A DNA stretch of 64,000 nt, taken from Acidimicrobiia bacterium (GTDB lineage Bacteria; Actinomycetota; Acidimicrobiia; Spongiisociales; UBA11373). Position 1 is the first letter of the stretch. The number at the start of each line of letters is the position of its first letter. Location of the stretch: positions 62,001-126,000 of the forward strand of contig JBBDMM010000001.1 of NCBI GenBank assembly GCA_040878325.1, written 5' to 3'. The position numbers were made by a program, and so were the translations under genes. This document shows, one piece after another, positions 1 to 64,000 of this stretch. The notes below the pieces were generated by a model. The model did not search any database and was not told the origin of the DNA. It saw nothing but the letters and a program-made list of their open reading frames with translations.

Positions 1-1072
1 CCGCCCCCTCTTTGTACCGCCAGTGGGCGGCGATCCCGTGCTCGGCCCGGTCGTGCATCTCCCGGGTACGAATCTGCACCTCCAGCGGCTTGCGATCCGG
101 CCCCAGCACGGTGGTGTGAAGGCTCTGATAGAGGTTGAACTTGGGCATCGCGATGTAGTCCTTGAAGCGCCCGTGCACCGGCGGCCAGCGGGTATGGATG
201 ATCCCGAGACTGGCGTAACAGTCGCCGACTTCCTTGGTGATGATCCGGATGCCGACCAGATCGTGGATGTCGTCGAAAGTTCGACCGCCGTCGATCATCT
301 TGCGGTACACCGAATAGATGTGCTTGGGCCGTCCGGTGACCTCGGCGCTTATCCCCTGATCTGTGAGCAGGCTCTTCACCTCGACCACGACCGCGGCGAT
401 GTATGCGTCGCGCTCCGGCGCCCGGGCGCGCATCAGGTCGACGACCTCGGCATAACGGCGCGGATGGAGGACTTCGAAGCAGCGATCCTCCATCTCGTGC
501 TTGATCTCCTGCACCCCGAGGCGATGGGCTAGCGGGGCATACACCTCCAGTGTCTCGAGGGCGATCCGCTCCTGCTTCTCACGAGGCAACGGGTGGATGG
601 TCCGGATGTTGTGAAGGCGATCGACCAGTTTGATCAGCAGCACCCGTACGTCCTTGGCCATCGCAATCACCATCTTGCGGATGGTCGCGGCCTGGGCCTC
701 CTCGGTGTTCGAGAACCGGACCCGATCGAGTTTGGTGACGCCGTCGATGAGGGCAGCGACAGCCGGGCCGTACCCCGCGCTCACCTCATCCAGGGTCAGG
801 CCGGTGTCCTCCACGGTGTCGTGGAGGATGGCGGCCGCCACCGTATCGGCGTCGAGTCCGTACCGAGCGAGGATCAGCGCCACCGCCAGGGGATGGGTGA
901 TGTATGGCTCCCCACTCATCCGGAACTGCCCGTCGTGCCGTTCCGCGGCCACCTCGTAGGCGCTGTGGATCTTGCGATCAGAGGCGTGGGGGTGATGGCG
1001 TCGGAACTCATCCAGAACCGGGCCGAGCTCGGCGATCACCGCGTCGTCGGGCCGGGCCGGGGTCTCACTCAT
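1..1072 (-). CDS. relA: RelA/SpoT (p)ppGpp synthetase/hydrolase, partial (3' end beyond window)
   Basis: Bifunctional RelA/SpoT-family enzyme that makes and degrades (p)ppGpp in the stringent response. About 357 N-terminal codons lie in the window; the TGS and ACT regulatory domains would be beyond position 1. I read an HD hydrolase domain with the AAILHDTVED signature near residues 80-90 and KLVDRLHNIRT near 150, followed by the synthetase domain with FKDYIAMPKFNLYQSLHTTV. The HD pair is intact, so hydrolase activity is expected. The start ATG (1072-1070) overlaps the apt stop by 8 nt, so the two are translationally coupled. secDF-apt-relA order is common in bacteria. Family assignment is firm; only the C-terminus is unseen. 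Confidence 0.95.
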   Translation of the reverse strand, partial: MSETPARPDDAVIAELGPVLDEFRRHHPHASDRKIHSAYEVAAERHDGQFRMSGEPYITHPLAVALILARYGLDADTVAAAILHDTVEDTGLTLDEVSAGYGPAVAALIDGVTKLDRVRFSNTEEAQAATIRKMVIAMAKDVRVLLIKLVDRLHNIRTIHPLPREKQERIALETLEVYAPLAHRLGVQEIKHEMEDRCFEVLHPRRYAEVVDLMRARAPERDAYIAAVVVEVKSLLTDQGISAEVTGRPKHIYSVYRKMIDGGRTFDDIHDLVGIRIITKEVGDCYASLGIIHTRWPPVHGRFKDYIAMPKFNLYQSLHTTVLGPDRKPLEVQIRTREMHDRAEHGIAAHWRYKEGA

Positions 1073-1580
1073 ATCGAATCAGGGCCTGTACCGGGACGTC
1101 TAGACGCGATCGTCCCTGGAGGAACTCGAGTTCAAGAAGCACCGAGACCGCCTCCACCGAGGCACCGGCACCGCTGATCAAATCGACCGTTGCGGCGGCG
1201 GTGCCGCCAGTCGCCAGGACGTCGTCGACGACGACGACCCGCGACCCCGACCCGACCGCATCCTCGTGGATCTCGAGGGTGTCGGTGCCGTACTCGAGGT
1301 CATACGACTGGGTGAACGTGCGCCACGGAAGCTTGCCGAACTTCCTCACCGGTACGAAGCCCACCCCAAGACGGGCCGCGATCGGGGCGCCGATGATGAA
1401 ACCGCGCGACTCGATCCCCACGATCGCGGTCGGCTCCACCACGGCGATCGCCTCGCTCATCAGTGTCACCGCCTCGGCGAACGCCCGCCCATCGGCGAGC
1501 AGCGGGGTGATGTCCTTGAACACGATCCCCGCCGCCGGAAAGTCGGGCACGTCCCGGATGAAAGCCCTGAGGTCGATCAT
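1065..1580 (-). CDS. apt: Adenine phosphoribosyltransferase
   Basis: Salvages adenine: adenine + PRPP gives AMP + PPi, in the cytosol. The protein is 171 residues, the normal length for the family. The PRPP-binding motif VVVVDDVLATGGTAAAT is present near residues 116-132, and the N-terminal RDVPDFPAAGIVFKDITPLL segment is typical of Apt. A TACAAT hexamer lies 6 nt before the ATG (1592-1587), so the gene can be transcribed on its own as a leaderless message, separate from secDF upstream. The stop overlaps relA by 8 nt, linking purine salvage and (p)ppGpp synthesis, as in many genomes. Confidence 0.97.
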   Translation of the reverse strand: MIDLRAFIRDVPDFPAAGIVFKDITPLLADGRAFAEAVTLMSEAIAVVEPTAIVGIESRGFIIGAPIAARLGVGFVPVRKFGKLPWRTFTQSYDLEYGTDTLEIHEDAVGSGSRVVVVDDVLATGGTAAATVDLISGAGASVEAVSVLLELEFLQGRSRLDVPVQALIRYE

Positions 1581-1592
1581 CGGACGATTGTA
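1581..1592 (-). promoter_or_regulatory. Leaderless -10 element for apt
   Basis: On the minus strand TACAAT (1592-1587) is followed by 6 nt and then the apt ATG. This matches the TANNNT -10 hexamer of actinobacterial housekeeping sigma factors. The expected transcription start falls on or next to the A of the ATG. No Shine-Dalgarno sequence is present. Confidence 0.6.
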
Positions 1593-1600
1593 CGGTGACC

Positions 1601-1662
1601 GCTAAGCGCTACCGGCTACCCGCTGCCCGCTGCCTCCTACTGGAGACTGGGACTGGAGACTG
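1601..1662. repeat. Degenerate heptamer array between secF and apt
   Basis: On the plus strand the gap reads in 7-nt steps: GCTAAGC, GCTACCG, GCTACCC, GCTGCCC, GCTGCCT, CCTACTG, GAGACTG, then CTGGAGA-like units with one 6-nt step. Two unit types (GCTGCCC-like and CTGGAGA-like) are joined. The array nearly fills the space between the secF stop (1665) and the apt promoter (1592). Confidence 0.75.
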
Positions 1663-1664
1663 TC

Positions 1665-2726
1665 TTATCTCCGCTTGCGGCGCTTGCGGGGTGGGCGGGG
1701 GGCGGCGCCGGATTGGTGGAGGACCTGGGCGGTGTGATCGACGCTGGCGGTGACGGTGCGGGGTGCGAAGTCCTCGACCCCACCCCGCCGCTCGACCCGA
1801 AGGCGTACCCGCTGCCAGTGCTCCTCGCGTTCCTTCCACATACCCAGCAGCGGGGCGGCGAGGAAGATCGAGGAATAGGTACCGACGGCGACCCCGACGA
1901 ACAGGGCAAGAGCGAACTCCCGCAACGTGGTTGCCCCCAGCAGGAACGAACCGACCAACAGCAGCGAACCGATCGGCAACAGGGTGGTGAACGAGGTGTT
2001 GACCGATCGCATGAACACCTGGTTCATCGACATGTTGATTATTCCCGAGTAGGTGTGGCGATCGCCCCGCTCGCGCACGTTCTCTTGGACCTTGTCGAAG
2101 ACCACGATCGTGTCGTAGAGCGAGTAGCCGAGGATCGTCAGGATGGCGACCACCGTTGCCGGAGACACCGTGAACCCGACCAGGGAGTAGACACCGGCGG
2201 TGAAGATAAGGTCGTGGAACAGGGCCACCAGCGCCGTCACCGCCATCTTCCATTCGAGCCGCCACGCGATGAACAGCCCGATCACGATGAGGAACACGAC
2301 CAGGGCACGGACGGCTGATCGGGTGATCTGGTCGCCGAACGTCGGGCCTACCGTCTGCCTCGTGGCGTCCCCCGGATCGACCCCCGCCAGCGCCGCCAGT
2401 CGCTCCACCAGGAGATCCTCCTGCTCTGGGGTCAACTGCGATGTCTGCACGCGAATGCCGTCGCCCCCCGAAGTCGTTTGGATCCGCGCGGAGCCCTGAC
2501 CGAGCGCCGTCATCGCGTCGCGTATCTGGGCGACCGAAGCGCCTGCAGGGTTCTCCACCTCGACCAGGGTGCCTCCCTCGAAGTCGACGCTCAGGTTGAA
2601 CTGACGGAACACCAGGGAGAGGAGCGATATGAGGATGATCGCCCCGGACACCGCGAACCACTTGCGCCGATTGCCGACAAAGTCGAAGTGAGTCCGGCCC
2701 CGGTATAGGTCGCTAAGCGTGCTCAT
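1665..2726 (-). CDS. secF: Protein translocase subunit SecF
   Basis: Membrane subunit of SecDF, which uses the proton gradient to help pull exported proteins through SecYEG. The 353-residue protein has an N-terminal transmembrane helix (about 27-45), the SVDFEGGTLVEVE segment that follows TM1 in SecF, an extracytoplasmic domain and five further helices, including the GYSLYDTIVVFDKVQENVRE motif. The C-terminal tail after the last helix is basic and Pro/Arg-rich (ending KRRKRR) and is probably cytosolic. The start ATG overlaps the secD stop by 4 nt (ATGA). Confidence 0.97.
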   Translation of the reverse strand: MSTLSDLYRGRTHFDFVGNRRKWFAVSGAIILISLLSLVFRQFNLSVDFEGGTLVEVENPAGASVAQIRDAMTALGQGSARIQTTSGGDGIRVQTSQLTPEQEDLLVERLAALAGVDPGDATRQTVGPTFGDQITRSAVRALVVFLIVIGLFIAWRLEWKMAVTALVALFHDLIFTAGVYSLVGFTVSPATVVAILTILGYSLYDTIVVFDKVQENVRERGDRHTYSGIINMSMNQVFMRSVNTSFTTLLPIGSLLLVGSFLLGATTLREFALALFVGVAVGTYSSIFLAAPLLGMWKEREEHWQRVRLRVERRGGVEDFAPRTVTASVDHTAQVLHQSGAAPRPPRKRRKRR

Positions 2727-4399
2727 GCGCCGCCCACCTCCTCAGCAGGCATCCCCACTGCGCCGCGAATACTCATACGCCCGCCCTCGCCGAGCGACTT
2801 CGAATAGGCCAACAGAGCGACGGCAGGCCGCGTGAAGAAGATCACCACCAACACGTCACACACCGTTGCCACGAGCAGGGCGAGGGCAAAACCCTTGACC
2901 GAACCGATGGCCAGGAAGAACAGGAGGACCGCGCCCACGAATGAGGCGAAGTCGGCAGTGAGGATGGTGCGCAGCGCCCGACTGAACGCATGGTCGATGG
3001 CTCCGCGGAGGGATCGCCCCCGTTGCACCTCTTCCTTGATCCGTTCGAAGTAGACGATGTACGAGTCCGAGGTGATGCCAACCGCGACGATGAGCCCCGC
3101 CACCCCGGCGAGGGTGAGCGTGACCCCGCGCAACTCGCCGAGCAGCGAGAACACCACCAGGACGAGGCTCCCGAACACGGTTAGGCCGATGACGTTCACC
3201 AACCCGAGTGCCCGGTAATAGAGGAGCATGGCAGCGGCGACCAGGATGATTCCGATGAGTCCGGCGATCAGGCCGGCGTCGAGCGAATCCGACCCGAGCG
3301 TGGCGGACACCGACTGCACCGTCGCCTGCTCGAAGGCCACCGGCAGCGATCCATAACGGAGGACCACACTCAGATTCGATGCCTCTTCTTGCTGGTTCGG
3401 GGACGAGCCGAGAGTGATGACTGCCGAATCACCCGGGATACCGACGTTCGGGTCGACCGACGACGCGATTTGGGGCGCCGATTGGACGATCCCGTCCAGG
3501 GCGATGGCGAATTGACGCCGCGGGTCTCCGATCGGGAATGCCGCCAACTCCTTGGTGACCTCGGTGAACTTGACGCTTCCCCCCGCGTTGAATTCGAGGA
3601 CCACCACCCATTCGCCCAGCCCGGTGCCGGTCTGCGAGAACTGCGCCGTGGCGCCGGTGAGATCCGAGCCGAGGACGCGGGCGGGGGCGACGTGATAGAC
3701 GATGCCACCATCTTCAGGCTCGGAGACGAGGAAGGCATCGAGCAACGGATCGGGATCGGGGGTCAGTCCAGTCGCCCGATCGACGCATCCCGCCTGTTCG
3801 ACCTCATCGCACCACGTGACGCCGTCGGGCAGGACGATGTGGGCCGTGGGGTCGACCGTCGTGGTGGTGCCCCCGGCTGAAGTCGTGGTGGTGCCGGCGG
3901 AGGTCGTCGTCGTAGTGCCGGCGGTCGTGGTGGTTCCCCCCGGGGCCGCCGTCGTTGTGGAACCCGACGGGACGGTGGTGGTCGTCGTGGTCGTGGGGTC
4001 TTCGGGCGGGAGTTGGAAGAAGAGCGGGCTCACCCCGGGTATCGGGCTGATGTCCCGGACCGGCCGGAACTCGAGGCTGCCGGTGGTGCCTACCGCCGCC
4101 AGGGCCCGATCTCGGTTGGTGACTCCGGGGAGTTGAACCTCGATGCTCGAATCGCCCAGAACGGCGATCTCCGGCTCCTGGACGTTGCCGAGCGCCTCGA
4201 TGCGGCGACGCATGATCTCGGCCGCCTGCTCGATGACTTCGGGGTCGGTTCCCTCCGGGGCATTGAGCACGACGGCGAAGCCGCCCTGAAGGTCCAGGCC
4301 GAGACGGGGGGTGGTACCCGTCGCCTGGGTGAGGATCAGCGACCCGTAGACCACGACGAGCGTGATCGTCAGGGTCACGATGGCGCTACGACGGGACAT
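2723..4399 (-). CDS. secD: Protein translocase subunit SecD with Thr-rich insert
   Basis: Larger partner of SecF in the SecDF complex. The protein is 558 residues. TM1 lies at about 5-25, followed by RLGLDLQGGFAVVL, the classic SecD motif. The extracytoplasmic domain follows, and the C-terminal half carries five helices with GLVNVIGLTVFG and the TSDSYIVYFERIKEE signature. Residues about 136-182 are an unusual low-complexity insert made almost only of Thr, Gly, Ser and Ala (runs of TTTT), placed in the first extracytoplasmic domain. It is likely a flexible exposed linker, perhaps glycosylated; that last point is inference. Lies 2 nt after the yajC stop and overlaps secF by 4 nt. Confidence 0.96.
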   Translation of the reverse strand: MSRRSAIVTLTITLVVVYGSLILTQATGTTPRLGLDLQGGFAVVLNAPEGTDPEVIEQAAEIMRRRIEALGNVQEPEIAVLGDSSIEVQLPGVTNRDRALAAVGTTGSLEFRPVRDISPIPGVSPLFFQLPPEDPTTTTTTTVPSGSTTTAAPGGTTTTAGTTTTTSAGTTTTSAGGTTTTVDPTAHIVLPDGVTWCDEVEQAGCVDRATGLTPDPDPLLDAFLVSEPEDGGIVYHVAPARVLGSDLTGATAQFSQTGTGLGEWVVVLEFNAGGSVKFTEVTKELAAFPIGDPRRQFAIALDGIVQSAPQIASSVDPNVGIPGDSAVITLGSSPNQQEEASNLSVVLRYGSLPVAFEQATVQSVSATLGSDSLDAGLIAGLIGIILVAAAMLLYYRALGLVNVIGLTVFGSLVLVVFSLLGELRGVTLTLAGVAGLIVAVGITSDSYIVYFERIKEEVQRGRSLRGAIDHAFSRALRTILTADFASFVGAVLLFFLAIGSVKGFALALLVATVCDVLVVIFFTRPAVALLAYSKSLGEGGRMSIRGAVGMPAEEVGGA

Positions 4400-4401
4400 T
4401 G

Positions 4402-4707
4402 TTACCTGGTCTTGGCTGCAAGGGCTCGGCGTGCCACTCGCAAGCGGCCGCCGCCTTCGATGCCGAGAACGGCCGAGTCCTCGTCGAGGTGCTCGATACG
4501 GCCGTAGATCCCACCGATCGTCTGCACTTCATCGCCGACCTGGAGCTCGGACATGAGAGCCTGGTGGCGCCGCATCCGCGTGCGTTGCGGGCGGATCATG
4601 AGAAAGTAGAAGAGCCCGCCGATGATCACGGCGTAGAGCACGAGCGTCACGAAGACGTTGCCCGAAGATTCGGCGCCTTCTTCGGCCTGGGCGAGGATGG
4701 TGAGCAT
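4402..4707 (-). CDS. yajC: Preprotein translocase subunit YajC
   Basis: Small single-span accessory protein of the Sec translocon that associates with SecDF. The protein is 101 residues: a short N-terminus, one transmembrane helix (about 17-36, VFVTLVLYAVIIGGLFYFLM), then the family motif IRPQRTRMRRHQ and a basic cytosolic domain with VGDEVQTIGGIYG. I chose the ATG at 4707 because GGAGGA lies just upstream. A longer reading frame to 4821 adds 38 residues that do not resemble YajC. The yajC-secD-secF order confirms the call. Confidence 0.95.
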   Translation of the reverse strand: MLTILAQAEEGAESSGNVFVTLVLYAVIIGGLFYFLMIRPQRTRMRRHQALMSELQVGDEVQTIGGIYGRIEHLDEDSAVLGIEGGGRLRVARRALAAKTR

Positions 4708-4765
4708 CGGTCCTCCGGGGCTGGTCAGTGATGGGCCGGGCGGCGTGCGGCGCCGCTCGACCGTT

Positions 4766-6912
<2,147 letters not shown>

Positions 6913-6926
6913 CGGCGGAGTGTTGT

Positions 6927-7043
6927 GTTCGCAATTCGCAATTCACAATTCAAAGAGCACCGAAGCCGAGAATCTTCGTCTTGCGGAAGGCGGAGGGCGC
7001 TTACGGCTCCTCGCTGGAGACTGGAGACTGGAGACTGGAGACT
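6927..7043. repeat. Composite heptamer array filling the ruvB-queA gap
   Basis: Three heptamer blocks on the plus strand: GTTCGCA, ATTCGCA, ATTCACA, ATTCAAA (6927-6954); TTGCGGA, AGGCGGA, GGGCGCT (6981-7001); and four perfect CTGGAGA copies (7014-7041). Read on the minus strand, in the direction of ruvB to queA transcription, the order is CTGGAGA-type units, then CCGCCTT-like units, GCAAGA (6984-6979), a small CGAAG/CTTCG stem, and TGAATTG-type units that run up to the queA promoter. Confidence 0.85.
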
Positions 7044-7044
7044 C

Positions 7045-8067
7045 TCAAATCAGCCTCTGCTGCGCCGGATCGGGCATTGGGGCACCGAGGTGCTCGTAGG
7101 CGAGGCGGGTCGCCACTCGTCCCCGGGCGGTCCGCTGCAGGAAGCCCATTTGAAGCAGGAATGGCTCGTATGCGTCCTCGACCGTCTGCGGCTCCTCCGA
7201 CACCGCGATCGCCAGCGTGGAAAGGCCCACCGGCCCGCCGTCGAACTTGTGGATCACGGCTTCGAGGATCGCTCGATCGACCCGGTCGAGCCCCGCTGCA
7301 TCCACTTCGAATACTGCAAGGGCCTGATGAGCCGTCTCCTCGTCGGCGGTACCCGCCGCCCTCACATCGGCGAAGTCCCGTACGCGTCGTAGCAGCCGGT
7401 TGGCGATTCGCGGAGTCCCCCGGGACCGCGTGCCGATGGCGCGGCGGGCAGCAGCGCTGATGTCGATGTCCATGAGCCGGGAAGACCGGGCGACGATCGA
7501 CTCCAGTTCCTCGGGCCGGTAGTAGTCGATACGGGCGACGTATCCGAAGCGATCGCGCAGCGGAGGTGACACCCGGCCCACCCGGGTGGTGGCACCCACC
7601 AGGGTGAAGGGCGGCAATTCGAGCCGAATCGAACGGGCGCCGGCTCCCTTGCCGACGACGATGTCGAGTTGGAAGTCTTCCATCGCTGTGTAAAGGATCT
7701 CCTCCACTGCCCGCGGCAAGCGATGGATCTCGTCGATGAACATGACGTCGCCCGATTCGATGTTGGAGAGAATGGCGGCGAGGTCTCCCGCTCGCTCCAA
7801 CGCCGGACCGGAAGTGGCACGGAACCGCGCGCCGATCTCCGAGGCAACGATCGCCGCGAGCGTGGTCTTGCCGAGCCCCGGAGGACCGCTGAAGAGAATG
7901 TGGTCGAGGGTCTCCCCTCTCCCCCGCGCGGCCTCCACCAGGATCGAGAGCCTCTCCTTCAGGTCGTCCTGACCGATGAACTCGTCGAGCGTCGAGGGCC
8001 GCAGACCCTCCTCGAACGCGGCGTCCTCCGGGGACGGCCGGGCGGCGAGGAGGCCCTCCTCCCTCAT
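7045..8067 (-). CDS. ruvB: Holliday junction branch migration helicase RuvB
   Basis: Hexameric AAA+ motor that drives branch migration of Holliday junctions with RuvA. The protein is 340 residues. Walker [10 protein letters not shown] lies at 61-69, Walker B IDEIH at 111-115, sensor 1 LVGATTR follows, and the RuvB signature [13 protein letters not shown] and the C-terminal winged-helix domain are present. Overlaps ruvA by 4 nt in a ruvC-ruvA-ruvB operon. The stop codon (7045-7047) lies 2 nt beyond the CTGGAGA repeat block. Confidence 0.98.
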
Positions 8068-8636
8068 GCGCGCCCCAGCCTCTGCAGAGCAGCGCGCAGC
8101 AGTGCCTCCGGACCCTGAGTGGGGTCGAGGCCGTCGAGCGCCTCACGGATCTCGCCGGATGCATAGCCGAGCCCTTCGAGGGCACCGCGCACCTCGGTGA
8201 CGCTGCCGGCCACCGCTCCGAGTTCTCCCTCGGGCATGGTGAGACGGGCGCGTAGGTCGAGGATCAACTTCTGGGCGCTGCGCTTGCCGATACCCGGCAC
8301 CGCGGTGAGCGTGTCGACATCCTCGGCGGCCAGGGCGCCCCGCAACTGCGACGGCGTCAGGGTCGCCAGCATCGCCAGACCGAGTTTCGGCCCGACCCCA
8401 CTGGCGCCGATCAGGTCGCGGAACAGATCACGACCCTCCATTGTCGAGAATCCGTACAGCGCCATGGCGTCCTCGCGCACATGGAGGTGGATATGAACGA
8501 CCACCTCCTCCCCCACCGCCGGCAACTCGCCAATGTCTCGCGGTGGCATCGCCACCTCGTAACCCACCCCGCCCACGTCGACGAGCAGACCGGTCGCGGT
8601 GCGACCCGCCAGCACACCCCGGAGCCGCCCGATCAT
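8064..8636 (-). CDS. ruvA: Holliday junction DNA helicase subunit RuvA
   Basis: Tetrameric protein that holds the four-way junction and loads RuvB. The protein is 190 residues, with an N-terminal OB-fold ([28 protein letters not shown]), two helix-hairpin-helix motifs ([11 protein letters not shown] and [17 protein letters not shown]) and a C-terminal three-helix RuvB-binding domain after a flexible linker. Overlaps both neighbours by 4 nt (ruvC stop and ruvB start). Confidence 0.97.
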
Positions 8637-9133
8637 CGCGGGGCACCTTCAACTGCCCGGCGGAGGGTGGCAGATTGCAGATGGCACAGCGCAACTGCGA
8701 GCGCGTCGGCGGCATCCGCCGGTGATGGTGCTCCGGCGAGCCCCAGACGCCGCGCCACCATCACCTGTACCTGGTCCTTGGTGGCATCGCCGTAGCCGGC
8801 GACGGCCATCTTCACCGCCGACGGGGTGTATTCGAACACGGCCAGGCCCGCCCGCGCGGCGGCGAGCATCGCCACGCCCGATGCCCTCGCCACCGATGTG
8901 GCTGTCTGCAGATTGCGGTTGACGAAGACTTCTTCGATGGCAACCTCCTCGGGAGCGAACTGGGCAACCACCCCCTCGAGGTCGTCGTAGAGCTCGCGGA
9001 GCCGGGAGGCAATGGTGTCACCGGGAGCCGTGGAGATCACCCCGGCGGCGACGGCGCGGATCGTGGTGCCGCTTGCCTCGACCACGCCGTATCCGGTACG
9101 CGAGAGCCCAGGATCGATGCCGAGAACGAACAT
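8633..9133 (-). CDS. ruvC: Crossover junction endodeoxyribonuclease RuvC
   Basis: Homodimeric resolvase that cuts Holliday junctions symmetrically. The protein is 166 residues with the RNase H-like fold. The catalytic acidic residues are visible as D7 in VLGIDPGLSRTGYG, the Glu pair in AIEEVFVNRN near 67-68, and the Asp residues in SPADAADALAVALCH near the C-terminus. TAACCT lies 9 nt before the ATG and may be a -10 element. Separated from yebC by a GC-rich hexamer repeat region. Confidence 0.96.
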   Translation of the reverse strand: MFVLGIDPGLSRTGYGVVEASGTTIRAVAAGVISTAPGDTIASRLRELYDDLEGVVAQFAPEEVAIEEVFVNRNLQTATSVARASGVAMLAAARAGLAVFEYTPSAVKMAVAGYGDATKDQVQVMVARRLGLAGAPSPADAADALAVALCHLQSATLRRAVEGAPR

Positions 9134-9185
9134 ATGTACGGGAGGTTAGAGGGTGTCGGTGACAGTTTCAGTGATTGAGCCCGCT

Positions 9186-9272
9186 CCAGCCAAGGCCCCA
9201 GCCCCCGCCCCACCCGTCCGGATTCCTTCTGGCCGTGGCCGGGGCTGGAGCCGGGGCTGGCGGTGGTGGCCG
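9186..9272. repeat. Paired hexamer arrays in inverted orientation (yebC-ruvC gap)
   Basis: The left arm reads CCAGCC, AAGGCC, CCAGCC, CCCGCC, CCACCC (9186-9215). The right arm reads GGCCGT, GGCCGG, GGCTGG, AGCCGG, GGCTGG, CGGTGG (9231-9266). The arms are roughly complementary, so the transcript could fold into a long imperfect stem around the spacer. It begins right after the yebC stop in the minus direction and may act as a terminator or mRNA stabiliser; that role is inference. Confidence 0.65.
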
Positions 9273-9275
9273 GCG

Positions 9276-10016
9276 CTAGCCGGCTACCGCCGCCAGTACT
9301 TCGTCTGAAATGTCGAAGTTGGCGTAGACGGTCTGCACGTCGTCGAGGTCTTCGAGGGCGTCGACCAGGCGAAGAACAGACCGCGCGGTCTCTTCGCCGA
9401 GCGCGACGGTGGTCGTCGGAATCTGGGTGACCTCCGATGCCTCGACGGTGAGGCCGGCATCCTCCAGGGCCTGGCGAACCGCCCTGAAGTCTGCTGGGGT
9501 GGTGATCACCTCGAACTGATCGCCCGACGGCCTCACGTCCTCGGCTCCCGCATCGAGCGCGGCGAGCATCACGTCGTCCTCCGGGCCTGAGGCGAGGATG
9601 TAGCCCCGCTGCTCGAACAGGTAGCCGACCGATCCCGGCTCACCCAGGCTGCCGCCATTCCGGCTGAACGTCGACCGCACGTCCGATGCGGCCCGGTTCC
9701 GGTTGTCGGTCAGCACCAGCACGTAGAGCGCCACTCCGCCGGGGGCGTAACCTTCGTACCAGATCTCGTCGTAATGGGCCCCTTCGGTATCGCCGATTCC
9801 GCGCTTGATCGCCCGGTCGATGTTGTCGTTGGGCACCGAAGCACTCTTCGCCTTGTCGATCGCCTGGGCGAGCGAAGCATTGGCGGCAGGATCACCGCCA
9901 CCGGCGCGGGCTGCTACCTCGACGGCCCTCGCCAGCTTGGCGAACACCTTGCCGCGCTGAACGTCCTTGGCCCCCTTCTTGTACTTGATGGTGGACCATT
10001 TCGAGTGCCCCGACAT
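9276..10016 (-). CDS. yebC: YebC/PmpR family DNA-binding regulatory protein
   Basis: Member of the YebC/TACO1 family, which acts as transcriptional regulator or as a ribosome-associated factor that eases translation of hard sequences. The 246-residue protein starts with the invariant SGHSKWSTIKYKKGAKDVQRGKVF block and carries GGDPAANASLAQAIDKAK, IDRAIKRG and the EGYAPGGVALYV segment, so it is a full-length family member. The gene directly abuts pdxT (its ATG ends 1 nt before the pdxT stop) and precedes ruvC, the usual actinobacterial order. Confidence 0.95.
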   Translation of the reverse strand: MSGHSKWSTIKYKKGAKDVQRGKVFAKLARAVEVAARAGGGDPAANASLAQAIDKAKSASVPNDNIDRAIKRGIGDTEGAHYDEIWYEGYAPGGVALYVLVLTDNRNRAASDVRSTFSRNGGSLGEPGSVGYLFEQRGYILASGPEDDVMLAALDAGAEDVRPSGDQFEVITTPADFRAVRQALEDAGLTVEASEVTQIPTTTVALGEETARSVLRLVDALEDLDDVQTVYANFDISDEVLAAVAG

Positions 10017-10598
10017 CTAGCCCTCCTCGGCCATCTGCAACAACAACGCATGTATCCGGGTGTCGCCCGTCAGCTCGGGATGGAACGACGTCGCGATGAC
10101 ATTCCCTTCGCGGACCATCACCGGGTGGCCATCGACCTCGGCGAGCACCTCCACCCGTTGACCCACCTTTTCGATCCACGGCGCTCGGATGAATACGGCG
10201 TGCACCGGTTCGCCAATGCCCTCGACCGGCAGCTCCGCCTCGAATGACTCGGTCTGGCGTCCGAACGCATTGCGTTGCACGACGACGTCGAGGACCCCGA
10301 GTTGAACCTGAGGCCGATCTTCGGTGGTGGACCCCGAGAGAAAGATCATCCCGGCACAGGTACCAAACGTGGCTAGGCCCCCTTCGATCGCGGCGCGCAG
10401 CGGCTCGACCATCCCGTAGCGGTCCGCCAGCTTGCCGATCGTCGTCGATTCCCCACCCGGGATCACGAGGGCGTCGAGACCATCGAGGTCGTGGGGCAGG
10501 CGGACCTCGGTGACCTCGGCTCCGAGCCGAACAAGGATCTCGGTGTGCTCCCGCACGTCACCCTGTAAGGCCAACACCCCGACGCGCACCGACGTCAC
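10017..10598 (-). CDS. pdxT: Pyridoxal 5'-phosphate synthase glutaminase subunit PdxT
   Basis: Class I glutamine amidotransferase that feeds ammonia to PdxS for PLP synthesis. The 193-residue protein shows the [13 protein letters not shown] oxyanion segment (about 48-60), the nucleophilic Cys in [12 protein letters not shown], and the His-Glu pair in [15 protein letters not shown] near the C-terminus. Overlaps the pdxS stop by 4 nt, as expected for the tightly coupled complex. Confidence 0.97.
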
Positions 10599-11476
10599 CA
10601 GCCCCGATTTTGCAGCAGGTCCTCGTCGGCGAGCCGGTCGATCTCGATGCCAGGCATCGCCTCGCCGAGCCCGCGTGACACCTTGGCGAGGATCTGCGGG
10701 TCCTGGTAGTAGGTCGTCGCCTCGACGATGGCGCGGGCTCGGGCCGCGGGATCAGCGCTCTTGAAGATTCCCGATCCGACAAAGACGCCGTCGCAGCCGA
10801 GCTGCATCATCAGGGCGGCGTCGGCAGGTGTGGCCAAGCCTCCAGCCGCAAAGTTGACCACTGGCAACCGCCCGGCCTCGGCCACCTCCTGGACCAGCTC
10901 GAACGGTGCCCCCAGGTCGCGGGCCGCACTCATCAGCTGCTCGCTGTCGAGCGACTGCAGCCGCCGAATGCCATCGGTGACGGTCCGCATGTGGCGGACC
11001 GCCTCGACCACATTGCCGGTACCAGCCTCGCCCTTCGTCCGGATCATCGCCGCGCCTTCACCGATGCGCCGCAGGGCTTCCCCCAGATCGCGGCAGCCGC
11101 ATACGAACGGCACGGTGAACTTCCACTTGTCGATGTGATACGCCTCGTCGGCCGGCGTCAAGACTTCCGACTCGTCGATGAAGTCGACGCCGAGAGCCTG
11201 AATTATCTGCGCCTCTACGAAGTGGCCGATCCTCACCTTGGCCATGACGGGAATCGAGACTGCGGCGATTATCTCCTCTACCTTGGTCGGGTCGGCCATC
11301 CGGGCCACACCGCCATCCCGGCGAATATCGGAGGGGACTCGCTCCAGCGCCATAACCGAAACGGCGCCCGCCTCCTCGGCGATCTTGGCCTGCTCGGCGT
11401 TGGTGACATCCATGATCACTCCGCCTTTGAGCATGTCGGCCAGGCCCCGCTTGACGCGATCGGTGCCCTTGTCCAT
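10595..11476 (-). CDS. pdxS: Pyridoxal 5'-phosphate synthase subunit PdxS
   Basis: Builds PLP from ribose 5-phosphate, glyceraldehyde 3-phosphate and ammonia in a 12-subunit ring with PdxT. I chose the ATG at 11476 (293 residues, the family norm) because AAGGAG lies 6 nt upstream; a GTG 21 nt further out is less likely. Visible motifs are [23 protein letters not shown] at the start, the catalytic-lysine segment [11 protein letters not shown], and [23 protein letters not shown] at 11506-11501 gives a promoter with a short leader. Confidence 0.97.
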
Positions 11477-11500
11477 GGTTGCTCCTTGGTCCTTCACTCG

Positions 11501-11506
11501 ATTGTA
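11501..11506 (-). promoter_or_regulatory. -10 element of the pdxS operon
   Basis: TACAAT on the minus strand (11506-11501) lies about 24 nt before the pdxS ATG. That leaves room for a short 5' leader holding the AAGGAG ribosome binding site. No clear -35 was picked out. Confidence 0.5.
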
Positions 11507-11552
11507 CCGGCAGGTCCCCCGGGCAACACCGGGCGGTGACCCAGGGCGGACC

Positions 11553-11643
11553 GGGGGCGAGCGAATAGGTCGCTGGCTCGATCAGCTTTCGGCTTGTGGC
11601 AAGCCGAAACCTGGTCCCGGGGCGAGCCTATTCGCTCACCCCC
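11553..11643. repeat. Nested palindrome between pdxS and pimA
   Basis: An outer 11-bp perfect inverted repeat, GAGCGAATAGG (11559-11569) and CCTATTCGCTC (11627-11637), extends beyond one mismatch by five G-C pairs. Inside it lies a second perfect 10-bp hairpin, TTTCGGCTTG (11587-11596) and CAAGCCGAAA (11600-11609), with a 3-nt loop. The pimA stop codon (11628-11630) sits in the outer arm. It could be the pimA-operon terminator, but no U-tract follows. Confidence 0.7.
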
Positions 11644-12683
11644 GACGAGGCCCCGATCGCGTCACGATATGCGGCCAGGTAGGCGCTCCGCACCACTTCC
11701 GGGCCGAAAAGCCGCGCCCGCTCGAGTCCCCGCTGGACCAGGGCGGCCCTCCGCGCGTCGTCGCCGAGAAGGCGCCCCACCTTCTCGACCAGGGCAGGCG
11801 GCTCACCCGCCGGGGCATACTCGGCGGCATCGCCGGCTACGGCGCGAAACGCCGGGAGATCGCTCGCCACCACCGCGCAACCGGCGGCGAGCCCTTCTAA
11901 CACCACCAAGCCGAAACTCTCTCCGCCCAGGTTCGGGGCGACAAGGACCGCGGCATCGCGCAACTCTGAAATCTTCGCCGGACCGCTCAGCCGACCGAGG
12001 AACTGCACTCCGTCCGGCCCCTGCGACCGCAGCGTGCCGATGACCCGCAGGACCGCCTCCGGCGCCATCCGCCGGACTAGCGGCCAAGCCTGAAGCAGCA
12101 CGTCGAGGCCCTTGCGCGCCTCGTCCCGGCCGAGGAACACCACTCGACCAGCAACCGGCGCGGCGGTCGGTCGATAGTCGTCGATGTCGATGCCGTTCGG
12201 GACGATCCGAATACCCGGGAGTCGGTCGATTGCCAAGGCCGCCACCGGGCTGACGGCAGTGACCACCCGCAGGCGCCTGGCGGCCAGGTCGAGGAGGGGG
12301 CCGCCTGCCCGGTATGCCATCCGCACGGCCCTGCTGGGGTCGGCATGGAATGTGCCCACCTTCGGCGGGGTGGCAGCGAACAGCGCACCAACGGAGACCA
12401 TGGGCATGAGCGGTTCGTGGATGTGGACGACATCGGCATCCCCTACCGCCTCACCCACGCGCTTGATGGCTCGGGGATCGACCGACACCGGGGCGCGCGA
12501 CCGGTTCACCGACAGCGACTTGAAGGAACCGACCGACCGGGTTCCCTCCGGCCCTCCGCTGCCTGGCGCCACCGCCCACGCCGTGTGGCCGGCATCGTTC
12601 AGCCATCTCACGATACGCGTCACCTGGTCCTGCACCCCGCCGGGAGCGTCGAACGCGTAGGGGCAAACGACGGCGATCCTCAT
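11628..12683 (-). CDS. pimA: GT4 glycosyltransferase, PimA-like phosphatidylinositol mannosyltransferase
   Basis: Likely transfers mannose from GDP-mannose to phosphatidylinositol at the inner membrane surface, the first step of PIM synthesis. The protein is 351 residues. The N-terminal MRIAVVCPYAFDAPGGVQ loop, VVHIHEPLMPM, FHADPSR, VPNGIDIDDY, the GRDEARKGLDVLL motif and the C-terminal GESFGLVVLEGLAAG nucleotide-sugar motif are all typical of PimA-type GT4 enzymes. The ATG at 12683 overlaps the upstream acyltransferase stop by 4 nt. Clustering with pgsA and an acyltransferase supports the PIM role over other GT4 functions. Confidence 0.85.
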   Translation of the reverse strand: MRIAVVCPYAFDAPGGVQDQVTRIVRWLNDAGHTAWAVAPGSGGPEGTRSVGSFKSLSVNRSRAPVSVDPRAIKRVGEAVGDADVVHIHEPLMPMVSVGALFAATPPKVGTFHADPSRAVRMAYRAGGPLLDLAARRLRVVTAVSPVAALAIDRLPGIRIVPNGIDIDDYRPTAAPVAGRVVFLGRDEARKGLDVLLQAWPLVRRMAPEAVLRVIGTLRSQGPDGVQFLGRLSGPAKISELRDAAVLVAPNLGGESFGLVVLEGLAAGCAVVASDLPAFRAVAGDAAEYAPAGEPPALVEKVGRLLGDDARRAALVQRGLERARLFGPEVVRSAYLAAYRDAIGASSGVSE

Positions 12684-13564
12684 CCCGTCACCCGGTCGCT
12701 GGGCCAGTTGGGCACGATCAGGTGCCACTGGGCAGGCGCTTTGCGAATGATGTCTTCGACCACTCCAGCCAGCAGGGCAACCCCGGCGGCGATTCGGGCA
12801 TCCTGGTCGGGCAGTTGGGGTAGCTCGATGGGTTCGCCCACCTCGATGGCATGGCCGGCGCCATCGGCGAAGTAGGTGCCGGCAGGAAGCAGCACCGCCC
12901 CGGTGCGGTCGGCGAGCGCGACCGGCCCCGCCGGAAGGGTGGTGGTCTCGCCGAAGAACTCGACCGGCACACCGGTCCCCGTGATGTCACGATCGCACAG
13001 GAGTGCGACCACTCCCCCGGCGCGCAGGCGCTGGAGTAGTTCCTTGCTGACCTGCGCGCCTTTTCGGGCGATGACCACGTCGATCGACATCATGCGTCGC
13101 ATCTCGATGAACCACTCGACGATCCGCTCATTGCCGAGTTCCTCGGCGACCGCCAGCACCCGGAGGTCCTCCTCGGCAGCGCGCATGCCCGCCATCTCCC
13201 AGTTGCCCACGTGAGGCAACGCCACCACCACCCCGCGCCCGGTCGCCACTGCGGCGCGGAGACGCTCGACCCCGTGGAACTCGGTCCTCGCCAGCGCGGC
13301 GGCGCGCCGCCGGGGCCGCATCCAGAAGGTCTCGGCCCAGTACCGGCCGTAATACCCGAAGACCTTGCGCGCCGACCGTTGCGCCTCGGCGCCGTCACCG
13401 AGCACCCGCGATTGGTGACGGACTGCCATCGCGAAGCGGTCACGTGCGATGAACGAAGCCACCCAACCGGCGGCGTGGCCCAGCCGACGCATCGCAGGCT
13501 CGGGCAGCAGGCCGAACAGTCCGGAGAGCACCCGGTAAAGGAGGTAGCCCAGATTCCGCTTCAC
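12680..13564 (-). CDS. Lysophospholipid-type acyltransferase (PatA-like, PIM acyltransferase)
   Basis: HtrB/LpxL-superfamily acyltransferase, here most likely the PatA-type enzyme that acylates phosphatidylinositol mannosides on the cytoplasmic face. The GTG at 13564 overlaps the pgsA stop (GTGA) and gives 294 residues. The N-terminus has a membrane-anchoring stretch (GYLLYRVLSGLFGLLP). The catalytic His motif reads ALPHVGNWEMAG, with the acidic residue at the fourth position after His as E. VVALLCDRDITGTGVPVEFFGE follows. Substrate assignment rests on the neighbours pgsA and pimA. Confidence 0.83.
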   Translation of the reverse strand: MKRNLGYLLYRVLSGLFGLLPEPAMRRLGHAAGWVASFIARDRFAMAVRHQSRVLGDGAEAQRSARKVFGYYGRYWAETFWMRPRRRAAALARTEFHGVERLRAAVATGRGVVVALPHVGNWEMAGMRAAEEDLRVLAVAEELGNERIVEWFIEMRRMMSIDVVIARKGAQVSKELLQRLRAGGVVALLCDRDITGTGVPVEFFGETTTLPAGPVALADRTGAVLLPAGTYFADGAGHAIEVGEPIELPQLPDQDARIAAGVALLAGVVEDIIRKAPAQWHLIVPNWPSDRVTG

Positions 13565-14154
13565 TCTTGCAGTTGGGCCCAGGTGCGATGGAAGCGCTGC
13601 AGGACCGTGAGCCATGACAGGATCGCCAGAATCCAGATGGTTGCCGGAAGGGTGGCGAGGCCGACACCGTGGAGACCGACGCCGATCCCGAAGACGAGCA
13701 GGCGTTCGGCTCGGCCCATCAGGCCGCCCTTCCCATCGAGCCCGGCGCCCTCAGCCTTCGCCCGGAGGTAGGGGATGAGCAACGAGCCGCACACGGCGAG
13801 CAGTGACAAGAGGACCAGAGTCGCCTCAGCGCGGCGTCCGAGGTAGAAGGCCAGCCCGGTCCAGGCGGCGACCTCACCGAGACGATCGGTGAACGAATCG
13901 AGCAGGGCACCTCGCGCCGTTTCCTGGTTCGTCAGGCGGGCGAGTACCCCGTCGAGGATGTCGAGCACAGCCCCGAACCCGAGGACGGCGGCTCCGACCG
14001 CCAGGTATCCCATGGCGATCAGCACCGCCCCACCGACCGAGATCGTGAAACCGGCGACGGTGATCATGGTCGGGGTCAACCCCAGCCGGGCGAGGAGGCG
14101 GGCGAACGGATCGGCGACACGCGAAACCTGTTTGCGGGCTCTGATGTCCAGCAT
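13561..14154 (-). CDS. pgsA: CDP-alcohol phosphatidyltransferase (phosphatidylinositol-phosphate synthase type)
   Basis: Integral membrane enzyme that condenses CDP-diacylglycerol with an alcohol phosphate, probably inositol phosphate given the PIM cluster. The protein is 197 residues with about six helices. The full CDP-OH signature is visible as DILDGVLARLTNQETARGALLDSFTDR, with the four conserved Asp residues. TAGGTT lies 6 nt before the ATG, so this gene heads the cluster with a leaderless transcript. Whether the product is PI-phosphate or PG-phosphate cannot be read from the motif alone. Confidence 0.87.
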   Translation of the reverse strand: MLDIRARKQVSRVADPFARLLARLGLTPTMITVAGFTISVGGAVLIAMGYLAVGAAVLGFGAVLDILDGVLARLTNQETARGALLDSFTDRLGEVAAWTGLAFYLGRRAEATLVLLSLLAVCGSLLIPYLRAKAEGAGLDGKGGLMGRAERLLVFGIGVGLHGVGLATLPATIWILAILSWLTVLQRFHRTWAQLQE

Positions 14155-14166
14155 GGGGGGAACCTA
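14155..14166 (-). promoter_or_regulatory. Leaderless -10 element for pgsA
   Basis: TAGGTT on the minus strand (14166-14161), then six C residues, then ATG. No ribosome binding site is present, which fits a leaderless transcript. Confidence 0.6.
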
Positions 14167-14236
14167 GCAGTGCGGCTACTCCGGCCGACCTTACCCGATC
14201 CGGTCTTTCGGCCCAGAGCGACCCATGACCCGTTAG

Positions 14237-14242
14237 TACACT
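14237..14242 (+). promoter_or_regulatory. -10 element for the EF-G-like gene
   Basis: TACACT lies 38 nt before the ATG at 14281 in the divergent pgsA/EF-G-like intergenic region. A leader with a GGGAGG ribosome binding site follows. The -35 is not obvious. Confidence 0.45.
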
Positions 14243-14280
14243 CCGGCCGCACTCGATCTCCGGAAACCTCGGGAGGCTGG

Positions 14281-16323
14281 ATGGCTTCGGACAAGATCCG
14301 CAACGTCGCCCTCGTTGGCCACAGCGGCAGTGGAAAGACGATGCTCGCGGAGGCACTGCTCTTCACCGCCGGGGTGACCACCCGCATGGGCCGGGTCGAG
14401 GACCGGAACACGGTCACCGACTTCGACGCCGAGGAGGTGGCTCGCGGTTCCTCGGTCAGCCTGGCGATGGCGCCATTCGAGTGGTCCGGTCACCGGATCA
14501 ACCTCATCGACACGCCGGGGCTGTCCGATTTCATGGGCGAGGCCCTGACCGCCCTCCGGGCAGCCGACCTCGCCCTGTTCGTCGTGTCGGGCGTCGACGG
14601 CGTCGAGGTACAGACCGAAGCGCTGTGGAACATGGCCGGGGAGGAAGGCATCGCGCGGGCGGTCTTCGTCAACAAGCTCGACCGCGAAAGGGCTTCGTTT
14701 TCCCGCACCCTCACCCAACTCAAAGAAGTGTTCGGCACAGGGATCGCTCCGCTCCAGATTCCAATCGGCGCCGAGGCCGATCTCCGCGGGGTCGCCAACC
14801 TCGTTGGAGGTCGCGCCTTCACCTACTCGGCAGGAAACAAGGCTACGGAAGGCGACGTCCCTGAGGAGATCCATGCCGAGGTAGCCGCACTGCACACGGC
14901 GCTGGTTGAAGCAGTGGTGGAAACCGACGACGCGATGCTCGAAAAGTACCTCGACTCGGGCGAGGAGCCCACCGGACCGCAACTCATCGCGGGAATGCAC
15001 CGCGGGATGGTCGAGCGGACCGCATTCCCGGTCCTCTGCGGCTCGGCCACCGGACTCATCGGGATCGACCGGCTGGCGCAATTCCTCATCGACTACGGCC
15101 CGAGGCCCTCGGAGCGGCCGGCGCCGCCTTTGGCCGAAGGTGAAAGCCTCGACGGTTCCGGGGTCGTCGCCTACGTCTTCAAGACCATGTCCGACCAATA
15201 CGTCGGCCGGATTTCGATGTTCCGGGTGTTCCGGGGCGAGATCAACCTAGATGCCGATCTGCAGAACCCCAATCGGGGCGTCGCCGGCCGGATGCACAAC
15301 ATCTTTACGATGCGCGGCAAGGAGCACGCGGAGACCAAGCGCGTCGAAGAAGGCGATATCGCCGCAGTCGCGAAGCTCGAGGCGACGCTCGCCGGTGACA
15401 CCCTCCGTTCGCCAGGTTCGAAAGTCGTCATCGATCCGGTTCGGTTTCCCCGCCCGACGATGTCCCTCGCGGTCTTTCCCCGCTCGCAGCACGATGAGGA
15501 GAAACTGTCCACTGCATTGCACCGCGCGGTCGAAGACGATCCGACCCTGCGGTCCGAGCGCAATGTCGAAACCCATCAGACAGTGCTGTCTGGCCTCGGC
15601 GATGCCCACCTCGAAGTGGCCATCGCCCGGCTCCACTCCCGCTTCGGGGTCGACATCGACACCGCCCTCCCGAAGATCGCGTACCGCGAGACGATCCGGG
15701 GGACGGCCGAAGTCGAAGGCAAGCACAAGAAGCAGTCAGGAGGGCGGGGCCAATATGGAGTCGCCAACCTTCGCTTCGAGCCCCTGCGAGCCGACTCGGT
15801 GTTCGAGTTCGCCAACGAGATCAAAGGCGGTTCGATCCCGAAGCAATACGTCCCGGCCGTCGAAAAGGGGGTGGTCGAAGCTCTGCAGCGCGGGATCCTC
15901 GCCGGGTTCCCGGTGGTCGGAGTGAAGGCCACGGTCTTCGACGGCAAGTACCACCCGGTCGATTCCGATGAATTGTCCTTCCGGATGGCCGGTATCCTGG
16001 CGGTGCGCGAAGCGGCACCCAAGCTCAACGCCACGCTGCTGGAGCCGATCATGAGAGCAACCGTGCGGGTCCCCGAGGACCTGATGGGCGAGGTGATCGG
16101 CGACCTGAACGCCAAACGGGGCCGGGTGCTGGGGATGGATTCGGAAGGCGGGACAAGGGTGCTGACGGCCGAGGTCCCCCTCGCCGAGATGCAGAGGTAT
16201 TCGATCGACCTCCGTTCCATCACGAGCGGCCGGGGTTCGTTCGAGATGGAGTTTGCCCGGTATGAAGAGGCTCCACCGAACGAGGCTCAGCGAGTCATCG
16301 CAGCCACTCGTGACGAGGACTGA
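14281..16323 (+). CDS. Elongation factor G-like GTPase (FusA2-type)
   Basis: Translational GTPase of the EF-G2/FusA2 group; the exact role of this group is not well settled. The protein is 680 residues. The G1 motif is GHSGSGKT, G3 DTPG in NLIDTPGLSDF, and G4 NKLD. The GTPase domain is followed by domain II, III, a domain IV containing KHKKQSGGRGQYG, and a C-terminal EF-G domain V (LEPIMRATVRVPEDLMGEVIGDLNAKRGRVLGM). The G1 motif GHSGSGKT differs from the AHIDAGKT of canonical EF-G, and that difference is the basis for calling it EF-G-like. The ATG at 14281 is preceded by GGGAGG. It sits 16 nt before gltA on the same strand. Confidence 0.92.
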   Translation: MASDKIRNVALVGHSGSGKTMLAEALLFTAGVTTRMGRVEDRNTVTDFDAEEVARGSSVSLAMAPFEWSGHRINLIDTPGLSDFMGEALTALRAADLALFVVSGVDGVEVQTEALWNMAGEEGIARAVFVNKLDRERASFSRTLTQLKEVFGTGIAPLQIPIGAEADLRGVANLVGGRAFTYSAGNKATEGDVPEEIHAEVAALHTALVEAVVETDDAMLEKYLDSGEEPTGPQLIAGMHRGMVERTAFPVLCGSATGLIGIDRLAQFLIDYGPRPSERPAPPLAEGESLDGSGVVAYVFKTMSDQYVGRISMFRVFRGEINLDADLQNPNRGVAGRMHNIFTMRGKEHAETKRVEEGDIAAVAKLEATLAGDTLRSPGSKVVIDPVRFPRPTMSLAVFPRSQHDEEKLSTALHRAVEDDPTLRSERNVETHQTVLSGLGDAHLEVAIARLHSRFGVDIDTALPKIAYRETIRGTAEVEGKHKKQSGGRGQYGVANLRFEPLRADSVFEFANEIKGGSIPKQYVPAVEKGVVEALQRGILAGFPVVGVKATVFDGKYHPVDSDELSFRMAGILAVREAAPKLNATLLEPIMRATVRVPEDLMGEVIGDLNAKRGRVLGMDSEGGTRVLTAEVPLAEMQRYSIDLRSITSGRGSFEMEFARYEEAPPNEAQRVIAATRDED

Positions 16324-16339
16324 ACCCTGAAAGGGAACA

Positions 16340-17617
16340 ATGGCTGATCGCAAGGTCGTCCTGAAATACGACGGCGGGGAACTCGAATTCTCGATCGTCC
16401 CCGGAACCGAAGGGGGCGACGGATTCGACATCGGGAACCTCAGAGCCCAGACGGGCCTCGTCACGCTCGATTATGGGTTCGCCAACACCGCAGGGACGAT
16501 GAGTTCCGTCTCGTTCGTCGATGGGGCGGCCGGAGCGCTGCGGTACCGCGGCTACTCGATCGAGGATCTTGCCGAGAACTCGACGTTCCTCGAGGTGGCC
16601 TATCTCCTGTTCCACGGTGAGTTGCCCACCGACGCTGCGCTCGAGGCGTACGTCCACGACGTCACCCGCCACACGCTCCTCAACGAGGAGATGAAGCGGC
16701 TCTTCGATGCGTTCCCCAAGAGCGCCCACCCCATGGCGATTCTCGCCTCGGCCACCAACGCCATGGCCACCTTCTACCCCGATTTCCACAACCCCACCGA
16801 TCCCTACTCGGTAGAGCAGTCAGCGCTCCGGCTCGTCGCCAAACTCCCCACCGTGGCGGCGTTTGCCTACAAGAAGTCGATGGGACAGCCATACATCTAT
16901 CCGCGCAACGACCTCGACTACGTGTCGAACTTCCTCCACATGATGTTCGCCCTCCCGGTCGAGGAGTATCTGGCGAATCCGGTGGTGGCGAAGGCACTCG
17001 ACGTGCTGCTCATCCTCCACGCCGACCATGGCCAGAACTGCTCCACCTCGACCGTGAGGCTCGCCGGGTCGAGCCAGGCCAATCTCTTCACCTCGGTGGC
17101 GGCAGGGATGAGTGCTCTGTGGGGCCCGCTGCACGGCGGCGCCAATCAGCGGGTTGTCGAGATGCTCGAAGAGATCAACGAAGACGGACGCGACTTCAAG
17201 AAGTACATCAAAAAGGCGAAGGACCCCAACGACCCCTTCCGGCTGTGGGGCTTCGGGCACCGGGTCTACAAGAATTACGACCCGAGGGCGAAGATCCTCA
17301 AGGGCTTTGCATACGAGGTCATGGACCTGGTCGGCGGAGACGATCCGCTCCTCGACATCGCCGTCAAGCTCGAGGAAGCAGCGCTCGCCGACGACTACTT
17401 TGTGGAGCGTCGGCTCTATCCCAACGTCGACTTCTACTCCGGCCTGATGTTCCGGGCGCTCGGCTTCCCGGTGAGGATGTTCACTCCGCTGTTCGCCATT
17501 GGACGCCTCCCCGGATGGGTCGCCCAGTGGCGTGAGATGACCGGCGATCCCGAGACCAGGATCGGCCGCCCCCGCCAGATCTACACGGGTCACCCCGAGC
17601 GCAAACTCGAGAGGTAA
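16340..17617 (+). CDS. gltA: Citrate synthase
   Basis: Condenses oxaloacetate and acetyl-CoA to citrate at the entry of the TCA cycle. The 425-residue protein is the longer (type II-like) form with an N-terminal extension before domain 1. The active-site His regions LILHADHGQNCSTSTVR, LWGPLHGGANQRVVEML and GFGHRVYKNYDPRAKILK are all present, the catalytic Asp lies near the C-terminus (PNVDFYSG), and the usual arginines are visible. GAAAGGGAA lies just before the ATG. It follows the EF-G-like gene closely and is followed by a heptamer array. Confidence 0.97.
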   Translation: MADRKVVLKYDGGELEFSIVPGTEGGDGFDIGNLRAQTGLVTLDYGFANTAGTMSSVSFVDGAAGALRYRGYSIEDLAENSTFLEVAYLLFHGELPTDAALEAYVHDVTRHTLLNEEMKRLFDAFPKSAHPMAILASATNAMATFYPDFHNPTDPYSVEQSALRLVAKLPTVAAFAYKKSMGQPYIYPRNDLDYVSNFLHMMFALPVEEYLANPVVAKALDVLLILHADHGQNCSTSTVRLAGSSQANLFTSVAAGMSALWGPLHGGANQRVVEMLEEINEDGRDFKKYIKKAKDPNDPFRLWGFGHRVYKNYDPRAKILKGFAYEVMDLVGGDDPLLDIAVKLEEAALADDYFVERRLYPNVDFYSGLMFRALGFPVRMFTPLFAIGRLPGWVAQWREMTGDPETRIGRPRQIYTGHPERKLER

Positions 17618-17658
17618 GAACGGTCAACCGTGTCGGCGGCCCTCCTGCAATGGGCGCG

Positions 17659-17714
17659 AGGCGACTGGCCACGGTGGACTGGCGACTGGAGACTGAGGAC
17701 TGGGGGCTGACTTG
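17659..17714. repeat. Eight consecutive heptamer units between gltA and the next gene
   Basis: Plus strand in exact 7-nt steps: AGGCGAC, TGGCCAC, GGTGGAC, TGGCGAC, TGGAGAC, TGAGGAC, TGGGGGC, TGACTTG. The consensus is TGGNGAC. The last unit contains the TTG start codon of the downstream gene, so the array also supplies its translation start region. Confidence 0.85.
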
Positions 17715-18314
17715 TCTGATCTCACCGCTCGCGACGGACAGAGCGAGGACGGCGAGCCGATCGTCGATCTGACCGAGGAGGGTCGGACCGTCGGGTACGT
17801 CTACCTCGATGACGGGACGCTCTTCGCCGAGTTCCTCTCCGACGCAGAAGGCGCGCCATGGGCCTTCGACGTCGACGACCTGCAGCGCTCACTTGATGCG
17901 GCGCGGGCGATCCTGGATCCCGAGCCACTCGAAGGCACCGGAATCGGGCCGACCGACGGCGACCACCCGGTCGACACCCTCGCCACCGAGTTCGATGCCC
18001 TGGCGGTGAGGCGGGGCGAGGAGGACGAAGGGTTCTATCCGGTGGCCGTCGCGGCCAGCATCTTCGAACGGTGCACCGTGCTCGACCTCGCGGTCGTCAG
18101 CCTCGAGGGGTTCATCGTCCACCCGGAGTGGATCGAGCCGGCACCCGGGCACTCGGTCGACATGGGTGACGCCCACGACGGCGAGCCCTGGCCCACCTTC
18201 AAGGCTGGCTGCCACGTCCAGGGCCTCGCCGTCCTCGAAAAGTGGGCCCGACGAGCCGACCTCGCCGTTGCCCTGGAGGTCGGCGACCGGGAAGGCGACC
18301 GCTTCGTGCTGTGA
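17712..18314 (+). CDS. Hypothetical acidic protein
   Basis: I do not recognise this 200-residue protein. It is strongly acidic and has no signal peptide or transmembrane segment, so it is probably cytosolic. The codon use is normal for the window and the frame is long, so it is very likely real. The start is a TTG inside the heptamer array with a G-run 5-6 nt upstream; a later start is possible. It follows gltA by about 95 nt on the same strand and converges with the minus-strand membrane gene at 18337. No motif points to an activity. Confidence 0.6.
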   Translation: MSDLTARDGQSEDGEPIVDLTEEGRTVGYVYLDDGTLFAEFLSDAEGAPWAFDVDDLQRSLDAARAILDPEPLEGTGIGPTDGDHPVDTLATEFDALAVRRGEEDEGFYPVAVAASIFERCTVLDLAVVSLEGFIVHPEWIEPAPGHSVDMGDAHDGEPWPTFKAGCHVQGLAVLEKWARRADLAVALEVGDREGDRFVL

Positions 18315-18361
18315 GTCAAGAATCAAGATTCAAGGATCAATGGCTGGTGGCTGGCGGCTCT
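18313..18361. repeat. Heptamer array at a convergent gene end
   Basis: Units GAGTCAA, GAATCAA, GATTCAA, GGATCAA, TGGCTGG, TGGCTGG, CGGCTCT from 18313. It starts at the stop codon of the plus-strand gene and runs into the last codons of the minus-strand membrane gene, whose C-terminus (PPATSH) is encoded by it. Confidence 0.8.
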
Positions 18362-18834
18362 TGAATCTTCTCCACATAGGTGCCCACCACCGTCCCTTCC
18401 ACCGCGTCGACCCGGACCAGGCCTCGCTCGGTGGGGGGGTCATCGGCACTGAACACCAGGACGTTCCACACGGGGCGCGCCCGCCAGCCGTCGAACCCGA
18501 CGGCGGCCGAAGCGTGACCCACCGCCATCGGGACCTCTCGATTGGCTACTTCGAGAGCCTGGGGATCGAGGACGGCAATGTCCCAGGCGGAGAGCGTGTG
18601 CCATAGAGCGATTGACGCCAGCAACGCCGCCGCAAAGATCATGCCCGGGTGGGAAATCGCGGCCAGCGCCGCCAGCGCCGCGGTCACGGCGTAGACCACG
18701 GCAGCGTTCCTCCGGCGGCGCGTCGACGGGATGGCATAAGGCGCTCGCTGGGTGGAGTCGAGATCCGGGGGCAGGTCGACCGCGCGCGCCACCTCTCCAG
18801 AGATCTCGATCCGGCGGCGGCGGCGCTCGCTCAC
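18337..18834 (-). CDS. Small two-helix membrane protein, partner of the MMPL gene
   Basis: Unrecognised 165-residue protein. The N-terminus is basic (SERRRRR), then two hydrophobic helices lie at about 43-60 and 64-80, followed by a soluble C-terminal domain with an Asp/Trp-rich region. The GTG start overlaps the stop of the upstream MMPL transporter (GTGA), so the two are translationally coupled and probably function together. The last residues are encoded by heptamer repeats. A role as an accessory to the exporter is inference from coupling only. Confidence 0.65.
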   Translation of the reverse strand: MSERRRRRIEISGEVARAVDLPPDLDSTQRAPYAIPSTRRRRNAAVVYAVTAALAALAAISHPGMIFAAALLASIALWHTLSAWDIAVLDPQALEVANREVPMAVGHASAAVGFDGWRARPVWNVLVFSADDPPTERGLVRVDAVEGTVVGTYVEKIQEPPATSH

Positions 18835-21428
18835 GAGCCGTTCAGGTCCATCGCCCGGCGTACGGCCCTCGGGTCTACCGGGTCGTCACCCCGGCGGCGA
18901 TGCCAACGGTCCCACAGCACCAACATGCTCGGCAGCACGAGGATCGCCCCGACCAGGGCAAGCAAGATCGTGTAGGCGGTGACAAGGCCTAGCTGCTGGA
19001 ACGGCACCAGTGACGCGGTCATCAGGATCCCGAAGCCGGCCACGGTGGTGAGCGCCGAGCCGGCGAGGGCCCCACCGGTGTTGGTGGTCGTGGAACGGAT
19101 CGCCTCCTCGGGAGAGGCACATCGAATCCGGTCCTCCTGGTACCGGTGGGTGATGTGGATCATGTAGGGCACGCCGATCCCGATCGCCAGCGCCGACACC
19201 GTCGCGGTGACGGGGCCGAACGTCAGACCAAACACCGGGAACAGCCCGAACGCCCACAGCATCACCAGGGCCACGGGGGCGATCGTGATGAGCCCGAGGA
19301 ATGGGCGGCGCGACTCGACCCAGAAGTTGATGACCAAAAGCAACGCCGCCGCGATCACCGCGATCACCAACGAAGAGAGCTGCGAGTCGCTCATCGACGA
19401 GATGACCACGTTGGTGATGATGTAGTCCGATGTGGGGACCGCCCGCACTCCGAGGTCAGATACCGGCGCGAACGCTTCGCGCACGTCCCCCTCGAGGGTG
19501 CTTGCGCCACGCTCCCCCGCCTGCGTCGTGATCGACACCAACGCGGCGTCATACCCGCCATCCGACACATGGATCAACCGGCTCGCCTCCTCGGGGGTGG
19601 CGGCGAACAGGGCGTCATAGAGGGCGCCGACGTCGGCGCCCGGTGACACCGTCCCGTCGGGGCCGAATCCGGCGTTGGCGGCCGCAGCCGCCAGGGTCTC
19701 GTCGTAGCCCGGGAGAGCCGGGTCGAGATGTGATGCGATCAGCGAGATCACCGACTCCGCGTCTGGGAATCCGCCATACAGAACGACATTGGGAACGCCG
19801 GTCAGGTTGGCGATCGATGTCGCCATGGCATTGTGAATCTCCGCGGTGGCGAGGTTCCCGTCGGCGACCAGCACATCGGTGGTCTCCCCGAAGCCGCCGG
19901 AGAAATCGGTGATGAGGGTGTCGAAGGTCTCGAGAAGCGGGTTCGGCCGTGGCACGAAGTCGGTGATGGAGAACTCGGAACGGAGCTTGGTGACGCCGAA
20001 CATCCCGGCCGCTCCGAGCAACAGAGCCACGATCACCGTCGGCACCGCCGCCTTCTCGGCAAGCACCGAGGTCCGGCCGATCAGCTTCGGAAGGAATCGT
20101 TCGCGGGTGGCCCCCATCCCCTGGCGGGGCAGGCGACCGCCCCGCTCCGCCCGCCGGTCGAGCAGGATGCGGAAGGCGGCGACGAACGACATCATGATCA
20201 GGAACGAGGCGACGATGCCGACGGCAGCGAGTATGCCGAAGTCCCGGAGCGCTGGTATCGGGCTCACGAGGTTGGTGAGGAATCCGACGGCGGTGGTGAC
20301 GGTGGCCAGCACCAGCGCCACCCCCACGGTGTGGATCGCCCGCTCCATGCCCGCGTCGACCCCTGCGCCGTTACCAACCTCTTCGCGGTACCGGGTGGTG
20401 AGGTGGATGGCGTAGTCCACCCCGAGCCCGATCAACAGAATGGGGACGATCTGATTCATCGGCCCGAAGTCGTCGATCCATCCGAGGTACTTCGGCCCGA
20501 ACAACACGCCGATGCCGTTCATCCAGGTCACGGCCATGAAGATCGCCGCCATCGTCAGCGCCATGTCGGCAACCGTCCGTCGAATGCCGGCCAGGCGGGA
20601 CTCGTCCGAGCGGGGACGCACCCAGTAGACGAATAACAGGATCAGCATGATGATCCCTGCCGCCATGCCGAAGAGTCGACCGACTTCGGCTTCGAATTCG
20701 TCACCGCTGGCGAAGATCAACTCGAACGAGAACGGCTCGGCGGAGTAGCCGGTAGGGAGTGCGGCGGTACGAATCGCCTCTGCGACGTCTACCTGGACGT
20801 CGAGGAAGTCTTCGTAGTCGATTGCCGGATCGAAGTCCGGGGTGGAGGTCGAGTCGTCGAAGCGCGGGGCGTTGAGGAACACCAGCACGAGCCCACGCGA
20901 CGCGGTGGGGTTGTCGAGGACGCGGTCGGACGACATCAACTGCAGTGCGACCCCCGAAACCTCGGGTGGAAGCGTCTCGAGCGCGGCAGCGTACGCCTGC
21001 TTGAGCTCGGCGTCGGTGGCGGGCGCGTCGATCTCGCCGTTCGCGATCGCCTGCCGAATCGGGAACACGTACGAGACGACGGCGGGCTCGCCGGGCCGGG
21101 TGATCAAGAGTGGGGCAAGGTCGCTGCCTTCGACGATGCCGGCGACAGTCTCGACCGTGTCGAGGCCATCGAGGTCGACCACGTCGCCATCGTCGGCCGA
21201 GATGAGCACCTGGAACACCGAAGAAGACGACTCACTCCCGAACAGTTCGCTGATCTCCTCTGCCGCGATAAGCGCCTCGGCATCAGGAGCAAAGCCGTCG
21301 TTGCCGTCGGTGAGCACGATCTGCCCGGACATGTATCCGAGGAATCCCGTGATGACCAGCATCGCCACCAAAACCGCCAGCGGGCTCCGGACGACCATCC
21401 GGGCCAAGCCTCCAATGACCGTCTTCAC
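18831..21428 (-). CDS. RND superfamily (MMPL-type) transporter
   Basis: Large inner-membrane exporter of 865 residues with the MMPL/HpnN layout: TM1, a large extracytoplasmic loop, TM2-6, a cytosolic linker, TM7, a second large loop, and TM8-12. Conserved features include the LIGLGVDYAIHLTTRYREE and IGIGVPYMIHITHRYQEDR segments that follow the proton-relay helix in each half. Relatives export lipids or hydrophobic compounds; the substrate here is unknown. The GTG start has AGGAGG upstream. Coupled by overlap to the small membrane protein downstream. Confidence 0.88.
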   Translation of the reverse strand: MKTVIGGLARMVVRSPLAVLVAMLVITGFLGYMSGQIVLTDGNDGFAPDAEALIAAEEISELFGSESSSSVFQVLISADDGDVVDLDGLDTVETVAGIVEGSDLAPLLITRPGEPAVVSYVFPIRQAIANGEIDAPATDAELKQAYAAALETLPPEVSGVALQLMSSDRVLDNPTASRGLVLVFLNAPRFDDSTSTPDFDPAIDYEDFLDVQVDVAEAIRTAALPTGYSAEPFSFELIFASGDEFEAEVGRLFGMAAGIIMLILLFVYWVRPRSDESRLAGIRRTVADMALTMAAIFMAVTWMNGIGVLFGPKYLGWIDDFGPMNQIVPILLIGLGVDYAIHLTTRYREEVGNGAGVDAGMERAIHTVGVALVLATVTTAVGFLTNLVSPIPALRDFGILAAVGIVASFLIMMSFVAAFRILLDRRAERGGRLPRQGMGATRERFLPKLIGRTSVLAEKAAVPTVIVALLLGAAGMFGVTKLRSEFSITDFVPRPNPLLETFDTLITDFSGGFGETTDVLVADGNLATAEIHNAMATSIANLTGVPNVVLYGGFPDAESVISLIASHLDPALPGYDETLAAAAANAGFGPDGTVSPGADVGALYDALFAATPEEASRLIHVSDGGYDAALVSITTQAGERGASTLEGDVREAFAPVSDLGVRAVPTSDYIITNVVISSMSDSQLSSLVIAVIAAALLLVINFWVESRRPFLGLITIAPVALVMLWAFGLFPVFGLTFGPVTATVSALAIGIGVPYMIHITHRYQEDRIRCASPEEAIRSTTTNTGGALAGSALTTVAGFGILMTASLVPFQQLGLVTAYTILLALVGAILVLPSMLVLWDRWHRRRGDDPVDPRAVRRAMDLNGS

Positions 21429-21496
21429 GCCCGATTCCTCCTGGACTGCCTGATAACGGCCGCAAGGCTACGACGAGTCGACGCCGCGTCAAAAGA

Positions 21497-21524
21497 CCCG
21501 CTGCCCGCTACCCGCCGAGTCTCC
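21497..21524. repeat. Short heptamer array upstream of the MMPL gene
   Basis: CCCGCTG, CCCGCTA, CCCGCCG, AGTCTCC on the plus strand. The same two unit types (CCCGCTG-like and AGTCTCC/CTGGAGA-like) adjoin each other in the secF-apt gap. It lies in the 176-nt gap between the lipoprotein stop and the MMPL start, which is otherwise without recognisable features. Confidence 0.65.
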
Positions 21525-21604
21525 TCTCGGAGATCGCCGAGCATGCGGGAGAGTGCCTGCCGGGCGGGCTGCGGGGGCCAGCGTTTTCGCCGCGCCCGGC
21601 CGCC

Positions 21605-22024
21605 TCAGGCGTTGGGGTTGTCGTAGTAGACGAGAACGCCACCGTCGACCGTGCCGAGGATCTCATATGGGGTCTCGGTCCACTTGACCTGGGCCAAACC
21701 GCTGTCCGCGTCAGCCTGCTCCAGTGCCATACCCTCGACGGAGAACCCGTCGACAACGATGGTCGCGCCGCCCGGTTGCGGGGGGTACGACTCCAAGATC
21801 ATGTCGGCCAGCAGCACGGTCCCGTCCTCCAACACGAACAGGTACCCCGTCACCAGCACGGGAGCATTGCCATCCAACGCCAACGCGTCCGCCACGGAGA
21901 TCGGGGCGCCCACCGCCACCCGACCGCCGTCGGGTCCGGAGGTCGTGGTCGGCTCGTCCGCAGTGGCATCGCCGCACGCTGCCACCACCAACGCCAACGC
22001 CAGCAGGGCGATATATCTCTTCAT
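21605..22024 (-). CDS. Hypothetical lipoprotein
   Basis: 139-residue exported protein. A signal peptide with lipobox VAAC (MKRYIALLALALVVAAC) ends at Cys 17, so it is probably lipid-anchored outside the membrane. The mature part is small and acidic with the pattern PISVADALALDGNAPVLVTGYLF, suggesting a beta-rich domain; no family recognised. AAAGGAG lies 4 nt before the ATG. It lies downstream of thrS on the same strand, separated by a strong hairpin, so it is probably transcribed separately. Confidence 0.75.
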   Translation of the reverse strand: MKRYIALLALALVVAACGDATADEPTTTSGPDGGRVAVGAPISVADALALDGNAPVLVTGYLFVLEDGTVLLADMILESYPPQPGGATIVVDGFSVEGMALEQADADSGLAQVKWTETPYEILGTVDGGVLVYYDNPNA

Positions 22025-22058
22025 GGGTCTCCTTTGGCCGCTCTGACGGCCGAAACCG

Positions 22059-22085
22059 CCAGGCGGTTCCCGACCAACCGCCTGG
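22059..22085 (-). terminator. Perfect 10-bp hairpin after thrS
   Basis: CCAGGCGGTT and AACCGCCTGG form a perfect 10-bp stem with a 7-nt loop, 47 nt after the thrS stop in the minus direction. A second small stem GGCCG/CGGCC follows at 22036-22051. There is no clean U-tract, so a terminator role is plausible but not proven; it is also the hairpin part of the repeat element at this locus. Confidence 0.5.
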
Positions 22086-22100
22086 GTCGGTTCTTGCGCA

Positions 22101-22135
22101 AGGCGGAAGGCGGATGGTGGAAGGCTGGCGGCTAC
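22101..22135. repeat. Heptamer array at the 3' end of thrS
   Basis: AGGCGGA, AGGCGGA, TGGTGGA, AGGCTGG, CGGCTAC in exact 7-nt steps. The thrS stop codon (22132-22134) lies in the last unit. On the minus strand the array is followed by GCAAGA (22097-22092) and then the 10-bp hairpin. Confidence 0.8.
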
Positions 22136-24060
22136 CGCGGCGGACGGCAGAGCTCCAGCAACTCGTCAGCCGCCTCGGACACGGCGATCCCCCGTCGTTC
22201 TTCCTCACTCCCGCGAAGGCGGATCCCGACGGTGGAGGCCTCGACGTCGTTGTCGCCCACCACCAACACTGCCGGGTGCTTGGCGGTAATGGCACGGCGC
22301 ACCTTTTCACCCACGGTGTCGTCGGACTGATCCACCTCCACTCGCAATCCGGCGCGGCGCAGGTCGGTGGCGACCTGGGTGGCGTAGTCGCCATGCCGAT
22401 CGGCCACCGGGACGACCGTCGCCTGGACCGGCGACAGCCACCCTGGCAGGGCGCCGGCGTAGTGCTCGAGCATCACCGCGAAGAAGCGCTCGATCGATCC
22501 CATCAGCGCCCGATGGATCATCACCGGGCGCTGGCGGCTGTTGTCAGCCGAGGTGTATTCGAGGTCGAAATTGGCCGGCTGCCCGAAGTCGACCTGCAGC
22601 GTCCCCATCTGCCACCGACGGCCGATCGCATCGCGGATGTGGATGTCGATCTTCGGTCCGTAAAAGGCTCCCTCGCCCTCGGCCACCTGATAGTTCAGCC
22701 CGGCATTGTCGAGAGCCAGCCGCAACGCGTCGGTGGCCTTCTCCCACAGATCGTCGCTGCCTACATACTTCTCGGGCTTCGTCGACAGGTCGGCGTCGAA
22801 TTCGACGAACCCGAAATCGCGATCGACCATCAGCACGAAGTCGAGGAGGGTCTGCAGTTCCTGCTCCACCTGATCCTCGGTGCAGAAAATGTGGCTGTCG
22901 TCCTGAGTGAAGCCCCGGGCGCGCAGCAGGCCCTGGACCACGCCCGATCGCTCGTAGCGATACACGGTGCCCAGTTCGAAGAGCCTCATCGGCAGCTCGC
23001 GGTACGACCGCGGATGCGCCTGATAGATGAGGATGTGGCCCGGGCAATTCATCGGCTTGATCATGTAGCGCTCGCCCTCGTCGACCTCGATCGCCGGGTA
23101 CATGTTTTCGGCGTAGAAGTCGACATGCTTGGAGATTTCCCAGAGCCGACGGCGGGCGATGTGCGGCGTCGCCACCAACTGGTAGTCATGGCTCAGGTGC
23201 GTGCGGCGCGAGTAATCCTCCATCACCATCCGGGTCAACGCGCCCTTCGGATGCCACACCGCCAGCCCGCTGCCCAGCTCCTCGGGGAAGGAGAACAGGT
23301 CCAACTCGGCGCCGAGCTTGCGGTGGTCGCGTTTGCGCGCCTCCTCGATTCGATATAGGTACTGCTCGAGCGCGTCGCGGCTCTCCCACGCCGTGCCGTA
23401 AATGCGCTGAAGCTGCGGGTTCTTCTCGTCACCCCGCCAATAGGCCCCGGAGGTTCGCAGCAGCTTGAACGCGGAAAGCCGCCCGGTCGACGGAAGGTGC
23501 GGGCCCCGGCACAGGTCGGTGAACCCGTTGTTGCGATACACCGATACCGCTTCGCCGGAGGCACCCTCGGCCTCTTCGACCGACTGGATGATCTCGGTCT
23601 TGAAGGGATGGGCGGCGAACTCGGCGAGGGCCTCCTGTTTCGACAACTCGTCTCGTACGAACGGCTGGTCGAGGGAGACGATCTCGGCCATGCGCGCCTC
23701 TATCGCCTCGAGGTCCTCTGGAGTGAACGCCCGCCCGATGTCGAAGTCGTAGTAGAAGCCGTCCTCGATCGGGGGCCCGATGGCGAATGTCGCCTCCGGG
23801 AACAAGTGCAACACAGCCTGGGCGAGGATGTGCGCAGCCGAGTGACGCAGGATATGGCGCCCCTCTTCGGTGGCCGCGGTGACCACCTCGAGGCGCCCCG
23901 TTTCCGGGAGCGGCCGCGAGAGGTCGAACGCTTCTCCATCGACCTTCACCGCCACCGCCGCCTTGGCAAGGCGCGGGCCGATGACGAGAGCGGCGTCCAA
24001 CCCGGTCGCGCCGTCCTCGACCTCGAGGACCTTTCCGTCGGGAAGCGTCAGCCTGGGCAT
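22132..24060 (-). CDS. thrS: Threonyl-tRNA synthetase
   Basis: Class II synthetase that charges tRNA-Thr. I chose the ATG at 24060, giving 642 residues with the expected N-terminal TGS domain (MPRLTLPDGKVLEVEDGAT). The editing/SAD region has HSAAHILAQAVLHLFP, the catalytic core follows with MNCPGHILIYQ, RYERSGVVQGLLRARGFTQDDSHIFC and MIHRALMGSIERF, and the C-terminal anticodon-binding domain ends near the stop. Nothing resembling a ribosome binding site precedes the ATG; TACCCT lies 9 nt upstream and may be the -10 of a near-leaderless transcript. In many actinobacteria thrS lies beside pgsA-patA-pimA; here other genes separate them. Confidence 0.97.
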   Translation of the reverse strand: MPRLTLPDGKVLEVEDGATGLDAALVIGPRLAKAAVAVKVDGEAFDLSRPLPETGRLEVVTAATEEGRHILRHSAAHILAQAVLHLFPEATFAIGPPIEDGFYYDFDIGRAFTPEDLEAIEARMAEIVSLDQPFVRDELSKQEALAEFAAHPFKTEIIQSVEEAEGASGEAVSVYRNNGFTDLCRGPHLPSTGRLSAFKLLRTSGAYWRGDEKNPQLQRIYGTAWESRDALEQYLYRIEEARKRDHRKLGAELDLFSFPEELGSGLAVWHPKGALTRMVMEDYSRRTHLSHDYQLVATPHIARRRLWEISKHVDFYAENMYPAIEVDEGERYMIKPMNCPGHILIYQAHPRSYRELPMRLFELGTVYRYERSGVVQGLLRARGFTQDDSHIFCTEDQVEQELQTLLDFVLMVDRDFGFVEFDADLSTKPEKYVGSDDLWEKATDALRLALDNAGLNYQVAEGEGAFYGPKIDIHIRDAIGRRWQMGTLQVDFGQPANFDLEYTSADNSRQRPVMIHRALMGSIERFFAVMLEHYAGALPGWLSPVQATVVPVADRHGDYATQVATDLRRAGLRVEVDQSDDTVGEKVRRAITAKHPAVLVVGDNDVEASTVGIRLRGSEEERRGIAVSEAADELLELCRPPR

Positions 24061-24154
24061 GGGAGCGCAAGGGTAGTGAGGCCCAGCCCGAGCCCCGGCT
24101 ACCGCTCGAGCCAGACGAGATTCCGGCTGCGGATGTCGCCGGAACTGGTGGTGC

Positions 24155-24865
24155 CTACTCGTCCTGTCGCATGTCTCTCCGAGACGCGCTTTCGGGTTCC
24201 GGCTGTGGCTGGGGCTGTGGCCGTGGCTGTCGCTGCCACGGCACTCCCAGCTTCGGAAGCAGGTAACGATCGAGGCCGTACCAGCCGGCATTGCGCCAGG
24301 CGAGCACCAGGAACAGCGACACCAGCACCATCCCCGGGTTCGCCCCTGAGCTTCCGGCGAACATGAACGAGAAATTGAGCAACGCGCCGAGAAAGGCCGC
24401 TATCCCGGTGAATGCTCCGACGATCAGGGCGATTCCGATGGCGAACTCACCAATTGCCACCATCGGGCCGAGAATCGGATGAAAGTCGTCACGCACGAAC
24501 TCGAGGAAGTTGACGTACCAGGAGTAGGCGACATCGGGGTGCGGGCCTTGGGATGCTTCGATCGCCCTGGCGGCGAATCCAGCCACCGAGTCGCCGACAC
24601 CCCGGAAGACCTCGGTGCCATCGGCGGTGACGACGGTTCCCGAGCGAACCCATCCGATGGAACCGCTACCCGTCAGCGAGAACTCGCTGCCCCACTCCCA
24701 TACCTTCCAGGTGATGTTGCCGCCAAAGACTTTGCCCCAGCCGGCGTGCAGCCATTCCCAACCGAGCCACAGGCGGGCCCCCAACCAAAGCCACGCCGTC
24801 CTGCTGGAGCCGAATAGCCACTTGGACCATCGGGGCTCGTCGAACTGAACCACGGTCGTCGTCAT
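24155..24865 (-). CDS. DoxX-family membrane protein
   Basis: DoxX/TQO small-subunit-like quinone-associated membrane protein of 236 residues. The first helix region (WLWLGARLWLGWEWLHAGWGKV) and three further helices toward the C-terminus, including AIGEFAIGIALIVGAFTGIAAFLGALLNFSFM, match the DoxX pattern. Its function in this organism is unknown. I chose the ATG at 24865 because GAGGGG lies just upstream. The C-terminal tail is a Gln-Pro-rich stretch (PRPQPQPQPEPE) encoded by a hexamer repeat, which is unlike the family and looks like repeat invasion of the gene end. Confidence 0.82.
   Translation of the reverse strand: MTTTVVQFDEPRWSKWLFGSSRTAWLWLGARLWLGWEWLHAGWGKVFGGNITWKVWEWGSEFSLTGSGSIGWVRSGTVVTADGTEVFRGVGDSVAGFAARAIEASQGPHPDVAYSWYVNFLEFVRDDFHPILGPMVAIGEFAIGIALIVGAFTGIAAFLGALLNFSFMFAGSSGANPGMVLVSLFLVLAWRNAGWYGLDRYLLPKLGVPWQRQPRPQPQPQPEPESASRRDMRQDE
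24201..24236. repeat. Hexamer array inside the doxX 3' end
   Basis: GGCTGT, GGCTGG, GGCTGT, GGCCGT, GGCTGT, CGCTGC on the plus strand. On the minus strand it encodes the Gln-Pro/Arg tail of the DoxX protein. A weaker hexamer run (CCCAGC, CCGAGC, CCCGGC) lies in the following gap near 24081-24098. Confidence 0.7.
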
Positions 24866-24971
24866 GATCACCCCTCTTCGATGACGGGCAGGATAGATGG
24901 AGGCGCCGATGGACAGCCACCAGCGTTCCGACCAGGCCGTGGGCTACCGGACGGACGAGGCCCGGCCGGTG

Positions 24972-25145
24972 CTATCCGAAGTGCTTGCCGCAGCCGGGGC
25001 AGGAGGAATCGTCTTCGAAGGTGCTCGTGCGGCACCACGGGCAGGGCAGGTCGGGGTCGATGGGATCGTGGAGCAGTACCAGGCGATGCGATCGCCCGCC
25101 GACAGCGGCCATTCCGATGATGAGCGTTGTGACGATCGCGAACAT
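24972..25145 (-). CDS. 57-residue zinc-ribbon protein with N-terminal helix
   Basis: A short gene with a good ribosome binding site (GAGGAG, 6 nt before the ATG at 25145). The product starts with a hydrophobic stretch (MFAIVTTLIIGMAAVGG) and ends with a zinc-ribbon-like knuckle pair, CPWC and CPGC, separated by 11 residues. That layout suggests a membrane-tethered small zinc-binding protein. Codon use matches the window. It lies upstream of doxX on the same strand, about 100 nt away. No function can be assigned. Confidence 0.72.
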   Translation of the reverse strand: MFAIVTTLIIGMAAVGGRSHRLVLLHDPIDPDLPCPWCRTSTFEDDSSCPGCGKHFG

Positions 25146-25257
25146 GGTTTCTCCTCGATCGACCGAAGGACGAGCGTAGAACGCCGTCGCGCGCCGACCA
25201 AGGACCTCCGCGCCCGCCGGGCAGGCCGGTCCCTGCCCTCCCTAGAGTCTGGGCTTC

Positions 25258-26256
25258 ATGTCACGCGTCGGATTGGTCCTGGGTGGTGGTGGCGTCACCG
25301 GAGCCGCCTTCAATTTCGGATCCCTCTTCTCGTTGCGAATGGCCACGGGGTGGGAACCCAATGACGCCGACGTCATCGTCGGCACCTCATCGGGGGCAGT
25401 GGCGGCCGCCCTCATTCGGTCGGGCCATCTCGACCTGGAGTCGATCGTTGGCGACGTCCGCGGCGCCCCGCAGCTGTCGCGGCTTCTGGGTCGCATCATC
25501 TACCGGCGGATCCGGCCGACGGGGATGGGCCGCTGGGTGAGGCACGGCCTGATTCCCGGCCTCCGCAAGCCGGGGGTGAGACTGGCACTCGGTTGCCCGG
25601 CCCGATACAGCACCGCCGGTATCCAGGAGTGGCTCGAGCGAGCGATGGGCGACGCCGCCGCCAGCTGGCCCGACCGTCCGACGACCATCGTTGCGTATCA
25701 ACTCGAGGCAAAGGAGCGGGTCGCCTTCGGTACGGTCGGCAGCCCGGATGCCGGCCTCGGAGTAGTCGTGGCCGCTTCGACCGCGGTGCCGATGGTCTTC
25801 GAGCCCGTGCTGATCGAAGGCCGTCATTACGTCGACGGTGGTATCGCCAGTGGAACCAATGCCGACCTGGTGCTCGGATCGGCCGAGCCTCTCGACCTGG
25901 TGATCGTGGTGGCTCCGATGGCCTCGATCGAACAGCGTCCTGACGCCCGCTTCTATGAGGGCGTCGTCGATCGCCTTGGGGGCTCCGCCCTCACCGCCGA
26001 GCTGGACGCCATCCGCACCGCGTGGCCCGAGACCGAGATCGTGGTGCTTCGTCCCGACCGGTCGGTCCTCGCCGAGACCCGACCCAATCCGCTGGATCCG
26101 GCGGCTGCCTTGCCGGCCTTCTTGCGGACCCTGCGCTCGATGCGGAGAACCCTTGGATCGCCTCAGGTATGGCCGGTGCTCGAACGCCACCTCGTCGCCC
26201 GCAAGCGGCGCTATCCCTGGAAGCGGGAACCGCAGGTCGTCGCCAAGGTCAGATGA
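25258..26256 (+). CDS. Patatin-like phospholipase family protein
   Basis: Serine acyl hydrolase of the patatin/RssA type, 332 residues. The oxyanion-hole glycine run GLVLGGGGVTGAAF is at the N-terminus, the nucleophile elbow GTSSG lies near residues 43-47, and the catalytic Asp is in YVDGGIASGTNADL near 200. These give a complete Ser-Asp dyad, so it is probably active on lipids; the substrate is unknown. TAGAGT lies 9 nt before the ATG, and there is no ribosome binding site. Divergent from the zinc-ribbon gene. Confidence 0.88.
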   Translation: MSRVGLVLGGGGVTGAAFNFGSLFSLRMATGWEPNDADVIVGTSSGAVAAALIRSGHLDLESIVGDVRGAPQLSRLLGRIIYRRIRPTGMGRWVRHGLIPGLRKPGVRLALGCPARYSTAGIQEWLERAMGDAAASWPDRPTTIVAYQLEAKERVAFGTVGSPDAGLGVVVAASTAVPMVFEPVLIEGRHYVDGGIASGTNADLVLGSAEPLDLVIVVAPMASIEQRPDARFYEGVVDRLGGSALTAELDAIRTAWPETEIVVLRPDRSVLAETRPNPLDPAAALPAFLRTLRSMRRTLGSPQVWPVLERHLVARKRRYPWKREPQVVAKVR

Positions 26257-26336
26257 CGAGGGGCAATGGCGGCATCGGGCTCGCGACCGATCAGCCATCT
26301 ACGCTTGCATCCGCAGGCAAGCCGAGGAGACGAGCC

Positions 26337-26624
26337 GTGACCCAGATACCGAACGAGAAGCCTGTCTGGCAGACCCGACGCTTTCGCCTCATTGTCTTCT
26401 ACGGGTCCCTGGGGCTGCTGGCGCTGATCCTGATCCTGCAGAACTTCGACACCACCGAGGTTCAATTCCTCTTCTGGCGCGCTGAAGCAGCCCTGGCCTG
26501 GGTGCTGATCACATTCATGATCCTCGGGGCGGGAGTCGACGAGCTCGTCCGGGTGCTGGTTCGGCGCCGGCATAGCAAGAGGGCCGCGGCGATGCCACGG
26601 GAACACCCCGACTCCGAGTTCTGA
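26337..26624 (+). CDS. LapA-domain (DUF1049) membrane protein
   Basis: 95-residue protein with two transmembrane helices (LIVFYGSLGLLALILILQN and ALAWVLITFMILGAGVDELV), joined by the NFDTTEVQFLFWRAEA loop that marks the LapA/DUF1049 family. The C-terminal tail is basic. The GTG at 26337 is chosen because GAGGAG lies 7-8 nt upstream. TACGCT near 26290 could be the promoter. It lies 80 nt downstream of the patatin gene. Function in Gram-positive bacteria is unclear. Confidence 0.78.
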   Translation: MTQIPNEKPVWQTRRFRLIVFYGSLGLLALILILQNFDTTEVQFLFWRAEAALAWVLITFMILGAGVDELVRVLVRRRHSKRAAAMPREHPDSEF

Positions 26625-26635
26625 ACCGCCCGGGG

Positions 26636-27109
26636 TCACACCCGCGGGGCTGGAAAGAGTGCGGGCGCCTTTCGCCCGGTGACTTCCTCGTCACCCCATG
26701 TGTCGTGGTACCAGACGTGGCGCAGCATCAGTCGAGCCTGCTCGATCCATTGGACGATCTTTGCCTTCGTCGGCAGTCGCTTGATGTCACGCTCCACCGC
26801 TGAGGCCACTTCGATCTCGTCCGCCAATTGGGCAGGGTTCCGGGTGCTCAGGTCGGCGATATCGTCGACGCCGGCCCTCACGAGGAGACGGGCGTAATCA
26901 TCGCTGACACCCTTGACCCGCATGAGGTCGGCGCGCTGAACCCAGTTGGCGACACGCTGGATCGGGATCTTGGTCTCGCGGGCTATTTCCCGGCGCCCGT
27001 CAGGAGTGCTGCCCCAGGTGAGCAGTCGAGCCGTTCCCTTGATCCCGGCGGACTGCAGCCGCTCGATCTGCTTGTCGGTGATCCCTTTGAGGCTGGTCAG
27101 GCTGGCCAT
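26636..27109 (-). CDS. DUF4332 helix-hairpin-helix protein
   Basis: 157-residue protein that matches the DUF4332 type: a tandem of helix-hairpin-helix-like units, visible as GITDKQIERLQSAGIKGTARLLTWG and KGVSDDYARLLVRAGVDDIADLSTRNPAQL. Such proteins may bind DNA or other partners non-specifically; no enzyme motif is seen. I chose the ATG at 27109; an upstream TTG would add 10 residues. It converges with the LapA-like gene, with only 11 nt between the stops. Confidence 0.72.
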   Translation of the reverse strand: MASLTSLKGITDKQIERLQSAGIKGTARLLTWGSTPDGRREIARETKIPIQRVANWVQRADLMRVKGVSDDYARLLVRAGVDDIADLSTRNPAQLADEIEVASAVERDIKRLPTKAKIVQWIEQARLMLRHVWYHDTWGDEEVTGRKAPALFPAPRV

Positions 27110-27169
27110 CTGATCTCGGTTTCTGTTGCCTGGCCTCAAATTACCAAGATCGCACCACCCGGGCCGGTA

Positions 27170-27457
27170 TCAGACCGCCCAGCGCTGCTGTTCGGCGGCG
27201 AAGTCAGGCTGGTAGGCCTCGTCCTGGTCGTCGAGAAGCACCGCCGAGCCGCCCGGTCGAAGAATGATCGCCCCTGCGGGAAAGGGGCCATCGACACCCC
27301 ACAATTCGTCGATGCCGACCGCACGCGCCAGATCGTGGTTGCAGCGGCCTCGCTCGCAACTGTCGTAGGGGTCCGGAGTGTTTGCAGGTTCCACCGAGTG
27401 GCAATCGGCACCCTGCCGAGGGGCCTTTACCCATCCCTGGGTGTCGCTGCTGCCCAT
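27170..27457 (-). CDS. Hypothetical 95-residue protein
   Basis: Not recognised. The frame has good GC3 and an acceptable GGGAG 8 nt before the ATG. The product is acidic, with Cys residues clustered in the first half (DCHSVEP, YDSCERGRCNHD), and ends with GAIILRPGGSAVLLDDQDEAYQPDF. It fills an otherwise empty gap between the DUF4332 and holin-like genes. Competing frames on the same strand are Arg/Ser-rich shadows. Moderately convincing only. Confidence 0.5.
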   Translation of the reverse strand: MGSSDTQGWVKAPRQGADCHSVEPANTPDPYDSCERGRCNHDLARAVGIDELWGVDGPFPAGAIILRPGGSAVLLDDQDEAYQPDFAAEQQRWAV

Positions 27458-27491
27458 CGCCGCGACTCCCGGCTTGCCGCCAGCGGACGGG

Positions 27492-27497
27492 TAGGGT
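27492..27497 (+). promoter_or_regulatory. Leaderless -10 element for the holin-like gene
   Basis: TAGGGT, 7 nt, then ATG at 27505, with no ribosome binding site. A clear example of the leaderless promoter layout in this window. Confidence 0.6.
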
Positions 27498-27504
27498 TGG
27501 CGGG

Positions 27505-27864
27505 ATGAAATTCGTCCTCGGCGTCGCCATCAACGCATTCGCGGTCTGGGTGGCGGTCGGCGTGGTGGGCGGCCTCGAGTTCAGCGGCGACTTCTGGAAA
27601 CTCGTGTTGATCGCGGTGATCCTCGGCGCCGTCAACGCCGCCATCAAGCCGGTCCTGAAGGTGCTCAGCATCCCTCTGATCGTGGTCACCTTGGGCCTAT
27701 TCCTGCTGGTGATCAACTGGTTGATGTTCGCCCTCGTCATCTGGCTGGCCGCGCCCAACCGACTCGACCTCGGCCTCACTTCCACCGGGTTCTGGGCCAC
27801 CTTCTTCGGCGCTCTCATCGTGTCGATCGCCAGCTGGATGGCGTCGGCGGCTGTCTCCAAGTGA
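27505..27864 (+). CDS. Phage-holin-family four-helix membrane protein
   Basis: 119-residue protein that fits the mycobacterial 4-TMS holin family (PF04020). Four hydrophobic helices are visible, with the characteristic LGAVNAAIKPVLKVLSIPLIVVTLGLFLLVINWLMF segment between helices 2 and 3. These proteins are chromosomal and widespread; a lytic role is not established. The ATG at 27505 sits 7 nt after TAGGGT. Converges with the metallopeptidase gene. Confidence 0.85.
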   Translation: MKFVLGVAINAFAVWVAVGVVGGLEFSGDFWKLVLIAVILGAVNAAIKPVLKVLSIPLIVVTLGLFLLVINWLMFALVIWLAAPNRLDLGLTSTGFWATFFGALIVSIASWMASAAVSK

Positions 27865-27888
27865 GCCTGGCAGCCTACTGAGGTCGAT

Positions 27889-28248
27889 CTAGTACCCCAG
27901 CTCGTGAAGACGCTCGTCGTCGATCCCCAGATGGTGGGCCACCTCGTGGAGCACCGTCTTGCGGATCTGCTTCTTGAGCCGTGACGGCGGCAGCCGCAGG
28001 GCCAGGTGGGGGCCCATGAATATGGTGATCCGATCGGGCATCGCGCCGGAGTAATGGCCCGCCCGGTCGTGGAGGTTCACCCCGTGGTACAGACCGAGCA
28101 GGGTGCCCCCTCCGCCGTACTCGTCGTCCTGGTCGGGTGACGGCCAGTCCTCGACCACCACATGGACGTTGTCGACCGCCTCGACCACCCACTCGGGAAG
28201 TTCTTCGAGGGCGGCGTCCACCAGTGCTTCGAACTCGTCGCGTCTCAC
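27889..28248 (-). CDS. Zincin-like metallopeptidase (DUF1025 type)
   Basis: 119-residue protein with a complete HEVAHHLGIDDERLHELGY zinc motif at the C-terminus (HExxHxxGxxDERLxELG), the hallmark of this small actinobacterial metallopeptidase family (PF06262). The N-terminal EALVDAALEELPEWVVEAVDNV is also typical. No signal peptide, so probably cytosolic; substrate unknown. The GTG start lies 8 nt after TATCCT (28262-28257), with no ribosome binding site. Confidence 0.87.
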   Translation of the reverse strand: MRRDEFEALVDAALEELPEWVVEAVDNVHVVVEDWPSPDQDDEYGGGGTLLGLYHGVNLHDRAGHYSGAMPDRITIFMGPHLALRLPPSRLKKQIRKTVLHEVAHHLGIDDERLHELGY

Positions 28249-28256
28249 CGGGGGGC

Positions 28257-28262
28257 AGGATA
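28257..28262 (-). promoter_or_regulatory. Leaderless -10 element for the metallopeptidase gene
   Basis: TATCCT on the minus strand, 8 nt before the GTG start at 28248. It lies only about 58 nt from the divergent kinase-like promoter at 28320. Confidence 0.5.
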
Positions 28263-28319
28263 CGACCGCCAGAAGACAGGCCTCGCCGTGACTCGAGCGA
28301 TGCGCAGCATGGGATCCGG

Positions 28320-28325
28320 TACCTT
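28320..28325 (+). promoter_or_regulatory. Leaderless -10 element for the kinase-like pseudogene
   Basis: TACCTT, 6 nt, then GTG at 28332. It supports the GTG as the true start of the broken kinase-like gene. Confidence 0.5.
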
Positions 28326-28331
28326 CCCGGC

Positions 28332-29286
28332 GTGCATTGGGATGTCACCTACCCAAGCGGCCTCTTGAGCGCGGCGCTCGACGAGTATGGCCTGACAGGT
28401 GCGCGGGTGGAGCCCATCAGGGCGTTCAACAACGCGGTGTTCCGCGTGACGACCCCCACCGATGACCTGGCGCTACGGATCCACCGATCCGGATATCGCA
28501 CCTCGAGGCAGATTCGATCCGAACTGGTCTACCTCAGCGGCCTGGCTGCAACCGGACCGATCGAAGTCCCGACTCCTCTCCCGACCCGGCATGGGCGCCT
28601 GGTGGCCGAAATCGATGCCGGCGACGAGGCTCGGCTCTGCAGTGTCATCACCTGGCAACCAGGAGCAGTCCGCCGGCCCGGTACTGGTGCCGGACAGGCG
28701 ACGCTGTCTCGGATCGGAGAGGCACTCGGGTGGATGCATTCGTTCTCAGAGTCGTTCACTCCGCCGTCAGCCTTCGAGAGGCCGAGGTGGGAGGTCGGGG
28801 CGCTGCTCGACCGCGACGCCTCCCAGCTGGCCCGAGGGCGACATCTCATCGACGAAGTGCACCAACGCTCTGGGGCCGCCCTTGGCGGCATCGCTCGGAC
28901 GCCGGCCAATCACGGGATGATTCACAACGACTTAATCCTGCTCAACTGCCTTCACCGTGGTCGCCGTACTGCCGTGATCGACTTCGACGACTGCGGCTGG
29001 GGTTTCTATCTCCAGGATTTTCGGGGGCATTCTCGGAAACCTCAAGGACTACCCCAATCACCGAACACTCTGGAAGTCGTTCCTCGACGGGTATCGGTCG
29101 GCGAGACCGCTTCCGTCAGAGCACCACGCGGACCTCGAGCTGATGGTCGCCCTGCGACACGCCGCCACGGCGCTGTGGATGATCGATCGCGATCGAGAGC
29201 ACCCCCTGCCGGGCGAACGTCTCCGCGAGAATCTGGACTATCGGCTGGAGGAGATCGAACGCTCTCTGCGCGCAATTGATCGGTAA
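28332..29286 (+). pseudogene. Phosphotransferase (APH/RdoA-like kinase), frameshifted
   Basis: Kinase of the aminoglycoside phosphotransferase/RdoA superfamily. The intact part has an N-lobe (FNNAVFRVTTPTDDLALRIHRSGYR), the catalytic loop HNDLILLN and the metal-binding DFDDCGWG. Just after that, at 29018-29027 (TTTTCGGGGG), the frame shifts by one base. In the first frame the rest is Arg-rich nonsense. In the shifted frame it continues as GGILGNLKDYPNHRTLWKSFLDGYRSARPL and so on to a TAA at 29284-29286, with normal family character. So one inserted base breaks the gene, either a true mutation or a homopolymer sequencing error. No antibiotic-modifying role should be inferred. Confidence 0.85.
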
Positions 29287-29317
29287 CAACCCACGCAAAT
29301 CGCGACGAGCCGGTTTC

Positions 29318-29345
29318 TGTCACACCCCGGTGGCATTGTGCTGAC
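29318..29345 (+). promoter_or_regulatory. Conserved box upstream of DUF222-HNH gene A
   Basis: TGTCACACCC (29318-29327) lies exactly 18 nt before the ATG at 29346. CATTGT, in -10 position, lies 6 nt before the ATG. The same 10-mer at the same distance precedes the second DUF222-HNH gene at 59122. Confidence 0.65.
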
Positions 29346-30458
29346 ATGGAAAGGCACTTCCTGGCCGAGGCGGTCGGGTTCTTGCACAAGGCGAACGACG
29401 CGCTGAATCCGAACCGGTGCGACGACGCCGAGGCTCGGGCGCTCCTGGCGCACTACGCCGAGGCGAAGAAGCTGGCCTCGTTCGGTGAGGCGGCGCTCGC
29501 CGCCCGACTCGCCGATCCCGGCCATGTGGCCCGGGTGACCGGCACCTCGGTCCGCCGGGCCAGGGAGACGCTGCAGACCGCCGAGCAGGCGGCGAAGACA
29601 CCCGCGTTGGGCAAGGCGATGCGGGCCGGTCAGATATCGCTCGAACAGGCAGCCGAGATCGCCAGGACCGAGCGGGTGGCTCCGGGTTCGGCGGGGGCGC
29701 TGTTGGAGCGAGCCCGGGGCGGTGCCCCCTTCCAGGTGCTGCGAGACGAGGGTCGCAAACGGCGGCTCGAAGTTCAGTCCTTTGAGGGTCTGGCAGAGCG
29801 GCAGCGAGAAGCACGATTCCTCAGCCACGGCGTCACAGAGGACGGAATGGTTCGTTTCGAGGGTGAGTTCGAGCCAGAGGTGGGCTGCCGCCTGGTCAAC
29901 CGACTCGAAGCCGAAGCGCGGCGCTTGGCCCGAGCCAATCGTCACGAGGAGCCGTTCCCGCGCTATCTCGCCGACGCCCTCCCCAACCTCATCGCAGGGA
30001 CCGGCGCGGCAAAGGGACACACCGAACTGGTCGTGCTCGTCTCGCACGGCGTGGCCGAGCGAGGCTGGAGAAGCGTTCAGGATGGCGAGTTCTGCAAGAT
30101 CCCCGGGGTGGGACCCATCGATCCCGAGACCGCCCGTCGTGTAGCCGACGACGCCTTCCTGTCTGGCATGTTCTTCGACGGTGAAGACCTGCGGCATATC
30201 AAGCGCTGGACCCGACACATCCCCGCCGCGGTCAAGGTCGCCCTCAACCTGGGCGATCCTCCGGAATTCGACGGACCCCGGTGCGACGACTGCGGCAACC
30301 GCCACGGACTGGAATGGGACCACGACGACCCAAAGGCCAACGGGGGCGAAACCTCGCTTGAGAACCTGAAGCCCCGCTACCGAAAGTGCCACCAGAAGAA
30401 GACTGCCCGCGACCGGGAGGCGGGGAGGCTCAAACCGGCGCGCGCCGGTCCCCGCTGA
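29346..30458 (+). CDS. DUF222/13E12-type protein with HNH endonuclease domain (copy A)
   Basis: 370-residue member of the DUF222-HNH (13E12 repeat) family, numerous in actinobacteria and often suspected of being mobile. The helical DUF222 region fills most of the protein (VTGTSVRRARETLQTAEQAAK, QISLEQAAEIARTER, RFEGEFEPEVGCRLVNRLEAEARR). The C-terminal HNH motif reads CDDCGNRHGLEWDHDDPKANGGETSLENLKPRYRKCHQKKT, with paired Cys and the conserved His and Asn. The nuclease signature is intact. Its stop abuts the convergent YjbR gene. It differs greatly from copy B at 59122, so it is not a recent duplicate. Confidence 0.9.
   Translation: MERHFLAEAVGFLHKANDALNPNRCDDAEARALLAHYAEAKKLASFGEAALAARLADPGHVARVTGTSVRRARETLQTAEQAAKTPALGKAMRAGQISLEQAAEIARTERVAPGSAGALLERARGGAPFQVLRDEGRKRRLEVQSFEGLAERQREARFLSHGVTEDGMVRFEGEFEPEVGCRLVNRLEAEARRLARANRHEEPFPRYLADALPNLIAGTGAAKGHTELVVLVSHGVAERGWRSVQDGEFCKIPGVGPIDPETARRVADDAFLSGMFFDGEDLRHIKRWTRHIPAAVKVALNLGDPPEFDGPRCDDCGNRHGLEWDHDDPKANGGETSLENLKPRYRKCHQKKTARDREAGRLKPARAGPR
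30434..30449. repeat. 16-bp perfect palindrome at a convergent gene junction
   Basis: ACCGGCGCGCGCCGGT overlaps the last codons of the DUF222-HNH gene, and GCTGATCAGC (30454-30463) follows across both stop codons. It could act as a two-way terminator, but no T-runs are present. Confidence 0.4.
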
Positions 30459-30818
30459 TCAGCGCCGTCCCGGCGAGTCCCAACCCTCCGGCCGCCTGCT
30501 CTTCGGCAGCTTCGAGACGACCAGGTGATACGACTCGTCGACCGCCTCGATGATCTCGGCTTCAGGAATGGCTCCGTCGAGGGCGAGCGTGTTCCAGCCC
30601 GAGCGCCCGATGTAGGCCATCACGGAGGCGTCGTTCGGGTAGCGCGCCAACCACTCGTCGGCTTCCTCGCGGGTCCCGCACTTCACCCCGACCGAGCGGT
30701 CCCCGAAGAAGACAAAGATCTTGGTGTCGACCTTGGCGACGACGTCGTCCTCCCAGGGTTCGTCCTGCCAGGCCCCAGGCATGGACAGGCAGTAACGGAG
30801 GAGCTCCGCTGACGTCAC
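30459..30818 (-). CDS. MmcQ/YjbR family protein
   Basis: 119-residue protein with the YjbR/MmcQ fold, a double-wing DNA-binding-like fold of uncertain function. It has the family pattern CLSMPGAWQDEPWEDDVVAKVDTKIFVFFG, KCG, and the C-terminal SGWNTLALDGAIPEAEIIEAVDESYHLVVSKLPKSRRP. The start is a GTG at 30818. Convergent with the DUF222-HNH gene and divergent from the GNAT gene; no operon partner. Confidence 0.85.
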   Translation of the reverse strand: MTSAELLRYCLSMPGAWQDEPWEDDVVAKVDTKIFVFFGDRSVGVKCGTREEADEWLARYPNDASVMAYIGRSGWNTLALDGAIPEAEIIEAVDESYHLVVSKLPKSRRPEGWDSPGRR

Positions 30819-30872
30819 ATGGCGCTTTCCACAGATCGAGGATACGACCGGCCCGAACGGCAGAATGACCGG

Positions 30873-31445
30873 ATGACGGAAGTCACCTTCGTGCCCGCCT
30901 CCCTCGAGCGCCTCGACGATGTGCTCGAGGTGGTTCCGTCCGGGCGCGGCTGCACCTGCCAGTACTTTCGGATGTCCTCTGGCGACTACTCACGATCCGA
31001 CGAGGAGACGCGGGTGGGAGCCCTGCGCCGCCAGCTCCAAGACACGCCGGCGCCGGGGATGATCGCCTACGCGGGCGAGATCCCGGTCGCCTGGTGCGGC
31101 TTCGGCCCCAGGACCGACCTGGAGCGGCTGGTGCGGTCGCGCACCATCCCGAAGGTCGACGATCGCGCGGTGTGGTCGATCGTGTGCTTCAACGTGCGCC
31201 CCGGTTACCGCCGCCAGGGCATCACCAAGGGGCTCCTCGCCTCGGTCGTCGACTACGCCCGGGCGATGGGCGCCCCCGCGCTCGAGGCCTACCCCATCGA
31301 CCCGGAGGACTCGCGGGTCAGCACGGCGTTCCTCTACGTGGGCACGGTCACGACCTTTGAGGAGGCCGGGTTCCGCAGGGTTGCCCAGACCGGTTCGGTG
31401 AGCGCCGGCTTGCCGCGCTGGCTGATGCGGCTCGACCTGTCGTGA
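30873..31445 (+). CDS. GNAT family N-acetyltransferase
   Basis: 190-residue acetyl-CoA-dependent acyltransferase. The acetyl-CoA loop is visible as FNVRPGYRRQGITKGLLASVVDYARAMGA, and the protein ends with FEEAGFRRVAQ, the usual C-terminal beta-bulge region. A Cys-rich segment GRGCTCQYFRMSSGDY near residue 25 is common in a subgroup of these proteins. I chose the ATG at 30873; CAGAAT lies 6 nt upstream as a possible -10 and there is no ribosome binding site. Substrate unknown. It lies just before tRNA-Val. Confidence 0.85.
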   Translation: MTEVTFVPASLERLDDVLEVVPSGRGCTCQYFRMSSGDYSRSDEETRVGALRRQLQDTPAPGMIAYAGEIPVAWCGFGPRTDLERLVRSRTIPKVDDRAVWSIVCFNVRPGYRRQGITKGLLASVVDYARAMGAPALEAYPIDPEDSRVSTAFLYVGTVTTFEEAGFRRVAQTGSVSAGLPRWLMRLDLS

Positions 31446-31482
31446 TGGGCCCCGGCCAGCCCGGTACAATCCCGCCTTCTCC

Positions 31483-31557
31483 GGGCGCTTAGCTCAGCGG
31501 CAGAGCGCTGCCTTCACACGGCAGAGGTCACTGGTTCAATCCCAGTAGCGCCCACCA
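31483..31557 (+). tRNA. tRNA-Val (anticodon CAC)
   Basis: A complete cloverleaf. The acceptor stem GGGCGCT pairs with AGCGCCC, followed by discriminator A and an encoded CCA. The anticodon stem CTGCC/GGCAG encloses the loop TTCACAC, giving anticodon CAC. The T arm is ACTGG-TTCAATC-CCAGT. It reads valine codon GUG. A decayed relative lies 256 nt downstream. Confidence 0.96.
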
Positions 31558-31581
31558 CGCGAAACCCCAAATTTCATAAGG

Positions 31582-31719
31582 GATTTTAGTGCCCGCTTCA
31601 CACTGCCAAACGAAATCGAACGGCAGCTTGGCCGCATCGCAGACATCCTCAGCGACCTCTGCCGGGTCTACTACCCCCTCCGCTTGGACGACGTCACCCT
31701 CGGGGCCACAACGTGCTGA
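31582..31719 (+). pseudogene. Gene fragment directly after tRNA-Val
   Basis: Starting 24 nt after the tRNA, a 46-codon open stretch has no start codon and ends in TGA at 31717-31719. Its translation, DFSARFTLPNEIERQLGRIADILSDLCRVYYPLRL and so on, is amphipathic and has high GC3 like real genes in the window, whereas the other frames do not. It looks like the 3' end of a lost gene. Its place at a tRNA 3' end suggests a remnant of an integrated element; that is inference. No family recognised. Confidence 0.45.
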
Positions 31720-31812
31720 CCTACTCAAACCCACCTCAAACCCACTCACCCCACCTACACGAAGAAAACCCACACCGCATATAGGGATTCGGGGGGAAGT
31801 GGCTTCTGACCT

Positions 31813-31879
31813 GGGGTTATGCGAATGGGCCTGTTCTTCCCTGACACGGAAGAGGTCACTGGTTCGATAGCGCCCACCA
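31813..31879 (+). pseudogene. Decayed tRNA-Val (anticodon GAC) relic
   Basis: The anticodon stem CTTCC/GGAAG encloses CTGACAC, anticodon GAC, which would be valine. GAGGTCACTGGTTC and AGCGCCCACCA match tRNA-Val at 31483. The T arm has lost about 6 nt, so it cannot fold, and the 5' acceptor and D arm are eroded (GGGGTTATGCGAATGGG). It is non-functional. It may be a dead second tRNA gene or a mutated attachment-site copy. The interval 31880-32116 holds nothing recognisable. Confidence 0.65.
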
Positions 31880-32116
31880 GTAAGACCCCTTGTCGCTGTT
31901 GGGTCCAGTCCCTCTCCGACCACGGCGCGATTACCTACGTTCAAGTACCAGGCCGCCTGAAACCGCGAGGGGTCCTGATCGGCAATCACCGTTGTCCCTC
32001 CTTGAAACCCGAAGCGTGCGGCTGTCACCCACCGCTGATCCAACCGCGACCAGCACGGGGTCTCCTGCTGCTTCGGCCTGTAGCGCCGGCACCGGGCGAA
32101 CCCGGAAGCGCTGCGC

Positions 32117-34546
32117 TCAGGCCTGGTCAAGGGCGAGGTCGATCGTCTGCTCTACGGTCAGAGTCCGGCCCTGCTCCCACGCGGCAGTGAACGCCGCATC
32201 ATCGAGCCGAACTCGCACAGCAGCAAGGGTTCGGTCCCTCCTCGCGATGAGGTACTCCCGACTGCCACCGGTCCTCTCGCGAATCGCCTCGGCCGAGGAG
32301 AGGAGTCGGGTGGCTGTTGTCGCGTGCCCTTCGGCGGCGAGGATCTCGGCTATCTGCATAAGGATGGCGGCCAGCGTGAGTGGCTCGTTTAGCTCAAGGG
32401 TAAGGCGTACGGACTCCCGGAGCATCGCGTAGGCGTCCGCAAACCGCTCTTCCCGCAACGCGTGGGTTGCCAAGCTTGAGAGTGGGTCGAGCTCCATCCG
32501 CCGGTTGCCCGCGGCGCGGGCTCTGACGAGGTTCTCCTCCATGAGGGCTCGTTCGCGCGCGAGGTCACCGAGGTCCCCATACGCCCAGGCCAGGCTGTTG
32601 TTCACGAGCATGATGTAGTGCTCGTCGCCGAGGCTCTCGAAGAGGCGGGCACTTTCCTCGAGAAGTGGCAAGCCCTCTGCGGACTCAGGTATGAACCCGA
32701 GCATGAACAGAGAGTTGGCGATGCCCCATTCGTCATCGAGGCTGCGATGCAGGGCCAAGGCCTCCTCGGCATAGACCCGCGCTGCGGCGGCGTCGCCTCC
32801 CTCGCCCTCCATTGCGGTCGCCCCGTTGAGGGCGCGAGCCCGTGCTGGCGTCGGGGCGGGGTCGGCGGCGAGGGCGATCTGGAGGCGGTGGCGGCCTTCC
32901 GTGTAGTGCCCACGTTGGTACCAGTACTTCCACAGCGCTCCAGCGAGCTGCAGGGAGAGCTGAGTGGCGCCGCCACTCTGGAGGCGGTCGAGGGCAGCTC
33001 GAAAGTTGTCGTATTCGGCCTCGAGCCGGTCGGTCCACTGCCTGGGGTTGCCGGTGAGATGCGGATACGCCTCCTCGGCCAGAGCCAAGAAGTGCTCGGC
33101 GTGGCGCCGCCGCGCCCACTCTGCCTCGTTCGACGTATCGAGTCGCTCGACGGCGTAGTCGCGAATCGTCTCCAGCATCCAGAACCGCGGTCCGGTGCGA
33201 CGGACCAGGCTCTTGTCGACCAGGGACTGGAGCACGTCGAGATCGGCCTCGGCGACAAGTTCGGCCGCCTCCAGTGTCCAGCCGCCTCGAAACACGGCGA
33301 GGCGGGCGAACAGCCGTTGCTCCGCTTCGGAGAGCAGCTCGTGAGACCACTCGAGCGTCGCCCGCAGAGTGCGCTGGCGGGGATCGGAATCCCGTCCTCC
33401 CTTCAATAGGTCGAGCCGTCCCGTAAGCCTCTCGAGGATCTGTCCCGGCGTAAGCACGCTGGTCCGGGCCGCGGCCAGCTCGACCGCCAGGGGGAGGTTC
33501 TCGAGCGCGCCACAGAGTCGATGGATCGTGTCGTCGGCTTCTACTCCCGCCCGGGAGCAGAACAGATCGACTGCTTCGGTCTCGGCGAGTGGAAGCACCG
33601 GATATTCGACCTCACCCCTGATCCGGAGCAGCTCCCGACTCGTAGCCAGCATGCGCAGTCTGGGGCAGGCTTCGATCAGGGCCGAGAGCTGCGGGGCCGC
33701 GGCCACCACTTGCTCCAGGTTGTCGATCACCACCAGCAGCTGCCGATCCCCGATGTGGCCCGCCAGGTCGTCCCGGGTCCCCAGGGTCTGGGCGATGGTG
33801 TCGGGCACCAGGGCGGGGTCGCGCAGCGCGGCAAGTCCAACCCAGAACACCCCAGCGGCGAATTCGGGCACCAGTTGGGTGGCAGCCTCGATCGCCAGGC
33901 GGGTCTTTCCCGATCCGCCTGGTCCGGTCAGGGTGAGCAGCCGGGCTCCGTTCCCTAACAACGCCGCCACCTCGGACACCTCCCGCTCTCTGCCGACGAA
34001 TGAGCTGGCCGGTCGGGGCAGGTTGGTGTTCGAGATCGTCTTCAGCGGCGGGAAACTTTGCGAACCGAGCTGAAAGATCGCCACCGGGTGGTCGAAGTCC
34101 TTGAGTCGGTGCTCGCCGAGGGAGGTGACCTCGACCGAAACCAGCTCCCGGGTCGCCCTGGAGAGCAGCACCTGGCCCCCATGTCCTGCGGCCGCGATCC
34201 GGGCCGTCAGGTGCACGTCGGCCCCGGTGTAGTCGCCGTCGGCCACCAGCGGGGCTCCGGTGTGCAGGCCCATCCGTACCTGCATCGAGCTTTCCGCCAA
34301 TGCCTGCTGGCTTTCTCGGGCCGCCTCCACTGCTCCCGAGGCGGTGGGGAAGGCCACGAAAAAGGAGTCTCCTGCAGTGCTCACCTCGACGCCGCCGTGG
34401 TGGACGAAGGCCTCCCGCAGCATGCCGCGGTGCTCCTCGAGGGCCTGGGCATATGCCGGCAGCCCCATCAAAGCCAGCAGCTTGGTGGAGCCCTCGATGT
34501 CGGTGAACAGGAGGGTGACCGTTCCCTCAGGAAGAACGACGCTCAA
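32117..34546 (-). CDS. Class III cyclase-domain / NB-ARC-type ATPase / TPR regulator
   Basis: Multi-domain signalling protein of 809 residues. An N-terminal class III nucleotide cyclase homology domain (about 1-165) has the metal-binding LLFTDIEGST and AGDSFFVAF segments. The Asn of the usual VNxAARL motif is His here (VHLTARIAAAG), so activity is uncertain. A STAND/NB-ARC-like ATPase follows, with P-loop GPGGSGKTRLA and Walker B LLVVIDNLEQV, then helical repeats of TPR type to the C-terminus. Such proteins sense signals and may regulate transcription, but there is no LuxR-type HTH here. I chose the TTG at 34546 because GGAGG lies 7 nt upstream. Confidence 0.82.
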   Translation of the reverse strand: MSVVLPEGTVTLLFTDIEGSTKLLALMGLPAYAQALEEHRGMLREAFVHHGGVEVSTAGDSFFVAFPTASGAVEAARESQQALAESSMQVRMGLHTGAPLVADGDYTGADVHLTARIAAAGHGGQVLLSRATRELVSVEVTSLGEHRLKDFDHPVAIFQLGSQSFPPLKTISNTNLPRPASSFVGREREVSEVAALLGNGARLLTLTGPGGSGKTRLAIEAATQLVPEFAAGVFWVGLAALRDPALVPDTIAQTLGTRDDLAGHIGDRQLLVVIDNLEQVVAAAPQLSALIEACPRLRMLATSRELLRIRGEVEYPVLPLAETEAVDLFCSRAGVEADDTIHRLCGALENLPLAVELAAARTSVLTPGQILERLTGRLDLLKGGRDSDPRQRTLRATLEWSHELLSEAEQRLFARLAVFRGGWTLEAAELVAEADLDVLQSLVDKSLVRRTGPRFWMLETIRDYAVERLDTSNEAEWARRRHAEHFLALAEEAYPHLTGNPRQWTDRLEAEYDNFRAALDRLQSGGATQLSLQLAGALWKYWYQRGHYTEGRHRLQIALAADPAPTPARARALNGATAMEGEGGDAAAARVYAEEALALHRSLDDEWGIANSLFMLGFIPESAEGLPLLEESARLFESLGDEHYIMLVNNSLAWAYGDLGDLARERALMEENLVRARAAGNRRMELDPLSSLATHALREERFADAYAMLRESVRLTLELNEPLTLAAILMQIAEILAAEGHATTATRLLSSAEAIRERTGGSREYLIARRDRTLAAVRVRLDDAAFTAAWEQGRTLTVEQTIDLALDQA

Positions 34547-34682
34547 ATTCTGCCTCCAGTTCGGATCGTACCGCCCTGACCGCGCCAAGCCCGGGGTGAC
34601 GGACAGCCGCGGAACCGAGTCGCGGAGTCACCGCCACGCACGGGTCGACTCCACATCGAGGCTCGTCGGCCTTATGGCTTCG

Positions 34683-34829
34683 CTACACGACTCCCTCGGC
34701 GCGGGCGGCGGCGGCGAGCACCCGCCTGGTGCCAGCGACGTTGACCTCGAGACGTCCCGGGTCGCACATCGCCACCTCGCCGGCGACGTGGAACAGGGTG
34801 ACTTTCGTCGAGAGAATCGGTCGGTAAAC
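34683..34829 (-). pseudogene. Fragment of an extended SDR (NAD-dependent epimerase/dehydratase)
   Basis: The minus-strand frame ending at the TAG at 34683 reads LFHVAGEVAMCDPGRLEVNVAGTRRVLAAAARA, a clear piece of the Rossmann domain of a dihydroflavonol-reductase-like extended SDR. The N-terminal nucleotide-binding loop and the catalytic YxxxK region are both absent. It is cut off about 50 residues long, and no function remains. It abuts an SDR fragment on the other strand. Confidence 0.6.
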
Positions 34830-34871
34830 GGAACCAACCTCTACGTCGACGGCGGATGGATGCTGATGTGA
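34821..34871 (+). pseudogene. C-terminal fragment of a classical SDR
   Basis: The plus-strand frame ends SVNGTNLYVDGGWMLM and stop (TGA 34869-34871). That is the conserved C-terminus of classical short-chain dehydrogenases. Upstream of residue S the frame is not SDR-like, so only about 16 codons remain. The downstream regulator gene overlaps this stop, as if the two once formed an operon. Confidence 0.6.
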
Positions 34872-35533
34872 TCCACGGAGGGACCCCCGCAGCAAGAGAC
34901 TCCGACGACGGCCCGAACCACCACCTCGACGGAATCGGACAGCGGCTCCGCGACGAGCGGGTCAAGGCGGGTCTGAGCCAACGCGAATTGGCTCGCCGCA
35001 TCGGCCTGTCCGCCAGCCTCATCTCTCAACTGGAGTCGGGTCAATCGAACCCGTCGGTCGGGACTCTCTACGCGATCGTCACCGAACTGGACATCTCCCT
35101 CGACCGGGTGATGCGTGGTGAGGAGTACGTCGAAGGAAGCAACGGCAGCGCACCCCGCGATCCCGAACACCACCCGGTCGTCAGACCCGCCGAGCGGAAG
35201 GCGGTCGAGCTGGTGTCGGGCGTGCGGTGGGAGCAGCTCTCGGTGGGCCCCGACGACGACATCGACTTTCTCCACGTCATATACGAGGTCGGCGGGTCGT
35301 CGACGCCCGACGAATCCTTGATGCGACACCACGGACGCGAGTACGGGTTCATCATCTCGGGGACCCTCGGCGTGCAGATCGGCTTCGAGGAGCACCGCCT
35401 CGAACCGGGAGACGCCATCGGCTTCGACTCCACCCGCCCCCACCGCCTGTTCAACCTCGGCGACGAGCCAGTGCACGGCATCTGGTTCGTCGTGGGGTTG
35501 GTCCTCGGCCGGGACGACACCCCGGCCTCCTGA
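34856..35533 (+). CDS. XRE-family regulator with C-terminal cupin domain
   Basis: 225-residue transcription factor. An N-terminal helix-turn-helix (about 26-82: IGQRLRDERVKAGLSQRELARRIGLSASLISQLESGQSNPSVGTL) is followed by a C-terminal cupin (about 150-215: HGREYGFIISGTLGVQIGFEEHRLEPGDAIGFDSTRPHRLFNLGDEP). This architecture is typical of metabolic repressors of the PuuR/CynR-like XRE-cupin group; the ligand is not evident. The start at ATG 34856 overlaps the SDR fragment; GTG 34868 is an alternative. It lies 67 nt before purC but has no sign of controlling it. Confidence 0.85.
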   Translation: MDADVIHGGTPAARDSDDGPNHHLDGIGQRLRDERVKAGLSQRELARRIGLSASLISQLESGQSNPSVGTLYAIVTELDISLDRVMRGEEYVEGSNGSAPRDPEHHPVVRPAERKAVELVSGVRWEQLSVGPDDDIDFLHVIYEVGGSSTPDESLMRHHGREYGFIISGTLGVQIGFEEHRLEPGDAIGFDSTRPHRLFNLGDEPVHGIWFVVGLVLGRDDTPAS

Positions 35534-35564
35534 CGAACGGACGCGTCTTCCACTCCGGTCCAGT

Positions 35565-35570
35565 TACCAT
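35565..35570 (+). promoter_or_regulatory. Likely -10 of the purine operon
   Basis: TACCAT lies 30 nt before the TTG start of purC, with a GGGGCGGG stretch between them that could serve as ribosome binding site. No PRPP- or PurR-type operator was recognised. Confidence 0.4.
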
Positions 35571-35600
35571 GCCGCCCAGTCGAGGGGCGGGAACCCAACC

Positions 35601-36335
35601 TTGGAGCGGCCGGTCTACGAGGGCAAGGCAAAGCGAGTCGTCTCGCAGCCTGATGGCACCGCGCACATCTATTACAAGGATGACGCCACTGCGTTCAACG
35701 GCCAGCGGCACGAGCAGTTCGAGGGGAAGGGCACCCTCAACAGCCAGATCACCGAACGCCTCTTCGGGTACTTGACCGGCCAGGGCATTCCCACGCACCA
35801 CATCGGCCGCATCGACGACCGGACCCTCGCGGCCAAGTTCGTCGAGATCATCCCCATCGAATCCGTCGTCCGCTACAAGGTGGCCGGGAGCCTCGGCAAG
35901 CGAACCGGACTCGATCACCTCGCCGAATGCGACCCCCCGGTCATCGAGATGTACTTCAAGCGCGACGATCTCGGCGATCCCTTGATCAACGATGACCATG
36001 TGCGCCTCCTCGACCTGGCGACCCCGGAAGAGGTCGCCTGGCTGCGGGCGATGTCCCGCCGAGCCGCCGACGCCCTGCGCGACCTATTCTTCAAGGCGGG
36101 GGTTGACCTGGTCGACCTCAAGTTCGAGTTCGGCAGGACCGCCGACGGCGAACTGGTTCTCGCCGACGAGGTCTCCCCCGACACCTGCCGGTTCCGCGAC
36201 CTGGCGACCGGGGAGATCCTCGACAAGGACCTATTCCGCTTCGATGAGGGCGATCTCCTCGCCGGATACCGCAAGCTCCTCGCCCACCTCGACCGCGCCC
36301 TTGCCGCGGAACCGGGTGCCAGTGTTCAGAGTTGA
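35601..36335 (+). CDS. purC: Phosphoribosylaminoimidazole-succinocarboxamide synthase
   Basis: Joins CAIR and aspartate with ATP to form SAICAR. The 244-residue protein shows YEGKAKRVV at the start, KDDATAFNG, PIESVVRYKVAGSL, and the C-terminal LVDLKFEFG and LADEVSPDTCRF motifs. The start is a TTG with a G-rich segment upstream; the family N-terminus aligns with it. First gene of the purine operon; its stop overlaps purS by 14 nt. Confidence 0.96.
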   Translation: MERPVYEGKAKRVVSQPDGTAHIYYKDDATAFNGQRHEQFEGKGTLNSQITERLFGYLTGQGIPTHHIGRIDDRTLAAKFVEIIPIESVVRYKVAGSLGKRTGLDHLAECDPPVIEMYFKRDDLGDPLINDDHVRLLDLATPEEVAWLRAMSRRAADALRDLFFKAGVDLVDLKFEFGRTADGELVLADEVSPDTCRFRDLATGEILDKDLFRFDEGDLLAGYRKLLAHLDRALAAEPGASVQS

Positions 36336-36573
36336 ACTGGCGGTCCGCCCCCGCCCCGGCGTCAAGGACCCGCAGGCGGAGGCAGTTCAGGAGAGCCTCG
36401 CCCGCCTTGGCCATGACGGGGTGACCGTGGATTCCGTCGGCCGGTCGCTGTCCCTCACGATCGATTGCCCTTCCGCCGAGGAGGCCGAGCGGATCACCGC
36501 TGACCTCTGCGAACAGCTGCTGGTCAACCCGAACCTGGAGACCTACACGGTGTCGATCGCGGGTTCGACGTGA
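36322..36573 (+). CDS. purS: Phosphoribosylformylglycinamidine synthase subunit PurS
   Basis: Small 83-residue subunit of the three-part FGAM synthase (PurL-PurQ-PurS). The pattern FRVELAVRPRPGVKDPQAEAVQESLARLGHD and the ITADLCEQLLVNPNLETYTVSI end are the PurS signature. It starts at a GTG inside purC (14-nt overlap) and its stop overlaps the purQ GTG. Presence of PurS goes with the short PurL seen here. Confidence 0.95.
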   Translation: MFRVELAVRPRPGVKDPQAEAVQESLARLGHDGVTVDSVGRSLSLTIDCPSAEEAERITADLCEQLLVNPNLETYTVSIAGST

Positions 36574-37301
36574 GCGGCCCGCGGGCAGCCGTCATCGTTT
36601 TCCCCGGCTCCAACGGGGACCGCGACCTCCTCGAGACACTTCGCACCGCCGGATTCGACGCCTTTCCCCACCCTTCGGGACGCGCACTGCCGGAAGACGT
36701 CGTCCTCGCCGGACTTCCCGGAGGCTTCTCGTTCGGCGACTACTGGAGGGCGGGGATGCTTGCCAGCCAGGAGCCGGCGGTGCGCAGCCTCGACCATCTC
36801 GTCGATCGGGGCGGACTGGTGATCGGACTCTGCAATGGCTTCCAGATCCTCGTCGAGGCCGGGCTGCTTCCCGGGGCGCTGTCCTACAACGACCCTGCTG
36901 GGTTCCGTCATCGATGGGTCACGCTCGAGTGCGCCTTCGACTCCAGCAGCCCGTGGTTCGAGGCCGTGCCCGCAGGCTCCAGGCTGCGTATGCCGATCGC
37001 CCACGGCGAGGGCTCCTACTTCCACCCTGGGGGATTCGACGCGGTCGCCGCGCATGCCCCGCTGCTCTACGAGGACAACCCCAACGGCTCCGTGGGCGGC
37101 GTGGCGGCGCTCCTCGACGCTACCGGCCGGGTGCTGGGGATAATGCCCCACCCCGAGCGTGCCTCGGATCCCGACCTCGGCAGTGGCGACGGGCTCCGGC
37201 TGTTCCAAGGCGCCTTCGGCGCCGCCTCCAGCCTCCAGCCTCCAGCCTCCAGCAAGAACGCGCCAAGCGTCCTAGTCGGCAAGACGGGAGGCGGGTCTTG
37301 A
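36570..37301 (+). CDS. purQ: Phosphoribosylformylglycinamidine synthase glutaminase subunit PurQ
   Basis: Supplies ammonia from glutamine to PurL. The 243-residue protein has the oxyanion segment LPGGFSFGDYWRAG, the nucleophilic Cys in GLCNGFQIL, and the His-Glu pair in MPHPERASDP. The GTG start overlaps purS (GTGA). The last 25 or so residues (SSLQPPASSKNAPS and onward) extend beyond the normal PurQ end and are encoded by four CCTCCAG heptamers, so a repeat has run into the coding region. The stop overlaps the purL start by 4 nt. Confidence 0.96.
   Translation: MSGPRAAVIVFPGSNGDRDLLETLRTAGFDAFPHPSGRALPEDVVLAGLPGGFSFGDYWRAGMLASQEPAVRSLDHLVDRGGLVIGLCNGFQILVEAGLLPGALSYNDPAGFRHRWVTLECAFDSSSPWFEAVPAGSRLRMPIAHGEGSYFHPGGFDAVAAHAPLLYEDNPNGSVGGVAALLDATGRVLGIMPHPERASDPDLGSGDGLRLFQGAFGAASSLQPPASSKNAPSVLVGKTGGGS
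37225..37252. repeat. Four perfect CCTCCAG heptamers inside the purQ 3' end
   Basis: CCTCCAG four times in tandem, followed by GCAAGA (37252-37257) and a small ACGC/GCGT stem. The repeat encodes part of an extra C-terminal tail on PurQ. The 26-nt segment from the second unit through GCAAGA also occurs between purH and purD. Confidence 0.9.
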
Positions 37302-39475
37302 CGCTTTCAACCGAGAACTCGGCACGCGAGATCGGGTTGGCGATGGGGCTCACCGAGGCCGAACTCGACCACATCGTCGCCGAGTTGGGACGCGAGCCGA
37401 ACCGGGTGGAACTGGCGGTGTTCGCCGGCATGTGGAGTGAGCATTGCTCCTACAAGTCCACGAAGGCATTGCTGGCGACCCTCCCCACGACGGGACCGGG
37501 TGTCCTGGCAGGCCCGGGAGCCCACGCCGGTACGGTCGATATCGGCGACGGATGGGCGATCGCCTTCAAGATCGAGAGCCACAATCACCCGAGCGCAGTC
37601 GAGCCGTATCAGGGAGCAGCAACCGGGGTGGGTGGAATTCTCCGCGACGTCGTCGCCCAGGGCGCCCGCCCGGTAGCCGTCATGGACGCGCTCTGCTTCG
37701 GTGACCCGGCCTCCCCCCGCACCCGATGGCTCCGGGACGGGGTCATCGGCGGCATCGGCGGCTACGGCAATTCGTACGGGGTGCCCAATATCGGCGGCCT
37801 CACGGTCTACGACTCCGGCTATGAGGGGAACCCACTCGTCAATGCCCTCGCCGCCGGGTTGGTCCGCCACGAGGGGATGCGTACCGCAGCCGCCACCGGC
37901 CCGGGCAACGCCGTGCTCGTCGTCGGCGCCACCACCGGGCGCGACGGCATCCTCGGCGCGGCCTTTGCGTCAGAGGAGCTCGGCGAGCACCACGAGCACA
38001 CCGCGCGCCGATCGCACGTCCAGGTGGGCGACCCGTTCATGGGCAAGAAGCTGATGGAGGCGATGCTCTCGTTCGACGATGGGCTCGTCGCCTGCCAGGA
38101 CCTCGGAGCGTGTGGCATCGCCTGCGCCACCGCTGAGATGGCGGCCGCCGGCGGCACCGGCTTCGACATCGATCTCGACCTGGTGCCGCAGCGAGAGGCC
38201 GGCATGGAGCCCTTCGAGATCCTGCTGTCCGAGTCGCAGGAGCGCTTCATGCTGGTGGTTGCCGAGGGCCGCGCAGAAACCGCTCTCGCCCATTTCCGCG
38301 GCCACGGTGTCCACGCCGCGGTCTGCGGCACCGTCACCGACTCGGGCCAGATGCGGGTGCGCCACGACGGCGCGATCGTCGTCGACGTGCCCGCCGCCCT
38401 GGTGGCCGACGGCACCCCGCGCCAGGAGTGGGAGACAGGGACGCTCCCCGACCCGCGGCCGTACCCCGACTTTCCGATTCCGGACGACCTCGCCGCAGTG
38501 CTCATCCAACTGATCGCCCAACCAGGGATGGCCGATCATTCGCGGCTCTACGAGCGCTACGACCAGACCGTGGGGAATCGCACCATCCGCGGACCGGGCC
38601 AGGGCGAGGCGGCGGTGCAGAAGTTGCCCGGGTCGACGGCCGGCTACGCGATCAGCCTGGTGGGTGGCGGTGAACGCTGCGCCGTCGACCCCTACCTCGG
38701 CACCCAGGCGCTGCTCGGCGAAGCAGTTCGTAACCTCGGCTGCGTCGGAGCGAGGCCCGTCGCGGTCTCCGACGGGATCAACGCCGGGTCGCCTTCCGAT
38801 CCGGTCGAGTTCGCCCGCCTGGCGGCGTTGATCAAGGGTCTCGGCGACGGTCTCCGCTCACTCGACCTCCCGGTGACCGGTGGCAACTGCTCGCTGTACA
38901 ACGAGTCGCCCGCGGGGGCGATCCCCCCCACTCCGATGATCGGGGTCGTCGGCACCGTCGGAGACATCCGCCGCATACCCGCCGTTGCGATGGAGTCCGG
39001 CGAGGTCCTGCTTCTCGCTGGATCACCCCCCGGCGAGCAGGGTCATGCCGCCTACGGACGCATGATCACCGGATCGGCCGGACCTGCCCCCTCGGTCGAT
39101 CTCGCCGCCGACCAACGCCTCGCAGCATTCTTGGTGGGGCAGATCGCCGCCGGGAGGATTCGCGCGGCGAAGGACTCCGGGCGCGGAGGCCTCGCCGTCG
39201 CCCTCGCCAAACTCTGCATCCGCGGCGGCGTCGGCGCCGAGGTCGGGGGCGAGTGGGGTAGCCGACCCGACTGGGCGCTATTTGGCGAGGGGTCAGGGGC
39301 GGCGTGGATCACCACCCGAGCTGAGGACGCCGGAGCGGCGATCGCCGACGCGGCGACTGCAGGAGTTCCGGTGCAGCAGATGGGGGTAGTCGGCGGGAAC
39401 CGCCTCACGATCGGTGGCCTCATCGACCTCGGCGTCGGGGATCTGGCGACCGCCTACGCGAAGGAGCCGGCGTGA
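37298..39475 (+). CDS. purL: Phosphoribosylformylglycinamidine synthase subunit PurL
   Basis: Catalytic subunit of FGAM synthase, the short (725-residue) form that works with PurS and PurQ. Motifs include FAGMWSEHCSYKSTKALL, KIESHNHPSAVEPYQGAATGVGGILRD, IGGYGNSYGVPNIGG, and the second-half GGERCAVDPYLGTQ and PVTGGNCSLYNESPAGAIPPTPMIG. The start is a TTG overlapping the purQ stop (TTGA), with GGGAGGCGGG upstream. The stop overlaps purF by 4 nt. Confidence 0.97.
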   Translation: MTLSTENSAREIGLAMGLTEAELDHIVAELGREPNRVELAVFAGMWSEHCSYKSTKALLATLPTTGPGVLAGPGAHAGTVDIGDGWAIAFKIESHNHPSAVEPYQGAATGVGGILRDVVAQGARPVAVMDALCFGDPASPRTRWLRDGVIGGIGGYGNSYGVPNIGGLTVYDSGYEGNPLVNALAAGLVRHEGMRTAAATGPGNAVLVVGATTGRDGILGAAFASEELGEHHEHTARRSHVQVGDPFMGKKLMEAMLSFDDGLVACQDLGACGIACATAEMAAAGGTGFDIDLDLVPQREAGMEPFEILLSESQERFMLVVAEGRAETALAHFRGHGVHAAVCGTVTDSGQMRVRHDGAIVVDVPAALVADGTPRQEWETGTLPDPRPYPDFPIPDDLAAVLIQLIAQPGMADHSRLYERYDQTVGNRTIRGPGQGEAAVQKLPGSTAGYAISLVGGGERCAVDPYLGTQALLGEAVRNLGCVGARPVAVSDGINAGSPSDPVEFARLAALIKGLGDGLRSLDLPVTGGNCSLYNESPAGAIPPTPMIGVVGTVGDIRRIPAVAMESGEVLLLAGSPPGEQGHAAYGRMITGSAGPAPSVDLAADQRLAAFLVGQIAAGRIRAAKDSGRGGLAVALAKLCIRGGVGAEVGGEWGSRPDWALFGEGSGAAWITTRAEDAGAAIADAATAGVPVQQMGVVGGNRLTIGGLIDLGVGDLATAYAKEPA

Positions 39476-40842
39476 TCTCGGTCCCCCTCGACAAGCTGCG
39501 AGAGAACTGCGGAGTCGTCGCCGTCTACAACGTCGACGGTGCCGCCCCGCTGGTCCACCGAGCGCTCTTCGAGCTCCAGCACCGGGGGCAAGAGGCCGCG
39601 GGAATCGCTTCGACCGGAGCCGACGGCGAACTGCACACGGAAAAGGGCCAGGGCCTCATCGCCGATGCCTTGCCGTTCCATCGGATCGAAGCGATGGCGG
39701 GGACTCGAGCGGTGGGTCATTGTCGGTATTCGACCGTGGGACCGGAGCAGAACACCCAGCCGTTCATCGCCAACACCCCGTACGGCAAGATCGCCCTGGC
39801 GCACAACGGCAACATCAAGAACGCCGACGAGTTGCGCAAGAGTCTCGAGGCCGAAGGCTCCCTGGTGGCCACGTCGCTCGACACCGAGTTACTGGTGCAC
39901 CTCATCGCCCGGTCGCAAGCACCCGACTTCGCGGGCGCGCTCCGCTACATGGCAGAGCGGGCGGTCGGCGCATACTCGCTCACCATGCTGTGCAACGGCA
40001 CGATCTACGCCCTGCGCGACCCCAACGGGCTCCGCCCCCTCGTTCTCGGCGAGATGAAGGGCGGCTGGGTGATCGCCTCCGAGACCTGCGCTCTCGACGT
40101 CCTCCATGCGGAGCACGTCAAGGAGATCGCACCGGGTGAACTGGTGACGATCGGCCCGGAAGGGGTGACGACTCTCCAACTCCTCGAGCCCGCCCAACCG
40201 AGCCCGTGCGTGTTCGAGCTGGTCTACTTCTCGCGTCCCAACTCGACGGTGTTCGGCCAATCGGTCAACAGTGCGCGGATCCGGATGGGAATGGAGCTGG
40301 CGGTTGCCGACGAGGAGTCCGGCTCACCGCGGCCCGACGTGGTGATCCCGGTGCCCGACTCGGGTGTTCCCGCCGCCATCGGGTATTCGCGCCGCAGCGG
40401 GGTGCTGTACGAGAAGGCGATCCTCCGCAGCCACTACGTCGGCCGCACCTTCATCCTTCCGGACCAGGACTCGCGCACCGCTCAGATCGAACTCAAGCTC
40501 TCGGTGATCCGGGACGCAGTGCGGGGGATGCGGGTAATGCTCGTCGACGATTCGATCGTACGAGGCAACACCTCGCGCCAGATAGTCCAGATGGTGCGCG
40601 ACGCTGGTGCGTCCGAGGTCGTGATGCGCGTCGCCAGTCCTCCCCTTGCCTGGCCGTGCTATCTGGGGATCGACACCCCCAGCCGCGAGGAGCTGGTGAT
40701 CAACCGGGCAGGCTCGGTCGAACGGGTGGCCGACATGATCGGAGTAGACGACCTGCGCTACCTGTCGGTGGAGGGACTGCGCCGGGCCACCGGCAACGGG
40801 GAGTTCTGCATGGCGTGCATGACCGGGGACTACCCGGTGTGA
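39472..40842 (+). CDS. purF: Amidophosphoribosyltransferase
   Basis: First committed step of purine synthesis: PRPP + glutamine to phosphoribosylamine. The 456-residue protein has a short propeptide and then the N-terminal nucleophile in ENCGVVAVYN (Cys 13), RALFELQHRGQEAAGI, the PRPP-binding MLVDDSIVRGNTSRQIV motif, and a C-terminal EFCMACMTGDYPV whose Cys residues fit the Fe-S ligand set of the Bacillus-type enzyme. The GTG start overlaps purL. The stop overlaps the purM GTG. Confidence 0.97.
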   Translation: MISVPLDKLRENCGVVAVYNVDGAAPLVHRALFELQHRGQEAAGIASTGADGELHTEKGQGLIADALPFHRIEAMAGTRAVGHCRYSTVGPEQNTQPFIANTPYGKIALAHNGNIKNADELRKSLEAEGSLVATSLDTELLVHLIARSQAPDFAGALRYMAERAVGAYSLTMLCNGTIYALRDPNGLRPLVLGEMKGGWVIASETCALDVLHAEHVKEIAPGELVTIGPEGVTTLQLLEPAQPSPCVFELVYFSRPNSTVFGQSVNSARIRMGMELAVADEESGSPRPDVVIPVPDSGVPAAIGYSRRSGVLYEKAILRSHYVGRTFILPDQDSRTAQIELKLSVIRDAVRGMRVMLVDDSIVRGNTSRQIVQMVRDAGASEVVMRVASPPLAWPCYLGIDTPSREELVINRAGSVERVADMIGVDDLRYLSVEGLRRATGNGEFCMACMTGDYPV

Positions 40843-41840
40843 CCCGGCCCCTCTCGTATGAGGCGGCGGGAGTCGACATCGCCGCGGCCGAAAGGTTCAT
40901 CGAAGCGATTGGCCCGCTGGTCCGATCCACCCACACCGCCGGCGTGGTGGCGCATGATTCGCGTTTCGCCGGGCTGATCCGTCCCGACATCTCGGGAATG
41001 ACGGATCCCCTGATTGCCGCCACTTGCGACGGGGTCGGCACCAAGGTCCTGCTCGCGACCGAGCCATCGCACTATGAGGGCCTGGGACGCGATCTGGTGG
41101 CGATGAACGTCAACGATCTGCTCCCCCTCGGTGCGCGGCCCTTGCTGTTCCTCGACTACCTGGCGGCGGGCAGGCTCGACCCGGCTCGCCTCGAAGCCGC
41201 GGTGCGCGGGATCGCCGCCGCCTGCCGGGAGGCCGGCTGCGCGTTGCTGGGCGGCGAGACCGCTGAGATGCCCGACGCCCTCCACAACGACACTGTGGAG
41301 ATGGCCGGATTCTCGGTGGGTGTGGTCGACGCCACCACCCTGCCCGATCCCGCCTCGGTTCGCCCGGGCGACACGGTGGTCGCCTTGCCATCGACCGGAC
41401 TGCACTCCAACGGGTTTTCCCTTGCCCGGCGCGCCCTGATCGACCGCGGTGGTTTCGGTCTCGACGACACCCTGCCCAGGCTCGATCGAACCGTCGGCGA
41501 CACCTTGCGTACCCCGACCGCCATTTACGTCGATCGGGTGCTCGGCACCGCCTTCAAGGCGGCGGCCCACATCACCGGGGGCGGCTTGCTCGGCAGGATC
41601 GCGGCGATGCTCCCCCAGGGACTCGGTGCCAACGTCGACCCCAATGCCTACGCGCGGCCTCCCGTGTTCGATCTGATCGCAGAAGCGGGAGAGATCGCGG
41701 CGGCGGAGATGGCGGCGACCTTCAACATGGGCCTGGGATTCGTTGCCATCGTCGAGCCCGGATTGGAGCCCGCCGACTGGATTCGGGTCGGAGAGGTCGT
41801 CGAAGGCGGAGTGACCGACCTCGGCTATGCCGCCCGCTAG
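40839..41840 (+). CDS. purM: Phosphoribosylformylglycinamidine cyclo-ligase
   Basis: Cyclises FGAM to AIR with ATP. The protein is 333 residues. The glycine-rich DPLIAATCDGVGTKVLLA, MNVNDLLPLGARPLLFLDYLAAG, GGETAEMPD, GFSVGVVD, ALPSTGLHSNGFSLARR and HITGGGLLGRI motifs are all present. The GTG start overlaps the purF stop (GTGTGA). The end overlaps the purN-purH frame by 14 nt. Confidence 0.97.
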   Translation: MTRPLSYEAAGVDIAAAERFIEAIGPLVRSTHTAGVVAHDSRFAGLIRPDISGMTDPLIAATCDGVGTKVLLATEPSHYEGLGRDLVAMNVNDLLPLGARPLLFLDYLAAGRLDPARLEAAVRGIAAACREAGCALLGGETAEMPDALHNDTVEMAGFSVGVVDATTLPDPASVRPGDTVVALPSTGLHSNGFSLARRALIDRGGFGLDDTLPRLDRTVGDTLRTPTAIYVDRVLGTAFKAAAHITGGGLLGRIAAMLPQGLGANVDPNAYARPPVFDLIAEAGEIAAAEMAATFNMGLGFVAIVEPGLEPADWIRVGEVVEGGVTDLGYAAR

Positions 41841-43878
41841 GCCCCGCTTCGCCATCCTCGCCTCGGGACGAGGATCGAACGCCGAGAGCCTGATGGAGGC
41901 GTTCACCAACGACCTCTCCGATGCCGAGTTGGCCCTCGTCGTCAGCGACAACCCCGACGCCCCCGTGCTCGAGCGCGCCACCCGGCGGGGCGTAGCCACG
42001 GTCGTGGTGGCCGCCTCCGACACCCGGGCGGACCACGAGGCGCGCCTCCTCGAGGCCGTCGCCGTCGTCGACCACCTGCTGCTCGCCGGGTACATGCGCG
42101 TCCTTTCCCCCTGGTTCCTCGACCGGTTCCCGGGGACGATCCTCAACATTCACCCCTCGCTCCTCCCCGACTTCCCCGGGCTCGACGCGGTCACCCGACA
42201 ATGGGAAGCGAGGGTGACGACGGCGGGGGCGACGGTCCACTTCGTCGACCGGGGGGTCGACACCGGGCCGGTGTTGCTCCAGGGATCGATCGAGGTGCGC
42301 GGGGATGAGAGTGCCGACGGCCTCGCCCAGCGGATTCTCACCGAGGTGGAACATCGGATCTACCCCGAGGCTGTCCGAATGCTGCTCGACCGTCTGCAGC
42401 CCAGGGTCGCCCGGGCCTTGTTCAGCGTCTCGAACAAGGCTGGGATCGCCGACTTCGCTCGCCGGCTCGCCAAGGCAGGAGTCGCCCTGATCGCTTCGGG
42501 CGGTACCGCCCGCGATCTCGAAGAGGCCGGGGTCACCGTGCGCGCCGTCGAGGAGGTGACCGGGGCAGCAGAGGTGCTCGGCGGGCGAGTGAAGACCCTC
42601 CATCCCGCCATCCACGCAGGCATCCTCGCCGATCGTCGCGTCCGTGCCCATCTGGCCGAGATCGAGGAACGCGGTTACCAACCGATCGATCTGGTGGTCT
42701 GCAACCTGTATCCGTTCGAACAGACCCTCGCCGCCAGAGTAGACCGCGACACGATCATCGAGACAATCGATATCGGCGGCCCCACCCTGGTGCGCGCTGC
42801 CGCCAAGAATGCCGACGGCGGGGTCACGGTGGTGGTGGATCCGGCCGACTATGACGAGGTGGCGGAGGAGATCGGCACCCATGGGTCGGTGCCCCGGGCG
42901 CTTCGCCGCCGACTCGCGGCCAAGGCGTTCCGGTTGATCGCCGATTACGACACCGCCATCGCTGTCTGGGCTGCGGACCGGCCGCTTCGTTACGGGGAGA
43001 ACCCCCACCAGGAGGCCCGCCTGGTGCCCGACGGCACCGGTCGGGGAGTCGCCGCCGGCAGGCTGCTCCACGGCAAGGACCTCTCGTACAACAACCTGCT
43101 CGACCTCGACGCCGCCTACCGGGCGGTGGCCGGCCCCGGCCCCCATCGATGCTCGGTGGTGAAACACTCCAATCCCTGCGGTCTCGCCGAGGCCGAGACC
43201 CAGGCCGAGGCCTTCCGCCGGGCGTTGTCGGGTGATCCCGAGGCGGCATTCGGCGGGATTCTCGGCTTCAACCTGGCTCTCGACGAAACAACTGCCCGGG
43301 AGATCATCGAGTCGGCATTGTTCGTCGAGTGCATCGCCGCGCCCGGCTTCGACCCGGGTGCGCTCGACCTGCTCTCCCAACGCAAGAACCTGCGGCTGCT
43401 GGCGGTGCCGCCCGGCGATCCGAACCCCGCCCGGGTGGTCCACTCGATCGGAGGGGGCACTCTGGTTCAAACGTCCGATCCGGGACCCGCGGACCGGACG
43501 TCGTGGACCGTGCCGACCCGGCTCCAGCCGGACGACTGGGGCGAGGCGGAGTTTGCCCTTCGCGCCGCGGCCATCCTCAAGTCGAACGCGATAGCCGTGA
43601 CCCACGACCGCACCCTGGTCGGCACCGGGGCCGGGCTGATGAGCCGGATCGACGCCTGCCGCCTTGCACTGGAGAAGGCCGGAGATCGCGCCCGGGGGGG
43701 CGTGCTCGCCTCCGACGGGTTCTTCCCCTTCGACGACTGCGTCCACCTCGCCGCCGCCGCCGGCGTCACCCTGATCGTCCAGCCGGGGGGATCCCGCCGC
43801 GACAAGGAGGTGATCGCCGCATGCGACGAACTCGGCCTGGCAATGGTGTTCACCGGACGAAGGCACTTTCGGCATTGA
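41827..43878 (+). CDS. PurN-PurH fusion (GAR transformylase + AICAR transformylase/IMP cyclohydrolase)
   Basis: One uninterrupted 683-codon frame. Residues 1-190 are GAR formyltransferase PurN: LASGRGSNAESL, NIHPSLLPDFPGLDA with N107 and H109, and D145 in DTGPVLLQ. Residues about 196-683 are PurH: RALFSVSNKAGIADFARRL, KTLHPAIHAGILA, RYGENPHQEA, SYNNLLDLDAA and the AICAR-transformylase KHSNPCG. The linker is only about five residues (QPRVA). Both formyl-transfer steps use 10-formyl-THF. A TTG at 42419 could restart translation, but it would cut into the first PurH strand, so a true fusion is the better reading. These are separate genes in the genomes I know. The purM overlap is 14 nt. Confidence 0.93.
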   Translation: MPPARPRFAILASGRGSNAESLMEAFTNDLSDAELALVVSDNPDAPVLERATRRGVATVVVAASDTRADHEARLLEAVAVVDHLLLAGYMRVLSPWFLDRFPGTILNIHPSLLPDFPGLDAVTRQWEARVTTAGATVHFVDRGVDTGPVLLQGSIEVRGDESADGLAQRILTEVEHRIYPEAVRMLLDRLQPRVARALFSVSNKAGIADFARRLAKAGVALIASGGTARDLEEAGVTVRAVEEVTGAAEVLGGRVKTLHPAIHAGILADRRVRAHLAEIEERGYQPIDLVVCNLYPFEQTLAARVDRDTIIETIDIGGPTLVRAAAKNADGGVTVVVDPADYDEVAEEIGTHGSVPRALRRRLAAKAFRLIADYDTAIAVWAADRPLRYGENPHQEARLVPDGTGRGVAAGRLLHGKDLSYNNLLDLDAAYRAVAGPGPHRCSVVKHSNPCGLAEAETQAEAFRRALSGDPEAAFGGILGFNLALDETTAREIIESALFVECIAAPGFDPGALDLLSQRKNLRLLAVPPGDPNPARVVHSIGGGTLVQTSDPGPADRTSWTVPTRLQPDDWGEAEFALRAAAILKSNAIAVTHDRTLVGTGAGLMSRIDACRLALEKAGDRARGGVLASDGFFPFDDCVHLAAAAGVTLIVQPGGSRRDKEVIAACDELGLAMVFTGRRHFRH

Positions 43879-43883
43879 AGAAG

Positions 43884-43911
43884 CCGCCAGCCTCCAGCCT
43901 CCAGCCTCCAG
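43884..43911. repeat. CCTCCAG heptamer array between purNH and purD
   Basis: CCGCCAG followed by three CCTCCAG units, then GCAAGA (43911-43916) and a perfect 7-bp hairpin GGCGGCC-TCC-GGCCGCC (43922-43938). It begins 5 nt after the purNH stop and ends 13 nt before the purD ATG. It shares a 26-nt identical core with the array in purQ. Confidence 0.88.
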
Positions 43912-43951
43912 CAAGAGGGCGGGCGGCCTCCGGCCGCCTTGGGCCCTCCGC

Positions 43952-45205
43952 ATGAAAGTCCTCATCGTTGGTTCAGGGGGTCGGGAGCACGCTATCTGTC
44001 GGGCGTTGGCGACCGCTCCAGGGATCGAGATCCTGATCGCTCCGGGAAATCCGGGGACTGCTCAGCACGGACGGAACATCGATGTTCCCGCCGATGACAT
44101 TGGCGGGCTTGTCGAAGCGGCTCGGGGTGTGGACCTGGTCATCCCCGGGCCGGAGGGGCCGCTCGTCGCCGGGTTGGCGGATGCGCTCGCCACCGCCGGA
44201 ATCCCGAGCTGTGGGCCGACGGCGGCGGCGGCCCGACTCGAGGGATCCAAGGCGTTCACCCGACTTCTGACCGCAGCCGCCGGGGTGCCCTCCCCCACCC
44301 ATCGGATCGTCACCTTGCCTGCAGCCGTCGACGACGCCCTCCGGGCTTTCGAGGCTCCGCCCGTGATCAAGGCCGATGGCCTTGCCGCCGGCAAGGGAGT
44401 GTTCCTCCCCGACACCTTCGACGAGTGCGCCGCGATCACCCGCGATCTCCTCGCCGGGCTACTCGGGCCGGCCGGATCGACGGTGGTAATGGAACAGCGG
44501 CTCGGAGGCTTCGAGGCATCTTGGTTTCATGCGTGCCGCGGCACCGAGGCGATTGCCCTCCCCAACGCCATGGATCACAAGCGGCTGCTGGACGGTGACC
44601 TCGGACCCAACACCGGCGGGATGGGAGCGGTGAGCCCCAACCCCAACGTCGGCCAGGACCTGGAGAACGCGGTGCGAAGCGACTTCGTCGTGCCGACGCT
44701 GCGGTCGCTGGCCGAGGGCGGCACGCCCTTCAACGGGTTCCTCTTCAGCGGGCTGATCCTCGATGGCGACCGTCCATACCTCCTCGAGTACAACGTCCGA
44801 CTCGGAGATCCTGAAGCCCAGGCGATCCTCCCCCGGCTCCCCGACGGGGTCTTTGCCGAGGTGTGCGCCTGGGTGGCAGGGCTTCGGGACAATCCGCCCC
44901 GGTTCGAATTCGATCGACGCGATACCTGCGCGGTCGTGTTGGCAGCAGCCGGTTACCCCGACCGGCCGCGACGGGGTGATCCGATCACTTTCTCGCCCGG
45001 TTTGGAGACGGCGGACCGCTGGTTCATCCATGCCGGAACCGGCGTCGACGACGGGCGACTGCTGACCCACGGGGGCCGGGTGGGTGCTGTCGTCGCCCGC
45101 GGCGACACGAACGTTGCTGCGCGCGACTCGGCCTATGACGGAGTCGGCCACGTACAGTGGGAGGGCATGATCCACCGCACCGACATCGGAAGCCACGATG
45201 GCTGA
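43952..45205 (+). CDS. purD: Phosphoribosylamine-glycine ligase
   Basis: ATP-grasp enzyme that makes GAR from phosphoribosylamine and glycine. The 417-residue protein starts MKVLIVGSGGREHAI, carries GPEGPLVAGLADAL, KADGLAAGKGVFLP (ATP-grasp lysine region), VVMEQRLGGFEASWF, NTGGMGAVSPNP and the YLLEYNVRLGDPEAQ signature. It is separated from purNH by the heptamer element and overlaps purE by 8 nt. Confidence 0.97.
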   Translation: MKVLIVGSGGREHAICRALATAPGIEILIAPGNPGTAQHGRNIDVPADDIGGLVEAARGVDLVIPGPEGPLVAGLADALATAGIPSCGPTAAAARLEGSKAFTRLLTAAAGVPSPTHRIVTLPAAVDDALRAFEAPPVIKADGLAAGKGVFLPDTFDECAAITRDLLAGLLGPAGSTVVMEQRLGGFEASWFHACRGTEAIALPNAMDHKRLLDGDLGPNTGGMGAVSPNPNVGQDLENAVRSDFVVPTLRSLAEGGTPFNGFLFSGLILDGDRPYLLEYNVRLGDPEAQAILPRLPDGVFAEVCAWVAGLRDNPPRFEFDRRDTCAVVLAAAGYPDRPRRGDPITFSPGLETADRWFIHAGTGVDDGRLLTHGGRVGAVVARGDTNVAARDSAYDGVGHVQWEGMIHRTDIGSHDG

Positions 45206-45692
45206 TCCCGTCCTCGTGGCCGTCATCGTCGGCTCGGCCTCGGACGGCGATCAGATCGCCGGGTGCCGCGAAGCGCTTGGTCGGCTCGGCATCGGCCACG
45301 AGGCCCGAGTGATTTCGGCCCATCGAACCCCCACCGAACTGGCCGAGTACCTCGACGGACTCGAAGGCCGCGGCATTCAGATCGTCATCGCCGCCGCGGG
45401 GATGGCCGCCCATCTCGCCGGAGTGGTGGCCTCCCACACCAGCCTCCCGGTCCTCGGGGTGCCGATGGCGTCGGGAACGCTGCAGGGCATCGACGCGTTG
45501 CTGTCGACCGTGCAGATGCCACCAGGGGTACCGGTGGCGACGCTGGGGATCGGATCCCCGGGGGGCAAGAACGCCGCCTACCTCGCAGCCCGAATCCTGG
45601 CGCTGAGTCATCCGGAACTGAAGGCGAGATTGGCGCAGGTGCTGGAGGAAGATCGGGAGAAGGTGCGCGCGGCAAAGCTGCCGGACGCGTAG
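45198..45692 (+). CDS. purE: N5-carboxyaminoimidazole ribonucleotide mutase
   Basis: Converts N5-CAIR to CAIR. The 164-residue protein has the class I PurE motifs [14 protein letters not shown] (SxSD), [13 protein letters not shown] and [15 protein letters not shown], and the [33 protein letters not shown] segment. The class I type needs PurK upstream in the pathway, which is not in the window. Last gene of the purine operon; a heptamer array begins at its stop codon. Confidence 0.96.
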
Positions 45693-45733
45693 TGCCTGGC
45701 GGCCTGCCGCCACCCGCCTCCCACCACCCGCAA
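45692..45733. repeat. Heptamer array at the end of the purine operon
   Basis: GTGCCTG, GCGGCCT, GCCGCCA, CCCGCCT, CCCACCA, CCCGCAA in exact 7-nt steps, starting at the last base of the purE TAG. GCAAGA (45730-45735) follows, then hairpins. Confidence 0.8.
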
Positions 45734-45748
45734 GAGGGGGGCCTTGGC

Positions 45749-45763
45749 CCAGCCTGCGGCTGG
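45749..45763 (+). terminator. Hairpin after purE
   Basis: CCAGCC-TGC-GGCTGG, a 6-bp stem with a 3-nt loop, about 57 nt after the purE stop. A CGTTTTG stretch follows some 20 nt later. A weak candidate terminator for the purine operon, and also the hairpin part of the repeat element here. Confidence 0.4.
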
Positions 45764-45815
45764 CCACGCGTGAAGCGAGGCGTTTTGTGAGTCGCCGATC
45801 GCTGATCGCTTTCCG

Positions 45816-45821
45816 TACAGT
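45816..45821 (+). promoter_or_regulatory. Leaderless -10 element for the VOC gene
   Basis: TACAGT, 6 nt, then ATG at 45828, with no ribosome binding site. Confidence 0.6.
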
Positions 45822-45827
45822 CCCCAC

Positions 45828-46181
45828 ATGATCAGAGTTGGCTCGATCGTGATTCGGGTGGATGACCTGGAGCGGCAGAAGGCGTTTTGGACTGCGGCGT
45901 TGGACTACGTGCCGCGCGAGGGTGATGACGACACGTTCGCTCTCCTGCGGCCGCGGGATGGCAAAGGGCCGAACCTTTCACTCGACCGGGTGAGCTCGGA
46001 GGTACAAGTGCCGCCACGAATCCATCTCGACCTGTATGCCGAAGACCAGGGGGCCGAGGTCGAGCGACTCATCGCACTGGGGGCCACCGAGGTGCATTGG
46101 GACAAGCGGCCGGCGGACGCCGACTACGTGATCCTCGCCGACCCCGAAGGCAACCGCTTTTGTGTGTTCGACGCGGGTTGA
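45828..46181 (+). CDS. VOC (glyoxalase/bleomycin-resistance-fold) family protein
   Basis: 117-residue single-module VOC protein. It has the typical N-terminal VGSIVIRVDDLERQKAFWTAAL, a central RIHLDLYAEDQGAEVERLIALGATEV and the C-terminal YVILADPEGNRFCVFDAG, which place potential metal ligands His and Glu but show no substrate. The fold includes lyases, dioxygenases and binding proteins, so no activity is assigned. Separate transcript (leaderless) downstream of purE. Confidence 0.85.
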   Translation: MIRVGSIVIRVDDLERQKAFWTAALDYVPREGDDDTFALLRPRDGKGPNLSLDRVSSEVQVPPRIHLDLYAEDQGAEVERLIALGATEVHWDKRPADADYVILADPEGNRFCVFDAG

Positions 46182-46237
46182 GGATCGCCGAGTCGCGTGG
46201 CGCGCCACCAGGCTCGCCATGACTACCTAGCGGACTC

Positions 46238-46251
46238 GCCAAACGCCAAAC
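46238..46251. repeat. Two GCCAAAC heptamers near the carB end
   Basis: GCCAAAC twice in tandem, then GCGAGCC, in the VOC-carB convergent gap. A 12-bp palindrome GTGGCGCGCCAC lies at 46197-46208 in the same gap. Minimal, but in keeping with the other 7-nt arrays. Confidence 0.4.
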
Positions 46252-46273
46252 GCGAGCCGACCGGAGCGGAGCC

Positions 46274-49478
<3,205 letters not shown>

Positions 49479-49495
<17 letters not shown>

Positions 49496-50648
49496 GACCC
49501 GCCCCCATCAGTTCCATGAAGCGGTCGAACAGGCCGCGCGCATCGTGCGGTCCGGGTGCCGCCTCGGGGTGATACTGGACCGAGAAGGCGGGAACTTCAC
49601 GGCACCGCAATCCCTCCAGCGTTCCGTCGTTGAGGTTCTGATGGGTCGCCACCACCTCACCGAAACGGCTCGTCACCGAGCCGGGGAGGCGATCCGGGCC
49701 TGGAAGGCCATCCGATGATCGCGGTGGAGCATCGACAGAGAGCGACCAGAGGTCGACGGCGAAGCCGTGATTCTGCGATGTGATCTCGATGCCGCCGTCG
49801 ACCAGGCGCCGCACCGGGTGGTTGGCCCCGTGGTGGCCGAACGGAAGCTTGTAAGTCGTAGCCCCGAGGGCGAGCCCCATGATCTGGTGCCCGAGGCAGA
49901 TCCCGAACATCGGCACCTTGGCCAAGAGAGCAGCGACCGTGGCGATCGGACCCACGAGCGGCTCCGGATCGCCGGGCCCGTTGGACAGGAAGACGCCGTC
50001 GGGCCCGATGGCCATGATGTCCTCTGGTGTCGCTCCCGCCGGTACCACATGGACGCCGCAGCCTCGGAGTGCCAACTGGTCGACGATGGCCCGTTTGATG
50101 CCGAAGTCGAAGGCGGCGACGGTCGCCCGCCGCTCACCCACCGGCGGGACGAAGTAGGCCTTCCTGGTCGTGACCGCGGAGACGAGGTCGCGGCCCGCCA
50201 TGTCGGGCGATGACCGAGCGAGCTCTTTCAACTCTGCGGCATCGACGTCGGAGCCCATGGCCGCCGGCATGGCCCCTCGCTCGCGGACGTGCCGGGTCAA
50301 CCTCCGCGTGTCGATCTCGGCGAGCGCGACCACCCCGGCGTCCGTGAGGTACTCGTCCAGTCGCCCGGTGGCGCGGGAACCGCTGGCGAGCCGTGACATC
50401 GAGCGCATCACGAGACCGGCGCAGTGCGGCCCACGTCCCTGGTCGTCGGCGGGGGTCACCCCGTAGTTGCCGATGTGAGGCGCGGTCATGACGACGATCT
50501 GCCCGGTGTAGGAAGGGTCGGTCACCACCTCCTGGTATCCGGCCATGGCGGTGTTGAAGACCGCCTCACCGACGGTCACTCCCTCGGCGCCGACCGCCAC
50601 TCCCCGGAACTCGGCGCCGTCTGCGGTTACGAGTAGGGCGCGCCTCAT
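49479..50648 (-). CDS. carA: Carbamoyl-phosphate synthase small (glutaminase) subunit
   Basis: Glutamine amidotransferase partner of CarB. The protein is 389 residues. [31 protein letters not shown], the nucleophilic Cys in [26 protein letters not shown] and [15 protein letters not shown] are present. Between QNHGFAVD and THQNLNDGT about 25-35 extra residues occur ([22 protein letters not shown] and so on), where relatives have only a short turn; the insert is in frame and should be surface-exposed. carB follows with a 17-nt overlap. The rest of the pyr operon is not here. Confidence 0.97.
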
Positions 50649-50684
50649 CGCTTGCCGTCCGCTGATTGGGAAAAGGCCCGGACC

Positions 50685-50702
50685 GCCGCTCCGGCGAGCG
50701 GC
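50685..50702 (-). promoter_or_regulatory. Hairpin in the carA leader (possible attenuator)
   Basis: On the minus strand GCCGCTC-GCCG-GAGCGGC forms a 7-bp stem. GGTCCGGGCC then TTTT follows within about 16 nt, ahead of the carA ATG at 50648. TACCGT near 50774 could be the promoter, giving a leader of about 115 nt. A terminator-like fold before carA would suit pyrimidine attenuation, but no competing antiterminator is evident. Confidence 0.35.
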
Positions 50703-50865
50703 TCGTCACCATCGATGTGGATGGCGCCGCCGATCGGTCACTCCCCCGTCGTCGTGGCCTCTATCCGGGGGCACGGTAGCAACACGCGCGTCGCGGAGAG
50801 GAGCACCCGCTACTCGTCGATCATGCTCGTCATTGGCGAAGGTCAGCGCCGGGCGTCGCGGCGGA

Positions 50866-50871
50866 TACCCT
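50866..50871 (+). promoter_or_regulatory. Leaderless -10 element for the transhydrogenase gene
   Basis: TACCCT, 7 nt, then GTG at 50879. This supports GTG (not the following ATG) as the start codon. Confidence 0.55.
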
Positions 50872-50878
50872 GAGGCGA

Positions 50879-52276
50879 GTGATGGAGAGATACGACCTGG
50901 TGGTCATCGGATCGGGCCCGGCCGGCGAGAAGGCCGCGGCCCAAGCGGCCTACTTCGGGAAATCGGTGGCTCTGGTGGAGCGCGCCGCGCGCCTCGGCGG
51001 GGCCCCGGTGAACAGCGGCGGCATTCCCGCCAAGACCCTGCGCGAGACCGCCCTCTACCTGACCGGTCACACCCGTCGCCACTTGTACGGCGTCGGAATG
51101 GAGTTGAGCAGTGACATCATGCTCGACCGGCTTCGCAAGCGTTCGGCCGAGGAGTCGGAACGCGCCGGCGAAACCGTGCGCGTCAACCTGGAACGCCACG
51201 GGGTGGTGGTGGTGCACGGAGCCGGGCTTCTTGGACCCGATCACGCCGTGTCGGTCGCACTGGCCGGCGGCGGCAATGAGGCGCTACATGGCAAGGTGAT
51301 CCTGATCGCCACGGGATCACATCCGCTCCGCCCGCCGAGTATTCCCTTCGACGACCCCGACGTAGAGGACTCAGACTCGATCCTTGCCCTCGACCGCATC
51401 CCCGACAGCATGGTGGTCATCGGAGGCGGACCGGTGGGATGCGAGTACGCGTCGATCTTCGGTGCGTTAGGGGTCGAAGTCACGCTCGTCGACATGGCCG
51501 CGCGGCTCATGCCCTTCCTCGACTTCGACGCGTCGGAGCAGCTCGCCGTCTGCTTGAAGGATCTCGGCATCGAGGTGTTGGTCGGGTCTCCGCCCGCCAC
51601 GGTCGATCGCGTCGATGGCAAGCTCACCGTCACCATCGGTGACAGGGTGATGAGGCCCGGCAAGGTGTTGTTCGTCGCCGGGCGCAAGGGCAATACCGAC
51701 GGTCTGGGGCTCGAGGACGCCGGGGTGAACCTCGACGACCGCGGGCGGATCATCGTGGACGCCGAGTACCAGACGACGGCGCCCGGGATCTACGCGGCCG
51801 GCGACGTGATCGGCCCGCCTGCCCTCGCCTCCGTCTCGGCTGAGCAGGGGCGGGTAGCGGCCTGTCACGCCTTCGACATTCCGTTCAAGGAGGGGGTCGA
51901 CGAGTTGGCCCCGTCCGGGATCTACTCGATCCCCGAAGTGGGAGTAGTGGGGATGACGTCCGAACAGGCGGCCGCCGCCGGAATCGATTTCGAGGTCGGC
52001 CGCTACGACTTCTCCGAGAACTCGCGAAGCCGGATCGCTGGCACCACCTACGGGATGATCAAGCTGGTGTTCCGCCGCGAGGACCGCCGGCTCCTCGGCG
52101 TCCACATCGTCGGTGAAGAGGCGGCCGAATTGGTGCACATCGGGCAGGCGGTGATCCACGCCGGGAAGACGATCGACCAGTTCATCGACTCGACCTTCAA
52201 CATCCCCACCCGGAGCGAGGCCTACAAGTACGCCGCTTACGACGGGCTGCAGCGGCTCCAGGGGCGGGACGCCTGA
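50879..52276 (+). CDS. sthA: Soluble pyridine nucleotide transhydrogenase-like flavoprotein
   Basis: 465-residue FAD-dependent pyridine-nucleotide oxidoreductase of the lipoamide dehydrogenase fold. The N-terminal FAD loop is VIGSGPAGEKAAAQAAYFG, the NAD(P) loop VVIGGGPVGCEYASIFG, the second FAD motif IYAAGDVIGPPALAS, and the dimer interface domain ends EAYKYAAYDGLQRL. The usual CxxxxC redox pair is absent (GGAPVNSGGIPAKTLRET), so it is not a disulfide reductase; this fits Sth-type transhydrogenation, although E. coli SthA keeps one Cys there. Divergent from carA. Confidence 0.85.
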   Translation: MMERYDLVVIGSGPAGEKAAAQAAYFGKSVALVERAARLGGAPVNSGGIPAKTLRETALYLTGHTRRHLYGVGMELSSDIMLDRLRKRSAEESERAGETVRVNLERHGVVVVHGAGLLGPDHAVSVALAGGGNEALHGKVILIATGSHPLRPPSIPFDDPDVEDSDSILALDRIPDSMVVIGGGPVGCEYASIFGALGVEVTLVDMAARLMPFLDFDASEQLAVCLKDLGIEVLVGSPPATVDRVDGKLTVTIGDRVMRPGKVLFVAGRKGNTDGLGLEDAGVNLDDRGRIIVDAEYQTTAPGIYAAGDVIGPPALASVSAEQGRVAACHAFDIPFKEGVDELAPSGIYSIPEVGVVGMTSEQAAAAGIDFEVGRYDFSENSRSRIAGTTYGMIKLVFRREDRRLLGVHIVGEEAAELVHIGQAVIHAGKTIDQFIDSTFNIPTRSEAYKYAAYDGLQRLQGRDA

Positions 52277-52304
52277 GTCATTCTTGCTGGTCGTGTCGGC
52301 CAGT

Positions 52305-52533
52305 TCAGTGCGGGGGAGGGTCGGCGTGGTCGAAGACGGCCGTGAAGGAGATCGGCTCGCCTCCGCGGATGTCGGCGAGTTCGGTGCAGATGACATGGCC
52401 GGTGAGCAGCGATGTCGAGTCCCGGCGATGGGAGGAAGTACCGGCCGGCAATGAACGCCGCACTGAACACCAGGGCAAACCCGATGAGGGCAACGAGAAG
52501 GTCCGTGGCGAGCGCGCTGCGCCGGACCGGCAT
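52305..52533 (-). pseudogene. Small single-span membrane protein gene, frameshifted
   Basis: From the ATG at 52533 the frame gives MPVRRSALATDLLVALIGFALVFSAAFIAGRYFLPSPG, with one transmembrane helix, and then becomes Arg/His-rich noise. One base out of step, the next frame reads TSLLTGHVICTELADIRGGEPISFTAVFDHADPPPH and stop, which is coherent. The 229-nt length is not a multiple of 3, so a single-base shift near 52430 breaks it. The ATG overlaps the permease stop (ATGA), so it was an operon member. Family unknown. Confidence 0.6.
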
Positions 52534-53468
52534 CAGATCCTCCGCGAGCCCCGCCGCGGGTCGGTCACCTCGCGCAGCCCGGAGCTGATCATGTAGAAGG
52601 ATGAGGCCAGCAACGAGATCGAAAGAGCCCCTGCCATCAGGGCGCTCCAGGGAACCGACGTCCCCAGCGCGGTCCGGTAGGTCAGCGCGTTGTAGACGAG
52701 GTTCCCGAGCCCGAACCGGTACTCGGCGATGCCGAGAAACTCGACGAACCCCTGGGTGACCAAGGCCCCAACCACTCCCGCCAAGACCACCACGGCCACG
52801 TGGGGGATCACGTGCGGCACCACATGGTGGGTGATGATCCAACTGGGGCTGCCACCCACCGAACGAGCCGCATCGATGAACGGCTTCTCCATCACGGACA
52901 GCGCACGGGACCTGACCACGATCGCCGCCGGGCCGAATCCGAAGAATAGGCCATAGAGCAGTCCCAGCGCGAGAGGCCCCAGCAAGCCTCGTTTGCTGGC
53001 GATGAGGAAGATCAGCGGCGGAGGCAGCAGGACGAACGCGTCGGCGACCTGAGTCATGACCCGGTCGTATTTCCCGCGGAAATACGCCGAAGACGTCCCG
53101 ACCACCAGGCCGATCACTCCGGCGCTGATGGCCGTCGCCACCGCGACCAGGAAAGTGGGACGGAGGCCGAAGGTCATCAGGCTGAGCACGTCGCGGCCCA
53201 GCGAATCCGTGCCCAGGAGATGATCGAGCGTGGGGCCGGACGGATGGCTGATAGCCGGGTCGTGCCCGGTCTCCGGTCGATAGACCCCTTGTTTCGAAGA
53301 CCAGATGGTGGCCTGGAGGACCGGATGAATGAAGGTGAGCACGGCGAAGACGGCGAGGATCGACACCCCGGCGACGACCATCTTGCTCTGCCGAATCTTC
53401 CTCCTGGTGTCGGCCCATCCTTCGATCTCGTGGTCGTATTCGATCTCGACCACAGGGTCGTGGGTCAT
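52533..53468 (-). CDS. ABC transporter permease, DppC/OppC-type
   Basis: 311-residue inner-membrane permease of the peptide/nickel class. One N-terminal helix, a periplasmic loop with HLLGTDSLGRDVLSLMTFGLR (the DppC signature), then five helices, and the cytosolic EAA-like loop SVMEKPFIDAARSVGGSPSWIITHHVVPHVIP that docks on the ATPase. Overlaps the DppB-type gene by 4 nt. No ATPase or substrate-binding protein is found in the window, so the substrate and partners are unknown. Confidence 0.9.
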   Translation of the reverse strand: MTHDPVVEIEYDHEIEGWADTRRKIRQSKMVVAGVSILAVFAVLTFIHPVLQATIWSSKQGVYRPETGHDPAISHPSGPTLDHLLGTDSLGRDVLSLMTFGLRPTFLVAVATAISAGVIGLVVGTSSAYFRGKYDRVMTQVADAFVLLPPPLIFLIASKRGLLGPLALGLLYGLFFGFGPAAIVVRSRALSVMEKPFIDAARSVGGSPSWIITHHVVPHVIPHVAVVVLAGVVGALVTQGFVEFLGIAEYRFGLGNLVYNALTYRTALGTSVPWSALMAGALSISLLASSFYMISSGLREVTDPRRGSRRI

Positions 53469-54604
53469 GCCGCCTCCCCCTCGATGCGGATTCGGGGATC
53501 GATCGTTGCCTGGATGGCGTCTAGCGCGATCCTGAGCACCAGACCGAGCAGCCCGACGATCGTGAGTATCCCGATGATGATCGGCGTGTTCCCGGACTCG
53601 ATCGCCTGGAAGAAGAGGCTCGCCACCCCGTTCAGTCGAAGCTCGCGTTCGATGATGATCAGGCCGGTGATCAAGTAGGGCACACTGGTGACCAGCCTCG
53701 AGATCGCCGGGAGCACCGCATTCGGCGCCACATGGCGGTCACGGATGGAACGCTCCGGCAAGGCCTTGGCCCGAGCGGTGAACACGTAGTCCTCGGTCAT
53801 CTCCGCCGAGACCCCGGCACGCATCACGAGCATGCTCTCCCCGAATGCGATCAGCACGATGGCGATGGTCGCCATCACCGCACTGGGCCACAACAGCAGA
53901 TCGATCGCCGCCGCCCAGACGCCGAGTGAGAGCAAGGACGTCACGAAGGCCGCCAGGCCGATCGGGATGGCGAGCATCCCCAGCACCCGGCGATCGTTAC
54001 GCCGGGCCCATCCTCGCAAGAGGATGCCACCCACGAACGCCGCCACCAGCCCCACCGCGAGCACGTTCAACAGCGGCCCCTCCGGCACCGGGCCGTATGG
54101 CATCAGGTCGAGCCCGAACCACCCCCGGACCTGGAAGAGGCGGTCCGTGCCGAAGTAGATGAGGAGGAACACCAGCCACGGTGGGAATGCGGTGAACAAC
54201 AGCACGCTCCCTGCGCTCGAGGCGCCGCTGAAGAAGCGGTTTCGGCTCCATGCCACCACCCGCCCAATCCACTCGCCGACCAGATACGCCACCATCCCTC
54301 CGACGGCGAAGATCGCCACGGTGGTCGGGAGCACCGACGCCACCAGCGTCGACACGCGTTCGCCGTCGTAGGACTCGCCGAGGTCGGCCCGAACGAAGTT
54401 CGCCATGTAGTCGAGCCATTGGACCACCAGGGGACGGTCGGTCCCCAAGTGCTCGCGGATCGCCTCTATCGCCCGTGGCCGCTGCCCGACACCTACGGCA
54501 AAGTCGAACGGCAGCAACAGGTTCACCGCGAAGAATGCGATCGAGGCGACCAACATCAGCGTCACCACGGCCCACAGAACCCGCCTGAGTACGAACCTCG
54601 TCAC
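53465..54604 (-). CDS. ABC transporter permease, DppB/OppB-type
   Basis: 379-residue partner permease. It starts with FVLRRVLWAVVTLMLVASIAFFAVNLLLP and the periplasmic QRPRAIEAIREHLGTDRPLVVQWLDYMANFVRADLGESYD segment that marks DppB. The EAA loop is YVFTARAKALPERSIRDRHVAPNAVLPAISRL. It is longer than typical, with extra hydrophobic segments in the middle (LLNVLAVGLVAAFVGGILL and IGLAAFVTSLLSLGVWAAAIDLLLW). I set the start at GTG 54604; a GTG 27 nt upstream is also possible. Overlaps dppC. Confidence 0.88.
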   Translation of the reverse strand: MTRFVLRRVLWAVVTLMLVASIAFFAVNLLLPFDFAVGVGQRPRAIEAIREHLGTDRPLVVQWLDYMANFVRADLGESYDGERVSTLVASVLPTTVAIFAVGGMVAYLVGEWIGRVVAWSRNRFFSGASSAGSVLLFTAFPPWLVFLLIYFGTDRLFQVRGWFGLDLMPYGPVPEGPLLNVLAVGLVAAFVGGILLRGWARRNDRRVLGMLAIPIGLAAFVTSLLSLGVWAAAIDLLLWPSAVMATIAIVLIAFGESMLVMRAGVSAEMTEDYVFTARAKALPERSIRDRHVAPNAVLPAISRLVTSVPYLITGLIIIERELRLNGVASLFFQAIESGNTPIIIGILTIVGLLGLVLRIALDAIQATIDPRIRIEGEAA

Positions 54605-54730
54605 GAGGCGCCGGACGGTAACACCGAACACCAGACGGATGACTCCGAATGGAGTGACCGGCGGACTGCCGACGCAGGCACGATGAGATGAAGTCCTGGT
54701 GGGGGCTAGTCTCGCGGCGGCCTGACCCGG

Positions 54731-56860
54731 GTGGTGAGCTTGCGAGGAACCGTGGACGCTCCTTCCGCCGCAGGGGGTCCGATCCGGCGCGTGATGGCGG
54801 CCACCGATCGTTCCCCGACCGGCGACGCCGCCGCGACCTGGGCGGCGGCCCTCGCCAATCGTCATGAGGCTGTCCTCCGGCTGGTACAGGTGGTGGTCCC
54901 GCACCCCCCTACCGCAGAGATGGTCGCCGACGCTGCGGCCGGGACGAGTGCCCTGACCGAACGGGTCGACCTCCTCGCCGATCAACTCCGCCGCTTTGCC
55001 GCCGAGCTCGCTGGACCCCGGGGGGAGTCCATCGTCGTAGTCGATGACGATCCGGCGCGCGCCCTGCTCGAGGAGGCGCACCGGGCGGAGATCGACACGC
55101 TCGTGGTCGGCAATGCCGGCATGAGCGGCCGCAAGGAGTTCCTGCTCGGGAACATCCCCAACCGGATTTCGCACAACGCCACCTGCACCGTGATCATCGT
55201 CAACACCGCCGGCGCTGCGCAATCCCCTGGTTCGATCCCCACCCTCCCCGGGCTGCTCAAGCCCGATCCGGAGCCCGTCGAACCCCACCTGCTCGGCCGC
55301 GCCACCCACCTTGCCACGGTGATGGCGAAGCACGGGTTGCAGAGCCTCTTCGGACGCGGACCCGACGATCCGCTCGAGGCACAGCGGGCTCAAGCGCGCC
55401 GTCTCCGCACGGCCCTCGAGGAGCTCGGCCCCACCTTTGCGAAGCTGGGCCAGATCCTCTCGACCCGCGCCGACCTGCTTCCGCCGGTGTTCATCGAAGA
55501 GCTCTCGATGCTCCAGGACAATGCCCGACCGCTCACCGAGGAAGAGGTGGTCGGCGTCGCCGAGGCGGAGTTGGGTGTTCCTTGGGAAGACGTGTTCGAC
55601 AGCATCGAGCGCCAGCCGATGGCTGCCGGCACGATCGCCCAGGTGCACGGAGCAGTCACCGCCGACGGACGCCGGGTCGTCGTCAAGATCCAGCGCCCAA
55701 CTGCCCGCGAAGACATCATGCAAGACCTCGCGTTGCTCGAGGTCCTCGCCGAGAAAACCGAGAAGCGCCCCGCACTGCGCGAGGTAGTGGACATGCCGGC
55801 CGTGTTCGAACACCTTTCTGCTTCGTTGCAGCGGGAACTCGACTTCCGGAACGAGGCGGCCAACATCGAGCGCATGCGGCGAGTCCTCGAGCCGTACCCC
55901 CGGATCGACGTGCCTCAGGTCGATCATGAGCTGACCACGGAGCGCCTGCTGGTCATGGAACGGATCGAAGGGGTGGCGATTCGGAACGCCCCTGACAGCC
56001 CCGCCCGCAAGGAGGCGGCCCGCCAGTTGCTCGAGTCGTTTTACCGACAGATCATGTCCGAAGGCTTCTTCCACGCCGACCCCCATCCGGGCAATCTGAT
56101 GTGGGCCGATGACAAGGTGTACCTGCTCGACCTCGGGATGGTCGGTTTACTCGAGCCGGACCTCCGTGAGCAGCTCATGCTGTTGTTGCTGGCCTTCTGG
56201 CAGGAGGACGTGAGCTTCCTCACCGATGTCACCCTGATGCTGGCTGCCGGCGCCGAGCGCGACGACCTCGATGTCGGTGCGATCGAGGCCGAATTGGGAT
56301 CGCTGATGGCGAGGTATCGCGATGTACCCCTCAGCGAACTACAGCTTGGCCCAATCCTCCAGGAGATGACCGAGATCTCGATTCGCCACCGGATCCCACT
56401 TCCCGCCTCGATGACGCTCACCGCCAAGGCGATGGCGCAGATGCAGCTGGCGACCGGAGAGTTGGATCCCGACCTCGACCCGTTCGATGTGGCCGGGAAG
56501 TTCCTGATGCGGACCCTGACCGGGGGCATCCGCGAGAAGATCAACCCGCAGCGGATGTTCTATCAAGCCCAAAAACTCAAGGTCAGGGTCACCCGCATGG
56601 TGGAGGCCATCGAGCGCCTCGTCGGGGCGCGGCCCGGTCCTCGGATGAGGATCGACTTCGGCGCCGAGAAGCTCGAGGCGACCGTTCGTCGCGCCGGATA
56701 TCGGCTGACGTTCGGCCTGATCGCCGCCGGTGCGCTGCTGGGCGCGGCGATCGCCTCGACCGCCGAGCGGACCTCTGACTGGCTCCCGGTGACTCTGGTG
56801 GTCACCGCGTTCGCCGTTGTGCTCGCCCTGGTGCTGGACATGCTCCGCCGTCGGGACTGA
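54731..56860 (+). CDS. USP-UbiB fusion: universal stress domain + ABC1/ADCK atypical kinase
   Basis: 709-residue protein. Residues about 18-160 form a universal stress protein domain ending with VGNAGMSGRKEFLLGNIPNRISHNATCTVIIVNT (the GxxxxRxxxGSxxxxxxxxxxCxVxxV-type ATP motif). Residues about 195-600 are an ABC1/UbiB kinase: TFAKLGQILSTR (KxGQ), the Ala-rich loop MAAGTIAQVH, FFHADPHPGNLMW and YLLDLGMVG. Two C-terminal helices anchor it in the membrane. UbiB kinases support quinone or lipid metabolism; a stress-sensing front end would be an added control. The start at GTG 54731 is uncertain by one codon. Confidence 0.88.
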   Translation: MVSLRGTVDAPSAAGGPIRRVMAATDRSPTGDAAATWAAALANRHEAVLRLVQVVVPHPPTAEMVADAAAGTSALTERVDLLADQLRRFAAELAGPRGESIVVVDDDPARALLEEAHRAEIDTLVVGNAGMSGRKEFLLGNIPNRISHNATCTVIIVNTAGAAQSPGSIPTLPGLLKPDPEPVEPHLLGRATHLATVMAKHGLQSLFGRGPDDPLEAQRAQARRLRTALEELGPTFAKLGQILSTRADLLPPVFIEELSMLQDNARPLTEEEVVGVAEAELGVPWEDVFDSIERQPMAAGTIAQVHGAVTADGRRVVVKIQRPTAREDIMQDLALLEVLAEKTEKRPALREVVDMPAVFEHLSASLQRELDFRNEAANIERMRRVLEPYPRIDVPQVDHELTTERLLVMERIEGVAIRNAPDSPARKEAARQLLESFYRQIMSEGFFHADPHPGNLMWADDKVYLLDLGMVGLLEPDLREQLMLLLLAFWQEDVSFLTDVTLMLAAGAERDDLDVGAIEAELGSLMARYRDVPLSELQLGPILQEMTEISIRHRIPLPASMTLTAKAMAQMQLATGELDPDLDPFDVAGKFLMRTLTGGIREKINPQRMFYQAQKLKVRVTRMVEAIERLVGARPGPRMRIDFGAEKLEATVRRAGYRLTFGLIAAGALLGAAIASTAERTSDWLPVTLVVTAFAVVLALVLDMLRRRD

Positions 56861-56872
56861 CCGGCCAGGGGG

Positions 56873-57013
56873 TCAGCGGCGCGCCTTCTTGGTCGACTTC
56901 TTCAGCTTCCGTTCGGCGATCCAGACCAGCGCGGACATCCACAAGCCGACAAAGCGGCGTTCGATACGCCGCCAGATGGATCTGGGCGGCGGCCCCTGGT
57001 TGGTCCCGGCCAT
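56873..57013 (-). CDS. 46-residue basic amphipathic small protein
   Basis: MAGTNQGPPPRSIWRRIERR, then a hydrophobic segment FVGLWMSALVWIAE and a strongly basic end RKLKKSTKKARR. It could be a membrane-surface or ribosome-associated peptide. TAGGCT lies 6 nt before the ATG (57025-57020), giving it a leaderless promoter, and codon use is normal. It lies just downstream of the NHLRC2-like gene. No homology is recognised. Confidence 0.6.
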   Translation of the reverse strand: MAGTNQGPPPRSIWRRIERRFVGLWMSALVWIAERKLKKSTKKARR

Positions 57014-57019
57014 CGAGCG

Positions 57020-57025
57020 AGCCTA
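57020..57025 (-). promoter_or_regulatory. Leaderless -10 element for the 46-residue gene
   Basis: TAGGCT, 6 nt, then ATG at 57013 on the minus strand, located in the 17-nt gap after the NHLRC2-like gene. Confidence 0.5.
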
Positions 57026-57030
57026 TCCGG

Positions 57031-59052
57031 TCAGTCGGGATCGGGTATTCGGTACGCCACCAAGACCGCTTCCGGGCCGCCGGAAGCAACGACCACGGGA
57101 ACCTCGAGGGCAACCTGATGCACGAGGCAGAGCTCACTCGACTCTTCCGTGCAGTAATACACCGTGAGCTCGCCGCGCAGGGTCGCTTCCCCGGTGGACC
57201 AGGTGACCGGGATCTCTAGCGGCAGCCCGGGCTCCACGATCGAAACGAGTGCGTGGTCGCCGAAATCGGCCGCGTCTCCCTCGACCGACCAGGCGATGGT
57301 CAAGGGAGCGATGTCGTTCAGCTTGTAGCCCGCCGGAAGCATGAGGTCGAGTACGACATGCCCCGCCCCGGGTCCGGCTGCCACCGCCGCCACCTCGAAG
57401 GTGGCCGGGCCCCCATCTGAGCCGGTGTAAGGGAAGCGCTCGATCCCATAGAACACCAGGGTCTCGGTTTCGCCGGTCGCCGCATCCACCCGGCGAATCA
57501 CGTGGTTGTTCGTGTCGGCGACGTAGAGGGATCCGTTGGCGAACGAGATGCCTCCCGGCTCTGAGAAGCGCGGGTCCAGCCCGTCGGCCCAGCCCTGATC
57601 TCCGCCGGCGAGCGTGGTCACTGCACCGTTCGCTAGATCGATGACCCGCAGGGCTGAGTTGTAGGTGTCGGCGACGAAGAGCAATCCGTCGACGTGGACG
57701 ACCCCGAGAGGATGCTGAAAGCGGGCTGCCGGTCCGACGCCATCGACCAAACCGAAGTCGAAGAGGTTGTTCGGCGTACCGGCCAGGAGACCCACCTCGC
57801 CGTCCGCGCCGGGGTCGGCCCAGCGGATCGACGACGACTCCGAGTCGGCGAAATAGATCCGCCCCGCATCATCGATGGCGAGCCCGCTCGGCTGGGCCAG
57901 CTCGGCGAAGAGGCGCGGGCCATTCAGCACGCTCTCACCTCCGGTGCCTGCAAAGGGGTCGAACCTGGCCGAACCCAGGTCCAGCGTCCATAGTTGGTGC
58001 GAGCCGGCCATTGCGATGTAGAGCACCTCGCCGTCCACCAGAAGATCCCACGGGGAGGAGAGCTCCACATCCGGGGCAATGCCCGAACGAGGTGGATAGG
58101 TCGAGGACTGATCCCCATTGCCCACCAGCGTCGTCACCGACCTCGAGGCGAGGTCGAGAGCACGGATCGAGTGGTTGCCGACGTCGGCCACCAAGAGGGT
58201 GCGCCCGTCATCGACGAGCGCCATCCCCTGTGGTTGGTCGAAGGACGACGTCGCGAAGTCACCTCCTTCGAGGCCACGCCCTCCGGAGCCGGCAACGTCG
58301 ATGACCTCGCCGGTCTCCAAGTCGGCAACGACGATGCGATGGTGATTGGTGTCGGCAACGAACAGGCGGCCCCCGACAGGGTCGGCGAGAACCTTGCCCG
58401 GGAACGACAACACGGTGTCGGGCGCTCGCTCGACATCGAGGTCGATCGGGGTACGGTCTATTTGTCCTCGCTCGTCGAACTCCTCGACGAGCGAGTCGAT
58501 CACGGGCTGGAAGATCGGGTAGATCCCCTCGCCGGCATGGCCACCCACGATGTTGCCGGCCGGGTCGATGAGCACGACGGTCGGCCAGGCGCTGGCGCCC
58601 CAATCACGCCACACCGCAAAGTCGCTGTCGTTGACCACCGGGTGCTCGAGCCCGTAACGCCGGATGATGTCGCGGATGTTCTCGGTGTCGCCCTCATTGG
58701 CGAACTTGGCACTGTGGACCCCGATCACGACCAACTCGTCGGCGTACTCCGCCTCGAGTCGCTTCAGGTCGGGGATGATGTGGATGCAGTTGATACACCC
58801 GTAGGTCCAGAAGTCGAGCAAGACCAGCTTGCCGCGCAGCTCGGCGAGGCTCAGGGGACGCTCGACGTTGAGCCACTCGAGACCGTCGGGAAACTCCGGA
58901 GCGGGCGTCGTGCCGGCGAACGATTCACCGCGGTCGATGGTCGTGACGGTCGTTTCGGAGGGCGTGAGGACGCTCTCCCCACCCCCACTCGAGCCGCCGC
59001 AGGATACGGCGACGAGGGCGAGGAGCGCGAAAGGTGTCAGGCGACGGGTCAC
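57031..59052 (-). CDS. NHLRC2-like lipoprotein: thioredoxin domain + NHL propeller
   Basis: 673-residue exported protein. Signal peptide with lipobox-like VAVSC at about residue 18, then a Ser/Gly/Thr linker. The thioredoxin-like domain has LVLLDFWTYGCINCIHIIPDLKRLEAEY with a CxxC redox pair, followed by NHL repeats forming a propeller (VADTNHHRIVVADLETGE, VADVGNHSIRALDLAS, VADTYNSALRVIDLANG, VADTNNHVIRRVDAATGE) and a beta-sandwich C-terminus. The order matches NHLRC2-type proteins. It would act outside the membrane, perhaps in thiol redox; inferred. GTG start at 59052, divergent from DUF222-HNH gene B. Confidence 0.87.
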   Translation of the reverse strand: MTRRLTPFALLALVAVSCGGSSGGGESVLTPSETTVTTIDRGESFAGTTPAPEFPDGLEWLNVERPLSLAELRGKLVLLDFWTYGCINCIHIIPDLKRLEAEYADELVVIGVHSAKFANEGDTENIRDIIRRYGLEHPVVNDSDFAVWRDWGASAWPTVVLIDPAGNIVGGHAGEGIYPIFQPVIDSLVEEFDERGQIDRTPIDLDVERAPDTVLSFPGKVLADPVGGRLFVADTNHHRIVVADLETGEVIDVAGSGGRGLEGGDFATSSFDQPQGMALVDDGRTLLVADVGNHSIRALDLASRSVTTLVGNGDQSSTYPPRSGIAPDVELSSPWDLLVDGEVLYIAMAGSHQLWTLDLGSARFDPFAGTGGESVLNGPRLFAELAQPSGLAIDDAGRIYFADSESSSIRWADPGADGEVGLLAGTPNNLFDFGLVDGVGPAARFQHPLGVVHVDGLLFVADTYNSALRVIDLANGAVTTLAGGDQGWADGLDPRFSEPGGISFANGSLYVADTNNHVIRRVDAATGETETLVFYGIERFPYTGSDGGPATFEVAAVAAGPGAGHVVLDLMLPAGYKLNDIAPLTIAWSVEGDAADFGDHALVSIVEPGLPLEIPVTWSTGEATLRGELTVYYCTEESSELCLVHQVALEVPVVVASGGPEAVLVAYRIPDPD

Positions 59053-59093
59053 GGTGGGAGCAACGCCGGGTGGCAATGGGGCGTTCCCATTCT

Positions 59094-59121
59094 TGTCACA
59101 CCCAGGCGATACGTTGTCGGA
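59094..59121 (+). promoter_or_regulatory. Conserved box upstream of DUF222-HNH gene B
   Basis: TGTCACACCC (59094-59103) lies exactly 18 nt before the ATG at 59122. TACGTT, a good -10, lies 6 nt before the ATG. The arrangement matches that of DUF222-HNH gene A at 29318-29345. Confidence 0.65.
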
Positions 59122-60234
59122 ATGTTGGGACTCATCGATCATCCCCTGAACGGGCCCTCTGCGCTCAGCGACACGGAACTGTTCGACGCGTACGAGCACG
59201 AACGCCGTGAGATCAGCCGGCACGAGGCCCGAGCCGCCAAGCTGCTTGCCGAGATCGACGAACGTCGTTGTTACCAACCCTACGGCTATCTCTCGACCGC
59301 CTCCTACGTGGCGGAGCGCATCGGCGACTCCCATCAGGCTGCCGCCGGCCGGGTACGCACCGCTCGCGCTCTCCGCAACATGCCTGCCACGGCCGAGTCG
59401 TTCGAGAGTGGGGATATCGGTCCGGAGCGGGTGCGCTGGCTGGCGAGGGCTCACGAGTCCGCTCCTGACGCCTTCCTCGAGGCCGAACCCTCCCTAGTCC
59501 GCAAAGCCTCCACCCTGACCGCGAAGCAATTCACTGGTGAGGTGGAGATGTGGCGTCGTCGCGAAGCGCTTGCCGTCACGGAGAACGAGGAGCGCGAGCG
59601 TTTCGCCCGGCGCCGCTTGTCCATCACCGAGACGTTCGACGGGATGATGCGCCTCGACGCCGAACTCGATCCGGTCTCCGGGGAGACGGTGCTCGCCGCG
59701 ATCCAGTCACTCGCCGGGCCTGCCAACCGTGACGGCAACGACGGCCGCACCCCCGCACAGCGGCGGGCCGACGCCCTCCATGAGCTCTGCCGCAACCACC
59801 TCGACTCCGGCACGGCCCCGATCGTGGGCGGCCAGAAGCCACACCTCAATGTGATCGTCGATGTCGACACCCTCCACCAGGGAGTCCGGTCCCGTAGCGA
59901 GATCGGCGAGGGCCGGATGATCGGCCTCAAGACCATGGAGTTCTTCGCGTGCGACTCGAACGTGTGCCGGGTCGTCATGGACGGCCCGTCACGACTGCTC
60001 GATATGGGACGAACGGTCCGCACCGCGACCCCACTGCAGCTCAAAGCACTCGCAATCCGGGATCGGGGATGCGTGATTCCGGGCTGCGGACGGCCGCCGT
60101 CCTGGTGCGACGCCCATCACAAACTCCCCTGGGTCGAAGGCGGACTCACCGATGTCTGCGACATGTGCCTGCTCTGCCGACCGCATCACCTCGCAGTCCA
60201 CCTGGGGTTTCTGGATTTACCGCAGTTGGAGTGA
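59122..60234 (+). CDS. DUF222/13E12-type protein with HNH endonuclease domain (copy B)
   Basis: 370-residue DUF222-HNH protein, the same length as copy A but quite different in sequence. The DUF222 helices run from YEHERREISRHEARAAKLLAEIDERR to RLDAELDPVSGETVLAAIQSLA. The HNH motif reads RGCVIPGCGRPPSWCDAHHKLPWVEGGLTDVCDMCLLCRPHHLAVH, with the paired Cys, HH, and the final HH. The nuclease core is intact. ATG at 59122 is 6 nt after TACGTT (leaderless). Divergent from the NHLRC2-like gene. Confidence 0.92.
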   Translation: MLGLIDHPLNGPSALSDTELFDAYEHERREISRHEARAAKLLAEIDERRCYQPYGYLSTASYVAERIGDSHQAAAGRVRTARALRNMPATAESFESGDIGPERVRWLARAHESAPDAFLEAEPSLVRKASTLTAKQFTGEVEMWRRREALAVTENEERERFARRRLSITETFDGMMRLDAELDPVSGETVLAAIQSLAGPANRDGNDGRTPAQRRADALHELCRNHLDSGTAPIVGGQKPHLNVIVDVDTLHQGVRSRSEIGEGRMIGLKTMEFFACDSNVCRVVMDGPSRLLDMGRTVRTATPLQLKALAIRDRGCVIPGCGRPPSWCDAHHKLPWVEGGLTDVCDMCLLCRPHHLAVHLGFLDLPQLE

Positions 60235-60344
60235 GGGCAGGATGCCTGGTTGCATAGGCGTCATCCGCCGGGGATGGTCGTTCATGCGTCAGCGGCAAAT
60301 CTCGTGCCCCGTCCCGATCCTGGCGACGGGCGGCAGGGCGGATC

Positions 60345-60368
60345 GTGCCCGGGTGCTCAACCGGGCAC
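60345..60368 (-). terminator. Hairpin after fadD
   Basis: GTGCCCGG and CCGGGCAC form a perfect 8-bp stem with an 8-nt loop, 17 nt after the fadD stop on the minus strand. There is no U-tract. It may also end transcription from the convergent DUF222-HNH gene. The rest of the 60235-60384 gap shows nothing. Confidence 0.45.
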
Positions 60369-60384
60369 GGGCACGGCCATCCCT

Positions 60385-62166
60385 TTACTCCGGATCGCGG
60401 TAGAGCGCTTCGATCTCGTCGGCGAAGTGCTCGACGACCACGTTGCGCCGCACCTTGAGCGTTCCGGTGAGTTCGCCTTCGTCGATCGAGAAATCGCGAG
60501 GCAGGATGGCGAACTTCTTCACTTGTTCGACCCTGGCATAACGCGAGTTCACCCTGTCGAACGTCTCCTGGATCCGGGCCCGAATCGCGTCCGACTTGTG
60601 GAGTGGTCCCGAGACCCCGTGCTCCGAGGCGTAGGCATCGGCGACGTCGGGGGCAAGAGTCACCAGAGCGGTGATGAACTTGCGGCGGTCGCCGATCAGC
60701 ACCGCCTCGGAGATCATCATGTCGTCCTTGAGGTGTGTCTCGATGTCGCTGGGGGCGATGTTCTTGCCGCCGGCAGTGATGATGATGTCCTTCTTGCGAC
60801 CGGTGATTGTCAAGAAACCCTCGTCGTCGAACTCACCGATGTCGCCCGAGTGAAGCCACCCATCCTTAACCGTTTCAGCCGTCGCGTCTGCGTTCTTGTA
60901 GTACCCGGCGAAGACGTTCCCACCCCGCACCAGCACCTCACCGTCGGCGGCCACTACGACATCGCAACCGGGAAATGCCAGCCCCACCGTCCCGAACTTC
61001 GTTGCCCCCGGCTGGTTGAACGTGCTCGGACCAGAGCCTTCCGATTGCCCGTACACCTCGAGGACGCTGAGGCCGAAGCCGGCGAAGAACTCGAGGACTT
61101 CGGTGGAGATGGGCGCCGCACCGGTCACCGCAGCGGTGCAGCGATCCAGGCCGACCGCGGCGCGCACTTTATGGCCGACGAGCTTGTCGGCGACGCCCTG
61201 CTGTACCGCCAGCCCTGCGGGCAGCCGCTTGCCGGCGTTGATGTGGTCGACGGACTCGCGGTTCACCCGCTGCGCCCAAGAAGCGATCCGTGCCTTCGGT
61301 CCATGGGCCTCACCGAGCTTGGCCGCGATACCAGCGTGGAACTTCTCCCAAACCCGCGGGACCGCAAAGAACACCGTCGGGCGGACTTCCTTGAGGTTTT
61401 CGGCCAGCGCTTCGATCGACTCGGCGAAATAGACCGGCCAGCCCACGGAGATCGGGAGGTGGATCGAGAACATCTGCTCGGCGATGTGACTGAGAGGCAG
61501 GTACGAGATGGTGCAGTCGTCCGAGGACAGACTGGGCAGCACCGAGTGCGCCTGGTCGGCCGTCCAGGTGAGGTTGGAGTGGGTCAGCATAACGCCCTTG
61601 GGAGGGCCAGTCGTGCCGGAGGTGTAGATGAGGGTCGCCAGACCCGACGATTCCAGCGATGCGACGCGGGCGAGAAACTCGGAGTCGCTCACGCCGTCCC
61701 CCATCGCCAGGAACTCGTCCCACGAGAGCACCTGGGCATCATCGACCACCGGGGCACCGCGCATGGTCACGATCCACGCCAGGTGCGGTAGGTCACTTCT
61801 GACGGCGAGCACCTTCTCGAGTTGGACCTTGTTCTCGACCAGGATCACCGGAGCCTCGGAGTGCCCGGCGACATAGGCGACCTCCTCCGGTGACGAGGTG
61901 GTGTAGATCCCGGCCGGCGCGCCGCCGACGGCCATGCAGGCGACGTCGAGTATCACCCATTCGGGACGATTGAAACCGAGGATCGCTACGTGACGCCCGG
62001 GATCGAACCCGGTCGCGATCAATGCCTTTCCCGCACGCTTTACCTGATCGGCGAATTCGGACCACGACGTGGCCCGATACTCGCCATCGATCTTTTCGAA
62101 GTAGGCCGGGCTACCCGGCCGTATCTCGGCCTGCCGCAGCAGCCGGGCGGGAATCGTGTCGGCCAC
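60385..62166 (-). CDS. Long-chain acyl-CoA synthetase (FadD15-like)
   Basis: AMP-forming ligase of 593 residues that activates long-chain fatty acids to acyl-CoA. The P-loop-like AMP motif is LIYTSGTTGPPKGVMLTH. The ATP/AMP-binding VYGQSEGSGPSTFN, the GWLHSGDIGEFDDEGFLTITGRKKDIIITAGGKNIAP hinge and the C-terminal Lys region TGTLKVRRNVV are present. It is of the long-chain (FadD15/ACSL) type, with the extra segment PLSHIAEQMFSIHLPISVG. GTG at 62166 has GGAGG 5 nt upstream. Confidence 0.93.
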   Translation of the reverse strand: MADTIPARLLRQAEIRPGSPAYFEKIDGEYRATSWSEFADQVKRAGKALIATGFDPGRHVAILGFNRPEWVILDVACMAVGGAPAGIYTTSSPEEVAYVAGHSEAPVILVENKVQLEKVLAVRSDLPHLAWIVTMRGAPVVDDAQVLSWDEFLAMGDGVSDSEFLARVASLESSGLATLIYTSGTTGPPKGVMLTHSNLTWTADQAHSVLPSLSSDDCTISYLPLSHIAEQMFSIHLPISVGWPVYFAESIEALAENLKEVRPTVFFAVPRVWEKFHAGIAAKLGEAHGPKARIASWAQRVNRESVDHINAGKRLPAGLAVQQGVADKLVGHKVRAAVGLDRCTAAVTGAAPISTEVLEFFAGFGLSVLEVYGQSEGSGPSTFNQPGATKFGTVGLAFPGCDVVVAADGEVLVRGGNVFAGYYKNADATAETVKDGWLHSGDIGEFDDEGFLTITGRKKDIIITAGGKNIAPSDIETHLKDDMMISEAVLIGDRRKFITALVTLAPDVADAYASEHGVSGPLHKSDAIRARIQETFDRVNSRYARVEQVKKFAILPRDFSIDEGELTGTLKVRRNVVVEHFADEIEALYRDPE

Positions 62167-62299
62167 GTGACCTCCGTTGGGAAACGAGCAGATCGTACCC
62201 GGCCCTCGAACGAGGAATCAGATGCGGGCTCATTTCGCGCTCCACGGCCCCGATCTGACATTCGACGACGCCTCGCAGGATCGTCCCGGCGCGGTTCGA

Positions 62300-62305
62300 T
62301 ATCCT
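62300..62305 (+). promoter_or_regulatory. Leaderless -10 element for the DUF1905 gene
   Basis: TATCCT, 7 nt, then ATG at 62313, with no ribosome binding site. Confidence 0.55.
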
Positions 62306-62312
62306 CGGGGCC

Positions 62313-62585
62313 ATGAGCACCCTCGACCGGACATTCACGGCCATCCTCCACAAGGGCACCTCAGAGGGGGCGTGGACCTACGTGATGATGGAAGGCTCGG
62401 CGAACTTCTTCGGCACCCGTGGCCTGGTCAAGGTGGCCGGCACGATCGATGGCCATCCGTTTCGCTCGTCGTTCATGGCTCGAGGCGATGGCACTCACAT
62501 GCTCCCGGTGAAGGCAGACATCCGCGCCGCGATCCGCAAGCAGGCGGGCGACACCGTCACCGTTCACCTCGCCCCCAACGGCTGA
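62313..62585 (+). CDS. DUF1905 domain protein
   Basis: 90-residue protein made of one DUF1905 domain: [78 protein letters not shown]. These beta-barrel-like proteins are common in bacteria, often paired with a bacteriocin-protection (YdeI/OmpD-associated) domain, which is absent here. Function unknown. It stops 2 nt before the convergent M23 gene's stop. Confidence 0.85.
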
Positions 62586-62586
62586 G

Positions 62587-63711
62587 TTAGAAGTCGCAGT
62601 CGATCAGCGCGGTCAGGCCGAGCAACTCGGTGAGCGCCGCCCTCGTCCCCCGACCGATGATTCCGTCGACTCCCAGGCCCCTCGCCTCCTGGAATGCCCG
62701 CACCGAGTTGTAGGTCTTCGCACCGAAGTGTCCATCGGGCGGGCCAGGATCGTGTCCGACGACTGCCAGCAAGCCCTGGAGCTGGGCGACGTCCGCACCA
62801 GAGGCGCCGTACCCGATTGAGCGGCTATCGGGGTTGAGGACCGATGCCTTGTCGGCGAGGTCGGACAGTTGGATGATCGCCGACCTGGTGGGCTTCTTGA
62901 CCTTGCCGTTGACCTTCAGGTCGTACGCCTCCTGGAACGCCTTCACCGCCCGCTTGGTGAGGCTGCCGAAGATTCCGTCGATCGGTCCGGGCTGGAATTC
63001 GAATGTGTTGAGGAACACCTGGAGGGCGCGCACCTGCTCACCAGCGCTCCCCTTCATCAGCCGACCTCTGCCTTCTACCAACGCCGACACATCGCTCAGC
63101 TCCCTGACGGAACAGACCGAGAGGCCCTGTGACTTGCGCAACGCATCGAATGGGTTGACGAGGACGCCGTCGGGGTCATAGAGCTCGAAGTGGAGGTGGG
63201 GTGCGGTGTTCTCGGCGTTGCCGGAGTCGCCGACCCAGCCGATCACGTCGCCGGCGTTGACCCTCGTTCCAGGGACGATGCCGGGGGCGATTCCCCACGC
63301 CTGGCCGTCGTCGGTGCCCGGAGTGTCGTTGTTGAGGTGGATGTACCAACTCTGCCAACCGTCGTCGTGGCGAATCACCAGGTTGCAGCAACGGTGCGGG
63401 TTGAGGTTTGCGGGGTCGGTCGACCAGTTGACATAGGTCACAGTGCCGGTGGCAGCGGCGACGACCGGCACCATCTTCTCGGCCATGATGTCCTGGGCGT
63501 GATGGAGTCCGTTCCCCCGATATGCCCAGAACCAGTCGTAGTACCAGTGGTCTCCCTGCACCGGAAACACCAGTGGATAGTCGACCATCTGACCGTACGA
63601 ATGAACCGTCCCGCCGAAGGGGGTCTGGTGGTTGGCCGAGGCGACAGGCGCCATCCCGATTCCCGACACCGCCAGTGCTCCAACGATCATCAGCCGCAAA
63701 AATCCTCGCAT
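62587..63711 (-). CDS. Exported M23 (LytM-type) peptidase with two peptidoglycan-binding domains
   Basis: 374-residue secreted protein. A signal peptide (MRGFLRLMIVGALAVSGIGMAPVASA) is followed by an M23 metallopeptidase domain with HHAQDIM and PHLHFEL, which hold the HxxxD and HxH zinc ligands. Two PG-binding-type-1 repeats follow (VRALQVFLNTFEFQPGPIDGIFGSLTKRAVKAFQEAY and VAQLQGLLAVVGHDPGPPDGHFGAKTYNSVRAFQEA). It probably cleaves or remodels peptidoglycan. GGAGAAGG lies just before the ATG. A leader of about 65 nt separates it from the -10. Confidence 0.9.
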   Translation of the reverse strand: MRGFLRLMIVGALAVSGIGMAPVASANHQTPFGGTVHSYGQMVDYPLVFPVQGDHWYYDWFWAYRGNGLHHAQDIMAEKMVPVVAAATGTVTYVNWSTDPANLNPHRCCNLVIRHDDGWQSWYIHLNNDTPGTDDGQAWGIAPGIVPGTRVNAGDVIGWVGDSGNAENTAPHLHFELYDPDGVLVNPFDALRKSQGLSVCSVRELSDVSALVEGRGRLMKGSAGEQVRALQVFLNTFEFQPGPIDGIFGSLTKRAVKAFQEAYDLKVNGKVKKPTRSAIIQLSDLADKASVLNPDSRSIGYGASGADVAQLQGLLAVVGHDPGPPDGHFGAKTYNSVRAFQEARGLGVDGIIGRGTRAALTELLGLTALIDCDF

Positions 63712-63776
63712 GATCCTTCTCCGCTAGCTCCGCCGGCCACCCGGCGTCACAGATCGAATCGGCGGGAAAGTCGCGA

Positions 63777-63806
63777 AACCTAAGACAAGTCGCGCGGGAG
63801 GATCAA
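63777..63806 (-). promoter_or_regulatory. Promoter of the M23 peptidase gene
   Basis: On the minus strand TTGATC (63806-63801), an 18-nt spacer, and TAGGTT (63782-63777). The leader to the ATG contains a short CGCCGG-GTGG-CCGGCG hairpin. The -35 overlaps the pyrD stop codon. Confidence 0.4.
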
Positions 63807-64000
63807 AAAACTCGGCCGGAGGGCGAGTGGCCTCGCAGGGCCCCCAAGGAATCCCGCAGCAAACGGGGCCCGGAATAAACCAAGCCCGTGTACATCTGAA
63901 CGAGCACCGCCCCCGCCTCGAGGCGGTCCCGCACGTCATCCGGGCTCATCACGCCGCCCGACGCGACGATCGGCAACGAGGTCGCCGCCACGGCGCGCCG
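63803..64000 (-). CDS. pyrD: Dihydroorotate dehydrogenase, C-terminal end (partial)
   Basis: The last 65 codons only; the gene continues beyond the window. The segment LPIVASGGVMSPDDVRDRLEAGAVLVQMYTGLVYSGPRLLRDSL is the FMN-phosphate-binding end of a class 2 (quinone-type) dihydroorotate dehydrogenase. It ends with an SPSGRVF tail. With carAB in the window it supplies pyrimidine synthesis. Confidence 0.88.
   Translation of the reverse strand, partial: RRAVAATSLPIVASGGVMSPDDVRDRLEAGAVLVQMYTGLVYSGPRLLRDSLGALRGHSPSGRVF

Follow-up and report, generated by a model that had tools for sequence, protein, structure and literature searches.

REP and REPIN palindromes, which go with RAYT transposases, are short, intergenic, and present in many copies. 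Insertion sequences (ISs) of the IS1031 group have ends that typically begin with GAG. ISLrh, a member of that group, is reported to have 17-bp ends, a preference for TNA targets, and 3-bp repeats exclusively (PMC12016507). IS-derived MITEs from bacteria, such as MITEAba12 (PMC6382973) and QMITE2 (PMC10969869), are short, intergenic, and multi-copy; they have terminal inverted repeats and target-site duplications, lack a transposase, and fold strongly. RNA hairpins that are maintained by template switching have been described in rRNA and microRNA genes (PMC8794818). Among the signs of template switching, PMC8794818 lists one-step compensatory changes and loop inversions; it calls its own evidence for the maintenance of short stems circumstantial.

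Here we describe a 91-base nested palindrome at positions 11553–11643 of the window (the whole 64,000-nucleotide stretch of Acidimicrobiia DNA that we analyzed). It lies between a pimA-like gene and pdxS. We propose that it is a non-autonomous 91-bp MITE, most likely moved in trans by IS5-family (IS1031-type) transposases, and we hold this view with high confidence. IS-derived MITEs are a known, ordinary kind of element. Like the bacterial MITEs above, this one is short (91 bp), has no transposase gene, and is dispersed in many copies (at least 85 places). But the family is GC-rich, whereas MITEs have been described as typically AT-rich (PMC10969869), and it has a nested second hairpin, a conserved asymmetric loop, concerted changes in its arms, and an enrichment at stop codons. 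With the IS1031 subgroup (ISLrh, PMC12016507) it shares the TNA target, the 3-bp duplication, and 17-bp ends that start with GA or GG, but the MITE is a 91-bp element without a transposase, and only its ends are common to the IS5 elements of the class. Our literature search (titles and abstract openings, with few subscription papers) found no description of this MITE family or of template switching in MITEs. The features of the locus are as follows.

10595–11497, minus strand: pdxS.
11553–11643, plus strand: the MITE copy, 91 bp, oriented so that CCCGGGGCGAG is on its right side.
11553–11569, plus strand: left 17-bp terminal inverted repeat, GGGGGCGAGCGAATAGG; the family's arms were matched to IS5 ends.
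11570–11580, plus strand: left part of the asymmetric internal loop; bases 1–4 of this segment are paired with 11622–11625.
11581–11596, plus strand: left half of the inner stem.
11597–11599, plus strand: hairpin loop TGG; its reverse complement CCA is present in copies from genome G007.
11600–11615, plus strand: right half of the inner stem.
11616–11626, plus strand: right side of the internal loop, CCCGGGGCGAG; the copies compared show strong conservation here.
11627–11643, plus strand: right 17-bp terminal inverted repeat; the pimA-like gene's stop codon is within it.
11628–11630, minus strand: TAG stop of the pimA-like gene, which comes from the element's arm along with the last four codons (GVSE).
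11628–12728, minus strand: pimA-like glycosyltransferase gene; its NCBIfam matches are all below their cut-offs.

A first-pass annotation of the sequence had reported a perfect 10-bp hairpin inside an 11-bp plus 5-bp inverted repeat, with the pimA stop codon in the outer arm, and the coordinates bear this out. The perfect hairpin pairs 11587–11596 with 11600–11609 around the loop TGG. The outer inverted repeat pairs 11553–11557 with 11639–11643 and 11559–11569 with 11627–11637, so that 5 and 11 bp flank a single C/A mismatch within 17-bp arms; the stop codon is in the right arm. At 16 positions, the inner stem is longer than the hairpin first reported; in the window's copy, one of the positions is a C-C mismatch and one is a T.G pair. 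Between the inner and outer stems is an asymmetric internal loop. The fold is far stronger than expected by chance: as RNA, its MFE is −62.3 kcal/mol, as compared to a mean of −35.4 for shuffled sequences (z = −7.94), and as DNA its z score is −7.15, with none of 200 shuffles equaling the element in either case. (We use the name pimA because the neighboring gene resembles phosphatidylinositol mannoside acyltransferase; the gene's own NCBIfam matches are below cut-off. The neighbor, which is upstream, barely passed the NCBIfam model, with 209.8 bits against a cut-off of 209.)

The suggestion that this might be a palindromic repeat element proved right: there are further copies both in its own genome, where a search for them gave at least 13 places, and in relatives. 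The longer matches to the window's copy within its own genome are 79–88% identical. (In one comparison, 10 of 11 own-genome copies were used and one with a deletion was left out.) Using a covariance model (R1) that we built from 13 chosen copies, we found at least 85 distinct places (E up to 0.001) in 7 of 14 genomes from the same bacterial family. Besides the window's genome, these are G007 (at least 29), G009 (at least 23), G006 (at least 7), G001 (at least 6), G005 (at least 5), and G021 (at least 2). The 85 is a lower bound, as 150 of about 1,600–2,150 candidates per genome were scored, and the weakest of the places (E near 0.001) are uncertain. With stricter filters (E up to 10−8), a sample of 395 genomes from the class gave matches in the same seven genomes and no others. 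For 71 of the 85 places, we read the element together with its flanks; those left out are 4 from G009, 3 from G006, 5 from G001, and 2 from G021. Among these 71 copies, the length is 91 nt in 41 and 90–93 nt in 67. An exact-pattern search with 23 bases of the element gave one genome-contig record, MELR01000006.1, from the metagenome-assembled genome Actinobacteria bacterium RBG_16_68_21, and no exact match in viral contigs. The window's copy had no match in plasmids (blastn, E up to 10−5).

G007 has several other arrangements of the element. Nine of the contig ends that we read in this genome fall within a copy, which is what one would expect of a repeat in a draft assembly. Two copies are adjacent, with a single TAA between them (C14, L070). 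Four identical copies of 26 bp have an internal deletion (C4:26237–26262, C14:71147–71172, C20:21170–21195, and C23:618–643); three of these have exact flanking repeats (TCA, TGA, and TCA) while the fourth is flanked by CTA and TTA. This deletion form may itself be mobile.

The flanks of the copies record how the family inserts. Of the 71 copies, 33 have identical 3-mers on both sides, and in 30 of these the 3-mer is TNA (12 TCA, 11 TGA, 5 TAA, and 2 TTA). In 10,000 shuffles, the mean was 7.4 and the maximum was 19. The full context CTNAG is found at 18 copies. The other 38 copies do not have identical flanking 3-mers, and these include the window's copy, which is flanked by ACC and GAC: although the family has target-site duplications, the flanks of this copy bear no record of its insertion. 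Five copies (L066, L067, L002, L091, and the window's) have no TNA but flanks of the GTC/GTA or TAC/GAC kind, such as ACC/GAC in the window and TTC/GAC at L091. Perhaps these five copies represent a second type of target.

Most copies are at the ends of genes. By a simple gene caller (its nine calls in 8000–16400 were much like the long reading frames), 37 copies are between co-directional genes, 18 are between convergent genes, 9 are between divergent genes, 2 are within a called gene, and 5 are undecided. Of the 64 copies whose context could be called, 41 have the 3′ end of a gene at −20 to +10 bases. Where a copy has both a TNA duplication and a called context, the duplication is at a gene's stop codon in 16 of 27 cases; as background, in non-coding sequence at the same loci, a stop is overlapped by 94 of the 709 TNA sites and by 19 of the 76 CTNAG sites. 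TNA covers TAA and TGA on either strand, so insertion into such a stop rebuilds it. We propose that the element would insert at TNA, often within CTNAG, with duplication of three bases, and that by rebuilding TAA or TGA stops it would become enriched at the 3′ ends of genes. A target that restores the stop it breaks would be a tidy route to harmless insertion. In the window, the element is at the end of the pimA-like gene, with the frame reading four codons into the arm and stopping at the arm's TAG.

We also considered that the palindrome might be a transcription terminator of a type that lacks a U-tract, given its strong GC-rich hairpin and its location directly 3′ of stop codons. The first-pass annotation had pointed out the missing U-tract and had doubted that this was a plain terminator. 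We agree on both counts: there is no intrinsic-terminator-like site in 11300–11900. Furthermore, pdxS, downstream, is co-directional in the window, and the family as a whole is most often between co-directional genes and is found between divergent genes as well (37 and 9 of 64), while mobility accounts for the placement after stop codons. A dedicated terminator therefore seems highly improbable to us, although the element may affect transcription as a side effect.

We compared pimA-pdxS junctions in relatives, which we located via pdxS. The junction was readable in 12 relatives. (G021 was not counted, as the stretch fetched from it held no pimA.) Eleven of the 12, including G001 from the same genus, do not have the element there. 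The twelfth, G009, has a different, decayed copy from the G009 subfamily in this spacer, 3′ of its stop codon (L170, G009:C63); the spacer's local alignment score is 100, as compared to 27–32 for the whole loci of the other 11 relatives. As the G009 copy is separate, the spacer was probably hit twice independently. The pimA-like frame in the window enters the arm and ends in GVSE-stop, which the element encodes, and the window's copy bears the C/A mismatch in the outer repeat and the C-C mismatch in the inner stem, like an older copy. Chance had been left as an option if the palindrome were both missing from close relatives and without another copy in the genome. The insertion is indeed missing from the same-genus relative, but the genome has other copies.

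Two observations concern G001. Its spacer (L163) has no MITE, but about 25 bases (GATGAGGYGTGAGCCGAAGARCCAT) are imperfectly duplicated there, around short repeats of ATCTGAC. Also, a second match to pdxS in G001 (C228, L176) is 70% identical to the window's pdxS; it is perhaps a paralogue or contamination.

What moves the element? The outer arms point to IS5-family transposases. The first matching IS that we identified is in G012, with ends GAGGCCGCGCGGATAGGG and GAGGGTCAGCGGATAGGG and with TAA and TTA as its flanks, which is not an exact repeat (L126). The G012 transposase, P0001, belongs to the IS5 family (140.9 bits for NCBIfam NF033580, with a cut-off of 110), and 26 of the 395 class genomes have relatives of it (E up to 10−40). 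Across 30 IS5 loci, an end matches a MITE arm at 17 of 17 bases in five (L137, L138, L141, L146, and L150), and L150 matches the arms exactly at both ends. Both ends are within 3 differences of the MITE arms in 16 of the 30 loci; in the other 14, one end or both ends had no match within 3 differences. As a control, we shuffled the left flanks (5 shuffles for each of 29 loci): none of the 145 shuffled flanks came closer than 2 differences, and 7 were at 3 or less. Automatic end-finding gave an exact TTA or TAA duplication at 7 of 23 IS loci (L156, L132, L137, L140, L141, L144, and L157), and unrelated inverted repeats for many others of the 23. These partner ISs thus combine an IS5 transposase with 3-bp TNA duplications, as expected for the IS1031 group, and the group's behavior as given in PMC12016507 is the same as what we see for the MITE family. 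The 17-bp arms would be the terminal inverted repeats that IS1031-type IS5 transposases recognize in trans. The MITE and the ISs have their ends alone in common, to the exclusion of the MITE's inner 57 bp. One further matching end, on contig C289 of G012, had no partner arm in the roughly 200 bases that we read.

We do not see a donor beside the MITE, because the carriers lack the transposase and the genomes with transposase matches lack the MITE. In the seven carrier genomes, there was no match for an IS5 transposase with PF01609, PF13340, or NF033580. Two genomes of the family (G010 and G012) do match PF01609, but neither has a match to the MITE, and G012 alone in the family exceeds the cut-off for NF033580. 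Most of the genomes are many-contig drafts, from which ISs easily drop out; presumably the donor was lost, was not assembled, or was only passing through.

Multi-copy palindromes that are mainly intergenic, as these are, could also be of the REP/REPIN type and be moved by a RAYT (Y1) transposase. However, a Y1_Tnp match was found in 0 of the 14 family genomes, as compared to 5 of 14 control genomes, and 3-bp TNA duplications and 17-bp IS5-like ends set this family apart from REP/REPIN elements. We see next to no chance that a RAYT moves this element.

The two stems of the element covary strongly. The sample for pairing statistics was the 41 copies with a length of exactly 91 nt (40 distinct rows). 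In these, both sides have changed in 27 of 37 pairs, and paired cells make up 91.2% of the total; for the 17-bp arms, which are the terminal inverted repeats, the figure is 95.1%. If the partners are slid by 1–3 columns, pairing falls to 24–43%. Both-side changes are found in 12 of the 16 pairs of the inner stem, though this is not a terminal repeat. We assigned 51 of the 71 copies to six subfamilies (17 fit none and 3 had more than 18 differences) and counted concerted changes: there are 50 cells with Watson-Crick double changes, and about 2 would be expected under independent substitutions (the sum of six Monte Carlo means; in the smallest subfamily, with 3 copies, the 1 observed equals the Monte Carlo maximum). 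Because the copies are related, cell counts are not independent; counts of private events guard against this in part, and they give 16 doubles and 23 singles in the inner stem and 11 doubles and 55 singles in the outer arms. We think that the paired changes are unlikely to be artefacts of assembly, as arms of 16–17 bp are shorter than the usual assembly words and the pattern is present in several assemblies.

Covariation would usually suggest a functional RNA, and a regulatory RNA fold had been put forward for this locus. Such an RNA (a small RNA, an attenuator, or a stabilizer of mRNA 3′ ends) would owe its fold to selection and its spread to duplication. Besides the covariation, the near-constant length (67 of 71 copies at 90–93 nt), the conserved asymmetric internal loop, and the location of 41 of 64 copies at a gene's 3′ end fit this idea. 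But the stem mismatches do not show an excess of G.U pairs: there are 16 G.T and 14 A.C mismatches (in 33 of the 91-nt copies, with G009 excluded), or 6 and 8 on the strand of co-directional genes, although these numbers are small. Also, the copies show no significant bias in orientation with respect to co-directional genes (23 vs. 14, p = 0.19). The element belongs to no Rfam 15 family (its sole match has 23.1 bits where the gathering threshold is 100, E = 0.85), and a scan of 8000–16000 against Rfam gave chance-level matches at most. Finally, at the one locus that we compared, the element is absent in 11 of 12 relatives, and the target-site duplications and IS5-like ends already explain the outer arms. 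So the covariation that the first-pass annotation had proposed to look for is there, and is strong, but taken with these results it does not support an RNA function, and we judge a functional RNA to be very unlikely. The element may have regulatory side effects.

Instead, the pattern of change suggests that the stems are corrected at the level of DNA. Paired private changes, inverted loops, and the lack of a G.U excess favor template switching in DNA over selection on an RNA. In G007, the two common hairpin loops, TGG and CCA, are reverse complements of each other, and the copies at C17:7445 and C28:206052 differ from the copy at C13:7534 in the loop only. Across the family, 32 of 71 copies have a partner with the reverse-complement loop in their own genome, as compared to 9.9 if the loops' letters are shuffled (p = 0.0025). 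In G009 (L098–L116), the six-base loops of two subfamilies are mutually reverse complementary (for instance, GATCGT and ACGATC). These are the same-step compensatory changes and inverted loops of the hairpins in PMC8794818, but those hairpins are in rRNA and microRNA genes, while ours are dispersed, similar copies of mobile DNA without a sign of selection on RNA.

Alternatively, pairing of the arms might be kept by selection for transposition, either for matched ends or for a DNA hairpin that the transposase uses; this view is compatible with the element being a MITE. The outer arms are likely transposase sites, and they differ among subfamilies yet are matched within each. The stems also change somewhat less than the internal loop: the change per site is 0.056 in the inner stem and 0.048 in the outer arms, as compared to 0.080 for the internal loop; the hairpin loop is at 0.29. 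These rates imply that the stems are only moderately slowed, and in subfamily G007-A the stems and the internal loop are about equal (0.033, 0.039, and 0.040). However, double changes are relatively more common in the inner stem than in the outer arms (16 doubles to 23 singles vs. 11 to 55), and inversions of the loop do not require any such selection. We regard selection for transposition as possible but rather doubtful. We consider template switching the most likely cause, at about even odds with its alternatives: selection on DNA for matching or folding, or both processes together.

There is roughly an even chance that template switching in bacterial DNA has left a natural record in this element, with covariation as a by-product of mutation in similar copies that are probably non-functional. 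A pipeline that relies on covariation could mistake this MITE family for a structured RNA, which bears on the limits of covariation alone as proof of RNA function. If template switching is the cause, then methods that discover RNAs by covariation would have a negative control in this family, which would also be a gauge of the rate at which palindromes are corrected in the wild.
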